From positions 186,001-250,000 of the forward strand of contig NZ_RKQK01000003.1 in assembly GCF_003814915.1 (NCBI RefSeq): DNA of 64,000 bases, in the 5' to 3' direction. This DNA comes from Pacificibacter maritimus (GTDB taxonomy: Bacteria > Pseudomonadota > Alphaproteobacteria > Rhodobacterales > Rhodobacteraceae). A program made the translations under genes and the position numbers. Positions 1 through 64,000 of this stretch are shown one piece after another. The notes under the pieces were generated by a model. The model made no database searches. It had not been told where the DNA came from and saw nothing but the letters and a program-made list of their open reading frames with translations. The first letter of the stretch is position 1. Each line of letters starts with the position of its first letter.

Positions 1-668
<668 letters not shown>

Positions 669-702
669 ACGCGACAGGCTTTTATCAGCTTAGATTTCTA
701 GG

Positions 703-740
703 GGGCGCGCCTTGCAAAACTGGCGCGCCCTCGTTGTTTT
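703..740 (+). terminator. Rho-independent terminator of trxB
   Basis: Perfect inverted repeat GGGCGCGCC (703-711) and GGCGCGCCC (722-730), followed by a T-rich tail (tcgttgtttt). It lies 35 bases after the trxB stop. Confidence 0.85.
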
Positions 741-762
741 CGTCAGCCTGTTTTAACATAGC

Positions 763-791
763 AAAAACGCCCCAACCATGTGATCGGGGCG
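763..791 (-). terminator. Terminator of the hsp20-DUF1150 unit
   Basis: CGCCCC/GGGGCG stem. On the minus strand it is followed by a run of five T, seen as aaaaa at 763-767 on the plus strand. It lies just downstream of the DUF1150 stop. Confidence 0.8.
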
Positions 792-826
792 CTTGAATCT
801 GCATCAGAATATCGCGGTATAGAAGA

Positions 827-1054
827 CTAGTGCACATTCACAGGCGAAAAGTCATGCTCGCGCGCCAACTCAAATGCAAGCTTGCGATCCGCAACCAAGG
901 CCATGCGATCCCCATCGGAATTGTGAACCGCAAACAGGGTTTCAAAATCGCCAGCTTTGGCGCGCACATCGTCAGGTAAATCAGCGACAAGCACTGAACG
1001 CACGTAGACGATTTTGTCAGGTGCGCCTGGGATGTCTTTGTAATTCGCTTCCAT
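827..1054 (-). CDS. DUF1150 family small protein
   Basis: A 75-residue protein matching the DUF1150 family of alphaproteobacteria. Family features seen are the IVYVRSVLVADLPDDVR segment, the FAVHNSDGDRMALV segment and the ELAREHDFSPVNVH end. No biochemical function is established. It sits 5 bases downstream of an Hsp20 gene and shares its terminator, so it is probably co-transcribed. The same pairing occurs in related genomes, which suggests a stress or proteostasis link by inference only. The start ATG at 1054 is the only good choice. Confidence 0.85.
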   Translation of the reverse strand: MEANYKDIPGAPDKIVYVRSVLVADLPDDVRAKAGDFETLFAVHNSDGDRMALVADRKLAFELAREHDFSPVNVH

Positions 1055-1059
1055 TGGAT

Positions 1060-1473
1060 TTACCCCTTTTTGATTTCAATTGTTTCAACAACAGTGTCTG
1101 GCGTCGAGCGGACAAGATCGACATGCAGCAAACCATTTTCCATGGTCGCACCACGCACATCAACGCCGTCTGCCAGTACGAAACTCCGTTGGAACTGACG
1201 TGCCGCAATGCCGCGATGCAAGAAAGCACGCGCTTCGCTGTCTTCGGCTTGTCTACCTCGGATCACCAATTGACGGTTCTCTAACGTGATAGACAGATCG
1301 CTTTGCGAAAACCCTGCAGCAGCGATGGTAATTCTGTAAGCATTCTCTTGAGTCTGCTCGATGTTATAGGGGGGGTACCCCCCTGAATCCGCTTTGGCCG
1401 TACGTTCGACCAATCTTTCCAACTGATCAAACCCCAATAAAAATGGATGTGACCCAAAACTCATTTTCGTCAT
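1060..1473 (-). CDS. Small heat-shock protein, Hsp20/IbpA family
   Basis: A cytoplasmic holdase chaperone of 137 residues that binds unfolding clients without ATP. The alpha-crystallin domain covers roughly residues 30-125: PPYNIEQ opening, YRITIAAAGF strands, LENRQLVIRGR, and the A-x-x-x-NGLL type hairpin (GATMENGLLHVDL). The ORF can be read upstream to a TTG, but the ATG at 1473 (MTKMSFGSHPF) matches the conserved family N-terminus. It is followed directly by DUF1150 and should be heat induced. Confidence 0.9.
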   Translation of the reverse strand: MTKMSFGSHPFLLGFDQLERLVERTAKADSGGYPPYNIEQTQENAYRITIAAAGFSQSDLSITLENRQLVIRGRQAEDSEARAFLHRGIAARQFQRSFVLADGVDVRGATMENGLLHVDLVRSTPDTVVETIEIKKG

Positions 1474-1645
1474 AAACACGCCCTTCCAAAACAAGCGACA
1501 GTGTAGATATGGCCCCGTGGTTGGCGGCCTTCTTTAACAATATGGGGTTTTTGGCGCTCGCTTCAAGTCATGTACCACAAGGCTTTGAGAAAAGAGGATT
1601 TCAGCGTAAGATACAGATAACATAAAACTTCGAGTCGCATACATT

Positions 1646-1864
1646 ATGAACAGCACGACACGCATGGACCAAAAAGAAGTACTGCGCATTAAGCTTGCAG
1701 TGCTAAAACGCGAGCATGGCGATCTAAAAGACGCGATTGATGCAATTCAAACGCAAACGATGCCCGATGCCCTGCGACTACAGCGCTTGAAGCGACAGAA
1801 ACTTTCACTGAAAGATCGCATCGCGCAACTCGAGGATCAATTGACCCCTGATATCACGGCTTAA
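1646..1864 (+). CDS. YdcH/DUF465 family protein
   Basis: A 72-residue, highly charged helical protein with the DUF465 pattern: a first helix rich in K/E/H (LKREHGDLKDAID), then LQRLKRQKLSLKDRIAQLE. It is probably a short antiparallel coiled coil. Family function is unknown. It stands alone between the divergent hsp20 gene and purE. Confidence 0.8.
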   Translation: MNSTTRMDQKEVLRIKLAVLKREHGDLKDAIDAIQTQTMPDALRLQRLKRQKLSLKDRIAQLEDQLTPDITA

Positions 1865-1962
1865 TCCCCGATCAGGGCCTTATTCTTCACCCCCTTCATT
1901 GCGCATAGCCAGCAGACCGCTATACTGCGCCCCTGAAAATCCCCACCAACGAGGACAGCATC

Positions 1963-2448
1963 GTGAGCGTCAAAGTCGGCATTATTATGGGCAGCCAATC
2001 GGATTGGCCCACAATGAAACTTGCAGCGAATATTTTGGATGAATTGGGCGTGGCCTATGAAACCAAAATTGTCTCAGCGCATCGCACCCCTGACCGCTTG
2101 TGGGCTTACGGCAAAACCGCTGCTGAGCGCGGCCTAAAAGTGATCATCGCTGGCGCAGGTGGCGCGGCACATTTACCGGGCATGATGGCATCTAAAACCC
2201 GCGTGCCTGTGGTTGGTGTTCCTGTGCAAACCCGCGCTTTGTCTGGTGTGGATAGCTTGTATTCCATCGTGCAAATGCCCAAAGGTTTCCCCGTGGCAAC
2301 CATGGCCATCGGCGAAGCAGGTGCTGCAAATGCAGGCCTGATGGCGGCTGGCATTTTGGCCACCGCAGATGATGCATTGGCCGAGCGTTTGGATGCATGG
2401 CGCGACGCCTTGGCAGCCTCTATTCCTGATGAGCCCACCGATGGTTGA
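1963..2448 (+). CDS. purE: N5-carboxyaminoimidazole ribonucleotide mutase
   Basis: Class I PurE converts N5-CAIR to CAIR in de novo purine synthesis. The 161-residue protein carries the substrate loop GSQSDWPTM near residue 11, the catalytic-histidine segment SAHRTPDR, and the [11 protein letters not shown] loop. An ATG at 2441 inside its last codons opens purK, giving an 8-base overlap that implies translational coupling. Length and motifs are standard. Confidence 0.97.
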
Positions 2449-3514
2449 TGTGCTTGCTCCCAACGCCACGATCGGCATTCTAGGTGGCGGCCAACTTGGC
2501 CGAATGCTTTCAGTTGCCGCCTCTCGTCTGGGCTTTAAAACCCATGTTTTTGAACCCTCTGCACAGCCGCCCGCGGGTCACGTGGCCGATAAGGTGACCA
2601 CCGCGTCCTATGAAAATGCTGAAGCCTTAAAAGCTTTCGCTGCCTCTGTGGATGTGATCACCTATGAGTTCGAAAATGTGCCAACATCTGCACTGGACTT
2701 ACTGGAATCGATCAAACCGATCCGCCCTAACCGTCGCGCTTTGGCCGTGTCGCAAGACCGCATTTCGGAAAAAGAATTCTTGGTAGACCTTGGCCTGAAA
2801 GTTGCGCCTTTCGCAGCCGTTGATACAGCCGAAGATCTGGACAAAGCCATCGCAGAAATCGGCACACCAGCCATTTTGAAAACGCGGCGCTTTGGCTATG
2901 ACGGCAAAGGTCAGTCCCGCATTATGGCCCCCGTTGATGCCGCAAAAGCATTGGAAGATGTTGCGGGCGCGCCCAGCGTTTTGGAAGGTTTCATCGACTT
3001 TACGCATGAAGTGTCGGTGATTGCCGCGCGCGGTCAGGCCGGTGATGTTTCTTGCTTTGATCCCGGCGAAAACGTGCATATCAATGGCATCTTGCACACG
3101 ACCACCGTGCCTGCAACTTTGACCTCATCGCAGCGTATGGATGCTGTTCTTTTGGCCGCTAAAGTATTGAACGCGCTAGATTACGTGGGCGTCATGGGGG
3201 TTGAAATCTTTGTCACCAAACAGGGTCTTGTGGTCAATGAAATCGCGCCACGAGTGCATAATTCAGGTCACTGGACCCAAAACGGCTGCGTGATTGACCA
3301 GTTCGAACAGCATATTCGCGCGGTGGCTGGTTGGCCTTTAGGAGATGGAAAACGTCATTCAAATGTCGAGATGCTCAACCTGATTGGGGATGACGTGGAT
3401 AAGATCGCTGACTACGCCAAAGATGGATCGGTCGCGATTCATATGTATGGGAAGTCCGATGTAAAAGCAGGCCGTAAAATGGGCCATGTGAATAAAATCA
3501 CAGGCGCGGCCTAA
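2441..3514 (+). CDS. purK: N5-carboxyaminoimidazole ribonucleotide synthase
   Basis: An ATP-grasp enzyme that makes N5-CAIR from AIR, bicarbonate and ATP, feeding PurE next door. It starts with [13 protein letters not shown] and carries the ATP-grasp core ([12 protein letters not shown], then a [15 protein letters not shown] active-site segment). The open frame runs further upstream inside purE. The ATG at 2441 gives 357 residues, the normal length, with a short overlap with purE. It is convergent with the downstream transporter by four bases. Confidence 0.96.
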
Positions 3515-4347
3515 CGTTTTTTAGGCCCGCCAACCATCGATAAAGCGATCCCACCCAAAACCAAAAGGCTCGCGATTTTGAACTTGGGCGTGATCTGTTC
3601 GCCCAAGATCACATAGCCGCCTATGCTGGCAAAAAGCGGCACAGTAAGCTGTGCAACCCCTGCCCGACTGGCCCCCAAGTGCTGCAAAATTGCATACCAC
3701 AGCGCATAGCCAAGCCCAGATGTCAGCCCGCCTGATATCACAGCGAGGCCTGCGCCAGTTGCGGAGATTTCGCCTTGCAACACAGCCCAAACAAGCACTG
3801 TTGGCACCGTCGCGATGGCAAAATTCACAGCTGTATCGGCCAAGGGGTTTTCTGCGCTGCGCCCAATCAGGGAATACATCCCCCAACCGATCCCAGCCAC
3901 GATCATGGCGAAGGCGCCCAGTCCCGTCAAAGCAATCTCACCGCTGGGCCACAGTAGATAAACCAAGCCAGCGAGGGCCAGCGCCCCTCCGATCCAGCGC
4001 TGCGCAGGCATCGGATCGCGCGAAACAATCGCCCCGACAGTCATCGATATTTGCACTGTTGCAAATAAAATCAGCGCTCCTATTCCAGAAGACACTGATA
4101 GATAAGATATTGAGAAACCAAGCATATAGGCCAGTAACGTCAAGGAAGACCCTGCATAGTTTCGCCATGACACTTTTGGTAAACCGCCGCGAAAGACAAC
4201 AAGGCTCATCAACACGACTGCGCCTGAAAACACGCGAATTGCGGTAAAAGCAAACGGATCAGCCCCGTCGGACAGCGCCATGCGCGTCAGCACAGAATTG
4301 GCCGCGAAAGCGATCATCGCGAGGGCCGTTAGCCAAAACAGTTTCAT
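3511..4347 (-). CDS. EamA/DMT-superfamily transporter
   Basis: A 278-residue inner-membrane protein with about ten hydrophobic segments in two EamA halves. The first begins LTALAMIAFAANSVLTRMAL. The second half ends in an SIGGYVILGEQITPKF segment, which is typical of the family. Members export or import small metabolites such as amino acids, purines or nucleotide sugars. The substrate cannot be read from sequence, and its position beside purK does not decide it. Confidence 0.85.
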   Translation of the reverse strand: MKLFWLTALAMIAFAANSVLTRMALSDGADPFAFTAIRVFSGAVVLMSLVVFRGGLPKVSWRNYAGSSLTLLAYMLGFSISYLSVSSGIGALILFATVQISMTVGAIVSRDPMPAQRWIGGALALAGLVYLLWPSGEIALTGLGAFAMIVAGIGWGMYSLIGRSAENPLADTAVNFAIATVPTVLVWAVLQGEISATGAGLAVISGGLTSGLGYALWYAILQHLGASRAGVAQLTVPLFASIGGYVILGEQITPKFKIASLLVLGGIALSMVGGPKKR

Positions 4348-4576
4348 ATGCAGCCCAGCTCGATTGAGTATTTCGGGGTATCATAGACCTGTATCGTCGG
4401 TGTTTTCAGTACCAAAAGAAGGGTCTCGCAAAAACGTGAGCAGGCGCGTCAAACGGTCCGACCAACATCATAGCTCCGCGCCAACACAAATTTAAAGACC
4501 ATCCCAGCCAATTGACCTAGGGGAGCATAAGTCTCAATGAGCTTGCAAGCAGCACGCTGGCCCGTCATGCTAAGAT

Positions 4577-5035
4577 ATGTCTGTATCTATTCCATCACCT
4601 CGCCTCGCGGTTCGCGCCATAATTGTTCATGAAAACAAGCTGTTGTTGGTTAATGCCTACCCCAAGCACTATCTTGGTTTATGGTGTGCGCCTGGAGGTG
4701 GTGTCGAAAGAGGCGCCTCTCTTAGTGAAAATCTGATCCGAGAAGTCCATGAAGAAACGGGTCTGATGATTGATGTAGGCCCGCTGGTTTTGGTCAACGA
4801 ATTTCACGACCCCAAAAGCGATTTTCATCAAGTTGATTTGATGTTCCGATGTAACATCACAGCTGGAAAAGTCGATCCAAATTGGTCAGATGTTGCGGGA
4901 GTGGTGAACAAACGCAAATGGGTCACTCAAAACGAAATCAGTCAGATGACGGTCAAGCCCGACAGCCTAAAAACCATTGCCTTTAATGAAGCAGATCAGG
5001 TGATATACGACCCGTTGGAAGCTATCTTTAACTAA
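4577..5035 (+). CDS. Nudix hydrolase
   Basis: A 152-residue single-domain Nudix protein that hydrolyses a nucleoside diphosphate linked to another group. The Nudix box is intact: GGGVERGASLSENLIREVHEETGLM, read here in two parts as GGGVERGASL and REVHEETGLM. The substrate is unknown. It is convergent with and slightly overlaps the GNAT gene on the other strand. Confidence 0.88.
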   Translation: MSVSIPSPRLAVRAIIVHENKLLLVNAYPKHYLGLWCAPGGGVERGASLSENLIREVHEETGLMIDVGPLVLVNEFHDPKSDFHQVDLMFRCNITAGKVDPNWSDVAGVVNKRKWVTQNEISQMTVKPDSLKTIAFNEADQVIYDPLEAIFN

Positions 5036-5543
5036 GCTCAGCCTGACTCTCTGTGCCTTGGTCAAACGGAACAAAAGCAGTCGGATAGATCAGTTCATGT
5101 GCTGACAGGCCCGTTCCTGGCGCGATAGGATGCAACGATGTGTAGTCTTTGGCGAAAGGCAGTTGCAGATTGCGTGCCGCACTCGTGGAAAACCCGACCT
5201 GTGCAAAATAATCTGGATCACCGACCACCACCACAGCAGGGCATTTTGCGCGCCGCGCATGGTGCATTCCACGGTAAACCAACTCGCGACCGATGCCTTT
5301 TTTGCGCTCATGGGATGACACCACCAAGACGGCTAAAACCCACCAGTCTGCTGGCTGAACCATTTTAGCAAAACACACATAACCGACGATCTTATCGCCC
5401 TCAAAGGCCAATCGATCCATGGCTAACATATTAGAATCACGAAGATTTTTGACCGTTTGGTACATTTGCGAATGACCGCATTCACTGTCTAAAAAGATAG
5501 ACAGTGCGAGTTCATCATCGCGGGTCAGCTCACGTAGTTCCAT
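5028..5543 (-). CDS. GNAT-family N-acetyltransferase
   Basis: A 171-residue protein with the GNAT fold: strand plus VLAVLVVSSHERKKGIGRELV (about residues 70-90), where the acetyl-CoA pyrophosphate loop reads RKKGIG. It is followed by VVVVGDPDYFAQVGFS, the typical strand-bulge and GF motif. It resembles the YhbS-like group. The acceptor is unknown. Confidence 0.85.
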   Translation of the reverse strand: MELRELTRDDELALSIFLDSECGHSQMYQTVKNLRDSNMLAMDRLAFEGDKIVGYVCFAKMVQPADWWVLAVLVVSSHERKKGIGRELVYRGMHHARRAKCPAVVVVGDPDYFAQVGFSTSAARNLQLPFAKDYTSLHPIAPGTGLSAHELIYPTAFVPFDQGTESQAELS

Positions 5544-5677
5544 GAATTTACTTTCAGATCAGCCTGTCTTGACAGTTTCATGCTGCAGGCGCGAAGCGCA
5601 AGTTCAAAGTGACGAAATCTATGACCGCGGTTCAAAAATTAACCAATTGATGCTTTCGCAAGCAACAGGTGATCCAT

Positions 5678-5712
5678 AAAAAACGGGGGGCGCTATTTTG
5701 CACCCCCCGTTT
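5678..5712 (-). terminator. Terminator of groESL
   Basis: A ten-base perfect stem, AAACGGGGGG (5681-5690) with CCCCCCGTTT (5703-5712). It is followed on the minus strand by a T-run. It lies 30 bases after the groEL stop. Confidence 0.9.
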
Positions 5713-5741
5713 CAAATTTTATCAGTCAGCTGACTGGACGA

Positions 5742-7412
<1,671 letters not shown>

Positions 7413-7473
7413 TTAATAGGATGGATGAAAAATCTGAGTGCCGCGCTGATGCGCGCAGCCGCTTGAAGGTCGC

Positions 7474-7761
7474 TTAAGCGATCACGCCAAGAATGTCAGA
7501 TTCTTTCATGATGAGAAGATCTTCACCGTCTACAGTGATTTCTGTACCGGACCATTTGCCGAACAGAACTTTATCACCAGCCGCAACAGAAGGTGCGATT
7601 AATTCGCCGCTGTCTTTGCGCGCGCCTTCGCCAACAGAAACAACGATCGCTTCGGATGGTTTTTCTTTTGCGGAATCAGGGATGATAAGACCACCAGCTG
7701 TTTTTTCGTCGCTCTCAACGCGGCGAACAACCACGCGGTCATGAAGAGGTTTAAAGGCCAT
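7474..7761 (-). CDS. groES: Co-chaperonin GroES (Hsp10)
   Basis: A 95-residue lid subunit for GroEL. Signature segments seen are [12 protein letters not shown] at the start, [16 protein letters not shown] (mobile loop) and [14 protein letters not shown] at the end. The ORF extends seven codons upstream, but [10 protein letters not shown] is the conserved start, preceded by an AGGAG-like site. It is the first gene of the CIRCE-controlled operon. Confidence 0.98.
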
Positions 7762-7828
7762 CTTACAAGGCTCCTTGAACAAAGTTTCAATTTCGGTCTC
7801 TGCCTAGAAGGCAAAGGTAAATGCATCG

Positions 7829-7855
7829 TTAGCACTCAACTGCATCGAGTGATAA
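7829..7855 (-). promoter_or_regulatory. CIRCE operator (HrcA site) of groESL
   Basis: TTAGCACTC (7829-7837), nine-base spacer, GAGTGATAA (7847-7855). The CIRCE consensus is TTAGCACTC-N9-GAGTGCTAA, so one base of the right half differs. It lies 68 bases upstream of the groES start. HrcA, the expected repressor, is not encoded in the window. The rest of the 7762-8096 gap shows no supported gene. Confidence 0.92.
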
Positions 7856-8096
7856 CGATGCATAGTTAGGAACGGATCAGAGGTGAGTCAACCGAATTAG
7901 GTGAAAATCTTGGATAAACAAAATGCACTACTATTGGGTGGGCCAACCATTGAACGGCTCAAGGACTTATCAGGATGCTTAGGTCCATTTCTTCGGCCGG
8001 CCCTGGCGTAGTCTGAACAGGGCTGCGAGGGCATGTCACCAAACTTGATGCATGCCTAACGATTTTCAACACAGCCAAGCGCCTTTAAAAATCTGG

Positions 8097-8975
8097 CTAG
8101 CTGAGCAGCGCAAAAATGATAGCCGCGTTGAACAACGACATAACAATGCCGATAAAACCATACCATACTGAAGTGACAACGCGCAGAGGCTTGCTGTTCA
8201 AAACTTTGATAACGTTTTCGACGGCAATATCGCCTCGGCTTTTTTCCACCTCAGGAAAGAGCATATAAATTCGGTCTTCTGGATCTGTGCTGTTCAATAC
8301 ATCTGCTTCATTTATGACAGATGGGCTTTTAAGTCGTCCTACGAGTTCTACAAGCGTTGCGACATCTTCTGCTGCGGCAGCCTTATTTCTCACGTCTTGA
8401 TTATCGCGCTGAAACTTGCGCCGAGACTTCACAATATACATCGTCTGGCGATACCACTTTTGCAGCTCGGCCATTTTAGCAGGCGTGCTATACCCGACAA
8501 AGGTAATAAGCTGACGCTCTCCCTCTTCAAAGTGGTTGCCAATGCGGTAGGCGATCAGCATGCGTATAGGTCGCTTGCGTTTCGCCGCAAAGCCTTTGAC
8601 ATGTTCAAAGTCTTCTTGCCAGAGCATGAGGTCGAGCATACCGAAATTGAAGCGACGTTCCCCAACAGACACCGTCACTGTGTTTTCATCGACAATCAAC
8701 GCGACTTTTTTTTTGCGTCTAGAGATGACGTGAACACCGAGAAAGACCAGCGCCGTGAGGCCTGCAAGAAAGCTTCCTAAGAAAATCCCATATACCGAAA
8801 ATGGCTCGCCATCGGTCAGCGATATGAATAAGGCAAATCCCCCAAATCCCGCGAACATAATGATCCCATTTACCCACAGCAAATACATTTCCCAGCCTAT
8901 ACGCTCGGCATAGGGCGGGATGGCAAATTTTGCGCCACGTTTGGCCGCCTCAAAACGCTCGTATGGATTTGTCAT
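8097..8975 (-). CDS. Hypothetical membrane protein
   Basis: A 292-residue protein of unrecognised family. Two hydrophobic segments occur at about residues 30-52 and 60-83, followed by a basic RRKKK stretch. A cytoplasmic soluble middle (about 85-260) is rich in charged residues, and one last hydrophobic helix (about 268-290) ends the protein. The start ATG overlaps the stop of the DUF2161 gene by four bases, so the two are almost certainly co-translated. No catalytic motif was found. Confidence 0.75.
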   Translation of the reverse strand: MTNPYERFEAAKRGAKFAIPPYAERIGWEMYLLWVNGIIMFAGFGGFALFISLTDGEPFSVYGIFLGSFLAGLTALVFLGVHVISRRKKKVALIVDENTVTVSVGERRFNFGMLDLMLWQEDFEHVKGFAAKRKRPIRMLIAYRIGNHFEEGERQLITFVGYSTPAKMAELQKWYRQTMYIVKSRRKFQRDNQDVRNKAAAAEDVATLVELVGRLKSPSVINEADVLNSTDPEDRIYMLFPEVEKSRGDIAVENVIKVLNSKPLRVVTSVWYGFIGIVMSLFNAAIIFALLS

Positions 8976-9622
8976 TTTATTTGTGCTTTCGATGCGTAGA
9001 CACCAACACTCACTTTTTCAAACCACCCATAGTGATTGGACCGCATGATCAAGGTCGCGCGTTCAACACCAGTCTTTTTGGCAACGACTAAGCCTTTGCT
9101 AGGACCATGTTCGTCTAGATAAGCTCGACATTTCTCTGCGTCTTGACGGTAGGCCGTGTGGCGCCCGCCCCCCGGCGTTCCGCCAATATTGCGATCTCCA
9201 TCGCGGCCATTGAATTCTTTCAGCGTGGCCTCTTTGCGTTTTGGATTTTTGCGCGGCTTGAACGGCTTGGGTTCATTGTGCACCTGCACAATCCCTTCGG
9301 CAACATTCACGGAAATCACCCCCAACCCCAAGCGTTTGCAGATCGAAATATTGCCCTTGAAGGTCTTCCACCCTGCGCGACCTTTCCAGCGCGGCACGGC
9401 GACATAGACCTGATCGGTGATGCTTTGCCGCGCGATGGCTTGATGTAACAAGATCAACGAAAACCCTGTTTTCAACTCGATAATCACAGGCGGCTCGTCA
9501 GGCGCATCGGGGCGCATAGCCATCACATCTGCGTCTTTGACTTCGGCTTTCACCTCATATCCGAGCCCTTCGAAATGGGCTTTCACGGGCGGATAAAGAT
9601 CAGTTTCAAGAATGCGAACCAT
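8972..9622 (-). CDS. DUF2161 family, PD-(D/E)XK nuclease-like protein
   Basis: A 216-residue protein resembling the DUF2161 family (annotated as putative PD-(D/E)XK phosphodiesterases). The core reads DADVMAMRP, then PVIIELKTG at about residues 40-50, i.e. D...E-x-K as expected for the nuclease fold. Next comes a basic linker (KPRKNPKRK) and a C-terminal helix-turn-helix-like stretch (GLVVAKKTGVERATLIMRSN). The start at 9622 (MVRILETDLYPPVK) fits the family; the longer ORF adds twelve doubtful residues. It is translationally coupled to the downstream membrane protein. Confidence 0.82.
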   Translation of the reverse strand: MVRILETDLYPPVKAHFEGLGYEVKAEVKDADVMAMRPDAPDEPPVIIELKTGFSLILLHQAIARQSITDQVYVAVPRWKGRAGWKTFKGNISICKRLGLGVISVNVAEGIVQVHNEPKPFKPRKNPKRKEATLKEFNGRDGDRNIGGTPGGGRHTAYRQDAEKCRAYLDEHGPSKGLVVAKKTGVERATLIMRSNHYGWFEKVSVGVYASKAQIK

Positions 9623-9749
9623 GTGGGCAATCTTACACGTAAATTTTGCCACAACCAAGTGCTACGATAGCCAGAAAGACAAAGTGGTGACAAGCCATGC
9701 TGCACTGCCTATAAGGGCGCAAAATCACTCTTTTGACGGATAGACACAC

Positions 9750-10670
9750 ATGACAACGCTCGTATTTGGCCACAAATCCCCCGATACAGATTCAACAGGG
9801 TCCCCCATCATTTGGGCCTGGTACCTTAACGAAATCAAAGGCGAAAAATCCGAAGCTGTGTTGCTGGGTGAGCCAAACACAGAAGCCGCTTTTGTGATCA
9901 AGAAATGGGATTGCCCAAAGCCAGAAATCAAAACTGAATTTGACGCGGGCACCAAAGTCGTCATCGTTGACACAAACAACCCCGCCGAATTGCCCGACAA
10001 TATCAACGATCTCGATATTTCAGCGATCATTGACCACCACAAATTGGTGGGCGGTTTGGAAACCAAAGGTCCAATCGACATCACCATCCGTCCGCTCGCC
10101 TGCACTGCGACAATCATGTTTGATTTGATGGGCGATGATGCAGCGAAAATGCCCGACTGGGTCAAGGGTCTAATGTTATCATGCATCCTGTCCGATACGC
10201 TTGAGTTCCGTTCGCCAACCACCACAGCCAAAGACAAAGCTTTAGCCGAAAAGCTGGCGGCTGAATTGAACATCGATATCGCGGCCTATGCTGCCGAATT
10301 GTTTGAAGCAAAGTCAGACGTATCAGCTTTTTCTGACGCTGAATTGATCCGCATGGATTCAAAAGAATTCACAGTCGACACCACGAAATTCCGCGTATCT
10401 GTTTTGGAAACGACTGCGCCTAAAATCGTGCTGGACCGCAAAGCAAGCCTGCTGAACTCAATGGTTGATGTGGCCGCCGCAGATGGCGTGGATCATGTGC
10501 TTTTGTTTGTTGTCGATATTTTGGCCGAAGAAGCCACATTGTTTGTGCAAAATGACACTGTGAAAACAGTGGCGGAAAAATCATTTGGCGCCACTGTGAC
10601 TGGCGATGCAGTTGTTTTGCCAGGCATCATGTCACGCAAAAAACAAATCATTCCGAACCTCAAGGTGTAA
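9750..10670 (+). CDS. ppaC: Manganese-dependent inorganic pyrophosphatase (family II)
   Basis: A cytoplasmic DHH/DHHA2-family enzyme that splits pyrophosphate to phosphate, pulling biosynthetic reactions forward. At 306 residues it matches the family. The metal site is visible as FGHKSPDTDST (residues 5-15), VDTNNPAELP, and the DHH triad in IIDHHKLVGG. The C-terminal substrate motif reads SRKKQIIP. It is a single gene with its own terminator. Confidence 0.95.
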   Translation: MTTLVFGHKSPDTDSTGSPIIWAWYLNEIKGEKSEAVLLGEPNTEAAFVIKKWDCPKPEIKTEFDAGTKVVIVDTNNPAELPDNINDLDISAIIDHHKLVGGLETKGPIDITIRPLACTATIMFDLMGDDAAKMPDWVKGLMLSCILSDTLEFRSPTTTAKDKALAEKLAAELNIDIAAYAAELFEAKSDVSAFSDAELIRMDSKEFTVDTTKFRVSVLETTAPKIVLDRKASLLNSMVDVAAADGVDHVLLFVVDILAEEATLFVQNDTVKTVAEKSFGATVTGDAVVLPGIMSRKKQIIPNLKV

Positions 10671-10693
10671 ACCGCCACAAAACTGGTTTCGCT

Positions 10694-10720
10694 GGGCGCT
10701 CCAATTGGGGCGCCCATTTT
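10694..10720 (+). terminator. Terminator of ppaC
   Basis: GGGCGCT...GGCGCCC hairpin (about 10694-10715) followed by ATTTT, 24 bases after the stop. Confidence 0.75.
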
Positions 10721-10830
10721 CATGGTACGGCAAGAAATTGATGTGGGGGACCGCCCAAAGGCGCGCTTCTCTTTTCATTTGCCGCACAAAACGATACGAC
10801 TAGCCACATATCACAACCCTTGAGGCCACT

Positions 10831-11706
10831 ATGACCCGTCTGATCCAATCCCTGTCTGATATTTCTACCAATTATGATGCTTTGTTTGTCGATCTTTGGG
10901 GCTGTGTCCACAACGGGATCGAGGCGTTTCCTGAGGCTGTGAAAGCCTTGCAAGACTACCGCAAAGCTGGTGGCATTGTGATCTTGGTCACAAACTCCCC
11001 CCGCCCGTGGCGTTCGGTGGCAACGCAGATGCTGGGCTTTGGGGTGCCCGAAGATGCTTATGACGCGATTGCGACATCTGGCGATTCCGCGCGCACAGCA
11101 ATGCATATGGGCGCAGTGGGGGAAAAGGTTTTCCACATAGGCACCCCCGAAGAAGTCGAGGTGTTCTTTGCCCCAAGCGACATTTTGACGGATGCAATTG
11201 ATGTGACCACAGTGCCACTTGAAGAGGCCGAAGGCATCGTATGCACGGGTGCGCGTGCCACAGATGGATCGCTTGATATCTATCGCCCAGAATTTCTATA
11301 CGCCAAGCAAAAGGGCCTAAAACTGCTCTGCGCCAACCCCGATATCGTGGTGGATCGCGGTGAGACCCGCGAATGGTGCGCTGGCGCTTTGGCTCAACTT
11401 TACACTGAAATGGGGGGCGAAAGCCTGTATTTCGGTAAACCACATCCGCCCATCTATGATCTTGCGCGCCGTCATTTGGTCAAAATCGCGCATATCGATG
11501 ACGCGAAAATTCTATGTATCGGCGATGGTATTGGTACGGATGTCAAAGGCGCGATTGGTGAAGGTTTGGATGTCTTGTTTATCACGGGCGGCTTGGCGGC
11601 GGATGAATTCGGCCCCGATCACGTCAATCCCGATCCAGAACGCCTGACATCTTGGCTGATCGAACAACAGATGGCACCAGCTGCCGCGATTTCATTTTTG
11701 CGCTAA
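10831..11706 (+). CDS. HAD-superfamily class IIA hydrolase (TIGR01459 type)
   Basis: A 291-residue phosphatase-like protein of the NagD/PGPase-like HAD IIA group. Motif I is FVDLWGCVHNG (residues 20-30), motif II is LVTNSPRP, the cap region follows, and motif IV reads CIGDGIGTDVKGA. Its length and motifs match the alphaproteobacterial TIGR01459 subfamily, whose substrate is not established. It lies just upstream of ribF in the same direction, a pairing common in this group. A role in flavin phosphate metabolism is only a guess. Confidence 0.88.
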   Translation: MTRLIQSLSDISTNYDALFVDLWGCVHNGIEAFPEAVKALQDYRKAGGIVILVTNSPRPWRSVATQMLGFGVPEDAYDAIATSGDSARTAMHMGAVGEKVFHIGTPEEVEVFFAPSDILTDAIDVTTVPLEEAEGIVCTGARATDGSLDIYRPEFLYAKQKGLKLLCANPDIVVDRGETREWCAGALAQLYTEMGGESLYFGKPHPPIYDLARRHLVKIAHIDDAKILCIGDGIGTDVKGAIGEGLDVLFITGGLAADEFGPDHVNPDPERLTSWLIEQQMAPAAAISFLR

Positions 11707-11794
11707 CAGAGTTGGCCTCGACTTGATCGCAGGCCCGCCCTAACTGATACCCATATTGCGGCACTTTTAACGGGCCGTTCGCGAGGATCCCCTT

Positions 11795-12721
11795 ATGCAA
11801 ACGCACACGCATTGGACCAAAGTTCCAAAATCCGCTCATGGCGCCAGCGCCGCGATTGGCAATTTCGACGGTGTCCATCTTGGTCATTGCGCTGTGATCG
11901 ATATTGCGCGCCAACATGGTCCGCTGGGCATCGTCACCTTCGAGCCGCATCCCCGCGACTATTTTGCCCCTCACAGCAAGCCCTTTCGTATTATGAATGT
12001 GGAATCCAAAAAGAACCGTTTGGAAAAGATCGGGGTGGAACAGCTGTTTCAACTGCCTTTTGATGGCCAGCTTGCATCAAAAACCCCCGAAGAATTCGCC
12101 CGAGAAATTATCGTTGAAGGATTGGGTCTAAGCCATGTTGTTGTCGGTGCAGACTTTTGCTTTGGCAAAGGGCGCACAGGCACGGCGCAAGATTTGGTGC
12201 GTTTTGGTGAAGATATGGGATTTGGCGTGACCATCGCGCCTTTGCTGAAAACCGAAACAGGAATTTCATCATCATCGGCCATCCGCGAGGCTTTAACAGA
12301 TGGGCGCATGTCGCACGCCAAGGAAATGCTGGGCCATTGGCATCGCATCGAAGGCGCGGTGAACCACGGCGACAAGCGCGGGCGTGACCTTGGGTTTCCC
12401 ACAGCCAATATGTCTATCGATGGATTGCACGCGCCAAAATTTGGTGTTTATGCCGTCTTCGTGGATGTGCTGACAGGCTCGCATCAAGGCAGCTATCAAG
12501 GGGCCGCGTCTCTTGGCGTAAAACCAACCTTTGGGGCCAATGTGCCTTGCTTGGAAAGTTACATCTTTGATTTCGAAGGTGATTTATACGGCGAACACCT
12601 ATCTGTTGCTTTCGTTGAATTTTTACGTGGCGAAGAAAAGTTCAACGACTTGGATGATCTGATCACACAAATGCATGCCGATTGCGACAAAGCGCGGCGC
12701 ATTTTGAGCAATGAAATATGA
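11795..12721 (+). CDS. ribF: Bifunctional riboflavin kinase/FAD synthetase
   Basis: Makes FMN and then FAD from riboflavin. The N-terminal adenylyltransferase domain has AIGNFDGVHLGH (about residues 21-32) and ISSSSAIREAL. The C-terminal kinase domain has GDKRGRDLGFPTAN and FGVKPTF-like ASLGVKPTFG. Its length of 308 is normal. The TGA stop overlaps the ATG of the following YcgN-like gene (ATGA). Confidence 0.96.
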   Translation: MQTHTHWTKVPKSAHGASAAIGNFDGVHLGHCAVIDIARQHGPLGIVTFEPHPRDYFAPHSKPFRIMNVESKKNRLEKIGVEQLFQLPFDGQLASKTPEEFAREIIVEGLGLSHVVVGADFCFGKGRTGTAQDLVRFGEDMGFGVTIAPLLKTETGISSSSAIREALTDGRMSHAKEMLGHWHRIEGAVNHGDKRGRDLGFPTANMSIDGLHAPKFGVYAVFVDVLTGSHQGSYQGAASLGVKPTFGANVPCLESYIFDFEGDLYGEHLSVAFVEFLRGEEKFNDLDDLITQMHADCDKARRILSNEI

Positions 12722-13167
12722 CCCTGCGCGACAGGTTTTGGGAAACCGTCCCTTTAGGCAAAATGAACGATGCTGAATGGGAAGCCCTGTGTGACGGCTG
12801 CGGCAAATGTTGCTTGAACAAAATCGAAGACGAAGATTCAGGCGAGGTATTTTTGACCCGCGTGGCCTGCCGTTTGCTGGATGATGAAACCTGTCAATGT
12901 GGGCAATACGAGACTCGCAAAAGCATCGTGCCAGAATGTATCGTTCTGCGCCCCAGCACCATAGACAAACACCTCTATTGGATGCCCAAAACCTGCGCAT
13001 ACCGCCTATTGCATCTCGGTCAACCTTTGCCCGAATGGCATCCTTTGAAAACAGGAGATCCGCAAAGCGTGCATGATGCTGGCGTGTCAGTTCAAGGGTT
13101 TACAGTATCAGAAGCAACAGTGGATGATGACGATTGGGAAAGCCATATTATTGAGGAGCCACAGTAA
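12718..13167 (+). CDS. YcgN-family cysteine cluster protein
   Basis: A 149-residue protein with the family cysteine pattern CDGCGKCCLNK near residues 23-33, then further cysteines at CRLLDDETCQCGQYE and KTCAYRLL. It probably binds metal (the CxxCxxxCC-type family was formerly UPF0153/UPF0260). Its function is unknown. It is coupled at both ends: its ATG overlaps the ribF stop, and its stop (TAATG) overlaps the threonine aldolase start. Confidence 0.9.
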   Translation: MTLRDRFWETVPLGKMNDAEWEALCDGCGKCCLNKIEDEDSGEVFLTRVACRLLDDETCQCGQYETRKSIVPECIVLRPSTIDKHLYWMPKTCAYRLLHLGQPLPEWHPLKTGDPQSVHDAGVSVQGFTVSEATVDDDDWESHIIEEPQ

Positions 13168-14204
13168 TGTTTTTCGCCTCTGACAACACATCCGGCGTAC
13201 ACCCTAAAATCATGGAAGCGCTGGTCAAAGCCAACGAAGGTTTCGCGCCAGCTTATGGTGCCGATAAAATCACTGATGCCCTACAAGAACGCCTGCGCGA
13301 TCTATTCGATGCCCCTGATGCGCGGATCTACCCGATGACGTCAGGCACGGGCGCAAATGCTGCTCTTTTGGCGGCGATGACCCCGCCTTGGGGCGTGATC
13401 TACTGCCATGAGACCGCGCATATCGAAGTGGATGAACGCGGTGCGGCCACGTTTTTTGCAGGGGGCGCGAAACTCAAGGCATTACCGAGCACAGACAGTC
13501 GTTTGGATGCAGTGACTTTGGCCAAAATAACGACACAAGACCGTGGCAACACCGATGTGCATGGCATGCCGCCCGTGGCCGTTTCCATGACCAACCTCAC
13601 CGAATTTGGCGAAACTTATAGCCCTGCTCAGATCGCAGAAATTGCCAGCGCATCAGCTCTGCCAATCCACATGGATGGGGCGCGTTTTGCCAATGCGATG
13701 GCAAAGACGGGTGCCACAGCTTGGGAAATGACCCGCGAACTCAGCACGCTTTCGCTTGGCGCGACCAAAACGGGCGCTATGGCGGCAGAAGCCGCAGTGA
13801 TTTTCGATCCCGCACTGATCCCTGCTTTCGAAAGTCATCGCATGCGCGGCGGGCACAACCTGTCGAAAGCGCGCTTTGTGTCCGCACAAATTTTAGCATG
13901 GCTTGAAGATGATCTCTGGCTAGAACTGGCCACGCGCGCCAATGAAATGGCACAACTTTTGGCCCAAGGCATCACTGAGCGTGGCGGCGTTTTGAACTAT
14001 AGCGTTGATGGCAATATGATCTTTGCCAGCCTGCCCCGCGCCACACATGCGCGCGCTAAGTCCAAAGGCGCAGCCTATCATTTATGGGGCGCAGATACTG
14101 CGCTGGCGGGGGCGCCAGACACATCATTGATGGCGCGCTTTGTCACCAGTTGGTCCACAACCCAAGCGGATGTGGATGCGCTTTTGAAAGCTTTTGATCC
14201 TTAG
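13167..14204 (+). CDS. ltaE: Low-specificity L-threonine aldolase
   Basis: A PLP enzyme cleaving L-threonine or allo-threonine to glycine and acetaldehyde. The 345-residue protein begins FASDNTSGVHPKIM, has the GTGANAALLAA and HETAHIEVDE segments, IHMDGARFANA (the Asp that contacts the PLP ring), and the Schiff-base lysine in LSLGATKTGAM. It is the third gene of the ribF-ycgN-ltaE coupled unit and converges with the isomerase gene by four bases. Confidence 0.93.
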   Translation: MFFASDNTSGVHPKIMEALVKANEGFAPAYGADKITDALQERLRDLFDAPDARIYPMTSGTGANAALLAAMTPPWGVIYCHETAHIEVDERGAATFFAGGAKLKALPSTDSRLDAVTLAKITTQDRGNTDVHGMPPVAVSMTNLTEFGETYSPAQIAEIASASALPIHMDGARFANAMAKTGATAWEMTRELSTLSLGATKTGAMAAEAAVIFDPALIPAFESHRMRGGHNLSKARFVSAQILAWLEDDLWLELATRANEMAQLLAQGITERGGVLNYSVDGNMIFASLPRATHARAKSKGAAYHLWGADTALAGAPDTSLMARFVTSWSTTQADVDALLKAFDP

Positions 14205-14815
14205 AGCTCACCTGCTAAATAAAGATCTAAATCCTCTAGGCTGCTTTGGCCCCAAAAGCGTTCGTCGGTGTCAGTGACGATATAGAAAGGCGATCCGAAC
14301 ACCCCTGCCGCAAAGGCGTCTTCAAGGTTGCGCGCATAGGTTTCTGCGCCCTCCAACAGTCCTGTCATAGACAACATCGGATCAAAGCCTGCCTCTTTTA
14401 GGGCCTGCGTGATCACCGCATCATCCGCGATATCTTTATCTTCGACCCAAATGGCGCGGTTGAGCTGCGCGATGAGCGCGGCGACATCGCCAGATCCAGT
14501 TTTCGTTTGCGCTTTTGCCGCAGCAATGACCGCGTATGACGCAGGCGCAGGATTGGTCGGCCAAAAGGCAGCATCCAATTTGAACGGCAGCCCTGTCTTT
14601 TTCGCGGCCCGCGTCAACTCTTGGGTGCGGTAGACTTTGCGGCCTTCGGGGCGATCTGCGGGTTTCGGCGCGCCTAAGCGGTCGAAGAGCGCCATGATGT
14701 CATAGGGTTTATAGGTGATGCTGGCATTATGTTGTGCTGCGATGCGTTCAAGGCGAGACCCTGCAAGATAAGCAAAGCCTGAAAGTAGGGAAAAATAGTA
14801 ATCAATCTGGGCCAT
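14201..14815 (-). CDS. 2-hydroxychromene-2-carboxylate isomerase family (GST kappa/DsbA fold)
   Basis: A 204-residue protein with the thioredoxin-like fold of HCCA isomerases. It opens IDYYFSLLSGFAYL, where the Ser binds glutathione in relatives. It ends GVFGSPFYIVTDTDERFWGQ, containing the cis-Pro loop, and then LEDLDLYLAG. Relatives act on aromatic ring-cleavage intermediates or serve as glutathione-linked isomerases. No aromatic-degradation genes surround it here, so the substrate is open. The start ATG at 14815 (MAQIDYYF) is preferred to an upstream Met. Confidence 0.87.
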   Translation of the reverse strand: MAQIDYYFSLLSGFAYLAGSRLERIAAQHNASITYKPYDIMALFDRLGAPKPADRPEGRKVYRTQELTRAAKKTGLPFKLDAAFWPTNPAPASYAVIAAAKAQTKTGSGDVAALIAQLNRAIWVEDKDIADDAVITQALKEAGFDPMLSMTGLLEGAETYARNLEDAFAAGVFGSPFYIVTDTDERFWGQSSLEDLDLYLAGEL

Positions 14816-14924
14816 TTCGCATCTCATTCGTTGCATACTGTTTTCAAGACCGTAGTGGGATGGTAAGGCGTGTCAACATCACGATTCCATGACATTTGGC
14901 AAATAACTCATCAGGAATGCTGCA

Positions 14925-15941
14925 ATGGCGAATGCTACCGAACCTAAATTGATCTCTGGCAATGCGAACAAACCGCTGGCCGCTAGCGTGGCACGGCGTT
15001 TGTCGATGCATCGCGGCATGAGCGTGCAACTATGCGACGCACGCGTTGAACGCTTTAACGATGGTGAGATTTTCGTAGAAGTCTACGAAAATGTACGCGG
15101 CGAAGATATGTTTATCATTCAGTCGACATCGAACCCAGCCAATGACAATTTGATGGAATTGTTGATTATGGCCGATGCTTTGCGCCGTTCCTCTGCGGGG
15201 CGTATCACGGCTGTGATCCCTTACTTTGGCTACGCGCGCCAAGATCGTCGCACCAAAGCGCGCACGCCGATTTCTGCGAAACTTGTCGCGAACATGATGG
15301 TCGAAGCGGGTATCGAACGTATCCTCACCATGGATTTGCACGCAACACAGATCCAAGGGTTTTTTGATATCCCTGTCGACAACCTTTACGCATCCCCTGT
15401 TTTTGCTTTGGACATCAAGCACCATTTCAAAGGCAACATGGATGATATCATGGTTGTATCGCCTGATGTAGGTGGGGTGGCACGTGCGCGTGAGCTGGCC
15501 AAACGCATCGAAGCACCTTTGTCGATCGTTGATAAACGTCGCGAAAAAGCGGGTGAAATCGCTGAGATGACCGTTATCGGTGACGTGAAGGGCAAGAAAT
15601 GTATCATCGTGGATGACATCTGTGACACCGCAGGCACGCTTTGCAAAGCGGCAGAAAACCTGATGGATCATGGCGCAGCAGAAGTGCACGCCTATATCAC
15701 CCACGGCGTTTTGTCTGGCCCTGCAGTTGAGCGTGTGACCAATTCAGTGATGAAATCTTTGGTGATCACAGATTCAATTCAAGCCACTGACGAAGTCAAG
15801 AATTGCCCAAACATTCGCATCGTTCCGACGGCGCCCCTGTTTGCCCAAGGGATCATCAACACATGGAATGGTACGTCTGTTTCATCCTTGTTTGAAAATG
15901 AAACATTGGGCCCCCTTTACGAAGGCCTATACCAAATCTAA
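14925..15941 (+). CDS. prs: Ribose-phosphate pyrophosphokinase (PRPP synthase)
   Basis: Makes PRPP from ribose-5-phosphate and ATP for nucleotide, His and Trp synthesis. Its 338 residues include the flexible loop [45 protein letters not shown], and the PRPP motif [14 protein letters not shown]. It is monocistronic, with an AGGA site upstream and a strong terminator downstream. Confidence 0.97.
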
Positions 15942-15961
15942 GGCTAGGGCATGGTATAGCC

Positions 15962-15996
15962 AAAAGGCGCGATGGAGGCTCCCATCGCGCCTTTTG
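15962..15996. terminator. Bidirectional terminator between prs and the lectin gene
   Basis: A long stem, AAAAGGCGCGATGG paired with CCATCGCGCCTTTT, with A and T tracts on the two sides. It can therefore end transcription from both convergent genes. Confidence 0.88.
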
Positions 15997-16013
15997 TTAT
16001 TGTTATCAGTGCC

Positions 16014-16361
16014 TTACACATCCCAGTCGTCGTCATGACGCACAGGACCAAGGGCCATCCAATCAGCGCGCACACGGGCGACACGCGTGTCTCCCCACGT
16101 CCGAAAAACAATCACAAAACCTTCTTCGTTCACCATCTCAGCGCAGATATCAACGCGGTGGTTCGAAGCTTGATCAATGTCCAGCATAGATAGCCCAACG
16201 GTGACCGCAGGCGCGCGTAAAAATGGTTCATCAAATTCGATCACGCGGCGCAGCTCGCGTGGGCCTTTGCCCGTCCACATAGCGCCACCGTCTTGGAAAT
16301 CAGAAAACAACAAAAGTGAATCTTGCTCGATCCCCAATCGGTGTGTATCAATTTTTTGCAT
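16014..16361 (-). CDS. H-type lectin domain protein
   Basis: A 115-residue protein whose C-terminal 65 residues fit the H-type lectin domain. It shows F-x-x-P-F-LRAPAVTVGLSMLDID, then RVDICAEMVNEEGFVIVFRTWGDT, then W-x-ALG. The family is best known from snail agglutinin and Dictyostelium discoidins, which bind N-acetylgalactosamine. No signal peptide is visible, so this copy looks cytoplasmic or is exported by a non-classical route. The start at 16361 (MQKIDTHRLG) is chosen over an upstream Met. It lies close to the surface-glycan cluster, though that may be coincidence. Confidence 0.75.
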   Translation of the reverse strand: MQKIDTHRLGIEQDSLLLFSDFQDGGAMWTGKGPRELRRVIEFDEPFLRAPAVTVGLSMLDIDQASNHRVDICAEMVNEEGFVIVFRTWGDTRVARVRADWMALGPVRHDDDWDV

Positions 16362-16388
16362 ATCGTCGTATTTCTCTAGCGTTATCAA

Positions 16389-16767
16389 TAAGCGTCTTTA
16401 CGACCAAGCGCCAATAACGCTTACGCCACAATCCTAAGATGTTCAGGCGACCTTGTCCACGCGTGCTTTAACTTTACCATCCAGACGGGGTTGGCCAACA
16501 AATCAGGCAACTCACTGAGCCCATGATTTTGCGTGACCAGCGTGGCCGTTTCGTTGAAAGGCCAGCTGGTTTTGATGCCAGATCCTTTAGATCAGATGAT
16601 AAAAAAATGCGCCCCATGGATCGGCATCAAACCGCTGATGAAGCCATCACATTGGCGCACAAAAAACAAGCATAACTCATTGAAAACATGAATACACCTA
16701 AGACTTAGCACATTCAGGTTCAGACGATTGCAATCAAGTCTCTATCCCGATATGTACCTTCAAACGA
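16389..16767. other. 379-base gap with no firmly supported gene
   Basis: Both strands are partly open here. On the plus strand a 50-codon ORF (16523-16675, starting MILRDQRGRF and ending AHKKQA) has no good ribosome site. On the minus strand a frame ending around 16420 reads through about 50 codons without an ATG start. Neither is recognised, and either could be a decayed gene remnant. The final part is AT-rich and holds the promoter region of the glycan cluster. Confidence 0.4.
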
Positions 16768-16803
16768 GTGAATGGCCTGACAGACCCCATGGGAACCAAT
16801 GAG

Positions 16804-18690
16804 ATGATTTCGATCTATATTAATTACTTCGCGAAAGCTGGCATACTTAACAGCGACGTACTTAAGCCTATTCAAGTTGGTGCAGCGCTATCAGATGCCA
16901 AATTAGGTATTCAACGGGACGATGAAGGCGACAACATTTCGGATCGGAACCCTGCTTATTGCGAGATGACGGGGATTTACTGGGCTTGGAAAAATGATCT
17001 TGAATCAGACGTCCTAGGATTCATGCATTACCGCCGATACTTTGACTTTTTGCCCAACCCGTCACGCGAGGTAGACCGGCATGGGCTTATTCAATACCCA
17101 AGCCTTGATGCAAAACTGGTGAACGAATTTGGCTTGACGCATGACGTGATGGAAGAGGCGATGGACGGGGTTGATATGATCATTCCTGTGCCGTTTGACG
17201 TGCGTCAAACAGGCTCTAAAGATATCTATTCGCATTACAAAAATGCGCCACATCATCATATCGAAGATTTGGAAACAGCGCGCCGTATCGTGGAAGACCT
17301 GTCACCGTCTTATACGCAACACTTTGATGATCTTCTGAAAAGTCCGTTGCTATACCCCAACAACATGTTTTTGTTCACGCGCCCTGTGTTCGAAGAATAC
17401 TGCGAATGGCTGTTCCCGATTTTGGATAGACTTCATAACGAAATCGATACAACGGAATATTCATGGCAAGAAGCACGTGCAGTTGGATATCTCGCTGAGC
17501 GCCTTTTCTCGGTCTTTATTCGGGGGCAAATTGCGCAGAAACCCGACCTGAAATTCAAGCAGCTTGAGCGCGTTTTTGTGGCCAACACGGCCCCCGCACC
17601 CGTCGAGCCAGAATTGCCGCAAACTGACAAAAAAGTACTAACGGTCGTTGCGGCTTGCGATGCCGCATATGTCCCACATTTGGGCACATTGATACGTTCT
17701 ATTTTTACAACGACATCGCCCGATTACTTTATCGATATGATCGTCCTTGATGGCGGGCTACACCCAACCCAGCGTCGTCTACTTGACGGGCTACGCATGG
17801 ATCGCGCTGACAGCAGCATTTCGTTTATAAACATGGAACATCAGCATCTTGATCTGAAAACCCATAGCTATTTCACCAAGGCGACGTTTTTCCGCCTTGG
17901 CCTGCCAGACTTATTGGCGCAGCGCGATAAAATTTTGTTCCTCGACACCGATATGGTGGTTGTTGATGACATTAGCCCATTGATTGAACTTGATCTTGAT
18001 AACGCTCTCATAGCAGCGGCCCCTGATTTTGTGATGCGCGCCTTTGTCAATATGGGCGTCCCTTCGATTGCTGAAACGGGTTCCCTGAAATCTGCAGATT
18101 ATATAACCGAACATCTTGAGATGAAACCTGACGGCAAATCTCCCGCAGACGCTTATTTTCAAGCGGGCACTATTGTGATGGATTTGGCGGGTCTGCGCGA
18201 CGCTGGCGTGTTTGATAACGCCATCAAAGATCTGGCATCAAAGACATATTGGTTCCTGGATCAAGACGTTTTGAACAAACACCTGCAAGGCAAGGTTAAA
18301 TTTCTTGCTGGTCGCTGGAACGTTTTATGGATGGACGAACACCACGCCTCATCGCTATCGCCTAAAGACCGCAGCGCATACAATAGCACATTCGAACACC
18401 CTGCGATCATTCACTACGCAGGCATTGGTAAGCCGTGGCTAAATTCGTTCAACCCGCTTTCGCATTACTATTGGGACGCTTTGCGCAAAACCCCTTGGTA
18501 CGAAACCATTTTATTTAGTTTCCTAGATAAAAGATACGCCGTCCATCAGGCTCCCGTGCCCCCATCATTCGCGCGCAAAGCCAAGACATCAGCAGATAAA
18601 GCTGGAGCCAAAATTTGGCATGCGCTGCCACATGCGCTTAAAGTCAAACTCTGGCCAATCGCCAATCGCGTGAAAAAAGCATTGAATTAA
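16804..18690 (+). CDS. DUF4422-glycosyltransferase family 8 fusion protein
   Basis: A 628-residue cytoplasmic two-domain glycosyltransferase. The N-terminal half (about 1-260) is a DUF4422 domain: SIYINYFAKAG, CEMTGIYWAWKN, LGFMHYRRYFDF. The C-terminal half (about 275-560) is GT8-like: TVVAACDAAYVPHLGTLI, the metal-binding DTD in KILFLDTDMVVVDD, and a late HYAG. GT8 enzymes transfer glucose or galactose from UDP-sugars. A GTG at 16768 and an ATG at 16789 are alternative starts; 16804 is chosen because the domain begins at once. It is first in the glycan cluster. Confidence 0.85.
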   Translation: MISIYINYFAKAGILNSDVLKPIQVGAALSDAKLGIQRDDEGDNISDRNPAYCEMTGIYWAWKNDLESDVLGFMHYRRYFDFLPNPSREVDRHGLIQYPSLDAKLVNEFGLTHDVMEEAMDGVDMIIPVPFDVRQTGSKDIYSHYKNAPHHHIEDLETARRIVEDLSPSYTQHFDDLLKSPLLYPNNMFLFTRPVFEEYCEWLFPILDRLHNEIDTTEYSWQEARAVGYLAERLFSVFIRGQIAQKPDLKFKQLERVFVANTAPAPVEPELPQTDKKVLTVVAACDAAYVPHLGTLIRSIFTTTSPDYFIDMIVLDGGLHPTQRRLLDGLRMDRADSSISFINMEHQHLDLKTHSYFTKATFFRLGLPDLLAQRDKILFLDTDMVVVDDISPLIELDLDNALIAAAPDFVMRAFVNMGVPSIAETGSLKSADYITEHLEMKPDGKSPADAYFQAGTIVMDLAGLRDAGVFDNAIKDLASKTYWFLDQDVLNKHLQGKVKFLAGRWNVLWMDEHHASSLSPKDRSAYNSTFEHPAIIHYAGIGKPWLNSFNPLSHYYWDALRKTPWYETILFSFLDKRYAVHQAPVPPSFARKAKTSADKAGAKIWHALPHALKVKLWPIANRVKKALN

Positions 18691-18699
18691 GGAGTGCCC

Positions 18700-19881
18700 A
18701 TGGCCAACTCTCTCGCTCAGAAAGCCCCGCCCCGTGGTCGTGTCCTTGGGATCGGCGCAGGTTTGACCTGCTCCGTCATTGGACGTGAGCTTGCTGAAGC
18801 TGGTTATCAAGTGGATATCATTGAAAGCAGGCCTTACGTCGCTGGCAATTGCTATACCGAGGTAGATGACCAAACGGGCATCACTTTGCACAAACACGGC
18901 CCGCATATCTTTCACACTGACAATGATACGGTCTGGGATTATGTAAACCAATATGCCGATTTTCGCCCCTATACCTGTCAGGTTAAGGCCACGACGGGCG
19001 GCAGGGTTTTCTCATTGCCGATCAATTTGCTGACGATCAATCAGTTCTTTAATCAAACCTTTTCACCTACTGAAGCTGAAGCATTTATTGCTGAAAAAAG
19101 CCGGCAGGATATTACCGATGTCAAAAGCTTCGAAGATCAAGCCCTGCGCTTTTTGGGACAAGAGTTGTATGAGGCATTCTTCAAGGGTTACCCGATCAAG
19201 CAATGGGGCATGCACCCAAGTGAATTGCCGGCATCTGTCCTAAAACGTCTGCCTGTGCGCTTTAACTACAATGACAATTACTTCAATCATCGTCACCAAG
19301 GCATTCCAGCCGAGGGCTATACCACGATGGTTGATAAGATCCTTGACCATGAAAACATCTCGGTCACGCTGGGACGCAAAGTCACACAAGCTGATTGCGA
19401 TGGCTATGATCACGTCTTTTGTTCAGGTCCGATCGATGCTTGGTTCAATTATGAATTGGGTCAACTTGGCTATCGGACTTTGGATTTTGAAATCACCCGC
19501 CACAAAGGTGACTACCAAGGCTGCGCTGTGATGAGTTACCCTGATGAAAGCGTTCCATTCACGCGCATCACAGAACACAAACACTTCACCCCTTGGGAAA
19601 CGCATGACGACACAGTGATCTTCCATGAGTTCAGCAGGGTTTGTGGCAAAGAGGATATCCCCTATTATCCAATTCGTCTCGTGAACGAAACAAATATGCT
19701 GCGCAACTATGTTGAGCACGCTCAGTCACAAGAAAACTTGAGCTTTGTTGGTCGACTTGGGTCATATAAGTACATGGATATGGATGTTACCATTGCCGAA
19801 GCACTTGAGGCTGCGAAAATGTTTTTGTCATTGCGTGACCAAAATGCGCCCATTCCAACGTTCTTTGCACCACCTGTTTAA
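18700..19881 (+). CDS. glf: UDP-galactopyranose mutase
   Basis: A flavoenzyme that converts UDP-galactopyranose to UDP-galactofuranose for cell-surface glycans. The 393-residue protein has the FAD-binding start VLGIGAGLTCSVIGREL with the acidic end of the Rossmann strand (DIIESR). It also has HKHGPHIFHT, the conserved KGYPIKQWGMHP, RFNYNDNYF and the C-terminal YKYMDMDVTIAEAL. An AAGGAG site precedes the ATG at 18700; a GTG six bases upstream is a less likely start. It implies galactofuranose in the surface glycan. Confidence 0.94.
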   Translation: MANSLAQKAPPRGRVLGIGAGLTCSVIGRELAEAGYQVDIIESRPYVAGNCYTEVDDQTGITLHKHGPHIFHTDNDTVWDYVNQYADFRPYTCQVKATTGGRVFSLPINLLTINQFFNQTFSPTEAEAFIAEKSRQDITDVKSFEDQALRFLGQELYEAFFKGYPIKQWGMHPSELPASVLKRLPVRFNYNDNYFNHRHQGIPAEGYTTMVDKILDHENISVTLGRKVTQADCDGYDHVFCSGPIDAWFNYELGQLGYRTLDFEITRHKGDYQGCAVMSYPDESVPFTRITEHKHFTPWETHDDTVIFHEFSRVCGKEDIPYYPIRLVNETNMLRNYVEHAQSQENLSFVGRLGSYKYMDMDVTIAEALEAAKMFLSLRDQNAPIPTFFAPPV

Positions 19882-19910
19882 GAGTAAACTCGAAGTTTCT
19901 GGAGAAATAC

Positions 19911-20843
19911 ATGTCAACTGCATCGAATTTGCCATGCCTCGTCATTGGTGCATCAGGCTTTATTGGCCGGAACCTTGTTGAAACCCTCACGCAGCAGGGT
20001 ATCGCAGTTCGAGCTATGACACGATCGGGCGAACCCTTTCTGGATCACCCGCTGGTCGAATTCGTCAAAGGCGACATGTCCGACATCAATTCATATGTCG
20101 ATCATTTGCAAGGCATTGGGTCATGCGTACAACTGTGCACGACAACGAAACCAGGCAGTGCGAACAAAGATATTTCGTTTGATATTACATCTAACCTAAT
20201 CGCGAATGTGCAACTGCTTGAAAAGCTGTCGGACCTTGGCAACATCAAGTTTGTTTTCATCTCATCGGGCGGCACTGTCTATGGCGATCCCGCTTACGTG
20301 CCGATTGATGAAAAGCACCCGACGGAACCGAAATCGTCCTATGGCATTACAAAACTGGCGATCGAAAAATACATTTCGATGTTTGTCGGCCAAAAGAAAC
20401 TGGATGCAACGATTTTGCGGGTGTCCAATCCGTTTGGAAAGTTCCAGCCTTACAATGATGGGCAAGGCGTTATCGCGACATTCCTGTGGCGCATTATGAA
20501 TGATGAGCCGATTGAAATTTGGGGGGATGGCACGGCGGTGCGCGACTATCTGCATGTGGATGATGTCTGTGCATCCATCATCCATGCGTTGCAATATCGC
20601 GGCGATCAGACTGTTTTCAACATCGGCCAAGGCCAGGGTCTAAGCTTAACTCAAATCATCGAAGGTATTGAAAAGACACTCGGGAAGTCTGCCAAGGTAA
20701 GTTATCGCCCAGGCCGAGCTACGGATGTGCGCACCAATGTGCTGGATTGTACCTTGGCCCATCAAGAAATGAACTGGGCGCCACAAACCGAGTTTCATGA
20801 GGGCCTAGAAAACACTGCGGCATGGATGGCAGAATTAAAGTGA
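19911..20843 (+). CDS. NAD-dependent epimerase/dehydratase (extended SDR)
   Basis: A 310-residue nucleotide-sugar epimerase or reductase. The Rossmann motif is VIGASGFIGRNLVE (about residues 10-23). The catalytic set is FISSGGTVYG (Ser) and SSYGITKLAIEKY (Tyr-x-x-x-Lys). The C-terminal half has VRDYLHVDDVCASI, typical of UDP-glucose 4-epimerase-like enzymes. It lies 29 bases after glf with a GGAG ribosome site. Supplying UDP-galactose to the mutase is a reasonable inference, but the exact sugar is not shown. Confidence 0.88.
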   Translation: MSTASNLPCLVIGASGFIGRNLVETLTQQGIAVRAMTRSGEPFLDHPLVEFVKGDMSDINSYVDHLQGIGSCVQLCTTTKPGSANKDISFDITSNLIANVQLLEKLSDLGNIKFVFISSGGTVYGDPAYVPIDEKHPTEPKSSYGITKLAIEKYISMFVGQKKLDATILRVSNPFGKFQPYNDGQGVIATFLWRIMNDEPIEIWGDGTAVRDYLHVDDVCASIIHALQYRGDQTVFNIGQGQGLSLTQIIEGIEKTLGKSAKVSYRPGRATDVRTNVLDCTLAHQEMNWAPQTEFHEGLENTAAWMAELK

Positions 20844-20930
20844 CAATTGGCGTCGCGTACTAAAATATGAACTTTACCACTGTGGGGTCCAGACGCTCAT
20901 ACAGTCTACGAATAAGAAATTGAGGATGAA

Positions 20931-21629
20931 ATGCTGCTTTACTTTCCCGAGCATAAAATAAAATACGTCAAGATACCCAAAAACGCTTGTTCAACCGTTA
21001 TTAATTCACTGGGTTGGTCACAGGTGCAAGACCGCAGCCCCCACCAATTCGATCATATTTTTAGATCCACATCCGAAGATACATCAGATTGGCACTGTCT
21101 GGCAGTCTTACGTGATCCTTATGAGCGTTTGGTTTCCGCTTATTTGAATAAGCTTGTGATCCCAAGCCCCAAAGAACCTTTCGCGGGCAAGCTGCTTGAT
21201 ACTGTGTGGCAAAACCGACGTGGGCAAACGCGCCCATCCGAAAGCAGCACGATCAGCTTTCGTGAGTTTGTTGAATTCGCTTGCGCACGTGAAGATGCCG
21301 TGTTGGATCAGCATTGGCAAAGCCAGACTTACCATTTGCATGGCGCCACCCCGACAGTGGTTATTGATATGGAAGCGCTCAGCACGGACTGGCAGGCAAA
21401 TGAAGTTCTAAAAGATATTGAGCTCAAAAACTTTGCCCCGCATGCCACTCGGTCCAACATTGAAATAACCAAAGATCTTTCCCGAATAGACGGGTCAGAA
21501 ATCGCGATTTTCCGCAAAATTGCCGACCAATTCCCTCCGCAAGCGGCGTTTAAAAATCCGAAACTCGAAGCGCTCGTGCGCAACAGGTATGCAGAGGATT
21601 ACAAGTTACGGGAAACATTCGGCCTTTGA
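20931..21629 (+). CDS. Sulfotransferase family 2 protein
   Basis: A 232-residue protein with the PAPS-binding pattern of Sulfotransfer_2 enzymes. The 5'-phosphosulfate loop is VKIPKNACSTVINSLG (about residues 13-28) and the 3'-phosphate loop is LRDPYERLVSAYLNK (about residues 58-72). It probably sulfates the glycan made by the preceding genes, which is common in marine bacteria. A GAGGA site lies just upstream of the ATG. A terminator follows, closing the cluster. Confidence 0.87.
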   Translation: MLLYFPEHKIKYVKIPKNACSTVINSLGWSQVQDRSPHQFDHIFRSTSEDTSDWHCLAVLRDPYERLVSAYLNKLVIPSPKEPFAGKLLDTVWQNRRGQTRPSESSTISFREFVEFACAREDAVLDQHWQSQTYHLHGATPTVVIDMEALSTDWQANEVLKDIELKNFAPHATRSNIEITKDLSRIDGSEIAIFRKIADQFPPQAAFKNPKLEALVRNRYAEDYKLRETFGL

Positions 21630-21689
21630 TCGAATAAGCTGCCCTTGGATGCATCGCAAGACGCGCGCAAAGCATCAAACAACCCCACA

Positions 21690-21722
21690 AGCCCCAGTCG
21701 CAGTTCTGCGCTGGGGCTTTTC
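21690..21722 (+). terminator. Terminator of the glycan cluster
   Basis: AGCCCCAG...CTGGGGCT stem (21690-21697 with 21711-21718) followed by TTTT. The remainder of the gap to 21957 holds a 67-codon minus-strand TTG ORF (21675-21878) that overlaps this hairpin and is not convincing. Confidence 0.85.
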
Positions 21723-21957
21723 ATACCGATCCCTCAATATGAAGCCGAGATACATGTCCTCATCGGGCTGGCCGCAGGTGCACAACAGATCTTCGCATTT
21801 GATCTGGGCGTAGCCCCTTCGTTCCGCCCCATGATCTGGATTAAGCCACCTTCCGTACAAATAAGACTGGAACGGCAACTCAAAGGTCTATGGAGGTTGC
21901 CAGCGGCAGGACGGTCATGTGAGACCATGGGAAAACAGTCGACCAAACCTAGTTTTT

Positions 21958-22707
21958 TTAGGGCAACGGGATACCACAGATGTTTTCGGCTTTCGCCATA
22001 CAGTCACCGTTATGGCCACTGCGCCAGCATTGCGCTTCCTGCCCACTTGCCTGCCAGTAATGCTTGGGCAATCGAGGAGGATAAGAGGCGTTGTATTGTC
22101 GCAAATCATGATAGTCTTGATACGAAATTATCTCACTCAGAGGCACTTGCGTAGATCCGACAAAGGTAAGTCGCGAGACTTCTCCTTTGCTCGTGCGGGT
22201 CTTGCCGTCGAGAAAACAGGCGAGTGACTGATCATTCGCCACGATATCTGACTGATGGGGACTATCTGCTATCTCATGTGGAAGTTGCCATTTAGCCCCT
22301 TGCCTAAGGGCATAAGCGCATACGAATTGCAACGACGTGATGTGCGTCGCATCGGAACCAAAGGGAATGCTGAGAGTGTCAGGCCCATCAGACATGGTGG
22401 CGAGCACCGTATGGGGTGGGCCGTTCGCAGCGCTATGCGGGCTAGCAAATCGCTTGTCATAGCAGTCCAGCACAGTAACCGCCGTATTCCCTCCGAGCGC
22501 TTCATTTGAAGTTACCTGTACCGTCACGCGCGACGCAAAACCGGTTTCCCAGTTTTCCTGATTCCACGCAGTGACTTCCCCCTGAAGTCGTTCGTATTGT
22601 TTCGGGTACAAAATGGCCATTTCAAAGACGAACAATGCAACAAATGCAATGATCAAGATGATCGGCGTCACAATCACTACGAGCAATATTTTCGTCACAC
22701 CCGACAT
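21958..22707 (-). CDS. Hypothetical protein with N-terminal membrane anchor
   Basis: A 249-residue protein of unrecognised family. One long hydrophobic segment (about residues 6-31, ILLVVIVTPIILIIAFVALF) is followed by a soluble, presumably periplasmic domain. That domain contains several cysteines, clustering at the end (C-x7-C-x7-C within CWRSGHNGDCMAKAENIC). This suggests disulfide bonds. No neighbour suggests a function. It stands alone between the glycan cluster and the signalling cluster. Confidence 0.65.
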   Translation of the reverse strand: MSGVTKILLVVIVTPIILIIAFVALFVFEMAILYPKQYERLQGEVTAWNQENWETGFASRVTVQVTSNEALGGNTAVTVLDCYDKRFASPHSAANGPPHTVLATMSDGPDTLSIPFGSDATHITSLQFVCAYALRQGAKWQLPHEIADSPHQSDIVANDQSLACFLDGKTRTSKGEVSRLTFVGSTQVPLSEIISYQDYHDLRQYNASYPPRLPKHYWQASGQEAQCWRSGHNGDCMAKAENICGIPLP

Positions 22708-22981
22708 TCGTTCAACCTACTCTTTGCGATATGCGCTGAAGTTTTCAGCCTAGCGGAGTCTGCACCAAACTCAATGGCTGCAGCCCTGCATCACAACCAA
22801 CATTTTTGTATCAAACAAAAATTCAAAGCAGGCCCTTGAATAACTCAAGGTAAGCGTGACCTCGACTTTAAGTAACGTCAAATCACCCCATGTTTACCAA
22901 GTAAGAAGGTCCATTCAGTGATCAAAGGTGTACCTGCGGTCGAAGATTTCGGCCAGAAATCATCAGAATTCGGGGCACAGG

Positions 22982-23674
22982 TCAAAATGTGACACTCAAC
23001 GTCGCTCCGCGGTAAGCTGCATTGGGAATAATGCATAAGCTCCCCCCCCAATTTTCCACACGTCGCCGTGCAATGGTTAGCCCAAATCCACTTCCCTCAA
23101 CAACATCTCGCGGCTTGAGCGTTGTGAAAGGGGCGAAAACACTTTCACAATATGCTTCAGGAATGCCCTCACCATCATCGCAGATAAATAAGGCCCCATC
23201 TGTTTGAATGTTGGTCAAATGAACACTGCCCGTCTTATTCGTGTTATGCCGACAGGCGTTATCGATGAGCGCGACAATAACATGCTGCAACGCGCCCGCC
23301 GGTACATTACACACCTGCGGTTGCAATTCGGTCGTGATAGAAAATCCCTCAGGCGGCGAAAACGCAGCGACAACCGACGAAACCACTGTTTGCAGATCAA
23401 GCCTTTCGCAGGGCTCCGCCTCCCCCTCTAGACGGCAAAATTCGCGCACAGACAAAATGAGGTTATCGGCCCGTTTCGCATTCACCTTTACTTCAGACAA
23501 GAACCGAAAAACGTCTGCTGGAATCTGTTCGGAGATCGACGCCAAGTCCTCAACGATCCATTCTGGCAAAGTATCTGCCGCACGCAAACAAGCACGAACA
23601 TCATGAATGAAATGCGATTCAAACTGGCTATGTGACATTTTCAGATCTTTTGCATTCATCATTGTCGTTAGCAT
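22982..23674 (-). CDS. Soluble sensor histidine kinase
   Basis: A 230-residue kinase without membrane segments. A short dimerization region contains the candidate phospho-acceptor His24 in HFIHDVRACL. The ATPase domain follows, with N-box VALIDNACRHN, G1 DDGEGIP, F-box FAPFTTL and G2 GSGFGLTIARRR. A GAGG site eight bases before the ATG at 23674 supports this start. It is divergent from the receiver gene at 23840, its most likely partner. No sensory domain is visible, so its input must come from another protein. Confidence 0.87.
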   Translation of the reverse strand: MLTTMMNAKDLKMSHSQFESHFIHDVRACLRAADTLPEWIVEDLASISEQIPADVFRFLSEVKVNAKRADNLILSVREFCRLEGEAEPCERLDLQTVVSSVVAAFSPPEGFSITTELQPQVCNVPAGALQHVIVALIDNACRHNTNKTGSVHLTNIQTDGALFICDDGEGIPEAYCESVFAPFTTLKPRDVVEGSGFGLTIARRRVENWGGSLCIIPNAAYRGATLSVTF

Positions 23675-23839
23675 TTTGGGGGCCTCATTGAGATATGAAG
23701 ACGATGGTAATCCTTATTCTTTGCGAAATCCTTTACGCTTTCATTTTTCAATGTTCATCACCGCACATTGAATAAATCGCTTTAACCCAAACTTCACAGT
23801 CTTCCGCAATAGTTGCTCATATAAATGAGAGGCTTGGCG

Positions 23840-24523
23840 ATGAAATCCATCAACCCAACACAGGTAGATCCAATCCCTGCGGCGTATTCCCCTGCTGCGC
23901 AGACCAAACGGGTTGAAATCCTAATCGTTGACGATTCTTCCTTTGATACCAAAAATATCGAACGCCAATGTCTGCGTACCAGCCTATATTGTGCGATAGA
24001 TACAGCCACAGATGTCGAAACGATGCGTCAGGCGCTGGATACGAAAACATACGATGTCATATTCATAGACTATCACCTCGCAAGTGAAACTGGAATTGAA
24101 GCCCGCAAAGTCATATGCGAGCACCCCAAAAACGGGGACACAACAACCATCATGATCACTGGCGAAGTGTGCCATGAAGTTGCAGTATCTGCGATCAAGA
24201 ACGGGTGCCAAGACTATGTTGCGAAAAGTGATCTAAACTCTACCGCCCTAGAAATGATGCTGAAGACCGCGACCAAACGGCTGGAAGACCATGCAACACA
24301 GGTTTTACAACGTGAAATGGATGCCATTCATGCCAGAACAATGGGCGCTGTGACCGAAGTTGTTCAGCAAGAACTGAGTGATGAGCGCATGGTATCTTTA
24401 CTGCTCAAAGCACTGACACAAATAGGCTATGCCGATGGCCGCCCGTATATCAACGCTGCGCCAGAGGCACCAAACCTTCTTTCCGAAGACGATACAGACC
24501 CGAATTTTTTCATCTTTAAGTGA
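23840..24523 (+). CDS. Response regulator, receiver domain with helical tail
   Basis: A 227-residue protein. The receiver domain (about residues 20-145) has the acidic pair in LIVDDSS, phospho-acceptor Asp77 in FIDYHLASETG, Thr in MITGEV, and Lys in DYVAKSDL. The tail of about 80 residues has no recognised DNA-binding or enzyme domain. A GAGAGG site in front of 23840 supports this ATG over the one at 23825. Its stop lies seven bases before the next kinase, so the two form an operon. Confidence 0.85.
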   Translation: MKSINPTQVDPIPAAYSPAAQTKRVEILIVDDSSFDTKNIERQCLRTSLYCAIDTATDVETMRQALDTKTYDVIFIDYHLASETGIEARKVICEHPKNGDTTTIMITGEVCHEVAVSAIKNGCQDYVAKSDLNSTALEMMLKTATKRLEDHATQVLQREMDAIHARTMGAVTEVVQQELSDERMVSLLLKALTQIGYADGRPYINAAPEAPNLLSEDDTDPNFFIFK

Positions 24524-24530
24524 GTAATCA

Positions 24531-26348
24531 TTGAACACTTCAGTCCAAGGTGCAAATGGATATGCGCCAATTTTTTCCAGTAAAGACAAACATCAAGAAG
24601 ATGTTGAATCAAAACGGAAGCGAATAGTCCGTTCAGGACGGCTCCATTGGGTTCATTGGTCGGTCATTTGCTTGTCATTTATGATTACTTTAATCGCATG
24701 GGGCTTTTCAAGTAGCCAAGTCGAACGCAATGGCCTTGCGCAGTTTGATCATGCTGCCACACAAATCATAGAATCCGTAACGGAGCGAATGCAAAAATAC
24801 GAAGGCGGTCTATGGGGCGGCGTCGCTGCAATTGCATCACACGATGGCGATATATCTCGAAGTGACTGGGAAAAATATGCAGCAACGCTGCACATTGCCC
24901 AAAAATATCCCGGCATCAATGGAATTGGCGTCATTCACAACATTCAACCTGATCAGTTGGAAACTTACCTTGCTCGCCAGCGTGAAACCTACCCCAGTTT
25001 TGATGTCTTTCCAAAACACGAGCACGCCGATCTTTTCCCAATTACTTACATTGAACCTGTAAGCATAAATGCACCTGCAATCGGTCTAGACATCGCCCAT
25101 GAAACAAATCGCTATAAGGCAGCCACACTCGCGCGTGAAACGGGTCAGGCGCAAATTACGGGACCGATCATATTGGTGCAAGATTCCGCCAAGACACCTG
25201 GTTTTCTATTCTACACACCGTTCTATGCTTTGGGGCGCGAATTTGCTCCGAACGTCGGTGACAACGACTTTATCGGCCTCGTCTACGCACCTTTTATTTT
25301 CCATAAACTGATTGCGGGAACGCTCGAGAAAAGCAACCGCCAGCTATATTTTAGAGTTCGAGATGGAGATCAAACCCTGTACTCGGAAATGGATGACCAC
25401 CACACTGACCTGCAAAAAGATGATATCTTCACCAAGTCTGTGGAGCTCAATCTGTACGGTAGAACTTGGGTCTTCGATATCTGGGCAGGACCCGAATTTC
25501 GTAAAAACATGTCGAGTAACAATCCACTTGTCATCTTGTTGAGTGGGATATTGATTGAGATAATTCTATTTATCCTCTTCATTTTATTGTCGCGCTCAAA
25601 CATCCGTGCGCTTTCTTTTGCTGAAATGGTATCCGACGAACTGCGACAAAAAGCCAACGAGCTTGGGCGCTCCAATGCTGACTTAGAAAAGTTTGCCTAT
25701 ATTACATCTCATGATTTAAAGACGCCTCTAAGAGGCATGGCGGATTTGACAGAGTATGTTGAAGAAGACCTATCGACCTATCTCAATAGTCCGGATGCCA
25801 ACCCTGATGTCGCTTTTAATCTGGACCGCATGCGCACCCAAATTCAGCGCATGGAAAACCTGATCAAAGGCATCCTAGCCTATTCAGGGGTCGATAAAAA
25901 CAATACGACCAATGAAACCGTAGACCTTAACGTTCTTGTCCGGCGCATCCAAGTTGACCTGTCCTTAACCCCGCGCCAAGTACAGATAGTTAACCCTCTT
26001 CCAATCCTTGAAACCAACCAAACGCGCCTCACCCAAGTGATGACGAACCTCATCGGGAATGCCGCAAAATATCATTGCGACATTGAGAATGCAGAAATTT
26101 TAATATCTTCGCAAGACCTCGGAGATATGGTCCAAATCATTGTTTCGGATAATGGCCCTGGAATTGATCGTCGCTTTCACAGCAAGGTCTTTGAACCATT
26201 TCAGTCGCTTCAATCCAAAGACAAGATAGAGAGTACAGGAATCGGTCTATCCATTGTGAAGCGAACAGTCGAATTTTACGGAGGAAATCTGAGGATAGAC
26301 TCTGATCTTGGGCGTGGAACTTCGATGATTTTTACTTGGCCAAAGTAG
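24531..26348 (+). CDS. Membrane histidine kinase with CHASE sensor domain
   Basis: A 605-residue inner-membrane kinase. It has a transmembrane helix at about 44-63, a periplasmic CHASE domain (about 80-300, with YPGINGIGVI and a GPIILVQD segment), and a second transmembrane helix at about 330-352. A coiled linker leads to the HisKA helix with His394 in YITSHDLKTPLRG. The ATPase domain has N-box NLIGNAAKYH, G1 DNGPGID and G2 GIGLSIVKR. The start is TTG, since no ATG or GTG fits better. CHASE domains sense small extracellular ligands. Its end is followed at once by a receiver gene. Confidence 0.9.
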   Translation: MNTSVQGANGYAPIFSSKDKHQEDVESKRKRIVRSGRLHWVHWSVICLSFMITLIAWGFSSSQVERNGLAQFDHAATQIIESVTERMQKYEGGLWGGVAAIASHDGDISRSDWEKYAATLHIAQKYPGINGIGVIHNIQPDQLETYLARQRETYPSFDVFPKHEHADLFPITYIEPVSINAPAIGLDIAHETNRYKAATLARETGQAQITGPIILVQDSAKTPGFLFYTPFYALGREFAPNVGDNDFIGLVYAPFIFHKLIAGTLEKSNRQLYFRVRDGDQTLYSEMDDHHTDLQKDDIFTKSVELNLYGRTWVFDIWAGPEFRKNMSSNNPLVILLSGILIEIILFILFILLSRSNIRALSFAEMVSDELRQKANELGRSNADLEKFAYITSHDLKTPLRGMADLTEYVEEDLSTYLNSPDANPDVAFNLDRMRTQIQRMENLIKGILAYSGVDKNNTTNETVDLNVLVRRIQVDLSLTPRQVQIVNPLPILETNQTRLTQVMTNLIGNAAKYHCDIENAEILISSQDLGDMVQIIVSDNGPGIDRRFHSKVFEPFQSLQSKDKIESTGIGLSIVKRTVEFYGGNLRIDSDLGRGTSMIFTWPK

Positions 26349-26374
26349 GCCCTGCAAACGGCGTGAGGGACCGC

Positions 26375-26824
26375 ATGATCTTAGAGAACAACATTCAAGA
26401 CAAAGCACACACAACCTTTCTAGTTGTGGATGACAATGATCTAGATTTTGAAAAAATCACCCGCAGTTTTGCGCGTTTAAAAATAGACAATGATGTCATA
26501 CGTGCAACCGACGGTATAGAAGCACTTGATTTGCTACGCAGTTTGCATGCGCGTGGGGAGATCAGTCCACCGATTGTATTGCTTGACCTAAACATGCCGC
26601 GTATGGGGGGGATAGAGTTTCTATCAGAGTTACGCTCTGACGAAAAAATTGCGTCTACACCTGTGTTTATTCTTACGACCTCAGATCATCCAGAGGATAT
26701 CTCAAAAGCGCATGAATTCAACGTATCGGGCTATATCATTAAGCCGCTTCAGCGTGATCAAATGCTCAATGCATTGAATACGTTAAATATGTTTTGGGCG
26801 CTGTGCGAGTACCAAAAACATTGA
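26375..26824 (+). CDS. Single-domain response regulator (Rcp1-like)
   Basis: A stand-alone receiver of 149 residues. It shows LVVDDNDLDFE, phospho-acceptor Asp71 in VLLDLNMPRMGG, Thr in ILTTSDHPED, and Lys in GYIIKPLQ. The layout matches Rcp1-type receivers that pair with soluble or phytochrome-type kinases. The frame extends upstream into the kinase gene, but the ATG at 26375 follows a GAGGGA site. It probably accepts phosphate from the CHASE kinase and acts by protein contact. Confidence 0.88.
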   Translation: MILENNIQDKAHTTFLVVDDNDLDFEKITRSFARLKIDNDVIRATDGIEALDLLRSLHARGEISPPIVLLDLNMPRMGGIEFLSELRSDEKIASTPVFILTTSDHPEDISKAHEFNVSGYIIKPLQRDQMLNALNTLNMFWALCEYQKH

Positions 26825-26878
26825 AGGCCTATAGCACAGGTCGAAGATAAGGTATTTTTAGAACCCTTTCCTACCGAC

Positions 26879-27244
26879 CTAAAGTGACGGTTTGTGTGTA
26901 GTGACATCATAGGATGCCAGAGCCAATAACCCACCTGCTATCGCCCAATTTTTCACGAAAATTGTCATTTGCCACGGATCATTTGGGATAAAGTGAAAAG
27001 CGCTCGTCAGGATACAGTATAATGCCAAGGATCTAGCGACCCAAGCAACACCCCTGTTTAATACCAAAAGAGCAGCCGCCACGAAATTATAAATCAGTGC
27101 CGGCCACACAAGAAATTGTGGCAATCCAAACCCCGCCAATAGCGACTTTGCAGCTGACGGGTCGTTGAGTTTTTGCGCCGCGCCACCAAAGAAAAGGGAT
27201 GCCAGCAAAAAACGCGCGAGTATCGTCTCAAATCGCAGCGGCAT
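26879..27244 (-). CDS. DoxX family membrane protein
   Basis: A 121-residue protein with four hydrophobic helices and the DoxX opening (ARFLLASLFFGGAAQKLNDP). Mycobacterial DoxX takes part in a membrane oxidoreductase complex that handles oxidative stress. Here the gene follows MsrB, which agrees with that. A longer frame would overlap msrB; the ATG at 27244 avoids this and leaves a 28-base gap. Confidence 0.8.
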   Translation of the reverse strand: MPLRFETILARFLLASLFFGGAAQKLNDPSAAKSLLAGFGLPQFLVWPALIYNFVAAALLVLNRGVAWVARSLALYCILTSAFHFIPNDPWQMTIFVKNWAIAGGLLALASYDVTTHKPSL

Positions 27245-27272
27245 TTTGTCGATGCACTGCGATGAGTCGTTC

Positions 27273-27737
27273 TTATGCGGCTTTAAAAACAAGGCTCACC
27301 CCGTTCAAACAGTGACGCTTACCAGTTGGTGTCGGGCCATCATCAAAAACATGCCCCAAATGACTTCCACAACGGCGACAGTGAACTTCTGTACGGCGCG
27401 CAAACAAAGAGTTGTCATCCTTCGTACCGATTGCATTTGGAAGCGGAGCATAAAAGCTGGGCCAGCCTGTACCACTGTCAAACTTCGTTGACGCATCATA
27501 AAGCGGTAAGTCACAACCACGGCACGCGTATATACCACTGCGCTTTTCATCATTGAGTGCACTCGATCCTGCACGCTCGGTTTTTTCATCCCGCATGACA
27601 GCATACTCGGCATCAGACAGCATTGCGCGCCATTCTTCTTCGCTGCGCGTAACTTCAAAGGCCCCCTCTTGTGCTGCGCGTGCGGAACCGGCTGCGATAA
27701 GTGACGTTGCTGATAAGATAAAGGTACGGCGTTTCAT
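27273..27737 (-). CDS. msrB: Peptide-methionine (R)-S-oxide reductase, exported
   Basis: Repairs methionine-R-sulfoxide in proteins. The 154-residue protein starts MKRRTFILSATSLIAAGSARA, a twin-arginine-like signal peptide, so it should act in the periplasm. The mature part has zinc-binding CRGCDLPLY and CRRCGSHLGH, the GTGWPSFY signature, and the catalytic Cys in RHCLNGVSL. An AGGAG site precedes the ATG at 27737; upstream in-frame residues are doubtful. It lies between the fasciclin genes and doxX, suggesting an envelope oxidative-stress unit. Confidence 0.92.
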   Translation of the reverse strand: MKRRTFILSATSLIAAGSARAAQEGAFEVTRSEEEWRAMLSDAEYAVMRDEKTERAGSSALNDEKRSGIYACRGCDLPLYDASTKFDSGTGWPSFYAPLPNAIGTKDDNSLFARRTEVHCRRCGSHLGHVFDDGPTPTGKRHCLNGVSLVFKAA

Positions 27738-27822
27738 GAGCGGCTCCTGCCAATAAGGTTTGCGCTCTGCCCTGATCCCCGAAAGGAGACCAAAGCAAAG
27801 CATTTTATACGGTTACTGCGCC

Positions 27823-28392
27823 TTATTTCGGCAACAACACTTTGTTGATGACGTGGATCACACCGTTTGACTGGTTCACGTCAGCGATGGTCACAAGGCT
27901 TGCGTTACCGCTTTCGTCATAGATGTAAACGTTTTTGCCTTTAACTTGTGCAGACAGGTTGTCGCCTGACACAGCTTCAAAATGGTAGAAGCCATCAGAA
28001 CTGTTACGTGCGGCTTTCACGATATCGGCTGCGGACCATTTGCCAGCCACAACATGCGATGTCAAAATTTTGGTCAGCATGTCTTTGTTTTCTGGCTTCA
28101 AAAGTGTTTCCACTGTGCCTTCGGGCAGTGCTTCAAAGCCAGCATTCACAGGCGCGAACACGGTGAATGGGCCAGGGCTTGCCAGCGTGTCAACAAGACC
28201 TGCGGCCTGCACGGCGGCAACCAAAGTTGTGTGATCCGCAGAGTTTACAGCATTTTCAACGATGTTCTTTTCTTCAAACATGGCAGCGCCACCAACCATA
28301 GGGTTGTCTGCATGTGCAGCCGTTGCAAGCAAGCCTGCAAATGCTGCTGCGTTGAGTGTGTGAAGAACTGTTTTTGTGAATGTAAGTTTCAT
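27823..28392 (-). CDS. Secreted fasciclin-domain protein (copy 1)
   Basis: A 189-residue protein with a signal peptide ending at about ATAAHA, then a single FAS1 domain of about 150 residues. FAS1 motifs H1 (GPFTVFAPVNAGFEALP) and H2 (LTSHVVAGKW, then NGVIHVINKVLLP) are clear. FAS1 domains mediate adhesion or ligand binding outside the cell. The N-terminal half of the mature protein is nearly identical to that of copy 2 upstream, so the pair arose by tandem duplication. A candidate ECF-type promoter lies upstream. Confidence 0.93.
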   Translation of the reverse strand: MKLTFTKTVLHTLNAAAFAGLLATAAHADNPMVGGAAMFEEKNIVENAVNSADHTTLVAAVQAAGLVDTLASPGPFTVFAPVNAGFEALPEGTVETLLKPENKDMLTKILTSHVVAGKWSAADIVKAARNSSDGFYHFEAVSGDNLSAQVKGKNVYIYDESGNASLVTIADVNQSNGVIHVINKVLLPK

Positions 28393-28443
28393 GTCTATAC
28401 TTCCCTATTGGTTTCAGCCGTTTCTTGGTGGCTATGAAGAAGA

Positions 28444-28469
28444 CACGCATCTGTGGCGGAATAGTTTCA
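28444..28469 (-). promoter_or_regulatory. Candidate ECF sigma promoter of fasciclin copy 1
   Basis: On the minus strand TGAAAC (28464-28469), 16-base spacer, CGTG (28444-28447). It lies about 50 bases upstream of the ATG. The same pattern occurs before fasciclin copy 2 and in similar form (TGGAAT) before the sigma gene. Confidence 0.5.
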
Positions 28470-28521
28470 GCCAACTCCAATAAAAGTGCACTTTTTTAAA
28501 AAAACATTTGTTTTCAATACG

Positions 28522-28547
28522 AAAACCCCCAACCAGAGGCTGGGGGT
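28522..28547 (-). terminator. Terminator of fasciclin copy 2
   Basis: ACCCCCA/TGGGGGT stem followed on the minus strand by TTTT. It separates the two fasciclin genes, so copy 1 needs its own promoter. Confidence 0.82.
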
Positions 28548-28583
28548 CAACGGTAAATCAATAAAACTTGGGAGAAGCGTGAC

Positions 28584-29141
28584 TTACATTTTTGGCAATA
28601 GAACCGCGTCGATCACGTGGATCACACCGTTTGATTGCTTAACATCAGCGATGGTCACCATAGCAGTGCCGCCATTTTCATCTTCCAATGTGATCATGCC
28701 ATCAGCGTATGATGCTTGCAAAGTACAGCCGCCAACGGTTGGAACAGGGTGCTTGCCGCCGTCATCTTCAATCATACCTTGCAAAGCGTCAGACATCACC
28801 GCTTTGCCAACAACGTGACACGTCAGGATTGTTGTAAGCATCTCTTTGTTTTCTGGCTTCAAAAGGTTTTCAACGGTGCCTTCGGGCAAAGCTGCGAAAG
28901 CATCATTGGTTGGTGCGAAAACTGTGAACGGGCCTTCGGATGCAAGTGTGTCAACCAGACCTGCGGCTTGAACAGCAGCAACAAGTGTTGTGTGATCAGC
29001 AGAATTTACCGCGTTTTCAACGATGTTTTTGTCTTCATACATAGCAGCACCACCAACCATTGGGTTGTCGTCTGCAAAGGCGGCACCAGCAGTCAAAGCG
29101 ATTGCAGTTGCACCAGAAAGAAGAATTTTCGCGAAAGTCAT
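28584..29141 (-). CDS. Secreted fasciclin-domain protein (copy 2)
   Basis: A 185-residue paralogue of copy 1 with its own signal peptide (ending about AGAAFA) and one FAS1 domain (GPFTVFAPTNDAFAALP, then NGVIHVIDAVLLP). Unlike copy 1 it has a cysteine pair (LTCHVV and GGCTLQ) that could form a disulfide. It is preceded by an ECF-type promoter motif and followed by its own terminator. It lies directly downstream of the sigma/anti-sigma pair. Confidence 0.93.
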   Translation of the reverse strand: MTFAKILLSGATAIALTAGAAFADDNPMVGGAAMYEDKNIVENAVNSADHTTLVAAVQAAGLVDTLASEGPFTVFAPTNDAFAALPEGTVENLLKPENKEMLTTILTCHVVGKAVMSDALQGMIEDDGGKHPVPTVGGCTLQASYADGMITLEDENGGTAMVTIADVKQSNGVIHVIDAVLLPKM

Positions 29142-29192
29142 AATGTAATTCCCTATTGGTTAGTCCGAGTTGTTTCGGAAGACATAAGGAAC

Positions 29193-29219
29193 CACGTAAA
29201 GGGGGTGTGAAAAGTTTCA
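29193..29219 (-). promoter_or_regulatory. Candidate ECF sigma promoter of fasciclin copy 2
   Basis: On the minus strand TGAAAC (29214-29219), 17-base spacer, CGTG (29193-29196). It lies about 50 bases upstream of the start codon. Confidence 0.5.
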
Positions 29220-29273
29220 CGGCTCAGAGATTATTTTTCACATCAACCCCAAGACTTTGAAGTTAAATAGATT

Positions 29274-29966
29274 TTAAGATGAAATAATTTCACCCGCAGC
29301 CAAGACTGCCCCCGTAGGCGCACCTGTTGGCGACCCGCCGATCGGTTCATCACTGATTGCCAAAGTTCCGCCAAGCATCAGGTCACGCAGATCCTCTGGA
29401 ATGATCACTGTCGCAAGTTGAGCATCTGACAACACACCCAAAGACACGGGTGCGGTTGCACCCTCGGCAATCAACCACAATTCAAGCGAACGACCTGCAA
29501 TTGCAGCGCCTGCTGTGCGATTGATCGACAGCTCAGCAGTCTCTTGATCGTAAGCGGCAGCGACCACCAAACTTCGATCTTCGCCTGCAATTTCAGCGAC
29601 ATATTCTGGTGCAGTTGCTGTGTTGAACACCACTGGCCCCGCGATAATGGCCAAAGCTGCAAGAGAGGCAAAGGCAAGATATGCGAACCGACGCCCAAAC
29701 AGGCCCTGCAAAGAAAAGCCTGACTTTTCTGGACCAAACAGGCGTGCATCGATCTGGGATTTCATCCGCGCAGGTGGCGTCACGGGGGCAAAACCTTCGC
29801 TGAATGACACAAAATCTTCATCCCACTCACGTACAAGCTGTTGCAAAGCAGTGTCTTGCGCCAGACGTGTTTCAAACGCGAGACGGCTTTCGGCATCCAG
29901 TAAATGCAACGCATATTCACCCGCAAGGGCGATATCGTTTTCGCTATGGTCTCGGTCTTGGGTCAC
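29274..29966 (-). CDS. Anti-sigma factor, RskA-like
   Basis: A 230-residue membrane protein. The N-terminal cytoplasmic part (about 1-85) is a zinc-free anti-sigma domain: ALAGEYALHLLDAESRLAFE, then VREWDEDF. One transmembrane helix (about 92-113) follows. The periplasmic RskA-type C-terminal domain comes next (LVVAAAYDQETAELSI, LELWLIAEGATAPVSLG). It should hold the adjacent sigma factor at the membrane until released by proteolysis. Its ATG overlaps the sigma gene stop by four bases. Confidence 0.9.
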   Translation of the reverse strand: MTQDRDHSENDIALAGEYALHLLDAESRLAFETRLAQDTALQQLVREWDEDFVSFSEGFAPVTPPARMKSQIDARLFGPEKSGFSLQGLFGRRFAYLAFASLAALAIIAGPVVFNTATAPEYVAEIAGEDRSLVVAAAYDQETAELSINRTAGAAIAGRSLELWLIAEGATAPVSLGVLSDAQLATVIIPEDLRDLMLGGTLAISDEPIGGSPTGAPTGAVLAAGEIISS

Positions 29967-30505
29967 CGGCTTAAACAGTCCTTTAGTTTCACAAGGCTAC
30001 GACGTAGCCACGTGCGCATTGTATTGATTGGCACCCCTGCACGATCGGCAAGATCCTGATAGGTTTCCCCATCAAGATAGGCACCACGAACGGCCATAGC
30101 ATGACCTTGGTCAAGCTCGTCTAAACAGCCATCGATTTGCGCACGTTCGGATTTTTGCACCATAGCCATTTCTGGCGTTGGGCTGCTATCCGCAAGATCA
30201 TGCGCCTCGTCTATAGTCTTAGCTGGCGCTTTGCGGGCGCGCAGCCTGTCGATTGAAAGATTGCGGGCAACCGTAATCAACCAAGTCATCGGGCTGTAAC
30301 CATTGACCGCATATCCAGATGCTTTCTGCCAGATTTTGACAAAAACATCCTGCAATGCATCTTCTGCTTCAGCGCGATTATTTAAGACACGCAAACACAC
30401 GCCAAATAGTTTCGCCGACGTCGCATTATATAGGTCAGAAAATGCTGCACGGTCCCCAAGGCCCGTGCGCACGATCATATTTTCGATGTCTGCAATTGAT
30501 GTCAT
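29963..30505 (-). CDS. ECF RNA polymerase sigma factor (SigK-like)
   Basis: A 180-residue group 4 sigma factor. Region 2 reads FSDLYNATSAKLFGVCLRVL and AEDALQDVFVKIWQKA. Region 4 reads MAVRGAYLDGETYQDLADRAGVP and NTMRTWLRRSLVKL. The ATG at 30505 (MTSIADIENM) gives the family length; the frame continues 17 codons upstream without support. It is coupled to its anti-sigma gene. The likely targets are its own promoter and the two fasciclin genes. Confidence 0.93.
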   Translation of the reverse strand: MTSIADIENMIVRTGLGDRAAFSDLYNATSAKLFGVCLRVLNNRAEAEDALQDVFVKIWQKASGYAVNGYSPMTWLITVARNLSIDRLRARKAPAKTIDEAHDLADSSPTPEMAMVQKSERAQIDGCLDELDQGHAMAVRGAYLDGETYQDLADRAGVPINTMRTWLRRSLVKLKDCLSR

Positions 30506-30528
30506 ACGGCAGGCTACCTGTTTAAAAT

Positions 30529-30555
30529 CACGGCGTAAACCGGTCACGAATTCCA
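30529..30555 (-). promoter_or_regulatory. Candidate autoregulatory ECF promoter of the sigma gene
   Basis: On the minus strand TGGAAT (30550-30555), 17-base spacer, CGTG (30529-30532). It lies just upstream of the sigma ATG and resembles the two fasciclin promoters. Confidence 0.42.
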
Positions 30556-30599
30556 CGGTGTTGAAACATCTTAGTCAAAAAATCAGGTGCTCCAATTCC

Positions 30600-31520
30600 T
30601 TAAACCGTTGCTTCTTTTACCGCGATTTCTGCCATTTCTAAAATAGCATCGCGCGACGATGCGACGGCCAAAAAACGTGCGCTGTGACAGAATTTAGCAC
30701 CCTTGACGCCGCTTGCCTCTTCCAATGCTGCATCGGTGAGGCCCGCCCAAGATGCGGGCAGATCCGCGCGTTGCTCGAATGTGTCATTTGACAGTTTGAT
30801 GCCGCCAAGCGCCCAATCATCGCCGCGCGGGTTAACAACAAACAAGATGTGGTCGGCCTCGGATTTTTCCAAAGCTGAACGATATGGCATACCCATTGGC
30901 AATTCTAAAATCGCCGATGTCCCAGCCTTTTCGATGGCCTCAACAACCATGTTTTGCGCACGGGCTTTGGCAGCCATGTTGCGGATCATTGCCTCAACAA
31001 AGCTGCGCGCGATGGGCAAGGCGGTGTGAAACGCATCATCATCAGCTGTGGCGGAAGGATCATCAAACACAGGTTTCAAGCTGCCCAAAAGGGATGGCAA
31101 AGTCAGGATAGACAAAGGCCCCGCAACGGAAGGTTCGATCGCGCCATTGTCCAAGAGATCAATCGGCAAGACAAATTTGGCATCGAATGAACTGTGGATA
31201 TGGTCGATATCAGTTTCTGGAACATCCATAGCCGCCAGATAGTCGCAGCCGTAATGAGCCCAAATCAGACCAAAAGAACTATAAGGCTGTTCGTCTTCGC
31301 GCAAAGGACCAGGGCGTTGATGATGGTCAAAAATTTGCGCCTCGGCGTCAAAGGCCCCGCCCACATCGTAGATGATTTTTTCAGGCGAAGGCGTCAAAAC
31401 CTGACGGTCGCGGCTGCGTAAAAGTTGCGCATCGGGAAAGAGCTGCGTCAAGATAACAGAAGACAGCAATTCATCAGCATGAAAGCCGCCAGAATGCGTG
31501 ATAAGATGGGTGATCGTCAT
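30600..31520 (-). CDS. MYG1/UPF0160 family metal-dependent hydrolase
   Basis: A 306-residue protein of the MYG1 family, related to DHH phosphoesterases. It begins ITHSGGFHADELLSSVIL, has DVGGAFDAEAQIFDHHQR with the Asp-His-His motif, and later NPRGDDWALGGIKL. The eukaryotic homologue is an RNA exonuclease; bacterial roles are uncharacterised. The ATG at 31520 matches the family start and removes 23 doubtful residues. It stands alone next to the end of the glycogen operon. Confidence 0.88.
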   Translation of the reverse strand: MTITHLITHSGGFHADELLSSVILTQLFPDAQLLRSRDRQVLTPSPEKIIYDVGGAFDAEAQIFDHHQRPGPLREDEQPYSSFGLIWAHYGCDYLAAMDVPETDIDHIHSSFDAKFVLPIDLLDNGAIEPSVAGPLSILTLPSLLGSLKPVFDDPSATADDDAFHTALPIARSFVEAMIRNMAAKARAQNMVVEAIEKAGTSAILELPMGMPYRSALEKSEADHILFVVNPRGDDWALGGIKLSNDTFEQRADLPASWAGLTDAALEEASGVKGAKFCHSARFLAVASSRDAILEMAEIAVKEATV

Positions 31521-31656
31521 GTACGAGGCTCCGAATTCAAAGGCAGGTGCAGCAGCTTTGCCGCAAATATATGTCGCCGCTGTCTTCACACCGCAGCCAA
31601 GTCAGATCAACCACTTTATGCGCAGGTAAAGCCCCTGCCCGCCTGCGCAGATTGGT

Positions 31657-33282
31657 TTAGGTGATCACATCTGGCGTACTACGCCCTGAAAACTGTTCAA
31701 TCTGAACGATTTTATGTGCCACGGCGATGACATCTGCGAGTGCTGTTTGCGGATCTTGATCGAAGTTTTTCAGGTCCAATTTTTCAACATACAAACGTAA
31801 TGTCGCGCCCGAGGTTCCCGTGCCAGACAGGCGCACGACGAAACGCGCGCCGCCTTTAAACACAACGCGTACACCTTGATGTGCGGAGGTGCTGCCATCC
31901 ACAGGATCAAGATAGCTGTAGTCATCAGCTGTCTCGACAACCAAATCCTCGAAGCTTTGACCCGAGAGGTCTGACAATTTGCTTCTGAGGTTGGCAATCA
32001 TAGCATCCGCTTTATCGCTTTCGATGGCTTCGAAATCATGGCGTGAGTAATAGTTGCGGCCAAATTTGGCCCAATGGTCTTGCATCAGCTCGGGCACAGA
32101 TTTCCCTGTATGCGCCATGATGTTAAGCCACATCAAAACGGCCCAAACACCATCTTTTTCACGCACGTGATCTGAGCCTGTGCCAAAGCTTTCTTCGCCA
32201 CACAGTGACACGCGCCCATCGTCCATGAGATTGCCAAAGAATTTCCATCCTGTTGGTGTCTCATAGCATTCCAAGCCCAGCGCATCGGCCACGCGGTCCA
32301 CCGCTGCGGATGTTGGCATTGAGCGCGCCACGCCTTTCAAGCCCTGCGCATAACCAGGCGCCACAGTGGCATTGGCGGCAATCACGGCTAAGCTATCAGA
32401 AGGGCTGACATAGCACTTGGGGCCAACGATCATATTGCGGTCGCCGTCACCGTCTGAAGCGCAACCGAATGCGGGTGCTGCCTCGCCCATCATTTCGTCC
32501 ATCAACTCATGAGCCCACGTGGGGTTGGGATCGGGGTGCATACCGCCGAAATCAGGTAACGGCGTGCCGTGAACAACACTGCCTTTTTGCGCGCCCAATA
32601 GGTCTTCGATAATGGCTGAAGCATAGGGCCCCGTGATCGCATTCATCGCGTCAAAGCGAATATCAGTGCCCTCGGAAATCATCTTTTTGATCGCTGCAAA
32701 ATCAAACAAGCTTTGCATCAGATCCACATAGGCCGTGACGGGATCGACAATTTCAACCTGCATATCGCCCAAAGCACTATAGCCCACTGCGCCCAAATCG
32801 ACTGTTCCGCCTTGATACATTTTGTAGGAAGTTATCGATTTTGTGACTTCGAAAATTGCATTTGTGACGTTTTCAGGCGCAGGGCCACCGTTGGGCATAT
32901 TGAACTTGATACCAAAATCTTCATCAATGCCGCCGGGATTGTGGCTTGCAGATAGAATAATGCCGCCATCGGTCTTTAGGGATCTGATGAGATGCGAGGC
33001 CGCAGGCGTTGACAGCAATCCGTTTTGCCCCGCAACCACCTTGGCAGCACCATTTGCTGCGGCCATACGCACGATGATCTCGGTGGCCCGATCATTGTAA
33101 AACCGACCATCGCCACCAACCACCAAAGTTTTTCCTTTGACCCCGCCGATCCCTTCAAAGATCGCTTGCACGAAGTTTTCAAGGTAGTGATCTTCCATAA
33201 AGACCCGCGTTTTCTTGCGCAAACCTGATGTGCCTGGCTTTTGGTCCATAAAGGGTGCGGTTTGAACAGAGGTCAATGTCAT
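31657..33282 (-). CDS. pgm: Phosphoglucomutase, alpha-D-glucose specific
   Basis: Interconverts glucose-6-phosphate and glucose-1-phosphate, supplying or draining GlgC's substrate. The 541-residue protein has the phosphoserine loop ILSASHNPGG, the metal loop ASDGDGDRNM, the sugar loop GEESFGTG, and the phosphate-binding VVRLSGTGTSG. The ATG at 33282 (MTLTSVQTAPF) matches the family. It is last in the glycogen operon, 28 bases after glgX. Confidence 0.95.
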   Translation of the reverse strand: MTLTSVQTAPFMDQKPGTSGLRKKTRVFMEDHYLENFVQAIFEGIGGVKGKTLVVGGDGRFYNDRATEIIVRMAAANGAAKVVAGQNGLLSTPAASHLIRSLKTDGGIILSASHNPGGIDEDFGIKFNMPNGGPAPENVTNAIFEVTKSITSYKMYQGGTVDLGAVGYSALGDMQVEIVDPVTAYVDLMQSLFDFAAIKKMISEGTDIRFDAMNAITGPYASAIIEDLLGAQKGSVVHGTPLPDFGGMHPDPNPTWAHELMDEMMGEAAPAFGCASDGDGDRNMIVGPKCYVSPSDSLAVIAANATVAPGYAQGLKGVARSMPTSAAVDRVADALGLECYETPTGWKFFGNLMDDGRVSLCGEESFGTGSDHVREKDGVWAVLMWLNIMAHTGKSVPELMQDHWAKFGRNYYSRHDFEAIESDKADAMIANLRSKLSDLSGQSFEDLVVETADDYSYLDPVDGSTSAHQGVRVVFKGGARFVVRLSGTGTSGATLRLYVEKLDLKNFDQDPQTALADVIAVAHKIVQIEQFSGRSTPDVIT

Positions 33283-33310
33283 ATCTGAATTCCTTTGGTC
33301 TAATAGTACT

Positions 33311-35440
33311 TTAAGCAGCGGGCATAAGTGCGAAAACGCAAACAGAAGCCGCTTTGACGGGTGCGGTTTTTCCCGTGATGCATTGCGCACCAGCATCGGG
33401 GGTGGCTGTATCTAAGATTAATTCCCAAGTCTTATCAGGGACACATGGCGGCAAGGTGACATCCAAATCACCATCGTTGTTTATCACGATAAACAAAACA
33501 TCATCAGAGGCACGGTATTCAGGCGTGCCATAGGATGTGCGCAGCTCAGTGCAGATGGTTTTGGTGTCTGGGCTTTCCCATTCTTCACGGGTCGGCGGCG
33601 TACCGTCAGGCATACGCCAAAACACATCAGGCTTACCGTCTTTTATTCTTGGGCGGGCATGTAGAAAACGCAACTGGCGCAGCACGTTATGATCGCGGCG
33701 CAGGGCGGTCAATTTTTGCACAAAGGCCAATAGCTCAGTATCCGCCTGTTCCCAATTGACCCAGCCAATTGGATTATCTTGACCAAACACGTTGTTGTTG
33801 CCGTGTTGCGTGTTGCCAATTTCATCACCCGCCAAAATCATCGGCGTGCCTTGAGATAAGAAAGAACAGGCCAACAAGTTGCGTTGTCGTTGTGCACGCG
33901 CCGCGTTGATTTCGGCGTCATCAGTGGGGCCTTCTACGCCCATGTTGCTTGAATAGTTGTCGTCTTTACCATCACGGTTATCTTCGCCATTGGCAGCATT
34001 GTGTTTGTGATCGTAGCTGACCAAATCCCGCAGTGTCATGCCATCATGGCAGGTCACAAAGTTGATGGATGACGTGGCAGCACGGCCTGAGTGATCAAAG
34101 GTCATAGCGCTGCCCAACAGGCGCTCGCCCAAATTCGCCACCATACCTTCATCGCCACGCCAAAACTTGCGCAGGTCATCGCGAAACTTGTCATTGTATT
34201 CCAAAAACGGATGCGGCCAATTGCCAAGCTGATACCCACCGGGACCTAGATCCCAAGGCTCTGCAATCAGTTTAACATTGCTTAAAACGGGATCTTGGCC
34301 AAGCGCATCCAGAAAACCGCCATAGCGGTTAAAGCCATCGACTTCGCGCCCCAGCACAGTGGCCAGATCAAAGCGAAACCCATCAACATGCATCACTTCG
34401 ACCCAATAGCGCAGGCTATCCATAATCATGCGCAGCACCATCGGGTGCCTCACGTTCAGGGTATTTCCCGTCCCCGTGTCATTGATGTAGTGACGTTGAT
34501 TGTCGGCCAAACGATAATAAGATTTATTGTCCAAACCCTTGAAACTAAGGGTAGGTCCGAATTCATTGCCCTCGCCCGAGTGATTATAGACCACGTCCAA
34601 GATCACTTCGATTCCAGCGGCATGAAAGCGGCGCACCATGGTTTGAAATTCCCAAATCCCGCGTTTTGTCATATAGCGCGGCTCGGGTGCGAAAAAGCCA
34701 ATGGACTGATAGCCCCAATAGTTTGTCAGCCCCGCCTCAAGCAAAAACTTATCATCCAGAAATGCGTGAACAGGCAAAAGCTGAACCGTAGTCACGCCGA
34801 GTTTGTTCAGGTGATCCAGAACAGGCTCTGACGACATGCCCAGAAAATTGCCGCGCTGCAATGCATCTAGGCCTAGAAATTCAGCCGTCATTCCTTTGAC
34901 ATGGGCTTCATAAATAACGGTTTCAGAGGCAGGTATTTCTGGGCGCCGATCATTGCCCCAGCTAAATTGCGGATCGACCACGATACTGCGCGGCACATAG
35001 GGCGCGGAATCGCGTGTGTCGAAACTTAGGTCTTTATCCTTTGCGCCAATGGTATAGCCCATAATGGCATCATGCCAAAGCAAAGTACCAGACTGACGTT
35101 TGGCATAAGGATCAAGCAACAATTTGTTTGGATTGAACCTATGACCATTTTCTGGATCATATGCGCCGTGAACACGGTAGCCGTAACTGGTGCCCGGTGT
35201 CAGGCCTGCGACATGGATATGCCAAATATTGCCATTGCGTTCGAGCAAAGGAATACGCGCGATTTCGACCTTGCCATCCTCTGAAAACAGGCACAGTTCG
35301 ATTTTCTCCGCATGTTCAGAAAACACTGCGAAATTCACACCCTCGCCATCGAATGTGGCCCCGATTGGGTCAGAGCGCCCTGCTGACAAAGAATGATTTG
35401 GCAATTTTGTCGGCAGGTCGTGTTTGAGATCAAAGATCAC
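33311..35440 (-). CDS. glgX: Glycogen debranching enzyme (isoamylase type)
   Basis: Cleaves alpha-1,6 branches from phosphorylase-trimmed glycogen. The 709-residue protein has an N-terminal CBM48 domain (about 20-110: GVNFAVFSEHAEKIELCLF). The GH13 barrel follows, with DVVYNHSGEG, the nucleophile in DGFRFDLATVLG, the acid Glu in LIAEPWD and FVTCHDGMTL. The ATG overlaps the glgA stop by four bases. Confidence 0.96.
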   Translation of the reverse strand: MIFDLKHDLPTKLPNHSLSAGRSDPIGATFDGEGVNFAVFSEHAEKIELCLFSEDGKVEIARIPLLERNGNIWHIHVAGLTPGTSYGYRVHGAYDPENGHRFNPNKLLLDPYAKRQSGTLLWHDAIMGYTIGAKDKDLSFDTRDSAPYVPRSIVVDPQFSWGNDRRPEIPASETVIYEAHVKGMTAEFLGLDALQRGNFLGMSSEPVLDHLNKLGVTTVQLLPVHAFLDDKFLLEAGLTNYWGYQSIGFFAPEPRYMTKRGIWEFQTMVRRFHAAGIEVILDVVYNHSGEGNEFGPTLSFKGLDNKSYYRLADNQRHYINDTGTGNTLNVRHPMVLRMIMDSLRYWVEVMHVDGFRFDLATVLGREVDGFNRYGGFLDALGQDPVLSNVKLIAEPWDLGPGGYQLGNWPHPFLEYNDKFRDDLRKFWRGDEGMVANLGERLLGSAMTFDHSGRAATSSINFVTCHDGMTLRDLVSYDHKHNAANGEDNRDGKDDNYSSNMGVEGPTDDAEINAARAQRQRNLLACSFLSQGTPMILAGDEIGNTQHGNNNVFGQDNPIGWVNWEQADTELLAFVQKLTALRRDHNVLRQLRFLHARPRIKDGKPDVFWRMPDGTPPTREEWESPDTKTICTELRTSYGTPEYRASDDVLFIVINNDGDLDVTLPPCVPDKTWELILDTATPDAGAQCITGKTAPVKAASVCVFALMPAA

Positions 35441-36867
35441 TTGGCAACTCGTTCATAAAGGGCGGCATAGGTCGCAGATGATGCGCCCCAGCCCAAGTCT
35501 TGGTTCATCCCGCGCTTTTGCAAGCGTGTCCAGCCCGATTTATTTGAATAGGCGGCAATCACACCTCGCAAGCAGTGAGAGAGTGAAATTTGGTCAATAG
35601 GATGAAATTGAAACCCCGTTGAGACCCCCATTTGCGCCGCTGCTAAATTGTGATCCACAACGGAATCGGCCAATCCGCCAGTTGCTGCCACCACAGGTAC
35701 AGTCCCATAGCGCAAACCATAAAGCTGGGTCAGACCACAAGGTTCAAACCGTGACGGCACCAAAACAACATCCCCACCTGCAAACATGCGGTGCGAGAGC
35801 GCTTCGTCATATCCGATACGCAGACCGACTTTTCCCGCAAAATCACGCGCAAGCAGGCGCAGCGCATCTTCGATATCTGGATCACCACTGCCTAAAATGG
35901 CCAAAGCACCACCATTGGCGATAAATTCAGGGGCCGCCCCTGCAATGAGATCCATGCCCTTTTGAGACGTCAATCGGCTGACCACAATCGCCAAAGGGCC
36001 ATCGGTTTTGGCAAGGCCAAAGTCAGCCAATAAAGCCTGTTTGTTTTTCTTTTTACCTGCTAAAGACTTTGCAGAATAGGACGTTATTTCAGGATCGGCT
36101 TCAGGCGACCAAACATCCATATCAATCCCGTTCAAAATGCCTGAAAGATCACCAGCGCGCGTCGCCAAAACGCCTTCCAACCCCATGCCAAATTCTGGGC
36201 GCATGAGTTCCGCCGCATAGGTTGGGCTGACGGTTGTGATGACGTCACTATGGACAAGACCCGCCTTGAGCGTGCTGATCTGCCCCCAGTATTCCAATTC
36301 ATCAGGGGTAAAGCTTGAGAGCGGCAAATTCAAACTGCCCAAAAGTGCAGCCGGCGCAAGACCTTGAAAGGCAATATTATGCACAGTCATCACCGTGCCA
36401 ACACCGTAAGGATTTTTCTGTTTTAGATAAGTGGCGGTCAAACCTGCTTGCCAGTCGTGGGCATGAACGACCTCAGGGCGCCAACCATCAGTCAAGACGC
36501 CCCGCGCAATTTCAGCGGCCATATAGGACAAGGCTGCAAACCGTTGTGGATTATCCGCAAAATCTGTTGGATTGCCATAGGCCCCGCCTGCGCGCTCATA
36601 CAGATGCGGTGCATCGAGCAGCAACATCACATTGCCGCCACAAAGCCCCTGCAAAACCCGCGCAGAGCCGCCGAAAAGATCGTCTGATTGCCACAAGACT
36701 TTTTTCGCAGCCGCTTTTGCAATCAAACCAGAATAGGCTGGCATCAAGGTGCGCATGCCCCAACCGTGCTCAGCTAAAGCGGAAGGCAATGCGCCTGCCA
36801 CATCAGCTAGCCCCCCCGTTTTAATCAAAGGCACACATTCGGACGTGACAGAAAGTACATTGCGCAT
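35437..36867 (-). CDS. glgA: Glycogen synthase (ADP-glucose, GT5)
   Basis: Extends alpha-1,4-glucan from ADP-glucose. The 476-residue protein shows the donor-site KTGG motif in PLIKTGGLADVAGALP near residue 17, HAHDWQAGL, and the C-terminal PSRFEPCGLTQLYG retaining-GT signature. It lies four bases after glgC and overlaps glgX. Confidence 0.97.
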   Translation of the reverse strand: MRNVLSVTSECVPLIKTGGLADVAGALPSALAEHGWGMRTLMPAYSGLIAKAAAKKVLWQSDDLFGGSARVLQGLCGGNVMLLLDAPHLYERAGGAYGNPTDFADNPQRFAALSYMAAEIARGVLTDGWRPEVVHAHDWQAGLTATYLKQKNPYGVGTVMTVHNIAFQGLAPAALLGSLNLPLSSFTPDELEYWGQISTLKAGLVHSDVITTVSPTYAAELMRPEFGMGLEGVLATRAGDLSGILNGIDMDVWSPEADPEITSYSAKSLAGKKKNKQALLADFGLAKTDGPLAIVVSRLTSQKGMDLIAGAAPEFIANGGALAILGSGDPDIEDALRLLARDFAGKVGLRIGYDEALSHRMFAGGDVVLVPSRFEPCGLTQLYGLRYGTVPVVAATGGLADSVVDHNLAAAQMGVSTGFQFHPIDQISLSHCLRGVIAAYSNKSGWTRLQKRGMNQDLGWGASSATYAALYERVAK

Positions 36868-36871
36868 GTTT

Positions 36872-38143
36872 TTACTCCAGCGCGGCGTTGCGTTTGTCGA
36901 TCATGGGCTGGGTGATCAAAACCACACCATCTTCGGTTCTGCGGAACCATTTTTCATCTTCAATCGGGTCTTGGCCAACGACCAATCCATCAGGGATGAC
37001 AACGCCGCGATCAACGACACATTTGCTCAAAGAGGCCTGCCGCCCAACCTGAACATAGGGCAAGGCAACCACTTGTTCCAGCGAGGAATACGAGTGGCTA
37101 CGCACGCCTGTGAACAGCAAAGATTCACGAATTTCAGATCCCGAAACGATACACCCCCCCGAAATCAAAGAAGATATAGCCATGCCGCGCCTATCAACTT
37201 CGTCATGGATAAATTTAGCAGGCGGCACGCTTTCGGCATAGGTCCAGATCGGCCATGTGTTGTCGTATAAGTCCAAAGGCGGCGTGAATTGCGTCAGGTC
37301 GATATTGGCCTGCCAAAAGGCATCAATCGTTCCCACATCGCGCCAATAGGGTTCGACTTCAAGTCCGCTGGTCACACAACTATCTTCGAAACGGTGCGCA
37401 ATCGCTTTACCACCTTTGACGATCTGCGGGATAATATCATTGCCAAAATCATGGCTAGAGTTGCTATCATTCATGTCTTGGATCAACAGATCGCGTAAGA
37501 AATCCCAACGGAAAACATAGATCCCCATCGAAGCCAGCGCGTGATCAGGATCACCTGGAATACAGGGCGGGTCGGCTGGTTTTTCCAAGAAATCCGTAAT
37601 ACGATCTTTGCTATCGCATTGCATCACACCAAAGGCCGTGGCCTCCATGCGGGGCACAGTCAGGCATCCGATGGTCACATCAGCGCCCTCATCAAGATGC
37701 TGTTGCAACATGATTTCATAGTCCATTTTATAAATATGGTCACCTGCCAGAACGACGATAAAATCGACACCGTAACTGTCTATGATATCAATATTTTGCG
37801 CAACGGCATCGGCTGTACCCAAGTACCACTTGTTTTCAGAAATGCGTTGAGATGCGGGTAAAATATCCAAATATTCATTCCGCTCTGCGCGCAAGAATCC
37901 CCATCCTCTTTGGCAATGACGGATCAAACTGTGGGCTTTATACTGTGTCGCAATCGCCATTTTGCGGATGCCTGAATTCAATGCGTTGGACAAAGCGAAA
38001 TCGACAATGCGGGTCTTACCACCGAAGTAAACTGCGGGCTTTGCACGCGCGTCGGTGAGTTCCTTCAAGCGGCTGCCCCGCCCCCCCGCGAGCACAAATG
38101 CCATTGCGCGGTTTGATAGGCGCTGATTTGGTGTCGGCTTCAT
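36872..38143 (-). CDS. glgC: Glucose-1-phosphate adenylyltransferase
   Basis: Makes ADP-glucose, the committed and normally allosteric step of glycogen synthesis. The 423-residue protein has [14 protein letters not shown] with the downstream [10 protein letters not shown] (regulatory and nucleotide site). It also has the catalytic loop [20 protein letters not shown] for glucose-1-phosphate, and a left-handed beta-helix end. Its ATG overlaps the glgB stop by four bases. Confidence 0.97.
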
Positions 38144-40347
38144 TTGGTATCCTCCCCTTCGATTAAAATCACTGCCGATAGCGGTGGCAATGTCAGTCGC
38201 GCAGAATTGGATTGCCCCATCCAGTCGACCTGTTCAGCGTGGCATCCTCCCAGATTTCCACGCCCTCCCCCTCCGTAAATTTCTGCATCCGTGTTCAGGA
38301 CTTCGCGCCAAAATCCACCTGCGGGCAATCCGACACGGTGATCTGTGCGTGTGACTGGCGTCATGTTAAGCACTATGACCACACGCGGGTCATCTCCTGC
38401 GCCTTGACGCAGATAGACGTAGACAGAGTTTTCCACATCAGCCCCCTCTATCCAGCGAAATCCAGAGGCGCGCGTATCGTTGACATGTAAGGCAGGCGTC
38501 TTGCGGTACAGGTGGTTGAGATCACGCACCAATGTCTGAATCCCCGCATGAGCTGGCGCGTCTAAAAGGTGCCAGTCAAGGGATTGATCGTGGTTCCATT
38601 CACTGCGCTGCGCGAATTCCTGCCCCATGAACAAAAGCTTTTTGCCCGGGTGCGTCCACATAAAACCGTAATATGCGCGCAGGTTGGCGAATTGTTCCCA
38701 ATCATTGCCTGGCATTTTGGTCAGCATGGATCCTTTGCCGTGCACCACCTCATCATGGCTAATGGGTAGGATGAAATTTTCTGTATAGGCATAGCTGATC
38801 GAATGGGTCAGAAGGTGGTGATGGTATTTGCGGTTAATCGGGTCTTCTTCCATGTAACGCAAAGTGTCGTTCATCCACCCCATATTCCACTTAAACCCAA
38901 AGCCAAGCCCGCCATGATCCACGGGTGTCGAAACAGCGGGAAAGGCAGTGCTTTCTTCGGCGACCGTCATAATACCCGCGACCTCGCCATAGGCCAAAGT
39001 GTTGACACCCTTGAGAAAATCGATGGCCTCATAGTTTTCGCGCCCGCCGTCTTTGTTGGGCACCCATTCACCATCATTGCGCGAATAATCGCGGTATAAC
39101 ATTGAGGCCACAGCATCAACACGCAACCCATCAAGGTGATATTCTTCCAGCCAATAAAGGGCGTTCGAACGCATATAATTGGCCACTTCCTTGCGGCCAA
39201 AATTATAGATCAGCGTGTTCCAATCTTGGTGAAACCCTTCGCGCGGGTCCGCATGTTCATACAGGGCTGTCCCGTCAAATTGGCCAAGACCATGTTCATC
39301 GGTCGGAAAATGCGCAGGCACCCAATCGAGCAAAACCCCAAGGCCCTTTTTGTGCGCAGCCGTCACCAGCGCGCGGAATTCATCAGGCGTGCCGTGGCGA
39401 ATGGTGGGGGCAAACATCCCGATGGGTTGATAGCCCCAAGACCCATCAAAAGGGTGTTCGGTGATCGGCATCAATTCGATATGGGTAAAGCCCATGTCCG
39501 CTGCATAATCGACCAGTTCGGTTGCCAATTCCAGATAGGATAAGGGGCGATTTCCCGATGCCCGTTTCCAGCTTGCCAGATTGACTTCATAGATTGATAT
39601 CGGGGCATTTATGTTTTGCAGCTCACCGCGGGACTGCATCCATGCCGTATCATGCCACTCAAACCCATCAATATCGCGTACAATCGATCCTGTTTTCGGC
39701 GGATGTTCTGAGCCATATCCAATAGGATCGGCCTTAAGGGGCAGATCATGTCCATCAGCGCTTTGAACGCAATATTTATAGACATCGCCAGCCGCGATAG
39801 CGGGAATGAAAATTTCCCAAACACCCGACGCGCCAAGTCTGCGCATCCCATGCCTGCGTCTGTCCCATGCGTTGAAATCACCGACAACGGCCACCCGCCG
39901 CGCGTTGGGGGCCCAAACGGCAAAGCGCACGCCTTGCACCCCGTTCATGCTCATCGGCGTAGCACCCAATACTTGCCAAATACGCTGCATCGAACCTTCA
40001 CCGATGTAGTGCAGATCGTCTGCGCTGAGGCTGCTGTCGAACTGATAGGGATCATCGAATTCCCATATATTTTCGCCAAAATATGCGCGCAGTTTATAGG
40101 GCTGTTTCTTCGCCATGGCGGTGTAAAACAAGCCCTGCGCATCTGGTGCTTTGGTCAATTCAATCGGGTCAGCGCCAGTTAAAAGGCACAAGACCCGATC
40201 CGCATCTGGCACGAACACATTCAAGGCAAAGCCATCGGGACGCGCCTGCACCCCTAGATATTGGAACGCATCCGCCAACCGCCCGAGCAGCAAATCTTGA
40301 ACTGCATGAGGTGGCATAGCTGCGGAACCGATATCATTTGATGACAT
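38140..40347 (-). CDS. glgB: 1,4-alpha-glucan branching enzyme
   Basis: Introduces alpha-1,6 branches into glycogen. The 735-residue protein has an N-terminal pre-domain, a CBM48 ([23 protein letters not shown]), and a GH13_9 barrel with [14 protein letters not shown], nucleophile in [13 protein letters not shown], acid in VAEESTAFP and ISHDEVVHG. It is preceded by a 135-base gap after the alpha-glucosidase gene, which may hold a promoter. Confidence 0.97.
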
Positions 40348-40482
40348 TTTTTGCCTGCGTCCTTAACCGTATCCAGAGTGTACTGATCGAGAGTGCGTTA
40401 TAAAATCCTGCAAAGAAAGAAAAAAATCGATAGGTAATGCGTCAGCAATCCTGTCCTAGCAACTGTCATTCACGCCCCGCCG

Positions 40483-42096
40483 TTAAGCAAAGGCTGACCC
40501 CTCATCTTGCGTTTCTACGAAAGCAAACCCAAAGGCAGGCAGCGTCAAGCGAGACTTATCCAGTGCGGCATGTTTTTCGCCAGCAAGGATCGCCCCACCG
40601 CTTAGATCAACAGCTTGCTCTGTGTCGGACAGGTTGAAAACACCTGTCAGGGTCTTGCCCTCGAAACGACGCGCCACGGCCAATAAAGGATCAGGCAGTT
40701 TGGGAAAGCTGGTCTCGCCATAGCGCAGCTCGTTGCGATCCTTGCGAAAGGTCAAGGCGGCACGATAGGCCTGCAAAACCGTATCAGATTTGCCCTCTTG
40801 CTCAGAAACCGACCGCGCGATCTGTGGCGCTTTTACAGGCAACCAAGGTTCACCTGTTGAAAATCCCGCATGGGTTTGATTTGCGTCCCAAACCATCGGC
40901 GTGCGGCATCCATCGCGGCCTTTATTATCAGGCCAAAAATCGATATAGCCAAGATCCCGAAGCTCATGAAATTCAATATCAGTTTCGATTTGTCCCAACT
41001 CTTCACCTTGATAAATGCCCAAGGCCCCCGGAAAGCTGACCAGCATATTGATGGCTTGGCGCGCAACTGTATTTTGCAAGGCAGGTGTCGTGGCCCAACG
41101 GGTGACATGGCGCTGAACATCGTGGTTCGAAAAGGACCAACAAGGCCAACCATCGGGGGCTTTATTCAGAAATTCTGAAATGCAATTGCGGAAATGGTCT
41201 GGGCTGTGATCATGGCTCAGCATAGCGAAAGAATACGCCATGTGCAGTTTATCGCCGCCAGAGGTATATTGCCCCATGACTTCGACTTGGCGCAGCCCGT
41301 CTTCGCCCACTTCCCCGATCAGCATGCGATCCTCAAAGTCATTCATCAAAGCGCGAATGCGTTTTAAGATCGCAATATTTTCAGGCTGTGTTTTGGAAAA
41401 CAAATGAGTTTGAGCCTCATATGGATTGCCTGGAAATTCATCCCAGTTTGAAGCGGGGTTATCGCGCAGTTTCTTATCGTGCACATAGTAATTCACGGTG
41501 TCTAAACGGAATCCATCGACGCCACGCTCTAGCCAGAAACGCATAGCGTCAACCAAGGCATCAATCACTTCGGGGTTGTGAAAATTCAGATCTGGCTGAG
41601 ATACAAGAAAGTTGTGCAAGTAATATTGGCGACGGCGCGCATCAAACATCCAAGCAGAGCCGCCAAAGACAGACGGCCAATTTGTGGGCGGCGTGCCATC
41701 TTTTTGCGGATCCGCCCAAACGTACCAATCTGCCTTTGGATTGGTTTTGTCTTTACGGCTTTCAATGAACCACGGGTGCTGATCTGAAGTGTGTGACAAC
41801 ACCTGATCTATAATGACTTTCAACCCCAAATCATGCGCCTTGGCCATAAGCGCATCGAAATCATCGATCGTACCAAAAATGGCATTCACGCTGGTATAAT
41901 CTGAGACATCATAGCCCATATCTTTGTCGGGCGAGGTAAAGAATGGCGACAACCAGATCGCATCAACACCTAGCGATGCCACGTAATCCAGCCTGCGTGT
42001 AATGCCCTTAAGATCACCAATTCCGTCCCCGTTGTCATCTTGAAACGACCGTGGGTAGATTTGATAAATTACGGCATCACGCCACCATTCACGCAT
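40483..42096 (-). CDS. GH13 alpha-glucosidase
   Basis: A 537-residue cytoplasmic enzyme (no signal peptide) that hydrolyses terminal alpha-glucosidic bonds of malto- or isomalto-oligosaccharides. Motifs are DQVLSHTSDQHPWF, nucleophile Asp in DGFRLDTVNYY, acid Glu in LIGEVGE and the transition-state Asp in FSNHDVQRH. An AGGA site precedes the ATG. It heads the glycogen operon, where it could degrade oligosaccharides released by GlgX. A trehalose- or sucrose-type specificity cannot be excluded. Confidence 0.92.
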   Translation of the reverse strand: MREWWRDAVIYQIYPRSFQDDNGDGIGDLKGITRRLDYVASLGVDAIWLSPFFTSPDKDMGYDVSDYTSVNAIFGTIDDFDALMAKAHDLGLKVIIDQVLSHTSDQHPWFIESRKDKTNPKADWYVWADPQKDGTPPTNWPSVFGGSAWMFDARRRQYYLHNFLVSQPDLNFHNPEVIDALVDAMRFWLERGVDGFRLDTVNYYVHDKKLRDNPASNWDEFPGNPYEAQTHLFSKTQPENIAILKRIRALMNDFEDRMLIGEVGEDGLRQVEVMGQYTSGGDKLHMAYSFAMLSHDHSPDHFRNCISEFLNKAPDGWPCWSFSNHDVQRHVTRWATTPALQNTVARQAINMLVSFPGALGIYQGEELGQIETDIEFHELRDLGYIDFWPDNKGRDGCRTPMVWDANQTHAGFSTGEPWLPVKAPQIARSVSEQEGKSDTVLQAYRAALTFRKDRNELRYGETSFPKLPDPLLAVARRFEGKTLTGVFNLSDTEQAVDLSGGAILAGEKHAALDKSRLTLPAFGFAFVETQDEGSAFA

Positions 42097-42339
42097 AAAT
42101 TATATCCTTATGTTCGACCCCAAGCCCATGTCATTTAAGACAGGCCCCACCCCGCTCACATCAAAGGTGCCAAGCAGGTTGTTAAACTCAAGGGTATAAT
42201 GCGCGCTTTGGCAACAAAGAATATCACAGGCGCCAAACAAGTTGGTTGGCACGGCTGCGCATGGTCGGTGCAAACACCTTTACGATTGTCCTGTGGGTGA
42301 TACTGTCAAAAGCAACGAAAACAACCATGGACTTTGACG

Positions 42340-43185
42340 ATGAGCAACGCGACCAAACCCTGTATTATCTGCTGTGCCATCACGGGGTCTTTGCCGAAGA
42401 AAGCCAATAACCCTGCGGTTCCAATCAGCGTGTCAGAACAGATCGAAAGCACGCATGAGGCTTTTGAAGCGGGTGCCACAATCGTGCATGCCCATGTGCG
42501 CAACGATGATGAAACCCCATCCAGTGATCCCGAGAAATTCGCCCTTTTGCAAGATGGCATTCGCAAACATTGTCCCGGTATGATCATCCAGTTCTCAACT
42601 GGTGGGCGCTCGGGCGCAGGGGAGACACGCGGCGCGATGCTGAACCTTGCCCCCGATATGGCGTCTTTATCAGTTGGGTCAAATAACTTTCCAACCCGCG
42701 TGTACGAAAACCCGCCAGCCTTGATCGATTGGTTGGCGCAAGAAATGCGCAGCTATGATGTAAAGCCTGAAGTCGAAGCTTTTGACCTCAGCCATATTCA
42801 CCAAGCTGCAAGCATGGTCAAAGACGGGCGCATAGCGGGCAAGCTTTATATTCAATTCGTTATGGGCGTTCAAAACGCTATGCCTGTCGATCGCGATGTC
42901 TTTGATTACTATATCAAAACTGTGAAACGCCTCACGCCCGATGCCGAATGGTGCGCGGCAGGTATTGGTCGCCATCAGATCACCCTGAATGAATGGGCTG
43001 TGTCTGCGGGTGGGCATGCACGCACTGGTTTAGAAGACAATGTACGGATAGACAAAACGACCTTGGCCCCCTCCAACGCTGCCTTAGTGCGGCGTGTGAC
43101 CGAACTATGCGAGACCTATGAGCGCCCAGTTGCCACCTGGCAGGAAGCGCGTGAAATGCTAGGGTTGAAAATGCCTGTCAGATAA
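42340..43185 (+). CDS. BKACE family (3-keto-5-aminohexanoate cleavage enzyme, DUF849)
   Basis: A zinc-dependent beta-keto acid cleavage enzyme that condenses a beta-keto acid with acetyl-CoA to give acetoacetate plus a new CoA ester. The 281-residue protein has the zinc pair in TIVHAHVRND, the IQFSTGGRSG loop, and the catalytic Glu region GLEDNVRID. BKACE enzymes differ widely in substrate, and the neighbours do not identify it. A TTG six bases upstream is an alternative start. Confidence 0.88.
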   Translation: MSNATKPCIICCAITGSLPKKANNPAVPISVSEQIESTHEAFEAGATIVHAHVRNDDETPSSDPEKFALLQDGIRKHCPGMIIQFSTGGRSGAGETRGAMLNLAPDMASLSVGSNNFPTRVYENPPALIDWLAQEMRSYDVKPEVEAFDLSHIHQAASMVKDGRIAGKLYIQFVMGVQNAMPVDRDVFDYYIKTVKRLTPDAEWCAAGIGRHQITLNEWAVSAGGHARTGLEDNVRIDKTTLAPSNAALVRRVTELCETYERPVATWQEAREMLGLKMPVR

Positions 43186-43199
43186 AAAGATTGCGGTTG

Positions 43200-43823
43200 T
43201 TAAATCAGTGACCGCAAACGACCAACGATATTGTGGCAATCGTAAAAAGGCACCAATTTTGGGCCTGTGTCTTGGGCCAAAAGTGCGCGCACTTCGGCCA
43301 AAACAAGGCGTGTGACAAAAGGCAAATCCAATTCAAGCGCATCTTCTAAGCCGACCCATTGCAGGTATGATAATTCATCTTCTGCACGTGAGAAATCATC
43401 CAGATCGTCAACAACATCGCTGGCGTCACATAAGAAAAAGCGCGCATCAAAACGCCGCGGTCTATTGCGGGGGGTCACGGCACGAAAGATGAATTGCACA
43501 AGCGCGTTCGGGGTCAAAGACAGGCCCGTTTCTTCGCGCAATTCGCGCTGTGCGGCGACCAACAAAGCCTGCGCCACAGCACGCGAACTGTCTTGACCCA
43601 ACCGCTTTTCACAGCTTTCTGTCACGCGCAATTGCGCCTGTTGATCATAGTCCTGCGGGTCAACGCGCCCACCTGGAAACACAAATTTTCCGGGCATAAA
43701 CACCGCTTTATGCCCTCGTTGCCCCATCAAAACGCGTTCCCCCGATGGGGTTCGGCGCACTAAAATTGTTGTGGCCGCATCGTGAATTGGAACAACATCT
43801 GTATGGTTTGACCGATCAATCAT
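43200..43823 (-). CDS. Nudix hydrolase with split Nudix box
   Basis: A 207-residue Nudix protein. The box is interrupted: FVFPGGRVDPQDYD is separated by about 35 residues from the catalytic RELREETGLSL. This is the arrangement of NUDT19-like CoA or ADP-ribose diphosphatases. It follows the secretion adaptor gene by 20 bases on the same strand, but a functional link is unlikely. The substrate is not shown. Confidence 0.85.
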   Translation of the reverse strand: MIDRSNHTDVVPIHDAATTILVRRTPSGERVLMGQRGHKAVFMPGKFVFPGGRVDPQDYDQQAQLRVTESCEKRLGQDSSRAVAQALLVAAQRELREETGLSLTPNALVQFIFRAVTPRNRPRRFDARFFLCDASDVVDDLDDFSRAEDELSYLQWVGLEDALELDLPFVTRLVLAEVRALLAQDTGPKLVPFYDCHNIVGRLRSLI

Positions 43824-43843
43824 CCGCTGATGATAGCCTGCGT

Positions 43844-45013
43844 CTAGGGTTCGCGAAAGGCTTCTCTTGATTTATACAACGGCTTTAGAAGGTATTTCAA
43901 AAACGTCTTTGATCCCGTGTGCAATTCAACCTGCGCCCGCATACCAGGGCGCATTTCGATCTGGCTTTGGCGCTGTGTCAGACTGCTTAAATCGACCGAG
44001 GCCGTTACGCTGTAATAGGGCTGCGCATTGGGATCACGTTCGTCTTTAAATGTATCAGCGGAAAGAACTTTTACCTTGCCCGAAAGCGTGCCGTAGATCG
44101 TGTAATCATAGGCGGTCAATTTGATCGTTGCGTCTTGGCCAGGCTCCACATGGGCGATATCTTCAGGGCGCACGCGTGCTTCGACAAACAGTTCCTCATC
44201 GACAGGAATAATCTGCACGATTTCTTCCCCTGGGCGCACAACTCCGCCGATGGTTGTCAGGCTTAATTTGTTCACAACACCACGCATGGGCGATGTGATG
44301 ACAGTCCGATCCAGTTGATCTTCGGCCAAGGTCAAAGATTGTTTGACCGATGCGATTTCTTGCAAGGTCTCAGAAAATTCTTCGGCCTCGACCAAATTGG
44401 ATTGGGTTACGATTTCATTGTATTTCAGCTGCGCATCAGAATGCGCTTTGCGCGTGCGCGTCACTTCGATCAGGGCCACGACATTGCGCGACAGCATGTC
44501 TTCCATCAGGGCGCGTTCACTTTCGACCTGTTTCAACACATTCAGAGCCCCTTCTGATCGGGCCAAATAGTCAGCACTGCGCGCTTTTAGCAATGCTTGT
44601 TCTGAGGCCACAACATCGGGCGCACGCGCGGCTAAATCTTCGGGTACAGTGAAGGTATCAAGGTCATTCAGCTCAGCCACTAAACGCAGTTTACGCACCT
44701 CAAGCGCGTCTAGCCGATCTTGTAAATCCTCAGCAGATGTCCGAAATTCTGTACCGCTGAGCGTCGCCAAAACATCGCCTTTGGAAACGATATCGCCCTC
44801 TTTCACTAACAATGTCGAAAGAATGCCGCCCTCAAGGTTTTGAATGATTTGTGGCCGCGAGGATGAAATCATCTCGCCATCTGCGCGCACAATTTCATCA
44901 ACCGAAGCAAAAGAGGCCCAAACCAAAAACACCACGATGACCAACGCCACGATACGGATAATCCAGCCAGGGCGATCCATGTCTTTTTCGATAAGATGCT
45001 CAACGCTAGACAC
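43844..45013 (-). CDS. Type I secretion membrane fusion protein (HlyD family)
   Basis: A 389-residue periplasmic adaptor linking the ABC exporter to the outer-membrane channel. It has a short cytoplasmic N-terminus and one transmembrane helix (about residues 18-36). A lipoyl half (ADGEMISSSRPQIIQNLEGGILSTLLVKEGDIV), long coiled-coil helices (about 90-240), the second lipoyl part (VITSPMRGVVNKL) and the C-terminal beta-barrel with the PGMRAQVELHTG signature follow. The GTG start shares one base with the ABC gene stop (TAGTG). Confidence 0.93.
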   Translation of the reverse strand: MSSVEHLIEKDMDRPGWIIRIVALVIVVFLVWASFASVDEIVRADGEMISSSRPQIIQNLEGGILSTLLVKEGDIVSKGDVLATLSGTEFRTSAEDLQDRLDALEVRKLRLVAELNDLDTFTVPEDLAARAPDVVASEQALLKARSADYLARSEGALNVLKQVESERALMEDMLSRNVVALIEVTRTRKAHSDAQLKYNEIVTQSNLVEAEEFSETLQEIASVKQSLTLAEDQLDRTVITSPMRGVVNKLSLTTIGGVVRPGEEIVQIIPVDEELFVEARVRPEDIAHVEPGQDATIKLTAYDYTIYGTLSGKVKVLSADTFKDERDPNAQPYYSVTASVDLSSLTQRQSQIEMRPGMRAQVELHTGSKTFLKYLLKPLYKSREAFREP

Positions 45014-47826
45014 TAGGCTTTTCCGCCGCTTGATTTTGACAAATGCGCCAAGACTTGATCACGCGGACCATCAACAACCAAACGCCCGTCTTTTAGAACC
45101 ATCGTGCGATCTGCCAAACCTACAATCGGCATGCGGTGGGTTGCGATCAAAGCGGTGCGCCCTTGCAACCATGCCCCCAAACGATCAACCAAACCCGTTT
45201 CGAGTGATTGATCCAGCGACGCTGTGGGTTCATCCAGCAAGCACACACTTGGGTTTTGCAACCACAGACGCGCCCAACCAATAGATTGGCGCTGCCCTAC
45301 AGATAGGCCTTCGCCGCCGTCCCGAATTTCCAAATCCAGACCACGGTGATGTGCGCGAACAAATGGTCCAAGACCTGAGAAATCCAAGGCCGCCAGCAGA
45401 CGATCATCATCGCGCTCAAGGCCACCCAAGTTCAAGTTGTCGCGCAACGTCCCTGCAAACAAACGCACGTCTTGGCCCAGATAACCAACATTGCGACGAA
45501 TATCGCGTGGCTCAATCTGGTTCATCTCAGCACCGTCCAGCAGGACACGCCCACGTGTCGGCGTGTAAAGCCCAGCAAGCACTTTCAGCATCGACGACTT
45601 TCCAGAGCCGTTGGCCCCAAGGACTGCAACGATCTGTCCCGCTTTGATATCCAGCGCAGGCAAATCCAGCGTTGGCGCGCCTTCGTCATCGTAGCGAAAC
45701 TGTAATTCGCGGATTGCATATTCGCCTTGAAGATGGTCACGGCGTAGAAAATTACGATCTTCGTCCGCATCTTGGGCAGACAATGCAATAGCATTGAGAC
45801 CCTCAAGGGCTGTCTTCACATTGCTCCAACGCGCCATGGTTCCTGACAACTGCGTCAGTGGCGCTAAGGTTCGCGATGTCAAAATACCCGTGGCGATGAT
45901 CGTACCGACGGTAAATTCACCCGCAAAAACCAAATATGTGCCCAAAACAACCGCAGATAAATAGGTGATCTGCTGGATGCCTTGGCTCCAAAACGTGAGA
46001 AACCCTGCAAGCTTGCGTTGCTCAGATGATTTCGCAGCACCCAGCACATTCAATTCATCCCAAATGCGGCGCACACGATCTTCGCCGCGTTGGGTTTTGA
46101 TCGTGTCCAATTCAAACACCGCTTCATGTAGCAAACGCGATGCTTTCGCCGAAGCGCCTTGGGATTCCACAGTCAAACGCATCATTTTCTTTTGAAAGAA
46201 ATATCCAGGCACGACCATGATCACCGCGCCAAGCATCAAGACCCAGACAACAGGCCCCGCGATGGTGGCAACGAGCGCAAAAAACAAAAAGATAAACGGA
46301 ATATCCGCGACTGTCCCGATCGTGGAAGCCGTGAAAAATTCACGCACAGATGAAAATTCACGCATAGCCGAAAACAGTCCCGACGGCGACGTAGGTCGCG
46401 CATCCGAGCGCATGCCCAGCAGTTTTTCCATCAACATGGATTGCACGCGCATTTCGATCTGTCGCCCTGCGCCATCCATCAAACGTGAGCGCGCCAACTT
46501 TATAGCAGCTTCAAGCGCTACGGCCAAAACCGCGCCAAATGCCAAAACCCACAGCGTGGATTGCGATTGATGGGGAATCACGCGGTCGTAGACCTGCAAA
46601 GAAAATAATGCCACGGCGACAGCCAAGAGGTTTGCCACCAATGACCCCAAAGCAATTTCACCGATTTGTTTGCGAAATGCGCCAAACTGCCCCCAAAACC
46701 AATGCTGTGCAAAGGCGGCAGGCGCATAGCTTTTGGTCAGGCTCGCAAGTGATTTGCTGGCGCGCACAACAGTGCCCGAAAAGAACGGCGCAAATTCATA
46801 CATCGGCACTTCTGCTGTTTGGTCAGGCGCGCTTTTATCGAAGATGGTCAGCACATCGCCTTTTTGCGACAAAACCAAGATCACGTGCCCCGATGTCATT
46901 TTAGCCAAAGCGGGCCAAGCTTTGGGGGTGATACTGGCCAAAACCGACACATCCGCATTCAAACCGCATGATTTCAAACCGCCGACTAAGGCGTTAACAC
47001 TCACGTCTTCATCGGGTTCTGACGCGAACCTATCCAGTATATCTGAAACCAGTACTGTCATGCCAAGGCGTGACGCATAAGTGGCAACAAGTTCTGCCCG
47101 TGCTTGATGTTTTGATGACGCCTGCTTTACGGGAGCTTTTGCCGTTGGGGCGGGAATTTTAGCTGTTTGCGCCTGAACGGGAAGCGCCTGCGTGGCGGCT
47201 TTTGGCCTTGCTACAGGCTGCGGTTCTGCGGCCTTGGCAACAGGCACGGCACTATCTGGTTCCTGCGCGGGTTTTGAAGCTGGCGCGCTCTGCGCTTGTG
47301 GCGGTGTCGTGGTTTTAGGTTTACTGGGCGCTACGAATTTCTCACGCGGGCCATCGGTAATCCTTGGTTGCGGTTGAGCGTCAGTGTCACACGTATCAGA
47401 TTTAGTTTTAGCATCACTCACACGTTTGCGCACGGCGTCTGCGGCCGCTTTTTTTAGCGCCGCTTTTGGATCAACGCTTGGTGACTCTGTGATGGGCTGG
47501 GCATCTGCGTCGCGGGGCGCTTTGAGCGCCTCATCAATAATATCCTCAACCTCTTTAGCGCTTGGCTCCGCACGTTTGGTTGCCTCAGTCAAAGAAAGTG
47601 GCAGAGCAACTTTTGCTTTTGGCTTTGCAAACATCCGCTTGGGTTTCGCGGCTGCATCACGTTGGTCGGCTGATGACTTCGGTTCTTTTTTTGGTTTTGC
47701 GATGCCACCCAAATGCACCGTCAATGGGCCAATCTTTTTGGCGCGCGGCGGCTTGGCTTCGTTGGACACATCCTTGGGCGCGGCCAAAGGCGTTGAGGTA
47801 AAAGTGAGTTTTGGCAAAAGGCTCAA
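45013..47826 (-). CDS. Type I secretion ABC exporter with C39-like domain and long N-terminal extension
   Basis: A 937-residue inner-membrane exporter, about 200 residues longer than usual. Residues 1-235 are a low-complexity Ala/Pro/Lys-rich extension. Residues about 236-365 look like a C39-like domain without the catalytic Cys, used to bind substrate. Six transmembrane helices span about 380-655. The ATPase domain has Walker A GANGSGKSS, signature LSVGQRQ, Walker B VCLLDEPTAS and the H-loop ATHR. The TTG start overlaps the TolC stop. With HlyD and TolC it should export the Ig-repeat protein. Confidence 0.93.
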   Translation of the reverse strand: MSLLPKLTFTSTPLAAPKDVSNEAKPPRAKKIGPLTVHLGGIAKPKKEPKSSADQRDAAAKPKRMFAKPKAKVALPLSLTEATKRAEPSAKEVEDIIDEALKAPRDADAQPITESPSVDPKAALKKAAADAVRKRVSDAKTKSDTCDTDAQPQPRITDGPREKFVAPSKPKTTTPPQAQSAPASKPAQEPDSAVPVAKAAEPQPVARPKAATQALPVQAQTAKIPAPTAKAPVKQASSKHQARAELVATYASRLGMTVLVSDILDRFASEPDEDVSVNALVGGLKSCGLNADVSVLASITPKAWPALAKMTSGHVILVLSQKGDVLTIFDKSAPDQTAEVPMYEFAPFFSGTVVRASKSLASLTKSYAPAAFAQHWFWGQFGAFRKQIGEIALGSLVANLLAVAVALFSLQVYDRVIPHQSQSTLWVLAFGAVLAVALEAAIKLARSRLMDGAGRQIEMRVQSMLMEKLLGMRSDARPTSPSGLFSAMREFSSVREFFTASTIGTVADIPFIFLFFALVATIAGPVVWVLMLGAVIMVVPGYFFQKKMMRLTVESQGASAKASRLLHEAVFELDTIKTQRGEDRVRRIWDELNVLGAAKSSEQRKLAGFLTFWSQGIQQITYLSAVVLGTYLVFAGEFTVGTIIATGILTSRTLAPLTQLSGTMARWSNVKTALEGLNAIALSAQDADEDRNFLRRDHLQGEYAIRELQFRYDDEGAPTLDLPALDIKAGQIVAVLGANGSGKSSMLKVLAGLYTPTRGRVLLDGAEMNQIEPRDIRRNVGYLGQDVRLFAGTLRDNLNLGGLERDDDRLLAALDFSGLGPFVRAHHRGLDLEIRDGGEGLSVGQRQSIGWARLWLQNPSVCLLDEPTASLDQSLETGLVDRLGAWLQGRTALIATHRMPIVGLADRTMVLKDGRLVVDGPRDQVLAHLSKSSGGKA

Positions 47827-49181
47827 ATCTTCGCCCCCTCAGCCAAAGCACCTGCATCGCGTGCCATATCCAGCTGTGTCAGTGTGATTTCGTATTTCAA
47901 ATCGATATGCTTTAATTCGCTGCGCACCATTTGTTCGTAAACGCTAACCACATCCATCACGGTTTTTTGGCCGCCTTCGAATTGTTCTTGGAACAAACGG
48001 AAATTGGTGCGGTTTTGCTGTACGAGTTCAGCCGCATCGCGTTCTTGTCGCAGCAGTGCTGTCAGTTCGGTTTGCAAACGTGCCGCTTTACGCGCAGCTG
48101 TTTCAGTCGCCAGTGCGATACGCGCATTTGCAGCACGTTCTTGGGCTTTGAGCGCTTCCATTTCAGCGCCAGTGCCCACGCCAAGATTTGCAGCGCCACC
48201 AAATTCGATGCCAGCACTGTTTTTCTGACCCAAAGTGCCGCCAGCGCTCAAGGCAGGCAAAAGACCTGCGCGCGCGGCTTGGCTTTCGGCAATGGCACGT
48301 CGACCTTCGGCCTGTGCCCGCAAGACTTCCAGCGGTGTCAAGGCGGGGTTTGGTGTCGCAATCGCATGTGCTTGGGTAAGTTGCGCCACGTCGCGCCCGT
48401 TTGTCATGGCTTTAAATTCTGCGATTGCAGCTAGATTTGCCTCGCGATGTGTGGCGGCTTCTTGATCCATATCCGCCAGTTTTGTGCGCACGACACGTTG
48501 ATCTGACAGGCTCGACAATCCGCCGCTGACACGCACGGACACAACACGGTTGAATTCACGCATACGCCCAAGACCACTTTCGGCCATCGCCGCCTTTTCG
48601 CGAGCTGCAGCCGCTGTAATGAACAGGGTGAGGCCAGCATGGAGACGATCATTGACATCTTGCGACAAGGCGACAGCAGAGACTTCGACATCTGCCGCTG
48701 CAAAAGCCCGTTCGGCTTTGCGTTTTCCATTGTCGTAGAGTACTTGATCCACGATCAGCCCAGCGGCCAAATCGCCAAGTGCTGTCAGTGAAATTGTCGG
48801 TCCGATGGTGGGCAACCAGTTTTTATCGCGCGCGACAGATCGCATTTTAGCCGCACGCAATTCGGCCTGCGCTAAGCCAGATGAGGTTTCCAGCATCGTT
48901 TGGGCCACAGGCGCATAGGGCGAGGACACCGGTAGCACCGATTTGCGTGCAATAAGCCCATCTATGATATCGGATGATTTATCTAAGCGCGCCACATCCA
49001 AACTTGACCCATCAGCAGTCGCGATAGATTTGGCACTGTTGTCGCCACTTGTAAGATCGCGCATAAAAGCGACAGGTTTGACATCGGACAGTTTGGACAG
49101 CCCAGATGTACCCTGAACGCAGCCACATAAACATGCAGCTGCGCCGATCAATAGTGCCTGTTTTAACCCAATACGCGTCAC
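47823..49181 (-). CDS. TolC-family outer-membrane efflux protein, lipoprotein type
   Basis: The outer-membrane channel of the type I system. From the GTG at 49181 it has 452 residues. It starts with a signal peptide and lipobox (LLIGAAACLCGC), so it is probably acylated. Long alpha-helical hairpins follow, with two TolC repeats (one around SSGLAQAELRAAKMRS, one around EQFEGGQKTVMDVVSVYEQ). Longer upstream reading runs into the adhesin gene stop and is rejected. The gene begins 64 bases after the adhesin. Confidence 0.9.
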   Translation of the reverse strand: MTRIGLKQALLIGAAACLCGCVQGTSGLSKLSDVKPVAFMRDLTSGDNSAKSIATADGSSLDVARLDKSSDIIDGLIARKSVLPVSSPYAPVAQTMLETSSGLAQAELRAAKMRSVARDKNWLPTIGPTISLTALGDLAAGLIVDQVLYDNGKRKAERAFAAADVEVSAVALSQDVNDRLHAGLTLFITAAAAREKAAMAESGLGRMREFNRVVSVRVSGGLSSLSDQRVVRTKLADMDQEAATHREANLAAIAEFKAMTNGRDVAQLTQAHAIATPNPALTPLEVLRAQAEGRRAIAESQAARAGLLPALSAGGTLGQKNSAGIEFGGAANLGVGTGAEMEALKAQERAANARIALATETAARKAARLQTELTALLRQERDAAELVQQNRTNFRLFQEQFEGGQKTVMDVVSVYEQMVRSELKHIDLKYEITLTQLDMARDAGALAEGAKI

Positions 49182-49245
49182 CTTTACCCCACCCTTTTGG
49201 TCTCGCCTAAGCGAGGGCAGTGAACTGCCCCCGCAGTGGTTTGGT

Positions 49246-52200
49246 TTAAGGGAGTACCACATCGATATCGGCATCAACGAACAAGACGCTGTCATCGCCA
49301 AGTGTGTAGATGTCGTAGGATTGTCCATCAATATCAGTCGAACCAGCTTCGGTCGCTGCGTCTGTCAAGACCACACGATCATCACCACCACCATGCACAG
49401 TCAGCGTGTTGTCTTCGCCTGTGAGGCGCGCCAAATCGCTGGCGCTCAATGTCACTTCGCCACCATTGACGAACTGAAGATCAATCGCGCCCAGATCAAA
49501 GTCACCAAGCCCGATATTGTCAACATCCACATTAAAGTAGACACCTTCGGGGCGCGTAGACCCTGTATCAAGTACAAAGAGAGTTTCAGATGTGTTGCCT
49601 GCGTCGTCTTCGGAAGATACGACAATTTGCGATCCATTTGGCACGTTATCACCAAAGGACAGCAAGGTATTCGGCCCCATGTCCAGTTCAGATGTGAGCG
49701 CAACTTGGGTTGTCTGACCAGCACCGTCGATCGCAAAGACCGATACTGAATCGGGACTGTCTTGTACCGCAACAGAGCTGATACCATCCACCGAACGGAA
49801 GTAGCCCGTGATCATCGGCGCATCGCCAAGAGTGTCGATCTGGAACTGCGCTGTATCTGTCAGGGTGTTGCCTGCCAAATCGGTTGCAACGACTGTGGCT
49901 GTGGCTGTGTAGTCACCGCCAGCCAATTCGCCTGGTGCGAAGACCACAGTCCATGTGCCATCAGCGGCAACGGTTGCTTGGTGCTGGATGCCTTCGACTG
50001 TGACAAAGACTGTAGAGCCTGCTTCAACAGATCCTGTGAGCGTCACGCCAGATGTGCTCATTTCCTCAGAGTTGAACACGCCGTCGCCGCCGACTGTGAC
50101 ATCCATCGCCAAATCATTGACCAAAGTATCATAGGTAACTGTTTCGGTCAGTGTCGCAACGTTGCCTGCCGCATCGGTGGCCGCAACAGCCACATCTACG
50201 CTGCCTTCTCCGCGCGGCAAAGCGCCTGCGGGAACATCAAGGCTCCAACTCCCGTTTTCACTGAATACAGAATAGCTTGCACCACCGATAGACACACGCA
50301 CGGTGGAATTGGGTTCCACTGTGCCCGACAAGGTCAGCCCATCGGCTGTTTCGGCAGCGCTCATCACCATATCATCTCCACCTGTGGTGGATGTCACTGC
50401 AAAGTTATCAACAAAGGTGTCGATCTGCACAGCAGTATTGACTGTCATAGTGTTGCCGGCAACATCGGTAATAGTCGCTGTCGCAGTTGAATCGTATTCG
50501 CCTGGGACCACTTCTGATGGCGCGAAGAGCACCGCAAAAGTACCTGCTGATGTCGCGGTGACGGTGTGCGATACACCCCCTAATGTCACATCAACCGATA
50601 TTCCGGGCGTCGCTGTCCCTGTCACCCAAACACCGTCTGAGGCTTCGACCGCGTTGATAACATTATCGCCCTCAATCGGGTTAGACGACAAAGCAACTGT
50701 GCCTGCCACGGTATCAACAGTCACAGATGTGACAGATGTGGCTGTGTTGCCATATTCATCCGTTGCCACAGCGGTCAAAGTTGTATCGTATTCGCCAGCG
50801 GCCAAAGTGCCCGCTGGGTATGTCACAGTCCAAGCGCCATCAGCGCCCGCAACAGTTGTCAAAGTCGATGTGCCGAGTGTGACAACAACGGTAGACCCTG
50901 CGTCAGCAGAGCCAGAAAAGGTCATCGGCGCGCCACTTTCAGCGAAGTTGATGATTTCATCCCCGCCAGAATGGCCCGCATCAATCGCGACGCCTGCCTC
51001 CGTATCGATGTGGAATGTGCCTTGGGATTGGATAACATTGCCAGCCAAATCTGTCGAAATAGCCGTTACAGCAGCATCATATGTGCCGTGTGGCAGGCTG
51101 CCAGCTTCGTAAACAGCAGACCAAGATCCGTCAGTGCTTACTGTTACAGTGCGCGACACGCCTTCGACAGTTACGACAACTGTGGCCCCTGCTTCGCCTG
51201 TTCCAGAAATGCTGACATCACTTGCGATTTCAGACGCGTTAACAGTGCCATCGCCACCGACTGAGCCTGTGCTGATTGTCAAAGAACCTTCAAGATCCAC
51301 ATGAACATCATGCAAGTAGGTCGCAGCATTGCCCGCTTCATCCGTCACAGTCGCACGTACGATTGTATCGTAAGTGCCTGCTGGCAGAGCCTCGGCGTCG
51401 AATGAAACACTCCATGTACCGTCTTCAGCCACAACTGTTTCAACGACCTGCCCTTCCAGATCGACACTCACTGTTGCGCCCGCTTCTGACGTTCCAGTGA
51501 TGGTCAAACCGTCGCTGGCCTCTTCGATATTTACGACATCGTCGCCTTCAACGGGATCAAACGTCAGGTTTTCCGCTTCGGTATCGACAACAACAGTGTC
51601 CGTCACCGTGGAACTATTGCCAGCATCGTCAGTTGTGGTGACCGTTACACCGGTTGTGTACTCACCTTCTTCAATAAGCTCGCTGTCAAATTCAGCAACC
51701 CAATCGCCGTTATCATCTACTACGGTCGATACAGTCACATCGTTGATCGTGACATCGACTGTCGCGCCAGGTTCGCCTGTGCCCGTAATTGGAACTGTGC
51801 CACTGTCATGATCTTCGCCATTGACGATATCGCCGACTGTTTCAACGCCGCCTGTCACGTCGACAGTAGGTGCTGTCGTATCAGGTGCGACAGCTTCGCC
51901 GCTCGCGCCAGATCCGCTCCCCAAAAGGGCAGCACCTGCAAGGCCAGCGCCAGCAAGCGCTGCACCACTGCCAAGACCAAACAAAGCTGGCGCCAAAGGT
52001 GCCACAACGGGCTCGACGCGCTCTAGATCCAAAAAGGCAATCTGGTCGTATTCACTCCACTTGCCCGACAAATCGATGTCAGAATAGGAGGCGATGATTT
52101 CGCCCTGCCCCATAGCATCCAGTTCGACATGGGTCATGAGGCCACGCTCTGACAGCAAAAGGTCTTTTTCAGCGCCGCTGAAATAGCCCTCAAGCACGAT

Positions 52201-52395
52201 TGTTTTTCCGCCCACCAGCGTCAAAACCAAATCTGACCCACTGCGCGCGTAACCCGATATAGCAGCTGTCGATGTGTTCAACGACACATCTGACATCCCT
52301 ACAACGGATAATGTTTCGGAGGATTCGGCCAAAGACAACGTGCCGTGTTCGATATTGCCCGCAGAATCGCGCAGCGAAAATTGAATGCCCAACAT
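49246..52395 (-). CDS. Ig-like repeat adhesin secreted by type I system (BapA-like)
   Basis: A 1049-residue acidic surface protein. Residues 1-about 165 form a BapA-like prefix ending in an Ala/Gly-rich stretch (AALAGAGLAGAALLGSG). Next are seven bacterial Ig-like repeats of about 97 residues (about 170-850), each with G-x-G-EAGATV, DGTWSV and a closing DAAGN...VDT pattern, and an eighth degenerate repeat. The last 100 residues (ending LGDDSVLFVDADIDVVLP) resemble an uncleaved type I secretion signal. No GGxGxD calcium repeats are seen. It heads the operon with TolC, ABC and HlyD genes. Confidence 0.9.
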   Translation of the reverse strand: MLGIQFSLRDSAGNIEHGTLSLAESSETLSVVGMSDVSLNTSTAAISGYARSGSDLVLTLVGGKTIVLEGYFSGAEKDLLLSERGLMTHVELDAMGQGEIIASYSDIDLSGKWSEYDQIAFLDLERVEPVVAPLAPALFGLGSGAALAGAGLAGAALLGSGSGASGEAVAPDTTAPTVDVTGGVETVGDIVNGEDHDSGTVPITGTGEPGATVDVTINDVTVSTVVDDNGDWVAEFDSELIEEGEYTTGVTVTTTDDAGNSSTVTDTVVVDTEAENLTFDPVEGDDVVNIEEASDGLTITGTSEAGATVSVDLEGQVVETVVAEDGTWSVSFDAEALPAGTYDTIVRATVTDEAGNAATYLHDVHVDLEGSLTISTGSVGGDGTVNASEIASDVSISGTGEAGATVVVTVEGVSRTVTVSTDGSWSAVYEAGSLPHGTYDAAVTAISTDLAGNVIQSQGTFHIDTEAGVAIDAGHSGGDEIINFAESGAPMTFSGSADAGSTVVVTLGTSTLTTVAGADGAWTVTYPAGTLAAGEYDTTLTAVATDEYGNTATSVTSVTVDTVAGTVALSSNPIEGDNVINAVEASDGVWVTGTATPGISVDVTLGGVSHTVTATSAGTFAVLFAPSEVVPGEYDSTATATITDVAGNTMTVNTAVQIDTFVDNFAVTSTTGGDDMVMSAAETADGLTLSGTVEPNSTVRVSIGGASYSVFSENGSWSLDVPAGALPRGEGSVDVAVAATDAAGNVATLTETVTYDTLVNDLAMDVTVGGDGVFNSEEMSTSGVTLTGSVEAGSTVFVTVEGIQHQATVAADGTWTVVFAPGELAGGDYTATATVVATDLAGNTLTDTAQFQIDTLGDAPMITGYFRSVDGISSVAVQDSPDSVSVFAIDGAGQTTQVALTSELDMGPNTLLSFGDNVPNGSQIVVSSEDDAGNTSETLFVLDTGSTRPEGVYFNVDVDNIGLGDFDLGAIDLQFVNGGEVTLSASDLARLTGEDNTLTVHGGGDDRVVLTDAATEAGSTDIDGQSYDIYTLGDDSVLFVDADIDVVLP
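49560..51885 (-). repeat. Tandem Ig-like domain repeats within the adhesin gene
   Basis: About eight imperfect repeats of roughly 290 bases. At protein level they share the opening G-GD--(V/I)N--E, GTGEAG(A/S)TV, DG(T/S)W-V, G-YD and D-AGN elements. DNA identity between units is modest, so they are old or selected to diverge. Confidence 0.8.
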
Positions 52396-52873
52396 AATAC
52401 TACTTTACTTTACCCCAGGAGAACGGCGGATTTTTGAACCCGCATCTTTTCATTAGTTGCTCAGAGTAAAGCTACATGATTTGCGAATCACTGACTAGCC
52501 TTTAAATGTATCGCGAACACGAAAAAGTCATATTTCACCACCAAATATCGACCATTTAATCAAATAAACGGCAAATATGGTGACCAGCACGATATATCGA
52601 GTTGCGTACAAAACAGCGATTACAACCGCAAGCTTTACCCCAAAACGGCGCAAAACACCGAAATGTTTAAAAACCATTAATTGGAACAAATAAAGAACAA
52701 AACAGGTCGATGCAAGTGCAGTCAAAGTCCCAACTTGATATTCTGACGCAGAACATCCCTCATCCTATGCGCATCACTCAAGGTATGGATCATGCGCCAT
52801 TGCATCCCCTCACTCAGTTCGTAATACACGAGCAAACACATATGATGCATAATAGACAGCAGGAGAAACAGCG
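52396..52873. other. 478-base divergent gap, two doubtful short ORFs
   Basis: Holds the promoter regions of the adhesin operon (minus) and the kinase gene (plus). Two short minus-strand ORFs are joined by a TTGA overlap: 52722-52850 (42 codons, starting MHHMCLLVYYE) and 52528-52725 (65 residues, with two hydrophobic segments, FVLYLFQLMVF and LVTIFAVYLIKW). Neither is recognised. The second could be a real small membrane protein, but its TTG start and lack of a clear ribosome site keep confidence low. Confidence 0.35.
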
Positions 52874-53749
52874 ATGAAGGTTGATTGGATTGCGGTGAGC
52901 TGCAGCGACACAAGCCTGCAAGCATGGGTCTTTGGTTCTAGCGGCGAAATCTTGGATGAGCTGACAGAAAGCATATCATCCCCCGCCAAAGCGACAGATA
53001 TCATCGACCGCGTCTCACCTTGGCTTGATAAAGCCACGACACCTCATCGCGTAAGCATCATTGCCTGCGGCAACATTGATCACATCCCAAACTATACCTG
53101 CGTCCCCTGCGCTCCACTTTCAGCACCTATTCTGGATGGAGGCATTAAAGATGATCGCGCAACTTTGCAGATCATTTCTGGAATTTCACAAGCCTCCCCT
53201 GCGGACGTTTTGCTGGGCGCGCAGGTGCAGATCGCAGGCTTTCAAGCTAAGTTTCCTAAATTTGATGGTGTTCTCTTGCTGCCTGGCCCGCATAGCGTCT
53301 GGGCGCATGTCAGCGCCGATGAAATTGTTTCATTCCAAAGCTTTATGACAGGCGAATTGATGGCGATCATATCACAGAGCAGCAGCTTGAAATCATGCCT
53401 TGGGGATGGTTTTTGGGACGACCGTATTTTTGATGACGCCTTAAGCGAAGCCCTGTCCAGACCTGAAAGACTGGCTGCAAAACTCTTATCTCTAAGGGCT
53501 GACCATCTGTTGGGGCAAGCAAAGGGCGGCAGCGCAAAAGCGCGACTTGCAGGCCTATTGGTTGGCGCTGAATTGGCTGCGGCCAAACCCTATTGGCTGG
53601 GGCAGATGGTGGGTGTGATCGGCGCAGATGCCTTAACTGAAATCTATATAAACGCTTTAAAATCGCAAGGCATCGCAGCGCAACACGCAGACCCCACAGA
53701 AATGACGAAAGCGGGCCTTGCTTTGGCACGCGTACAGCAGCTTTCCTAG
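52874..53749 (+). CDS. 2-dehydro-3-deoxygalactonokinase (DgoK-like)
   Basis: Phosphorylates 2-keto-3-deoxy-galactonate in galactonate breakdown. The 291-residue protein keeps the DgoK features LPGPHSVWAHVSADEIVSFQSFMTGELMAII, LLVGAELAAAK and GVIGADALTEIYINAL. The N-terminal phosphate loop is altered (SCSDTSLQAWVF in place of the usual G-T-T/S-N-x-R), so activity is not certain. It lies 14 bases before an SMP-30 lactonase, as in sugar-acid pathways. Confidence 0.83.
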   Translation: MKVDWIAVSCSDTSLQAWVFGSSGEILDELTESISSPAKATDIIDRVSPWLDKATTPHRVSIIACGNIDHIPNYTCVPCAPLSAPILDGGIKDDRATLQIISGISQASPADVLLGAQVQIAGFQAKFPKFDGVLLLPGPHSVWAHVSADEIVSFQSFMTGELMAIISQSSSLKSCLGDGFWDDRIFDDALSEALSRPERLAAKLLSLRADHLLGQAKGGSAKARLAGLLVGAELAAAKPYWLGQMVGVIGADALTEIYINALKSQGIAAQHADPTEMTKAGLALARVQQLS

Positions 53750-53763
53750 AAAGGCGCGCAAAA

Positions 53764-54615
53764 ATGATCAGTACAACTTACAGCGAAACAATATCCGAAT
53801 TAGGCGAAGGCCCCCTGTGGCACCCAACACGCAACCAGTTGTTTTGGTTTGATGTTTTGGGAATGTGTTTGCACAGCAGTGTCAGTGGTGAACAGATCAC
53901 GTGGCAATTTGACGAACATGTCTCCGCTGCGGGCTGGGTAGACCACGATACGCTTTTGATGGCCTCAGAAACATGTCTTTCGCTGTTTGATATTGAAACG
54001 GGTGAAACCGAATTTCTCTGCGCTTTAGAGGCAGAAAACGATAGCACGCGATCCAACGACGGGCGCGCGGATCCATTCGGTGGCTTTTGGATTGGCACAA
54101 TGAGCAAAACAAGCGTTCCAAAAGCAGGCGCAATCTATCGTTATTTTGAAGGACAGCTGCGCAAACTTGTTGGTAATTTAACGGTGCCCAATTCGATCTG
54201 CTTTTCTCCAGACGGGCGATACGCTTACTATTGCGATACGCCATCTGGTAAAATCATGCGCCTTGATCTTGATGATGAGGGGTGGCCCTTGGGCAAGCCG
54301 ACCCTTTTCATTGCACAAGCAGGTGCACCCGATGGATCAGTTGTTGATGCGGATGGAAACCTGTGGAATGCAGATTGGCACCTAAGACGCGTCAGCTGTT
54401 ATGCGCCGACGAGTGAAAAACTGCGCCATATTGATATCGAAGCAACGCACGTAACTTGCCCCGCGTTTGGAGGCGAAAACGGCACCACATTATTCGTCAC
54501 GACAGCGCGCCCGACATCGCAAGATCCCGCCTTGAAAGCCCTGCCCACAGACGGTCATGTTTTAGAAATTGCCACTGTCGCACAAGGCCGCCCAGAGCCG
54601 CAGGTCGCGTTGTAA
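53764..54615 (+). CDS. SMP-30/gluconolactonase family protein
   Basis: A six-bladed beta-propeller lactonase of 283 residues that opens aldonolactones using a divalent metal. Metal-site residues are visible: Glu in LGEGPLWHP (about residue 13), Asn in NSICFSPDGRYAYYCDT, and Asp in GAPDGSVVDADGNLWNA. With the DgoK-like kinase it suggests conversion of an aldonolactone such as galactonolactone to pyruvate and a triose phosphate. The aldolase and dehydratase are not in the window. Confidence 0.9.
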   Translation: MISTTYSETISELGEGPLWHPTRNQLFWFDVLGMCLHSSVSGEQITWQFDEHVSAAGWVDHDTLLMASETCLSLFDIETGETEFLCALEAENDSTRSNDGRADPFGGFWIGTMSKTSVPKAGAIYRYFEGQLRKLVGNLTVPNSICFSPDGRYAYYCDTPSGKIMRLDLDDEGWPLGKPTLFIAQAGAPDGSVVDADGNLWNADWHLRRVSCYAPTSEKLRHIDIEATHVTCPAFGGENGTTLFVTTARPTSQDPALKALPTDGHVLEIATVAQGRPEPQVAL

Positions 54616-54704
54616 ACGCAGGATCTAAAATAGGGAAAAACCACGCCAAATCAGGGTAGAGGAAAAGAAATACATCAGACAGCAGAAAAGTCGCAAATTC
54701 TCTC

Positions 54705-54733
54705 TTGACCCTGCCAGCGTGACGGACTACCTA
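54705..54733 (+). promoter_or_regulatory. Promoter of tRNA-Met
   Basis: TTGACC (54705-54710), 17-base spacer, TACCTA (54728-54733). This is a good housekeeping -35/-10 pair ending 11 bases before the mature tRNA. Confidence 0.7.
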
Positions 54734-54744
54734 CGCGGCACTTC

Positions 54745-54821
54745 GGCGGAGTAGCTCAGTTGGTTAGAGCAGCGGAATCATAATCCGCGTGTCGGGGGTT
54801 CAAGTCCCTCCTCCGCTACCA
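54745..54821 (+). tRNA. tRNA-Met (CAT anticodon, elongator type)
   Basis: Full cloverleaf: acceptor GGCGGAG with CTCCGCT (one G-U pair), D-arm GCTC...GAGC, anticodon stem GCGGA/TCCGC around loop ATCATAA (anticodon CAT), T-arm with TTCAAGT loop, and encoded CCA. The loop and the G-U first pair argue against initiator tRNA. A CAT anticodon can also belong to the lysidine-modified tRNA-Ile, but the body matches alphaproteobacterial elongator Met. It marks the left edge of the accessory island. Confidence 0.93.
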
Positions 54822-56046
54822 TATCCCTACATCAATGCATTGAATTAGCAGGCCTTTTTAAGGGACCTTGATTCCTTCCCACCATTTTACCCACACTTAG
54901 GGAAATTGTTTTCAGCGCTTCATGCTCCGACCTCCCAAAAGAATCCGTACCCTCAACGAGCACTCGGCGGGCGAAGATTATAGAACCCATTGTTCATCAC
55001 TCTTTCCAAGACAATCACCGACACAAAGAAATTGCCGCTGCCCACTATGAAAGTGGACGATTCCACTCATGGCGACACGGGTAACTTAGAATTGCAGCAA
55101 ACAGGACTCTCTATCTAGATAACCGGACCATTTTGTCCTTTTAAGACAAAGATATAGAACACTTCTGGCCAACGATGATCGCCTTCCGCAAAGAGACACC
55201 TCCATTGCGTATTCTACTCACCCAACTCTAAAATGTGGGATGCCTAAATAGGTTTGAGACGGGACATTGGACGCGCGCAAGGCCTACAACGGTCGAAGCT
55301 CCCCCTACGCCCCTGAACCGCTTGAGAGAACCCCCCTAGAACCAATGCACCTCGCTCCGAGAAAGCTACATGAGTAACCGAGCGCACCCGCCATCTCTCT
55401 TTCATTTCGATCTTAAATCGAAGTTGGATCATTGAAGCATTGGCCCACGGCCTTACTAGCATTGGGATTGAGGAGTGCTACAGTGACCGTAACCGACGCC
55501 CCTACCCCCTTTTTTATACCGCCATCGCCCCCCGGCCCCCAAAAATGCCGTTCATGATTGCTCATCCAAGCCTCCGCTCTCGAGGGTTTCCATAAAGGGT
55601 TTGGCTTTCTCGCCTAGTGATGGGGGACCGTACCGTAGAGATTTCGGCACTGCAGATAAATGCGATGAATAAATGTTCCATGCTTTTCGTCCTGTGCAGC
55701 CATTCACCAGAAATTTCGAATTTAGCACCTCGCTCTCCGAAATGCCCCCAATTGCGGAAAAGTTTCATAAACCGCCGAAAAGCGGACACGAAATCATCAT
55801 ATTTTCACAACACTACGCCTAAATATTATCAGTCCCGCCTGCGGCTCTCCTCATCTCGAGATAATCTGTAACTCGCGATAGACTCGAATTATTAGCCATG
55901 GGTCAAAGGCGATGGACCCGCCATCATTCTTCCAATAGGCTTAACATATTGGAAGGCAAAAAGGGATTCAGCATATCGAATTCCCGCCCATTTTAACAGG
56001 TTCGCCTTTGCTTCGGTGGGGCGACCCAAAACGGAAATTGTGTACG
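54822..56046. other. 1.2-kb stretch without a supported gene
   Basis: Short open frames exist (for example minus 55244-55462 and minus 55562-55789), but none has a recognisable domain or a good start. The sequence looks like decayed remnants between the tRNA and the first island gene. A small inverted repeat TTTGTC/GACAAA lies near 55134-55150. The only striking element is the 9-9-9 inverted repeat at 55929-55955. Confidence 0.5.
55929..55955. promoter_or_regulatory. Perfect 9-9-9 inverted repeat, putative operator
   Basis: CTTCCAATA (55929-55937), spacer ggcttaaca, TATTGGAAG (55947-55955). It lies 92 bases upstream of the GHKL gene and no T-run follows, so a repressor site is more likely than a terminator. 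Its half-sites differ from CIRCE despite the same spacing. Confidence 0.5.
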
Positions 56047-58239
56047 ATGCTGAGCGAGGCAAGAAAGCTTACTTTTCAACCGAGAGCGAAAATCATTCGA
56101 ACAATCGGTGATCAGCTTATTAGCGGTCCAGAGGCCGCGATAATTGAACTCGTCAAAAACTCTTATGATGCAGATGCAAGCTATGTTTCAGTTAAGTTTT
56201 TTCCACCTCTGGACGAAGGTGAGTGCCGCATTGAAGTATCGGATGACGGGCATGGAATGACTTTGGATGACATCCGACAGAAGTGGATGGAACCTGCCAC
56301 AGCTTCAAAGGCCAAGCAAAGGCTGACTAGGTCGAAGAACCGGAAGGTCATGGGTTCAAAAGGGATTGGGCGTTTTGCCTCAGCAAAGCTTGGTGACATA
56401 ATGTCACTTGTTTCGACGGCAGAAGATGATGGGCGATTGCAAACAATCCTCATTCCAGAACTGGATTGGTCGATTTTCACTGATGATGTCTACTTGCATG
56501 ACATCGAAATTGACTACATTTCCCAACCTGCATTTGACAACACTGGCACACTAATTGAGATCAGAAATGCAAAACAGACTTGGAATGAAGCACGCCTGAA
56601 ACAACTGCACTTGGAACTCAGAAAACTAGTGTCCCCACGAGAATTTCTTGATGATAAGGACCCAGATTTTAAAATTTTTCTTGACCTATCATTGTGCACG
56701 AAGAGCACCTGCGGCTTTGCAGGTGATCAAATTGTTACCGCAAGCGATGATCAAAAACCGGATGACAAGCATCGTGTCTTAGCGTTTCCGGTGCTAACGG
56801 CCTGTGACTATGAGCTCATCGGAAGCTTTGACAAAGTTGGTAAGTTCGAAGGAACATTCCAAATAAAACGTGCGGGCCGTGCCCCCGAAACAATATCAAT
56901 TGAAGCACCAAAAAGTGATGAAGTGCTCTCACCTGGAGCATTCCATGTTCAAATCTCAATCTTTGATCGTGAGCCTGAGACAATAAAGAAAAATATGGAG
57001 GCTGCAGGTATGAGTAAAACGACTGCAGCCGAAGCGAAGAAGATGCTGGATAGCATTGCCGGGGTTTCGATATTCCGAAATGGCTTTCGTATTAGACCTT
57101 ACGGGGACAGCCAAAATGACTGGCTAACCTTAGATTCTCGCCGAGTTCAGAACCCGTCCATGAAAATCGGACGCAATCAAATCTCCGGAATCATTTCAGT
57201 TGGAGATCAACATGACACAGATCTTCTCGAACGTAGCAGCCGGGAAGGATTTGAGGATAACGCAGCATTTCAACGACTTACAGCTCTCGTTTTGCTCTTG
57301 TTGGATCAATTTGCAGAACCGAAGAGGTACGCTTTTCGAAGTGATACCGGGATTGCCCGGAAAAGAGATGTCACCTTCGACGAGACGCGTGAGCTAGCAG
57401 AACTGGCAAAAATTCGAAAGTTGGTTTCAACGCTCGAACCCAAGGAACGGGCGCAAGCAGAACATGTTATTTCTGAGCAATCTGCGAAACTTCAGGATCG
57501 CATCGACCAGCTCCAAGAGAGGCATAGGATACTGGAGGCTACGTCTTCTTTGGGAGCAATTGTTGGCGAGGTTTTGCATGAAGGTAGCCCGGCTGCGCGC
57601 TACATAGCTGAAGCTTCAGACCAACTATTACTGAGGTACAAATCGCTCCTTGAAGGCAAAGGCCCAGGGTTTGAGGCTAGTAAAAAGGCTTTTTCACGGA
57701 AGTTGCCGTTCATCAAAGACTACGGTTTCAAACTCAACAGCCTTTTTGTGAACTTGGAGCCCTTGGCCGGTGGCAAACGGGGAAAACCGCAATTTTTCTA
57801 CCCAGGCAGGACGATTGACAGCGCTAGAGAGCTCTTTGCTAGCCACAACATCCCAATCGAAACTATTTCAGAGACGACCAATCTTGAACTTCTGGGATAC
57901 CCTTCTGATCTTTCTACTGCAGTTTTGAACATCATTGGGAACTCGATTTATTGGTTAACCGAACATAAGATCCCGATGCCATGCGTCAAAGTGAAAATCA
58001 GTCGCGATGGCGACAATGCCATCATCTTGATTGAAGATAATGGACCAGGAGTACCTGCAGAATTCGCTGAGCAAATATTTGAGGTTGGGTTTTCGCTAAA
58101 AAACGGTGGTACCGGTTTGGGCCTCAATATAGCGAGGGAAACCCTTGCTCGATCTGGGGCGAAGCTATTCTTCCACGAAGGATTCGTGGGGGGAACACAA
58201 TTTGAGATTAGATTTCCAGCCAAGAAGATAAGCACATGA
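56047..58239 (+). CDS. Dual GHKL ATPase: Hsp90/MutL-like N-terminus plus histidine-kinase-like C-terminus
   Basis: A 730-residue cytoplasmic protein. The N-terminal GHL domain shows AAIIELVKNSYDADA (Glu34, Asn38), SDDGHGM and GSKGIGRFASAKLG, as in MutL/Hsp90/MORC ATPases. A middle domain of unknown fold follows. A coiled coil (about 455-500) leads into LGAIVGEVLHEGSPAARY, where His511 sits in a HisKA-like H-E-x-x-P context. The C-terminal kinase ATPase has N-box VLNIIGNSIYWL, G1 EDNGPGVP and G2 GTGLGLNIARE. Its stop overlaps the receiver gene (ATGA), which argues for a phosphorelay pair. The frame extends to a TTG at 56008, but the ATG at 56047 is preferred. Confidence 0.85.
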   Translation: MLSEARKLTFQPRAKIIRTIGDQLISGPEAAIIELVKNSYDADASYVSVKFFPPLDEGECRIEVSDDGHGMTLDDIRQKWMEPATASKAKQRLTRSKNRKVMGSKGIGRFASAKLGDIMSLVSTAEDDGRLQTILIPELDWSIFTDDVYLHDIEIDYISQPAFDNTGTLIEIRNAKQTWNEARLKQLHLELRKLVSPREFLDDKDPDFKIFLDLSLCTKSTCGFAGDQIVTASDDQKPDDKHRVLAFPVLTACDYELIGSFDKVGKFEGTFQIKRAGRAPETISIEAPKSDEVLSPGAFHVQISIFDREPETIKKNMEAAGMSKTTAAEAKKMLDSIAGVSIFRNGFRIRPYGDSQNDWLTLDSRRVQNPSMKIGRNQISGIISVGDQHDTDLLERSSREGFEDNAAFQRLTALVLLLLDQFAEPKRYAFRSDTGIARKRDVTFDETRELAELAKIRKLVSTLEPKERAQAEHVISEQSAKLQDRIDQLQERHRILEATSSLGAIVGEVLHEGSPAARYIAEASDQLLLRYKSLLEGKGPGFEASKKAFSRKLPFIKDYGFKLNSLFVNLEPLAGGKRGKPQFFYPGRTIDSARELFASHNIPIETISETTNLELLGYPSDLSTAVLNIIGNSIYWLTEHKIPMPCVKVKISRDGDNAIILIEDNGPGVPAEFAEQIFEVGFSLKNGGTGLGLNIARETLARSGAKLFFHEGFVGGTQFEIRFPAKKIST

Positions 58240-59318
58240 ATTATTTAGATATTTTGATCCTAGACGATGACCTAGCGATGATTGATTTGTTCGAAACATC
58301 CGTTGAGACATGGAACGCAGACAACAATGAAAACGGAAAACACCTCAATGTAATACATGCCGAAAGTTTGCTTCGAGCCCATCAAAGTAGATTTGATGCA
58401 GCGATCGTAGATTTGAGGCTACCTGACAAGAACAATAAGGGCAGCTCCGCTGACAATGGCAATGAATTTGCTGCTTCAATGGTGAATTCACGGGGCATCC
58501 CTGTTGCGGTGGTATCGGGGCACGTAGTTGAGCTATCGGCAGAGCTGGAAGAACTGGAGCATTTCCAAAAATTTTCCAAAAATTACGGATATGGCCCAGT
58601 CGTAGACTGGCTGTCAGAACAATGGGACTTGATGGCAACTTTACGGAAATCTAGAGAACAAATCGAAGTTGCCAGCGCTGAGGTTTTTTCGAAAAGGCTG
58701 TGGCCGCAATGGCAAGATAACCCTGCCTTGTCCGGCAATAGTCCAGACCGTCAAGCAAAAATAGTGACCCGGCAGTTTGCCAGCCATATTTCTGATCTAC
58801 TTGGCCTCGACAACGATCAAAACCCTGACTGGCACCCTTATGAGAACTACATTGTTCCTGCATTGACGTCTGAAAGAACTCACACAGGTGACCTGTTCAA
58901 TCTGGACGATGAAATATGGATTGTGCTTAGCCCGCAGTGTGACATGGCAAACGCAAGTGTGCCGAACGTACTTTTGGCTAAATGCACACAAGGTAATGAT
59001 CAATGGACAACTCACATTGATAGACTAAAAGCTACGCCAGAAAATGAAAAGTCGAGGAAACAAATCAAGAGATTCGTTGACCAAGATTATTCGAAGTCCA
59101 AACACTTCTTGCCTCCACTACCCGGTAAAGACGCACCCTTGTTGGTTGATTTCTCCGTTATTCAAACCATACCCCTTACTGAGCTGAATGAGATTCTTGA
59201 TCATCGACTTGGCTCTGTTTCCACCCCCTTTTTAAGCAACCTAATACAAAGGTTTGGAGCGTTCGTCAGTAGAACTGGCCAGCCCAACATTGATATCGTG
59301 CACTTTTTTGAAATCTAG
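58236..59318 (+). CDS. Receiver-domain protein with unrecognised C-terminal domain
   Basis: A 360-residue protein. Residues 1-about 125 form a response-regulator receiver: acidic pocket Asp10-12 (LILDDDLAM), phospho-acceptor Asp59 in AAIVDLRLPD, Ser in VAVVSGH, and a Lys near FSKNYGYGP. The loop after Asp59 carries an insert (NNKGSSADNGNE). The remaining 235 residues match no domain known to me. Notable segments are DEIWIVLSPQCDMANAS, HFLPPLPGKDAPLLVDF and STPFLSNLIQRFGAFVSRTGQP. No helix-turn-helix is visible, so the output is probably not transcriptional. It is coupled to the GHKL gene. Confidence 0.82.
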   Translation: MNYLDILILDDDLAMIDLFETSVETWNADNNENGKHLNVIHAESLLRAHQSRFDAAIVDLRLPDKNNKGSSADNGNEFAASMVNSRGIPVAVVSGHVVELSAELEELEHFQKFSKNYGYGPVVDWLSEQWDLMATLRKSREQIEVASAEVFSKRLWPQWQDNPALSGNSPDRQAKIVTRQFASHISDLLGLDNDQNPDWHPYENYIVPALTSERTHTGDLFNLDDEIWIVLSPQCDMANASVPNVLLAKCTQGNDQWTTHIDRLKATPENEKSRKQIKRFVDQDYSKSKHFLPPLPGKDAPLLVDFSVIQTIPLTELNEILDHRLGSVSTPFLSNLIQRFGAFVSRTGQPNIDIVHFFEI

Positions 59319-59440
59319 CCCGTTCGATGACAAAATTCTGACAGTCATGCAGTGTTCTACGTGCTATGAAGCGGGCTATTAAAGTCTCGAAAGGGCATGT
59401 CTACCTTTATAGATCATTTGCTAAATTATAGCCAAATCGA

Positions 59441-60229
59441 TCACGATCTAAGTGCATCCCGCTTCAAAATAGCATGAACGAGCCTGTGGCAGTTGGCACA
59501 GAGGCACTCCAAGTCCTCCAACTGTGTCATGTGGCCTTCGAGCATGTTTGCCACTTCTGTCACACTGTGGTGAACTTCGATACAGGCTTCGGCAACTGGA
59601 TCACTGTAATGGGCTACGGGATCAAGTTTGCAGCGTTCGCAAAATAGTTTTCCATTTTCGCGGATAAATGCTTCTTTTTTCGCCCGAGCTAGCCCTCTGG
59701 AACGCTCCCGCCGCAGATGCGAAACTAGGACTGGCTTCCCTTCCGTCCAAATCTGCTCGGTAGAGGAGAGATGGGACCGTCGTCTTATTCCATGGTCACC
59801 GGGTCTTCTCTTCGTAAGTTCTAGCAGGTCTTCAACTGTTGCTTCAAAAAAGCTGAACTTAAGCCTTTTGTTAGCGTTCCCCGTATGCAGCTTAGTTTTA
59901 TCAACTTTTCCAACCGCCTGCATTCGTTTGCTAACGAGAGTAAAAAGCTGTTCTGTTGGGGTATTGTCAATTTCCTCAACAGACAATACTCGCCGATCAT
60001 CTAGGGATAACCCTTGCACCCGACTGCTATCCACAAAAGCCTCGAGGAAGTCACAATCTTGCTCGTGAAGGCGTTTCAAAAGTAGCCTCAAACCGCGTGA
60101 GTAGTCTGTATTTTTGGCTCGGTCAGTTCCCTTTGTTCCACCGCGACTTTGAAGTGTTAGTGAGTTTTCCTCAATCTCTACAAACGCATCGATGGATCGC
60201 TCGTCATCTTCACAAATTTGAGTTTCCAA
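59441..60229 (-). CDS. HNH endonuclease, likely restriction partner
   Basis: A 262-residue protein. The N-terminal 180 residues are unrecognised and charged. The C-terminus is an HNH nuclease: CERC around residue 196, a gap, then IEVHHSVTEVANM (His220-His221), a central Asn/Cys region and CLCANCHRLVHA (Asn246, His248). The start is TTG, supported by an AGGAGG site seven bases upstream. It lies 42 bases downstream of the cytosine methyltransferase on the same strand, the layout of a type II restriction-modification operon. Confidence 0.85.
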   Translation of the reverse strand: METQICEDDERSIDAFVEIEENSLTLQSRGGTKGTDRAKNTDYSRGLRLLLKRLHEQDCDFLEAFVDSSRVQGLSLDDRRVLSVEEIDNTPTEQLFTLVSKRMQAVGKVDKTKLHTGNANKRLKFSFFEATVEDLLELTKRRPGDHGIRRRSHLSSTEQIWTEGKPVLVSHLRRERSRGLARAKKEAFIRENGKLFCERCKLDPVAHYSDPVAEACIEVHHSVTEVANMLEGHMTQLEDLECLCANCHRLVHAILKRDALRS

Positions 60230-60271
60230 GCCAAATCCTCCTATATCGCCGAGCCAGCACAGCCAAGCCTT

Positions 60272-61813
60272 TTACTCATTCCGATGAATCCATTCGAAAA
60301 CCGGCCAGATTGCTTTTGCGACTTGCTTTGCCAAATACGGAGGAACAGCATTGCCTACCTGCACAAACTGCTCGGTCCGATTGCCCAAGAAATGATAGTT
60401 ATCAGGGAACGTTTGCAGTCTAGCCGCCTCGCGCACTGTCAAGCTTCGGCATTGCGATGCGTCCGGGTGAATATAGTAGTGCCCATCTTTAGAAATATGG
60501 CTTGTTACGGTCGTCCCTGGCGAATTCCAACTTTGGACGCGAAAACGATCGCTAAACTTACCGCTTTCCCAATTTGCATGGTTGGGAGCGAGGCTTGCTG
60601 GGAACTCTTTGGCTTTAGGGCTCCTTTTCTCAGCATGCGTGAAACAGCTCGCATACAAGTAGCGAGCAAGGTCAGATCTCATGTGACCACGCGTTTCGTT
60701 ACATGAGAGCCCTATTATTGCCTCATCGTGCAGGAAGGATTTTAGATCTTCACTGATACTCTTGGGATATTTTCCATGCTTAGTGGATTTACGTGATTTG
60801 TTTTGTTTCAAGTTGGCGGATGCAACTCGGTTGAGCTCTTTTAGAAACTTTCCCTTGTTTGCCCCCGCGTACTCATGTGTTCCTTCGCCAACCGCCGTGA
60901 GAGCTTCAGATAGCGCCGAGAACCAACTTGTTCTATCATCATTACGGCTAAGGCCGCTTCGGAGTTTCGGCATACACTGCAGAACGTCCTTAACCTTTGA
61001 TTTACTCGCATGCTTTGGGATTGTGGGCAAAACATCAGCAGGAAGCTTTTCAGAGATCGAACGTTTTATCCCAACTATAATTACCCTGTGACGAGCTTGA
61101 GGCACTCCAAACTCTTCTGACTTTAGAACAAAATCTCTTGGGTCAGGCCGACCAAAGCGAGGCTCTTTGCCAGATAACGCAAACAGCTGATAGCCTTCTC
61201 CTGCCATTTCAAGGTCATTTAGAACAGCGTCAAAAATTCCGGCACCCTCGATGGAAGAAGAGAGCATGCCTTTCACATTCTCCATTACGAAAACACTTGG
61301 CGAAAACTCGGAAAGCACGCGACAGTACTCTTTATACAGGAAATGCCGTTGGTCTTTGCTCGGAGTATAGTCCTTAACACCCAAATTACGCGACCTCCCG
61401 ACCAAGGAGTACGCTTGGCAAGGTGGGCCACCAATGAGTAGCGTTTGCCGTTGAGATGTTTCCTTTATTGTTTGAATCTTTGCTGCCAACGCAACAGCAG
61501 TTTCGGGTGTACCGAGCTCAGCGTGCCAAGTTTCTTCGACCGCAGCATTCCACTCAGCTGGGTACAATGCTGGCCAATCCGGAAATTCAACATTGCCAGC
61601 CAAAAACTCATAGTAAACGTCCGGAATTTTTTCAAACTGCCTTAAGAATGCACGCAGACGTAGGGTCTTATGAGCCGCAGCATCCTTTTCAATAGAAACC
61701 CCTAAGTGATACTTCAGTATGTGTTGCTCAGCCGTGTAGGCGCAAAAACCTTCACCTAGACCTCCAGGACCTGAGAACAAATCAACAATATGAATTTTGG
61801 AACTCACCGCCAC
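60272..61813 (-). CDS. DNA (cytosine-5-)-methyltransferase
   Basis: A 513-residue enzyme methylating cytosine C5 in DNA. Motifs in order: I (VDLFSGPGGLGEGF, near residue 10), IV with catalytic Cys132 (GGPPCQAYS), VI (FVMENVKGM), VIII (QARHRVIIVG), IX (RSLTVREAARLQTFPD) and X (QVGNAVPP). The target-recognition region is about residues 260-420; its DNA sequence specificity cannot be read. The start is GTG at 61813 or 61807. It is followed by the HNH nuclease. Confidence 0.95.
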   Translation of the reverse strand: MAVSSKIHIVDLFSGPGGLGEGFCAYTAEQHILKYHLGVSIEKDAAAHKTLRLRAFLRQFEKIPDVYYEFLAGNVEFPDWPALYPAEWNAAVEETWHAELGTPETAVALAAKIQTIKETSQRQTLLIGGPPCQAYSLVGRSRNLGVKDYTPSKDQRHFLYKEYCRVLSEFSPSVFVMENVKGMLSSSIEGAGIFDAVLNDLEMAGEGYQLFALSGKEPRFGRPDPRDFVLKSEEFGVPQARHRVIIVGIKRSISEKLPADVLPTIPKHASKSKVKDVLQCMPKLRSGLSRNDDRTSWFSALSEALTAVGEGTHEYAGANKGKFLKELNRVASANLKQNKSRKSTKHGKYPKSISEDLKSFLHDEAIIGLSCNETRGHMRSDLARYLYASCFTHAEKRSPKAKEFPASLAPNHANWESGKFSDRFRVQSWNSPGTTVTSHISKDGHYYIHPDASQCRSLTVREAARLQTFPDNYHFLGNRTEQFVQVGNAVPPYLAKQVAKAIWPVFEWIHRNE

Positions 61814-62306
61814 GTACCCAGTCTTCCTAACAGGATCCCCCTTAGCATCATTTTCTTTTCCTTGTTCACTTAGGTCATGAAATCGAGCATCAACCGCTTA
61901 CCATACACTTTTCGGTTCGACGTCAAACTAGATGACGAGTAAAAGTATCACTATGACAATTCGGATTTAGACACAGCCATAAAGATTTCGCCCGCCCGTC
62001 CCAATCGCTTCAGTAATATAAACAAACTCGAAGACTCCTATCTTGTATTCGCATTCTCAAATTTTGCCTCGACACGAATAGCTGCTACTCGCCCCACAGT
62101 CGACTGCCTCTTGTCTTACTTCGACGGAATAAGAGCGACATAATCCGAAAGCTCAAAGGGACTATGAACTTTCTTACCGGCTCAATAATACAAAGGACAC
62201 GCCAATCATTCATACTGGTAGATTAAGGATGTCCTCATTTTGATGACAGCAAAAGCCCCAGAATCGACCTGAATGTCATCAATTGGATGACGTCCTGTCA
62301 CTAGTT
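61814..62306. other. 493-base gap with ATGAC-type motifs
   Basis: No supported gene. Contains the methyltransferase promoter region. The five-base word ATGAC/GTCAT appears at 61874, 61932 and 61953, and then densely from 62243 onward. Confidence 0.45.
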
Positions 62307-62368
62307 CTATGACGTGTTTATCTTGTTTGTCATGAAATTGACGACGTTTCTGTCTCCGTCATGATGAC
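62242..62368. repeat. Cluster of ATGAC/GTCAT motifs, partly as inverted pairs
   Basis: Seven copies in 127 bases: 62243-62247, 62275-62279, 62287-62291, 62309-62313, 62329-62333, 62358-62362 and 62364-62368. Two form inverted pairs: GTCATC-aattg-GATGAC (62275-62291) and GTCAT-g-ATGAC (62358-62368). The cluster spans the end of the winged-helix gene. It could be a regulator array or iteron-like replication or excision sites. Confidence 0.5.
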
Positions 62369-62843
62369 AGGGTTTTGTTTTCCCGTTCGAGCCGACAGGG
62401 TTATTCGCCCGAGCCTTGCGAACAGGGAATTCGTTGCCTTCCTTCCATGCTTGATAAAGCTGCCGCCCTACATTGCCAGATCCATACGGCAGCGCTATTT
62501 CGGTCAATTCGTACGCTGGCCCTTTTGCATCTCCAAACGAACCTAGGCACCCCGGCTCCGTAACAACCAAGAATCCTTTCGCTTGCAGACAGTGAAAAGC
62601 TTTGGCCGCAGTATTTCTCGAAACTCCGATCATTTCTGCTGCTTGGCGAGTGCTCAAACGGATCTTTCCATTATTGTTAGCATTCGGTCCACGCCATTCT
62701 AGTTTGAGCCATGGGTAAAGCGCCTGTGCAACCGGCGAAAGCGCACGCCACGCTTCGGTTTGCATCATTCTACGAATTAATTTCGCAAAGTGTTCCGTTT
62801 CTGGTCCGCGCCCAAGATTTGTTCGTGTGTTCTTTCTAGTCAT
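62307..62843 (-). CDS. Winged-helix DNA-binding protein of integrative elements
   Basis: A 178-residue basic protein. An N-terminal helical part (EHFAKLIRRMMQTEAWRALSPVAQALYPWLKLEW) leads into a helix-turn-helix with wing (IRLSTRQAAEMIGVSRNTAAKAFHCLQAKGFL, about residues 62-93), then a disordered tail. This layout is common in alphaproteobacterial mobile elements, where such proteins sit near AlpA-like genes; their role (replication or regulation) is unproved. The ATG at 62843 overlaps the stop of the preceding small ORF. Confidence 0.75.
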   Translation of the reverse strand: MTRKNTRTNLGRGPETEHFAKLIRRMMQTEAWRALSPVAQALYPWLKLEWRGPNANNNGKIRLSTRQAAEMIGVSRNTAAKAFHCLQAKGFLVVTEPGCLGSFGDAKGPAYELTEIALPYGSGNVGRQLYQAWKEGNEFPVRKARANNPVGSNGKTKPCHHDGDRNVVNFMTNKINTS

Positions 62844-63189
62844 GGCACCACCCAAATCGCTTTTTTTCGATTGGCCTAGATCGAGTGGCGGACGGGAAAC
62901 AGGCCTTGAGTCGAAGTTTCGTTTCACTCCGCCAGCGGCCAATCAAAGGGGACCTCTCAGTAAGTCTCTGGCACCTCAAAATCCACTGGTGAAAACCGAT
63001 ACAGTCGATCAAGCGCCAGATACCATCCTGCACCATCACCCAAAGGCAATTGCCAGTTTTTTCTAGAAGGATATTGGTTGACGGCGGATTTGCGAATAGA
63101 TCTGAGGTTGGCAACAGCCCATCAAACTGTATTTTTAACCCAGAACAGGTTTCACATTTCCCTACAGGGAGATTGTCGTTCAAATACAT
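62836..63189 (-). CDS. Hypothetical small protein of the mobile element
   Basis: A 117-residue unrecognised protein. A cysteine pair (KCETCSG) lies near residue 11, and the second half is basic. The ATG at 63189 follows GGAG by four bases and avoids a 47-base overlap with the AlpA gene that the longer frame would give. Its stop overlaps the winged-helix start by eight bases, suggesting coupling. It could still be a chance frame. Confidence 0.42.
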   Translation of the reverse strand: MYLNDNLPVGKCETCSGLKIQFDGLLPTSDLFANPPSTNILLEKTGNCLWVMVQDGIWRLIDCIGFHQWILRCQRLTERSPLIGRWRSETKLRLKACFPSATRSRPIEKKRFGWCHD

Positions 63190-63199
63190 TTCTCCGCCC

Positions 63200-63451
63200 T
63201 CAATCTTGGTTTTGCAGGAGAGAATGAACGCTTGGGTCAGCGACATCGTCGCCCACCAGTCGCTCGATATCAGACGCGCGCCAGCGCTTCATTCCACAAA
63301 TCGCAATGGGTTCAGGAAAAGTGCCCAGTTTTGAGTTTCGCCAGATTGTTGAAACGCCGAGTCCCGTGATCTTGGCAACTTCTTTCACTGAAAGTAGTCT
63401 GCGAGAGATCTTCTGGATTGTGAACTGGTTCAAGGAAGCAGGTTGATACAT
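63200..63451 (-). CDS. AlpA-family phage/mobile-element regulator
   Basis: An 83-residue MerR-like helix-turn-helix protein: RLLSVKEVAKITGLGVSTIWRNSKLGTFPEP, then the wing KRWRASDIERLV. AlpA was found as an activator of excision in the CP4-57 cryptic prophage of E. coli, and relatives act as excisionases or regulators of integrative elements. The ATG at 63451 (MYQPASLNQF) is preferred over a frame starting 38 codons upstream. An integrase would be expected close by, outside the window. Confidence 0.85.
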   Translation of the reverse strand: MYQPASLNQFTIQKISRRLLSVKEVAKITGLGVSTIWRNSKLGTFPEPIAICGMKRWRASDIERLVGDDVADPSVHSLLQNQD

Positions 63452-63500
63452 GTCGCACCTTCTGATTGCTAAAGAAAACGTACGAGAAGTATCGGGGACA

Positions 63501-64000
63501 TTATTGACCCAACAAAGTCGAGTTCGACAAAAGATCACCATGTTTAATCCAACCAAAATCGCCATTCCCTTTTTTCAAGACCGATGTAATCAGGTCGGGA
63601 GAAGGCACACTGTCGGCACTCTCTAAAAGTGTCGGATGATTGTTCAACTCGTCAGAAAGGCACCTCGCAAACAGTGCCGCCGAATAGTTAAACCCAAGTG
63701 ATTCATAATTAACAGTATTTTCAAAAGCGTTGTATCCGGATGCGACCGCCGCAAAACATTTTTCAGACCATTTTCCAACGTCCTCAGCGCCGCGAAATAT
63801 TTCCCAAATTAAGATATCTCTCGCCAAGCGATCACCAAATCGCCCTCGCTTCGACGGAACATCTGTTTGAATAAATCTCTTAGAAAATGTCCATGCCTCT
63901 TGAGGAATATCGCACGGCTCAACCTGACCAGTAGCAAGATCTGAAAATAATTTAGACAATTGGAGGCGCGCTATTTGGAATATCCGAGGATCTTTATGAG
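63501..64000 (-). CDS. Hypothetical protein, 5' end beyond window
   Basis: The frame is open to the right edge. It reads HKDPRIFQIARLQLSKLF before the first possible TTG start, so the gene continues outside. About 165 residues are visible, ending STLLGQ. No domain is recognised; the visible part is helical with several aromatic residues. Its position ahead of the AlpA gene suggests it belongs to the mobile element. Confidence 0.6.
   Translation of the reverse strand, partial: HKDPRIFQIARLQLSKLFSDLATGQVEPCDIPQEAWTFSKRFIQTDVPSKRGRFGDRLARDILIWEIFRGAEDVGKWSEKCFAAVASGYNAFENTVNYESLGFNYSAALFARCLSDELNNHPTLLESADSVPSPDLITSVLKKGNGDFGWIKHGDLLSNSTLLGQ

Follow-up and report, generated by a model that had tools for sequence, protein, structure and literature searches.

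We analysed a 64,000-nucleotide stretch of the Pacificibacter maritimus genome (hereafter the window; the source assembly is 3.08 Mb), in which a kinase-receiver gene pair rides an integrative island of ~10.7 kb at a tRNA-Met gene. The tRNA gene (54745..54821, + strand; ARAGORN and Rfam) ends in 15 bp (54807-54821) that form the left end of the island, and a second copy of this repeat lies at 65526-65540 in window numbering, past the window end and directly beyond a tyrosine integrase gene (64190-65404, outside the window; PF22022 1.7e-22, PF13356 2.6e-18, PF00589 4.5e-12). The repeat and the integrase are signs of mobility, and they bear out the proposal of an earlier note on this DNA that the island is anchored at a tRNA. 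The cargo comprises the kinase, the receiver, an HNH-type protein, a C5-cytosine DNA methyltransferase and small ORFs, among them one of 211 aa with weak helix-turn-helix (HTH) similarity (62307..62942, - strand; PF13545 6.3e-4, below the cut-off) and, next to the integrase, one of 230 aa that has no Pfam match (63501-64193, - strand, of which the window holds 63501..64000). Between the tRNA and the kinase gene is a gene-poor stretch of ~1.2 kb (54822..56046), where ORF lists gave no convincing gene and Rfam, at its gathering threshold, no match besides the tRNA.

Beyond 55.5 kb, GC content stays at 0.45-0.49 through the end of the window, against 0.52-0.56 over 48.0-52.5 kb; the contrast is not sharp, because the region left of and around the tRNA (52.0-55.0 kb) is also low, at 0.47-0.51. 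A match to the island tRNA is present in 20/20 genomes of the genus, and the gene to the right of the repeat (65697-68219) in 19/20, the source genome counted. No tRNA-Met was found within the 1.5-kb flanks of this right-hand gene at its 19 loci. Sixteen genomes carry the tRNA and the right-hand gene on one contig, with a spacing of ~10 to 62 kb in 13 (10.9 kb here) and of ~0.3, 0.8 and 1.6 Mb in the other three. Because these distances differ across the genus, the insertion spot looks variable and may be a hotspot; no clean empty site was seen among the genus genomes compared.

The first gene of the pair encodes a dual-GHKL histidine kinase of 730 aa (56047..58239, + strand). Its N-terminal MutL/MORC-type ATPase domain (HATPase_c_3; aa 28-132, 56128..56442, + strand; PF13589 4.3e-23) and C-terminal histidine-kinase-type ATPase domain (aa 619-726, 57901..58224, + strand; PF02518 1.6e-23) are separated by a region that holds His511, a candidate phospho-donor in an H-E-G-S-P context (codon 57577..57579, + strand). 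This domain order had been read from the letters in the earlier note, and it held up on comparison: in an alignment of 22 kinases, position 511 is His in every one and the key residues of both ATPase sites are kept, and both ATPase families were matched in 13/13 kinases of the short family. Residues 339-401 are also conserved, and an S5 region there is presumed only. Over aa 17-212 the kinase resembles the N-terminus of BbrUII/HgiDII restriction enzymes (NF050001 7e-23; 81 bits against a cut-off of 550).

As the same note had it, the kinase stop overlaps the start of a receiver gene, here by an ATGA (58236..59318, + strand; 360 aa). The REC domain occupies aa 1-128 (58236..58619, + strand) and contains the conserved Asp59 (codon 58410-58412). 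The hallmarks of two-component signalling are thus present, namely a conserved His with a kinase ATPase and a conserved Asp in a REC fold; the N-, G1-, F- and G2-box residues of the kinase and Asp59 of the receiver are kept across deep divergence. A PADLOC match of the receiver to the candidate PDC-M60C (0.0037) covers aa 5-115, the REC part only; PDC-M60 is termed an unpublished candidate in the portion of PMC11811056 that we consulted.

The receiver ends in an output domain (aa 205-350, 58848..59285, + strand) with T/SPxCD and SRxGxP motifs, for which structure prediction gives a MazF/CcdB toxin fold. Sequence methods disagree with this prediction. Profile-profile comparison (hhalign, nine PemK-family sequences) gave a probability of 0.15% and no support for MazF likeness, the domain had no match among PDB sequences at E up to 10, and at E up to 1 none of the 11 receivers scanned matched the PemK family (PF02452). 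By eye, the Arg of the MazF RPVLV motif, which is the catalytic Arg, seems to be missing. The domain would share with the MazF, PemK and CcdB toxins a predicted fold, while differing from them in having no sequence-level match, in its other conserved residues and in its fusion to REC. We take the modelled fold as a structural lead to an effector function.

Downstream, on the - strand, lie the HNH-type protein (59441..60229; 262 aa), which has two CxxC pairs and an HH motif, and the C5-cytosine DNA methyltransferase (60272..61813; 513 aa; PF00145 1.3e-46), the sole C5 methyltransferase detected in the source genome. As type II restriction-modification components, the methyltransferase is solid and the HNH protein a weak match (PF01844 0.017, below the cut-off; PADLOC mREase_IV 3.4e-5). 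In plasmids, 14 of the 15 HNH matches listed (19 records) were confined to aa 144-261. No homologue of the window HNH protein lay beside the other kinases compared, only the source genome being matched, and the HNH proteins of the window, L067 and L071, used as queries, found no homologue adjoining other kinases of the window clade. We therefore rejected the window HNH protein as a conserved effector. Other HNH genes do occur at some sister-clade loci.

We next considered how the pair is distributed. The pair is rare and patchy: 2/148 relatives encode a relative of the kinase (E up to 1e-40) and the receiver profile matched 4/398 genomes of a phylum draw, the source genome counting in both. 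Near-full-length kinase relatives came from Roseobacter-type bacteria, from Campylobacter, Hymenobacter, Fusobacterium and Enterobacter plasmid records, and from viral-collection contigs. At 1e-30, Campylobacter accounted for 41 of the 47 plasmid records; dcm, HK and RR genes were present at both of the two Campylobacter loci inspected. Named phage records rarely matched (only 2/50,697). With the window kinase as sole query, a scan of viral contigs gave no relative, and the receiver alignment as a query of the viral collection gave no result, its conservation being too low.

Tabulating the neighbourhoods of 23 kinase loci, as the earlier note had suggested, we found a receiver directly adjoining the kinase in 20; at the other three (L012, L014, L032) the sequence ends 0-180 bp past the kinase. 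In 20/23 loci a C5 methyltransferase is no further than 6.5 kb away, as scored with a profile built from 11 proteins, 10 of which come from counted loci and so match by construction. It was missing at L014, where the kinase runs off the contig, at L033, which has one flank of 528 bp and no such gene in 8.0 kb of one side, and at L020, whose flanks are 7.8 and 5.9 kb. The 23 loci are not independent (L019/L046 and L009/L011 are close pairs) and include L035, which the tree places outside the 21-row clade, and L032, where the methyltransferase match is both weak and distant (5.8 kb). Left out were L015 and L016 (kinase-domain matches only), the repeat contigs L017, L049, L062 and L063, L043-L045 and L047, the HEF_HK loci L025-L027, the distant phage loci L064-L085, and L100-L104. 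The independent check on the linkage is a Pfam scan of the five whole genomes that carry the pair, in which 5/6 C5-methyltransferase genes adjoin it (rows in one frame counted once); this result led us to reject the idea that kinase and methyltransferase co-occur by chance. At L039 and L041 the methyltransferase, kinase and receiver genes (MT-HK-RR) overlap in that order as three-gene operons, and at L009, L010, L011, L034 and L040 a C5 methyltransferase, Vsr and an EcoRII-like restriction endonuclease (REase) are also present. The kinase-receiver pair is thus conserved and strongly tied to DNA methylation and restriction genes. Of the island neighbours that had been taken to support a defence role, the methyltransferase proved a recurrent companion and the window HNH protein did not.

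Some relatives carry additional domains on the kinase. The L034 kinase is 1137 aa long and consists of an EcoRII-N-like domain, a helical-looking stretch common to L032 and L033, and then the usual kinase. The EcoRII-N call is weak (PF09217 3.3e-4, below the cut-off; PDB 0.16; PADLOC 0.0055). Residues 13-165 are 61% identical over 153 aa to the N-terminus of a Thauera plasmid HNH endonuclease, whose gene comes after dcm and vsr in a dcm-vsr-HNH cassette; the methyltransferase of L034 shares 53% identity with its Thauera counterpart, and the Vsr 51%. A different N-terminal extension is found at L102 (Rhizobium, in a third kinase subfamily); L100 and L101 lack it. Its match is to an HNH endonuclease of Devosia (42% over 89 aa, E 4e-11), whose gene follows vsr and that of a type II REase in a stretch with no annotated methyltransferase, and the extension recurs in a related kinase of an Agrobacterium plasmid (62%). 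Its one match in the PDB, to mitochondrial ribosomal L19 at 0.065, was taken as chance. Searches with the L034 recognition domain returned only itself from viral contigs and only the Thauera nuclease from plasmids, and the N-terminal helical extension of L033 had no plasmid match. PF09217 occurred in 12 of 398 genomes, and no further kinase fusion was among them because all open frames were at most 435 aa. The window kinase has no such fusion, and only two lineages showed one. Twice, then, a recognition-type domain that one locus fuses to a nuclease is found on a kinase at another. This is the main reason for thinking that the kinase senses DNA, and it lends indirect support to its reading as a DNA-sensing clamp.

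The earlier note had put the system forward as a candidate undescribed one, which is not supported: a 2021 paper (PMC8011034, Bellieny-Rabelo) had already reported the general architecture (HEF_HK/Response_reg_2) together with its association with C5-cytosine methyltransferases, and had proposed control of restriction-modification systems for the HEF_HK elements. The term HEF_HK turned up in one further paper, PMC10663231. Those elements and the window type share a kinase with HATPase_c_3, a His-bearing region and HATPase_c, an adjoining receiver that has a conserved Asp, and C5-methyltransferase and Vsr neighbours; the HEF_HK partners at L026 and L027 share the T/SPxCD block with the window output domain. 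The window proteins are shorter, at 730 aa for the kinase against 979-993 in three true HEF_HK members and 360 aa for the receiver against 525-647. Plain HEF_HK membership was rejected, as neither family model matched: PF19191 (HEF_HK) hit 0/13 short-family kinases at E up to 1 and nothing in the source genome, and PF19192 (Response_reg_2) hit 0/11 receivers, again at E up to 1. The PF19191 model does detect true members, in 3/289 genomes. In the tree, the window falls in a supported six-row clade inside the 21-row clade (100/99 each) and the three HEF_HK proteins sit elsewhere; several rows are long-branched. Window-type kinases and receivers form a sister clade to HEF_HK/Response_reg_2.

Sister clades repeat the theme with different components. 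L067 combines a kinase with an N6-methylase match (0.0022) and a weak receiver match (1.9e-4), both below the cut-off, and an HNH protein above it (7.2e-5). L075 and L085 have a kinase, a receiver-like protein (by eye), an HNH protein (tblastn to the L067 HNH) and an M.Eco57I-type methylase, and L079 has kinase, receiver-like and HNH proteins. By annotation, L043 holds a type I M subunit, kinase, response regulator and MBL protein, with a helicase past an IS element, and at L047 a kinase with a 714-aa partner has cysteine desulfurase, DUF4007, PAPS-reductase-family and FtsK genes around it. The methyltransferase profile matched anywhere in the locus at 15/23 distant viral loci (L063-L085, L063 being a repeat).

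Other known systems share parts of the design. MORC and paraMORC ATPases in restriction-modification operons, and a DNA-looping idea for them, are described in the portion of Iyer 2008 (PMC2292703) consulted. The window kinase likewise has an N-terminal GHKL module in such a context, and unlike paraMORC it has a receiver as partner and a further ATPase, of the histidine-kinase type; the main text of PMC2292703 nowhere uses the word 'receiver'. Likeness to BbrUII/HgiDII is limited to the N-terminal GHKL part, the alignment stopping at aa 212. The phosphorelay idea in defence recalls Detocs. Detocs consists of three proteins (DtcABC), including a separate phosphotransfer protein, whereas the window pair has two and is tied to a methyltransferase; PADLOC at E up to 1 gave no Detocs label, from a library that may lack a Detocs model. 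The pair is not described in the portions seen of PMC12137116 and PMC12839542, and a literature search that left most subscription journals outside turned up no account of a receiver fused to MazF together with a methyltransferase. The kind is therefore already known but unexplained. New are the sister clade, the recognition-domain fusions, the three-gene operons, the predicted MazF-like fold, and the finding that the pair shares a tRNA-Met island with integrase, HNH-type and C5-methyltransferase genes.

We infer DNA sensing, phosphotransfer, effector activity and a defence role for the pair, and the reading we favour, at about even chances, is of a restriction-modification-like system in which a clamp kinase senses DNA and signals by phosphotransfer to an effector. 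The pair would be the signalling arm of this system on the island. Self DNA would be marked by the C5 methyltransferase, and the N-terminal MutL/MORC-type ATPase would act as an ATP-driven clamp engaging DNA. On meeting unmodified, foreign DNA, the clamp would close and change the helices around His511, which would be phosphorylated by the C-terminal ATPase and pass its phosphate to Asp59. Phosphorylation could then release or dimerise the putative MazF/CcdB-like output domain, which would harm RNA, gyrase or some other target in host or phage and so stop infection, with DNA cutting possibly added by the HNH protein. The five loci with an EcoRII-like REase count against this model, as the pair may be accessory there, and so do L020 and L033, whose available flanks show no C5 methyltransferase. 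The disagreement of sequence methods over the MazF fold, the absence of a recognition-domain fusion from the window kinase, the weak EcoRII-N call at L034, the Devosia stretch with no annotated methyltransferase and the scarcity of matches in named phage records also weigh against it. A more specific version, which we hold somewhat more tentatively, is that the clamp kinase replaces the nuclease of a restriction-modification system, so that an unmethylated site triggers a phosphorelay to a MazF-fold toxin and the cell shuts down in place of cutting the invader, in a modular class. Its recognition domains (EcoRII-N-like and another) would be interchangeable, as would its effectors (MazF-like or HNH), and its modification enzymes would be C5, N6 or perhaps phosphorothioate enzymes.

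A different role within restriction-modification, which we consider rather unlikely, is that the pair regulates an ordinary system, acting on methyltransferase or nuclease activity or expression (as in establishment control) through an output domain that is a protein- or DNA-binding module and not a toxin. The complete sets at the five EcoRII-like loci would suit such a regulator, as would the apparent loss of the catalytic Arg, and PMC8011034 likewise proposes such control. However, MT-HK-RR genes also occur where no adjoining REase was seen, at L019 and L046 by annotation and at L039, L041 and L042 only as judged from ORF lists and a handful of BLAST searches; the 11 receivers have no Pfam HTH at E up to 1 except a Myb-like match at chance level (0.28); and the EcoRII-N-like domain on a kinase suggests DNA sensing.

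Less probable still is that the kinase works in a MutL/MORC or BbrUII-type mode, looping or clamping DNA for the HNH nuclease, with the receiver a mere subunit and phosphotransfer vestigial. The BbrUII/HgiDII-like N-terminus, the DNA-looping idea of the portion of Iyer 2008 seen, and the sister-clade sets of kinase, receiver-like, HNH and methyltransferase genes at L067, L075 and L085 all fit this mode, but conservation of His511, the four ATPase boxes and Asp59 would be unexpected if phosphotransfer were vestigial, and the HNH homologues searched for did not adjoin other kinases of the clade. The C-terminal half of the kinase resembles common histidine kinases, as it would in an ordinary environmental two-component system that is a passenger on islands and plasmids. 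We disfavour this last explanation strongly, since the sensor position is taken by the MutL-type ATPase, with no other sensor domain by Pfam, and since the pair is linked to methyltransferases and rare among genomes.

Taken together, these data describe a mobile-looking, methyltransferase-linked two-component module, for which the favoured mechanism is plausible. The first reading of this DNA was sound on the GHKL sites, the His and Asp residues, the pairing, the island and the tie to methylation and restriction, and went too far on novelty; the HNH protein does not look like a regular partner. If the favoured model is true, a histidine kinase would read DNA methylation as a mark of self, and restriction-modification, two-component signalling and toxin biology would be joined in one system. 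This would explain why the HEF_HK-type pairs of 2021 adjoin C5 methyltransferases, and would provide a methylation-sensing signalling part that works without DNA cutting. Bacteria may, in that case, detect unmarked foreign DNA and raise an internal alarm, and not only cut it.

Among Campylobacter plasmid records, 41 were matched by the kinase and 41 by the receiver, with the kinase match split into two or three pieces in some of them. In both of the records that we opened (L019 and L046), dcm adjoins the kinase and receiver genes. A Burkholderia plasmid (L043, 8601-19198) encodes a type I M subunit, a dual-GHKL kinase, a response regulator, and an MBL-fold protein, followed beyond an IS element by a large helicase; annotated anti-phage genes lie on the same stretch as this kinase set.

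Distant kinase-partner pairs were also observed on a Chlorohelix plasmid (L047, 9500-14073), near genes for a cysteine desulfurase, a DUF4007 protein, a PAPS-reductase-family protein, and FtsK, and on an Agrobacterium plasmid (L044, 9716-14019), again with an FtsK gene nearby. It is possible that these two pairs are used together with phosphorothioate DNA modification.

On four viral-collection contigs, a kinase is found with a short receiver-like protein and an HNH protein (L067, 6565-11557; L075, 7986-13502; L085, 201-5695; L079, 7998-11503), accompanied in L067, L075, and L085 by an adenine-methyltransferase-type gene. Downstream of a kinase and receiver on another such contig (L081), a 221-amino-acid protein (11220-11885) contains the stretch FLGHGCSNC, which by eye is reminiscent of caspase-like effectors; a Pfam search of this protein returned no matches.

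Within the island itself, the ~1.2 kb at window positions 54822-56046 lacked any convincing gene and matched nothing in Rfam. How far the right-hand neighbour gene lies from tRNA-Met (contig G000:C3, ~240745-251700; window 54745 to past its end) differs widely among genus members, and this tRNA-Met site is possibly an integration hotspot.
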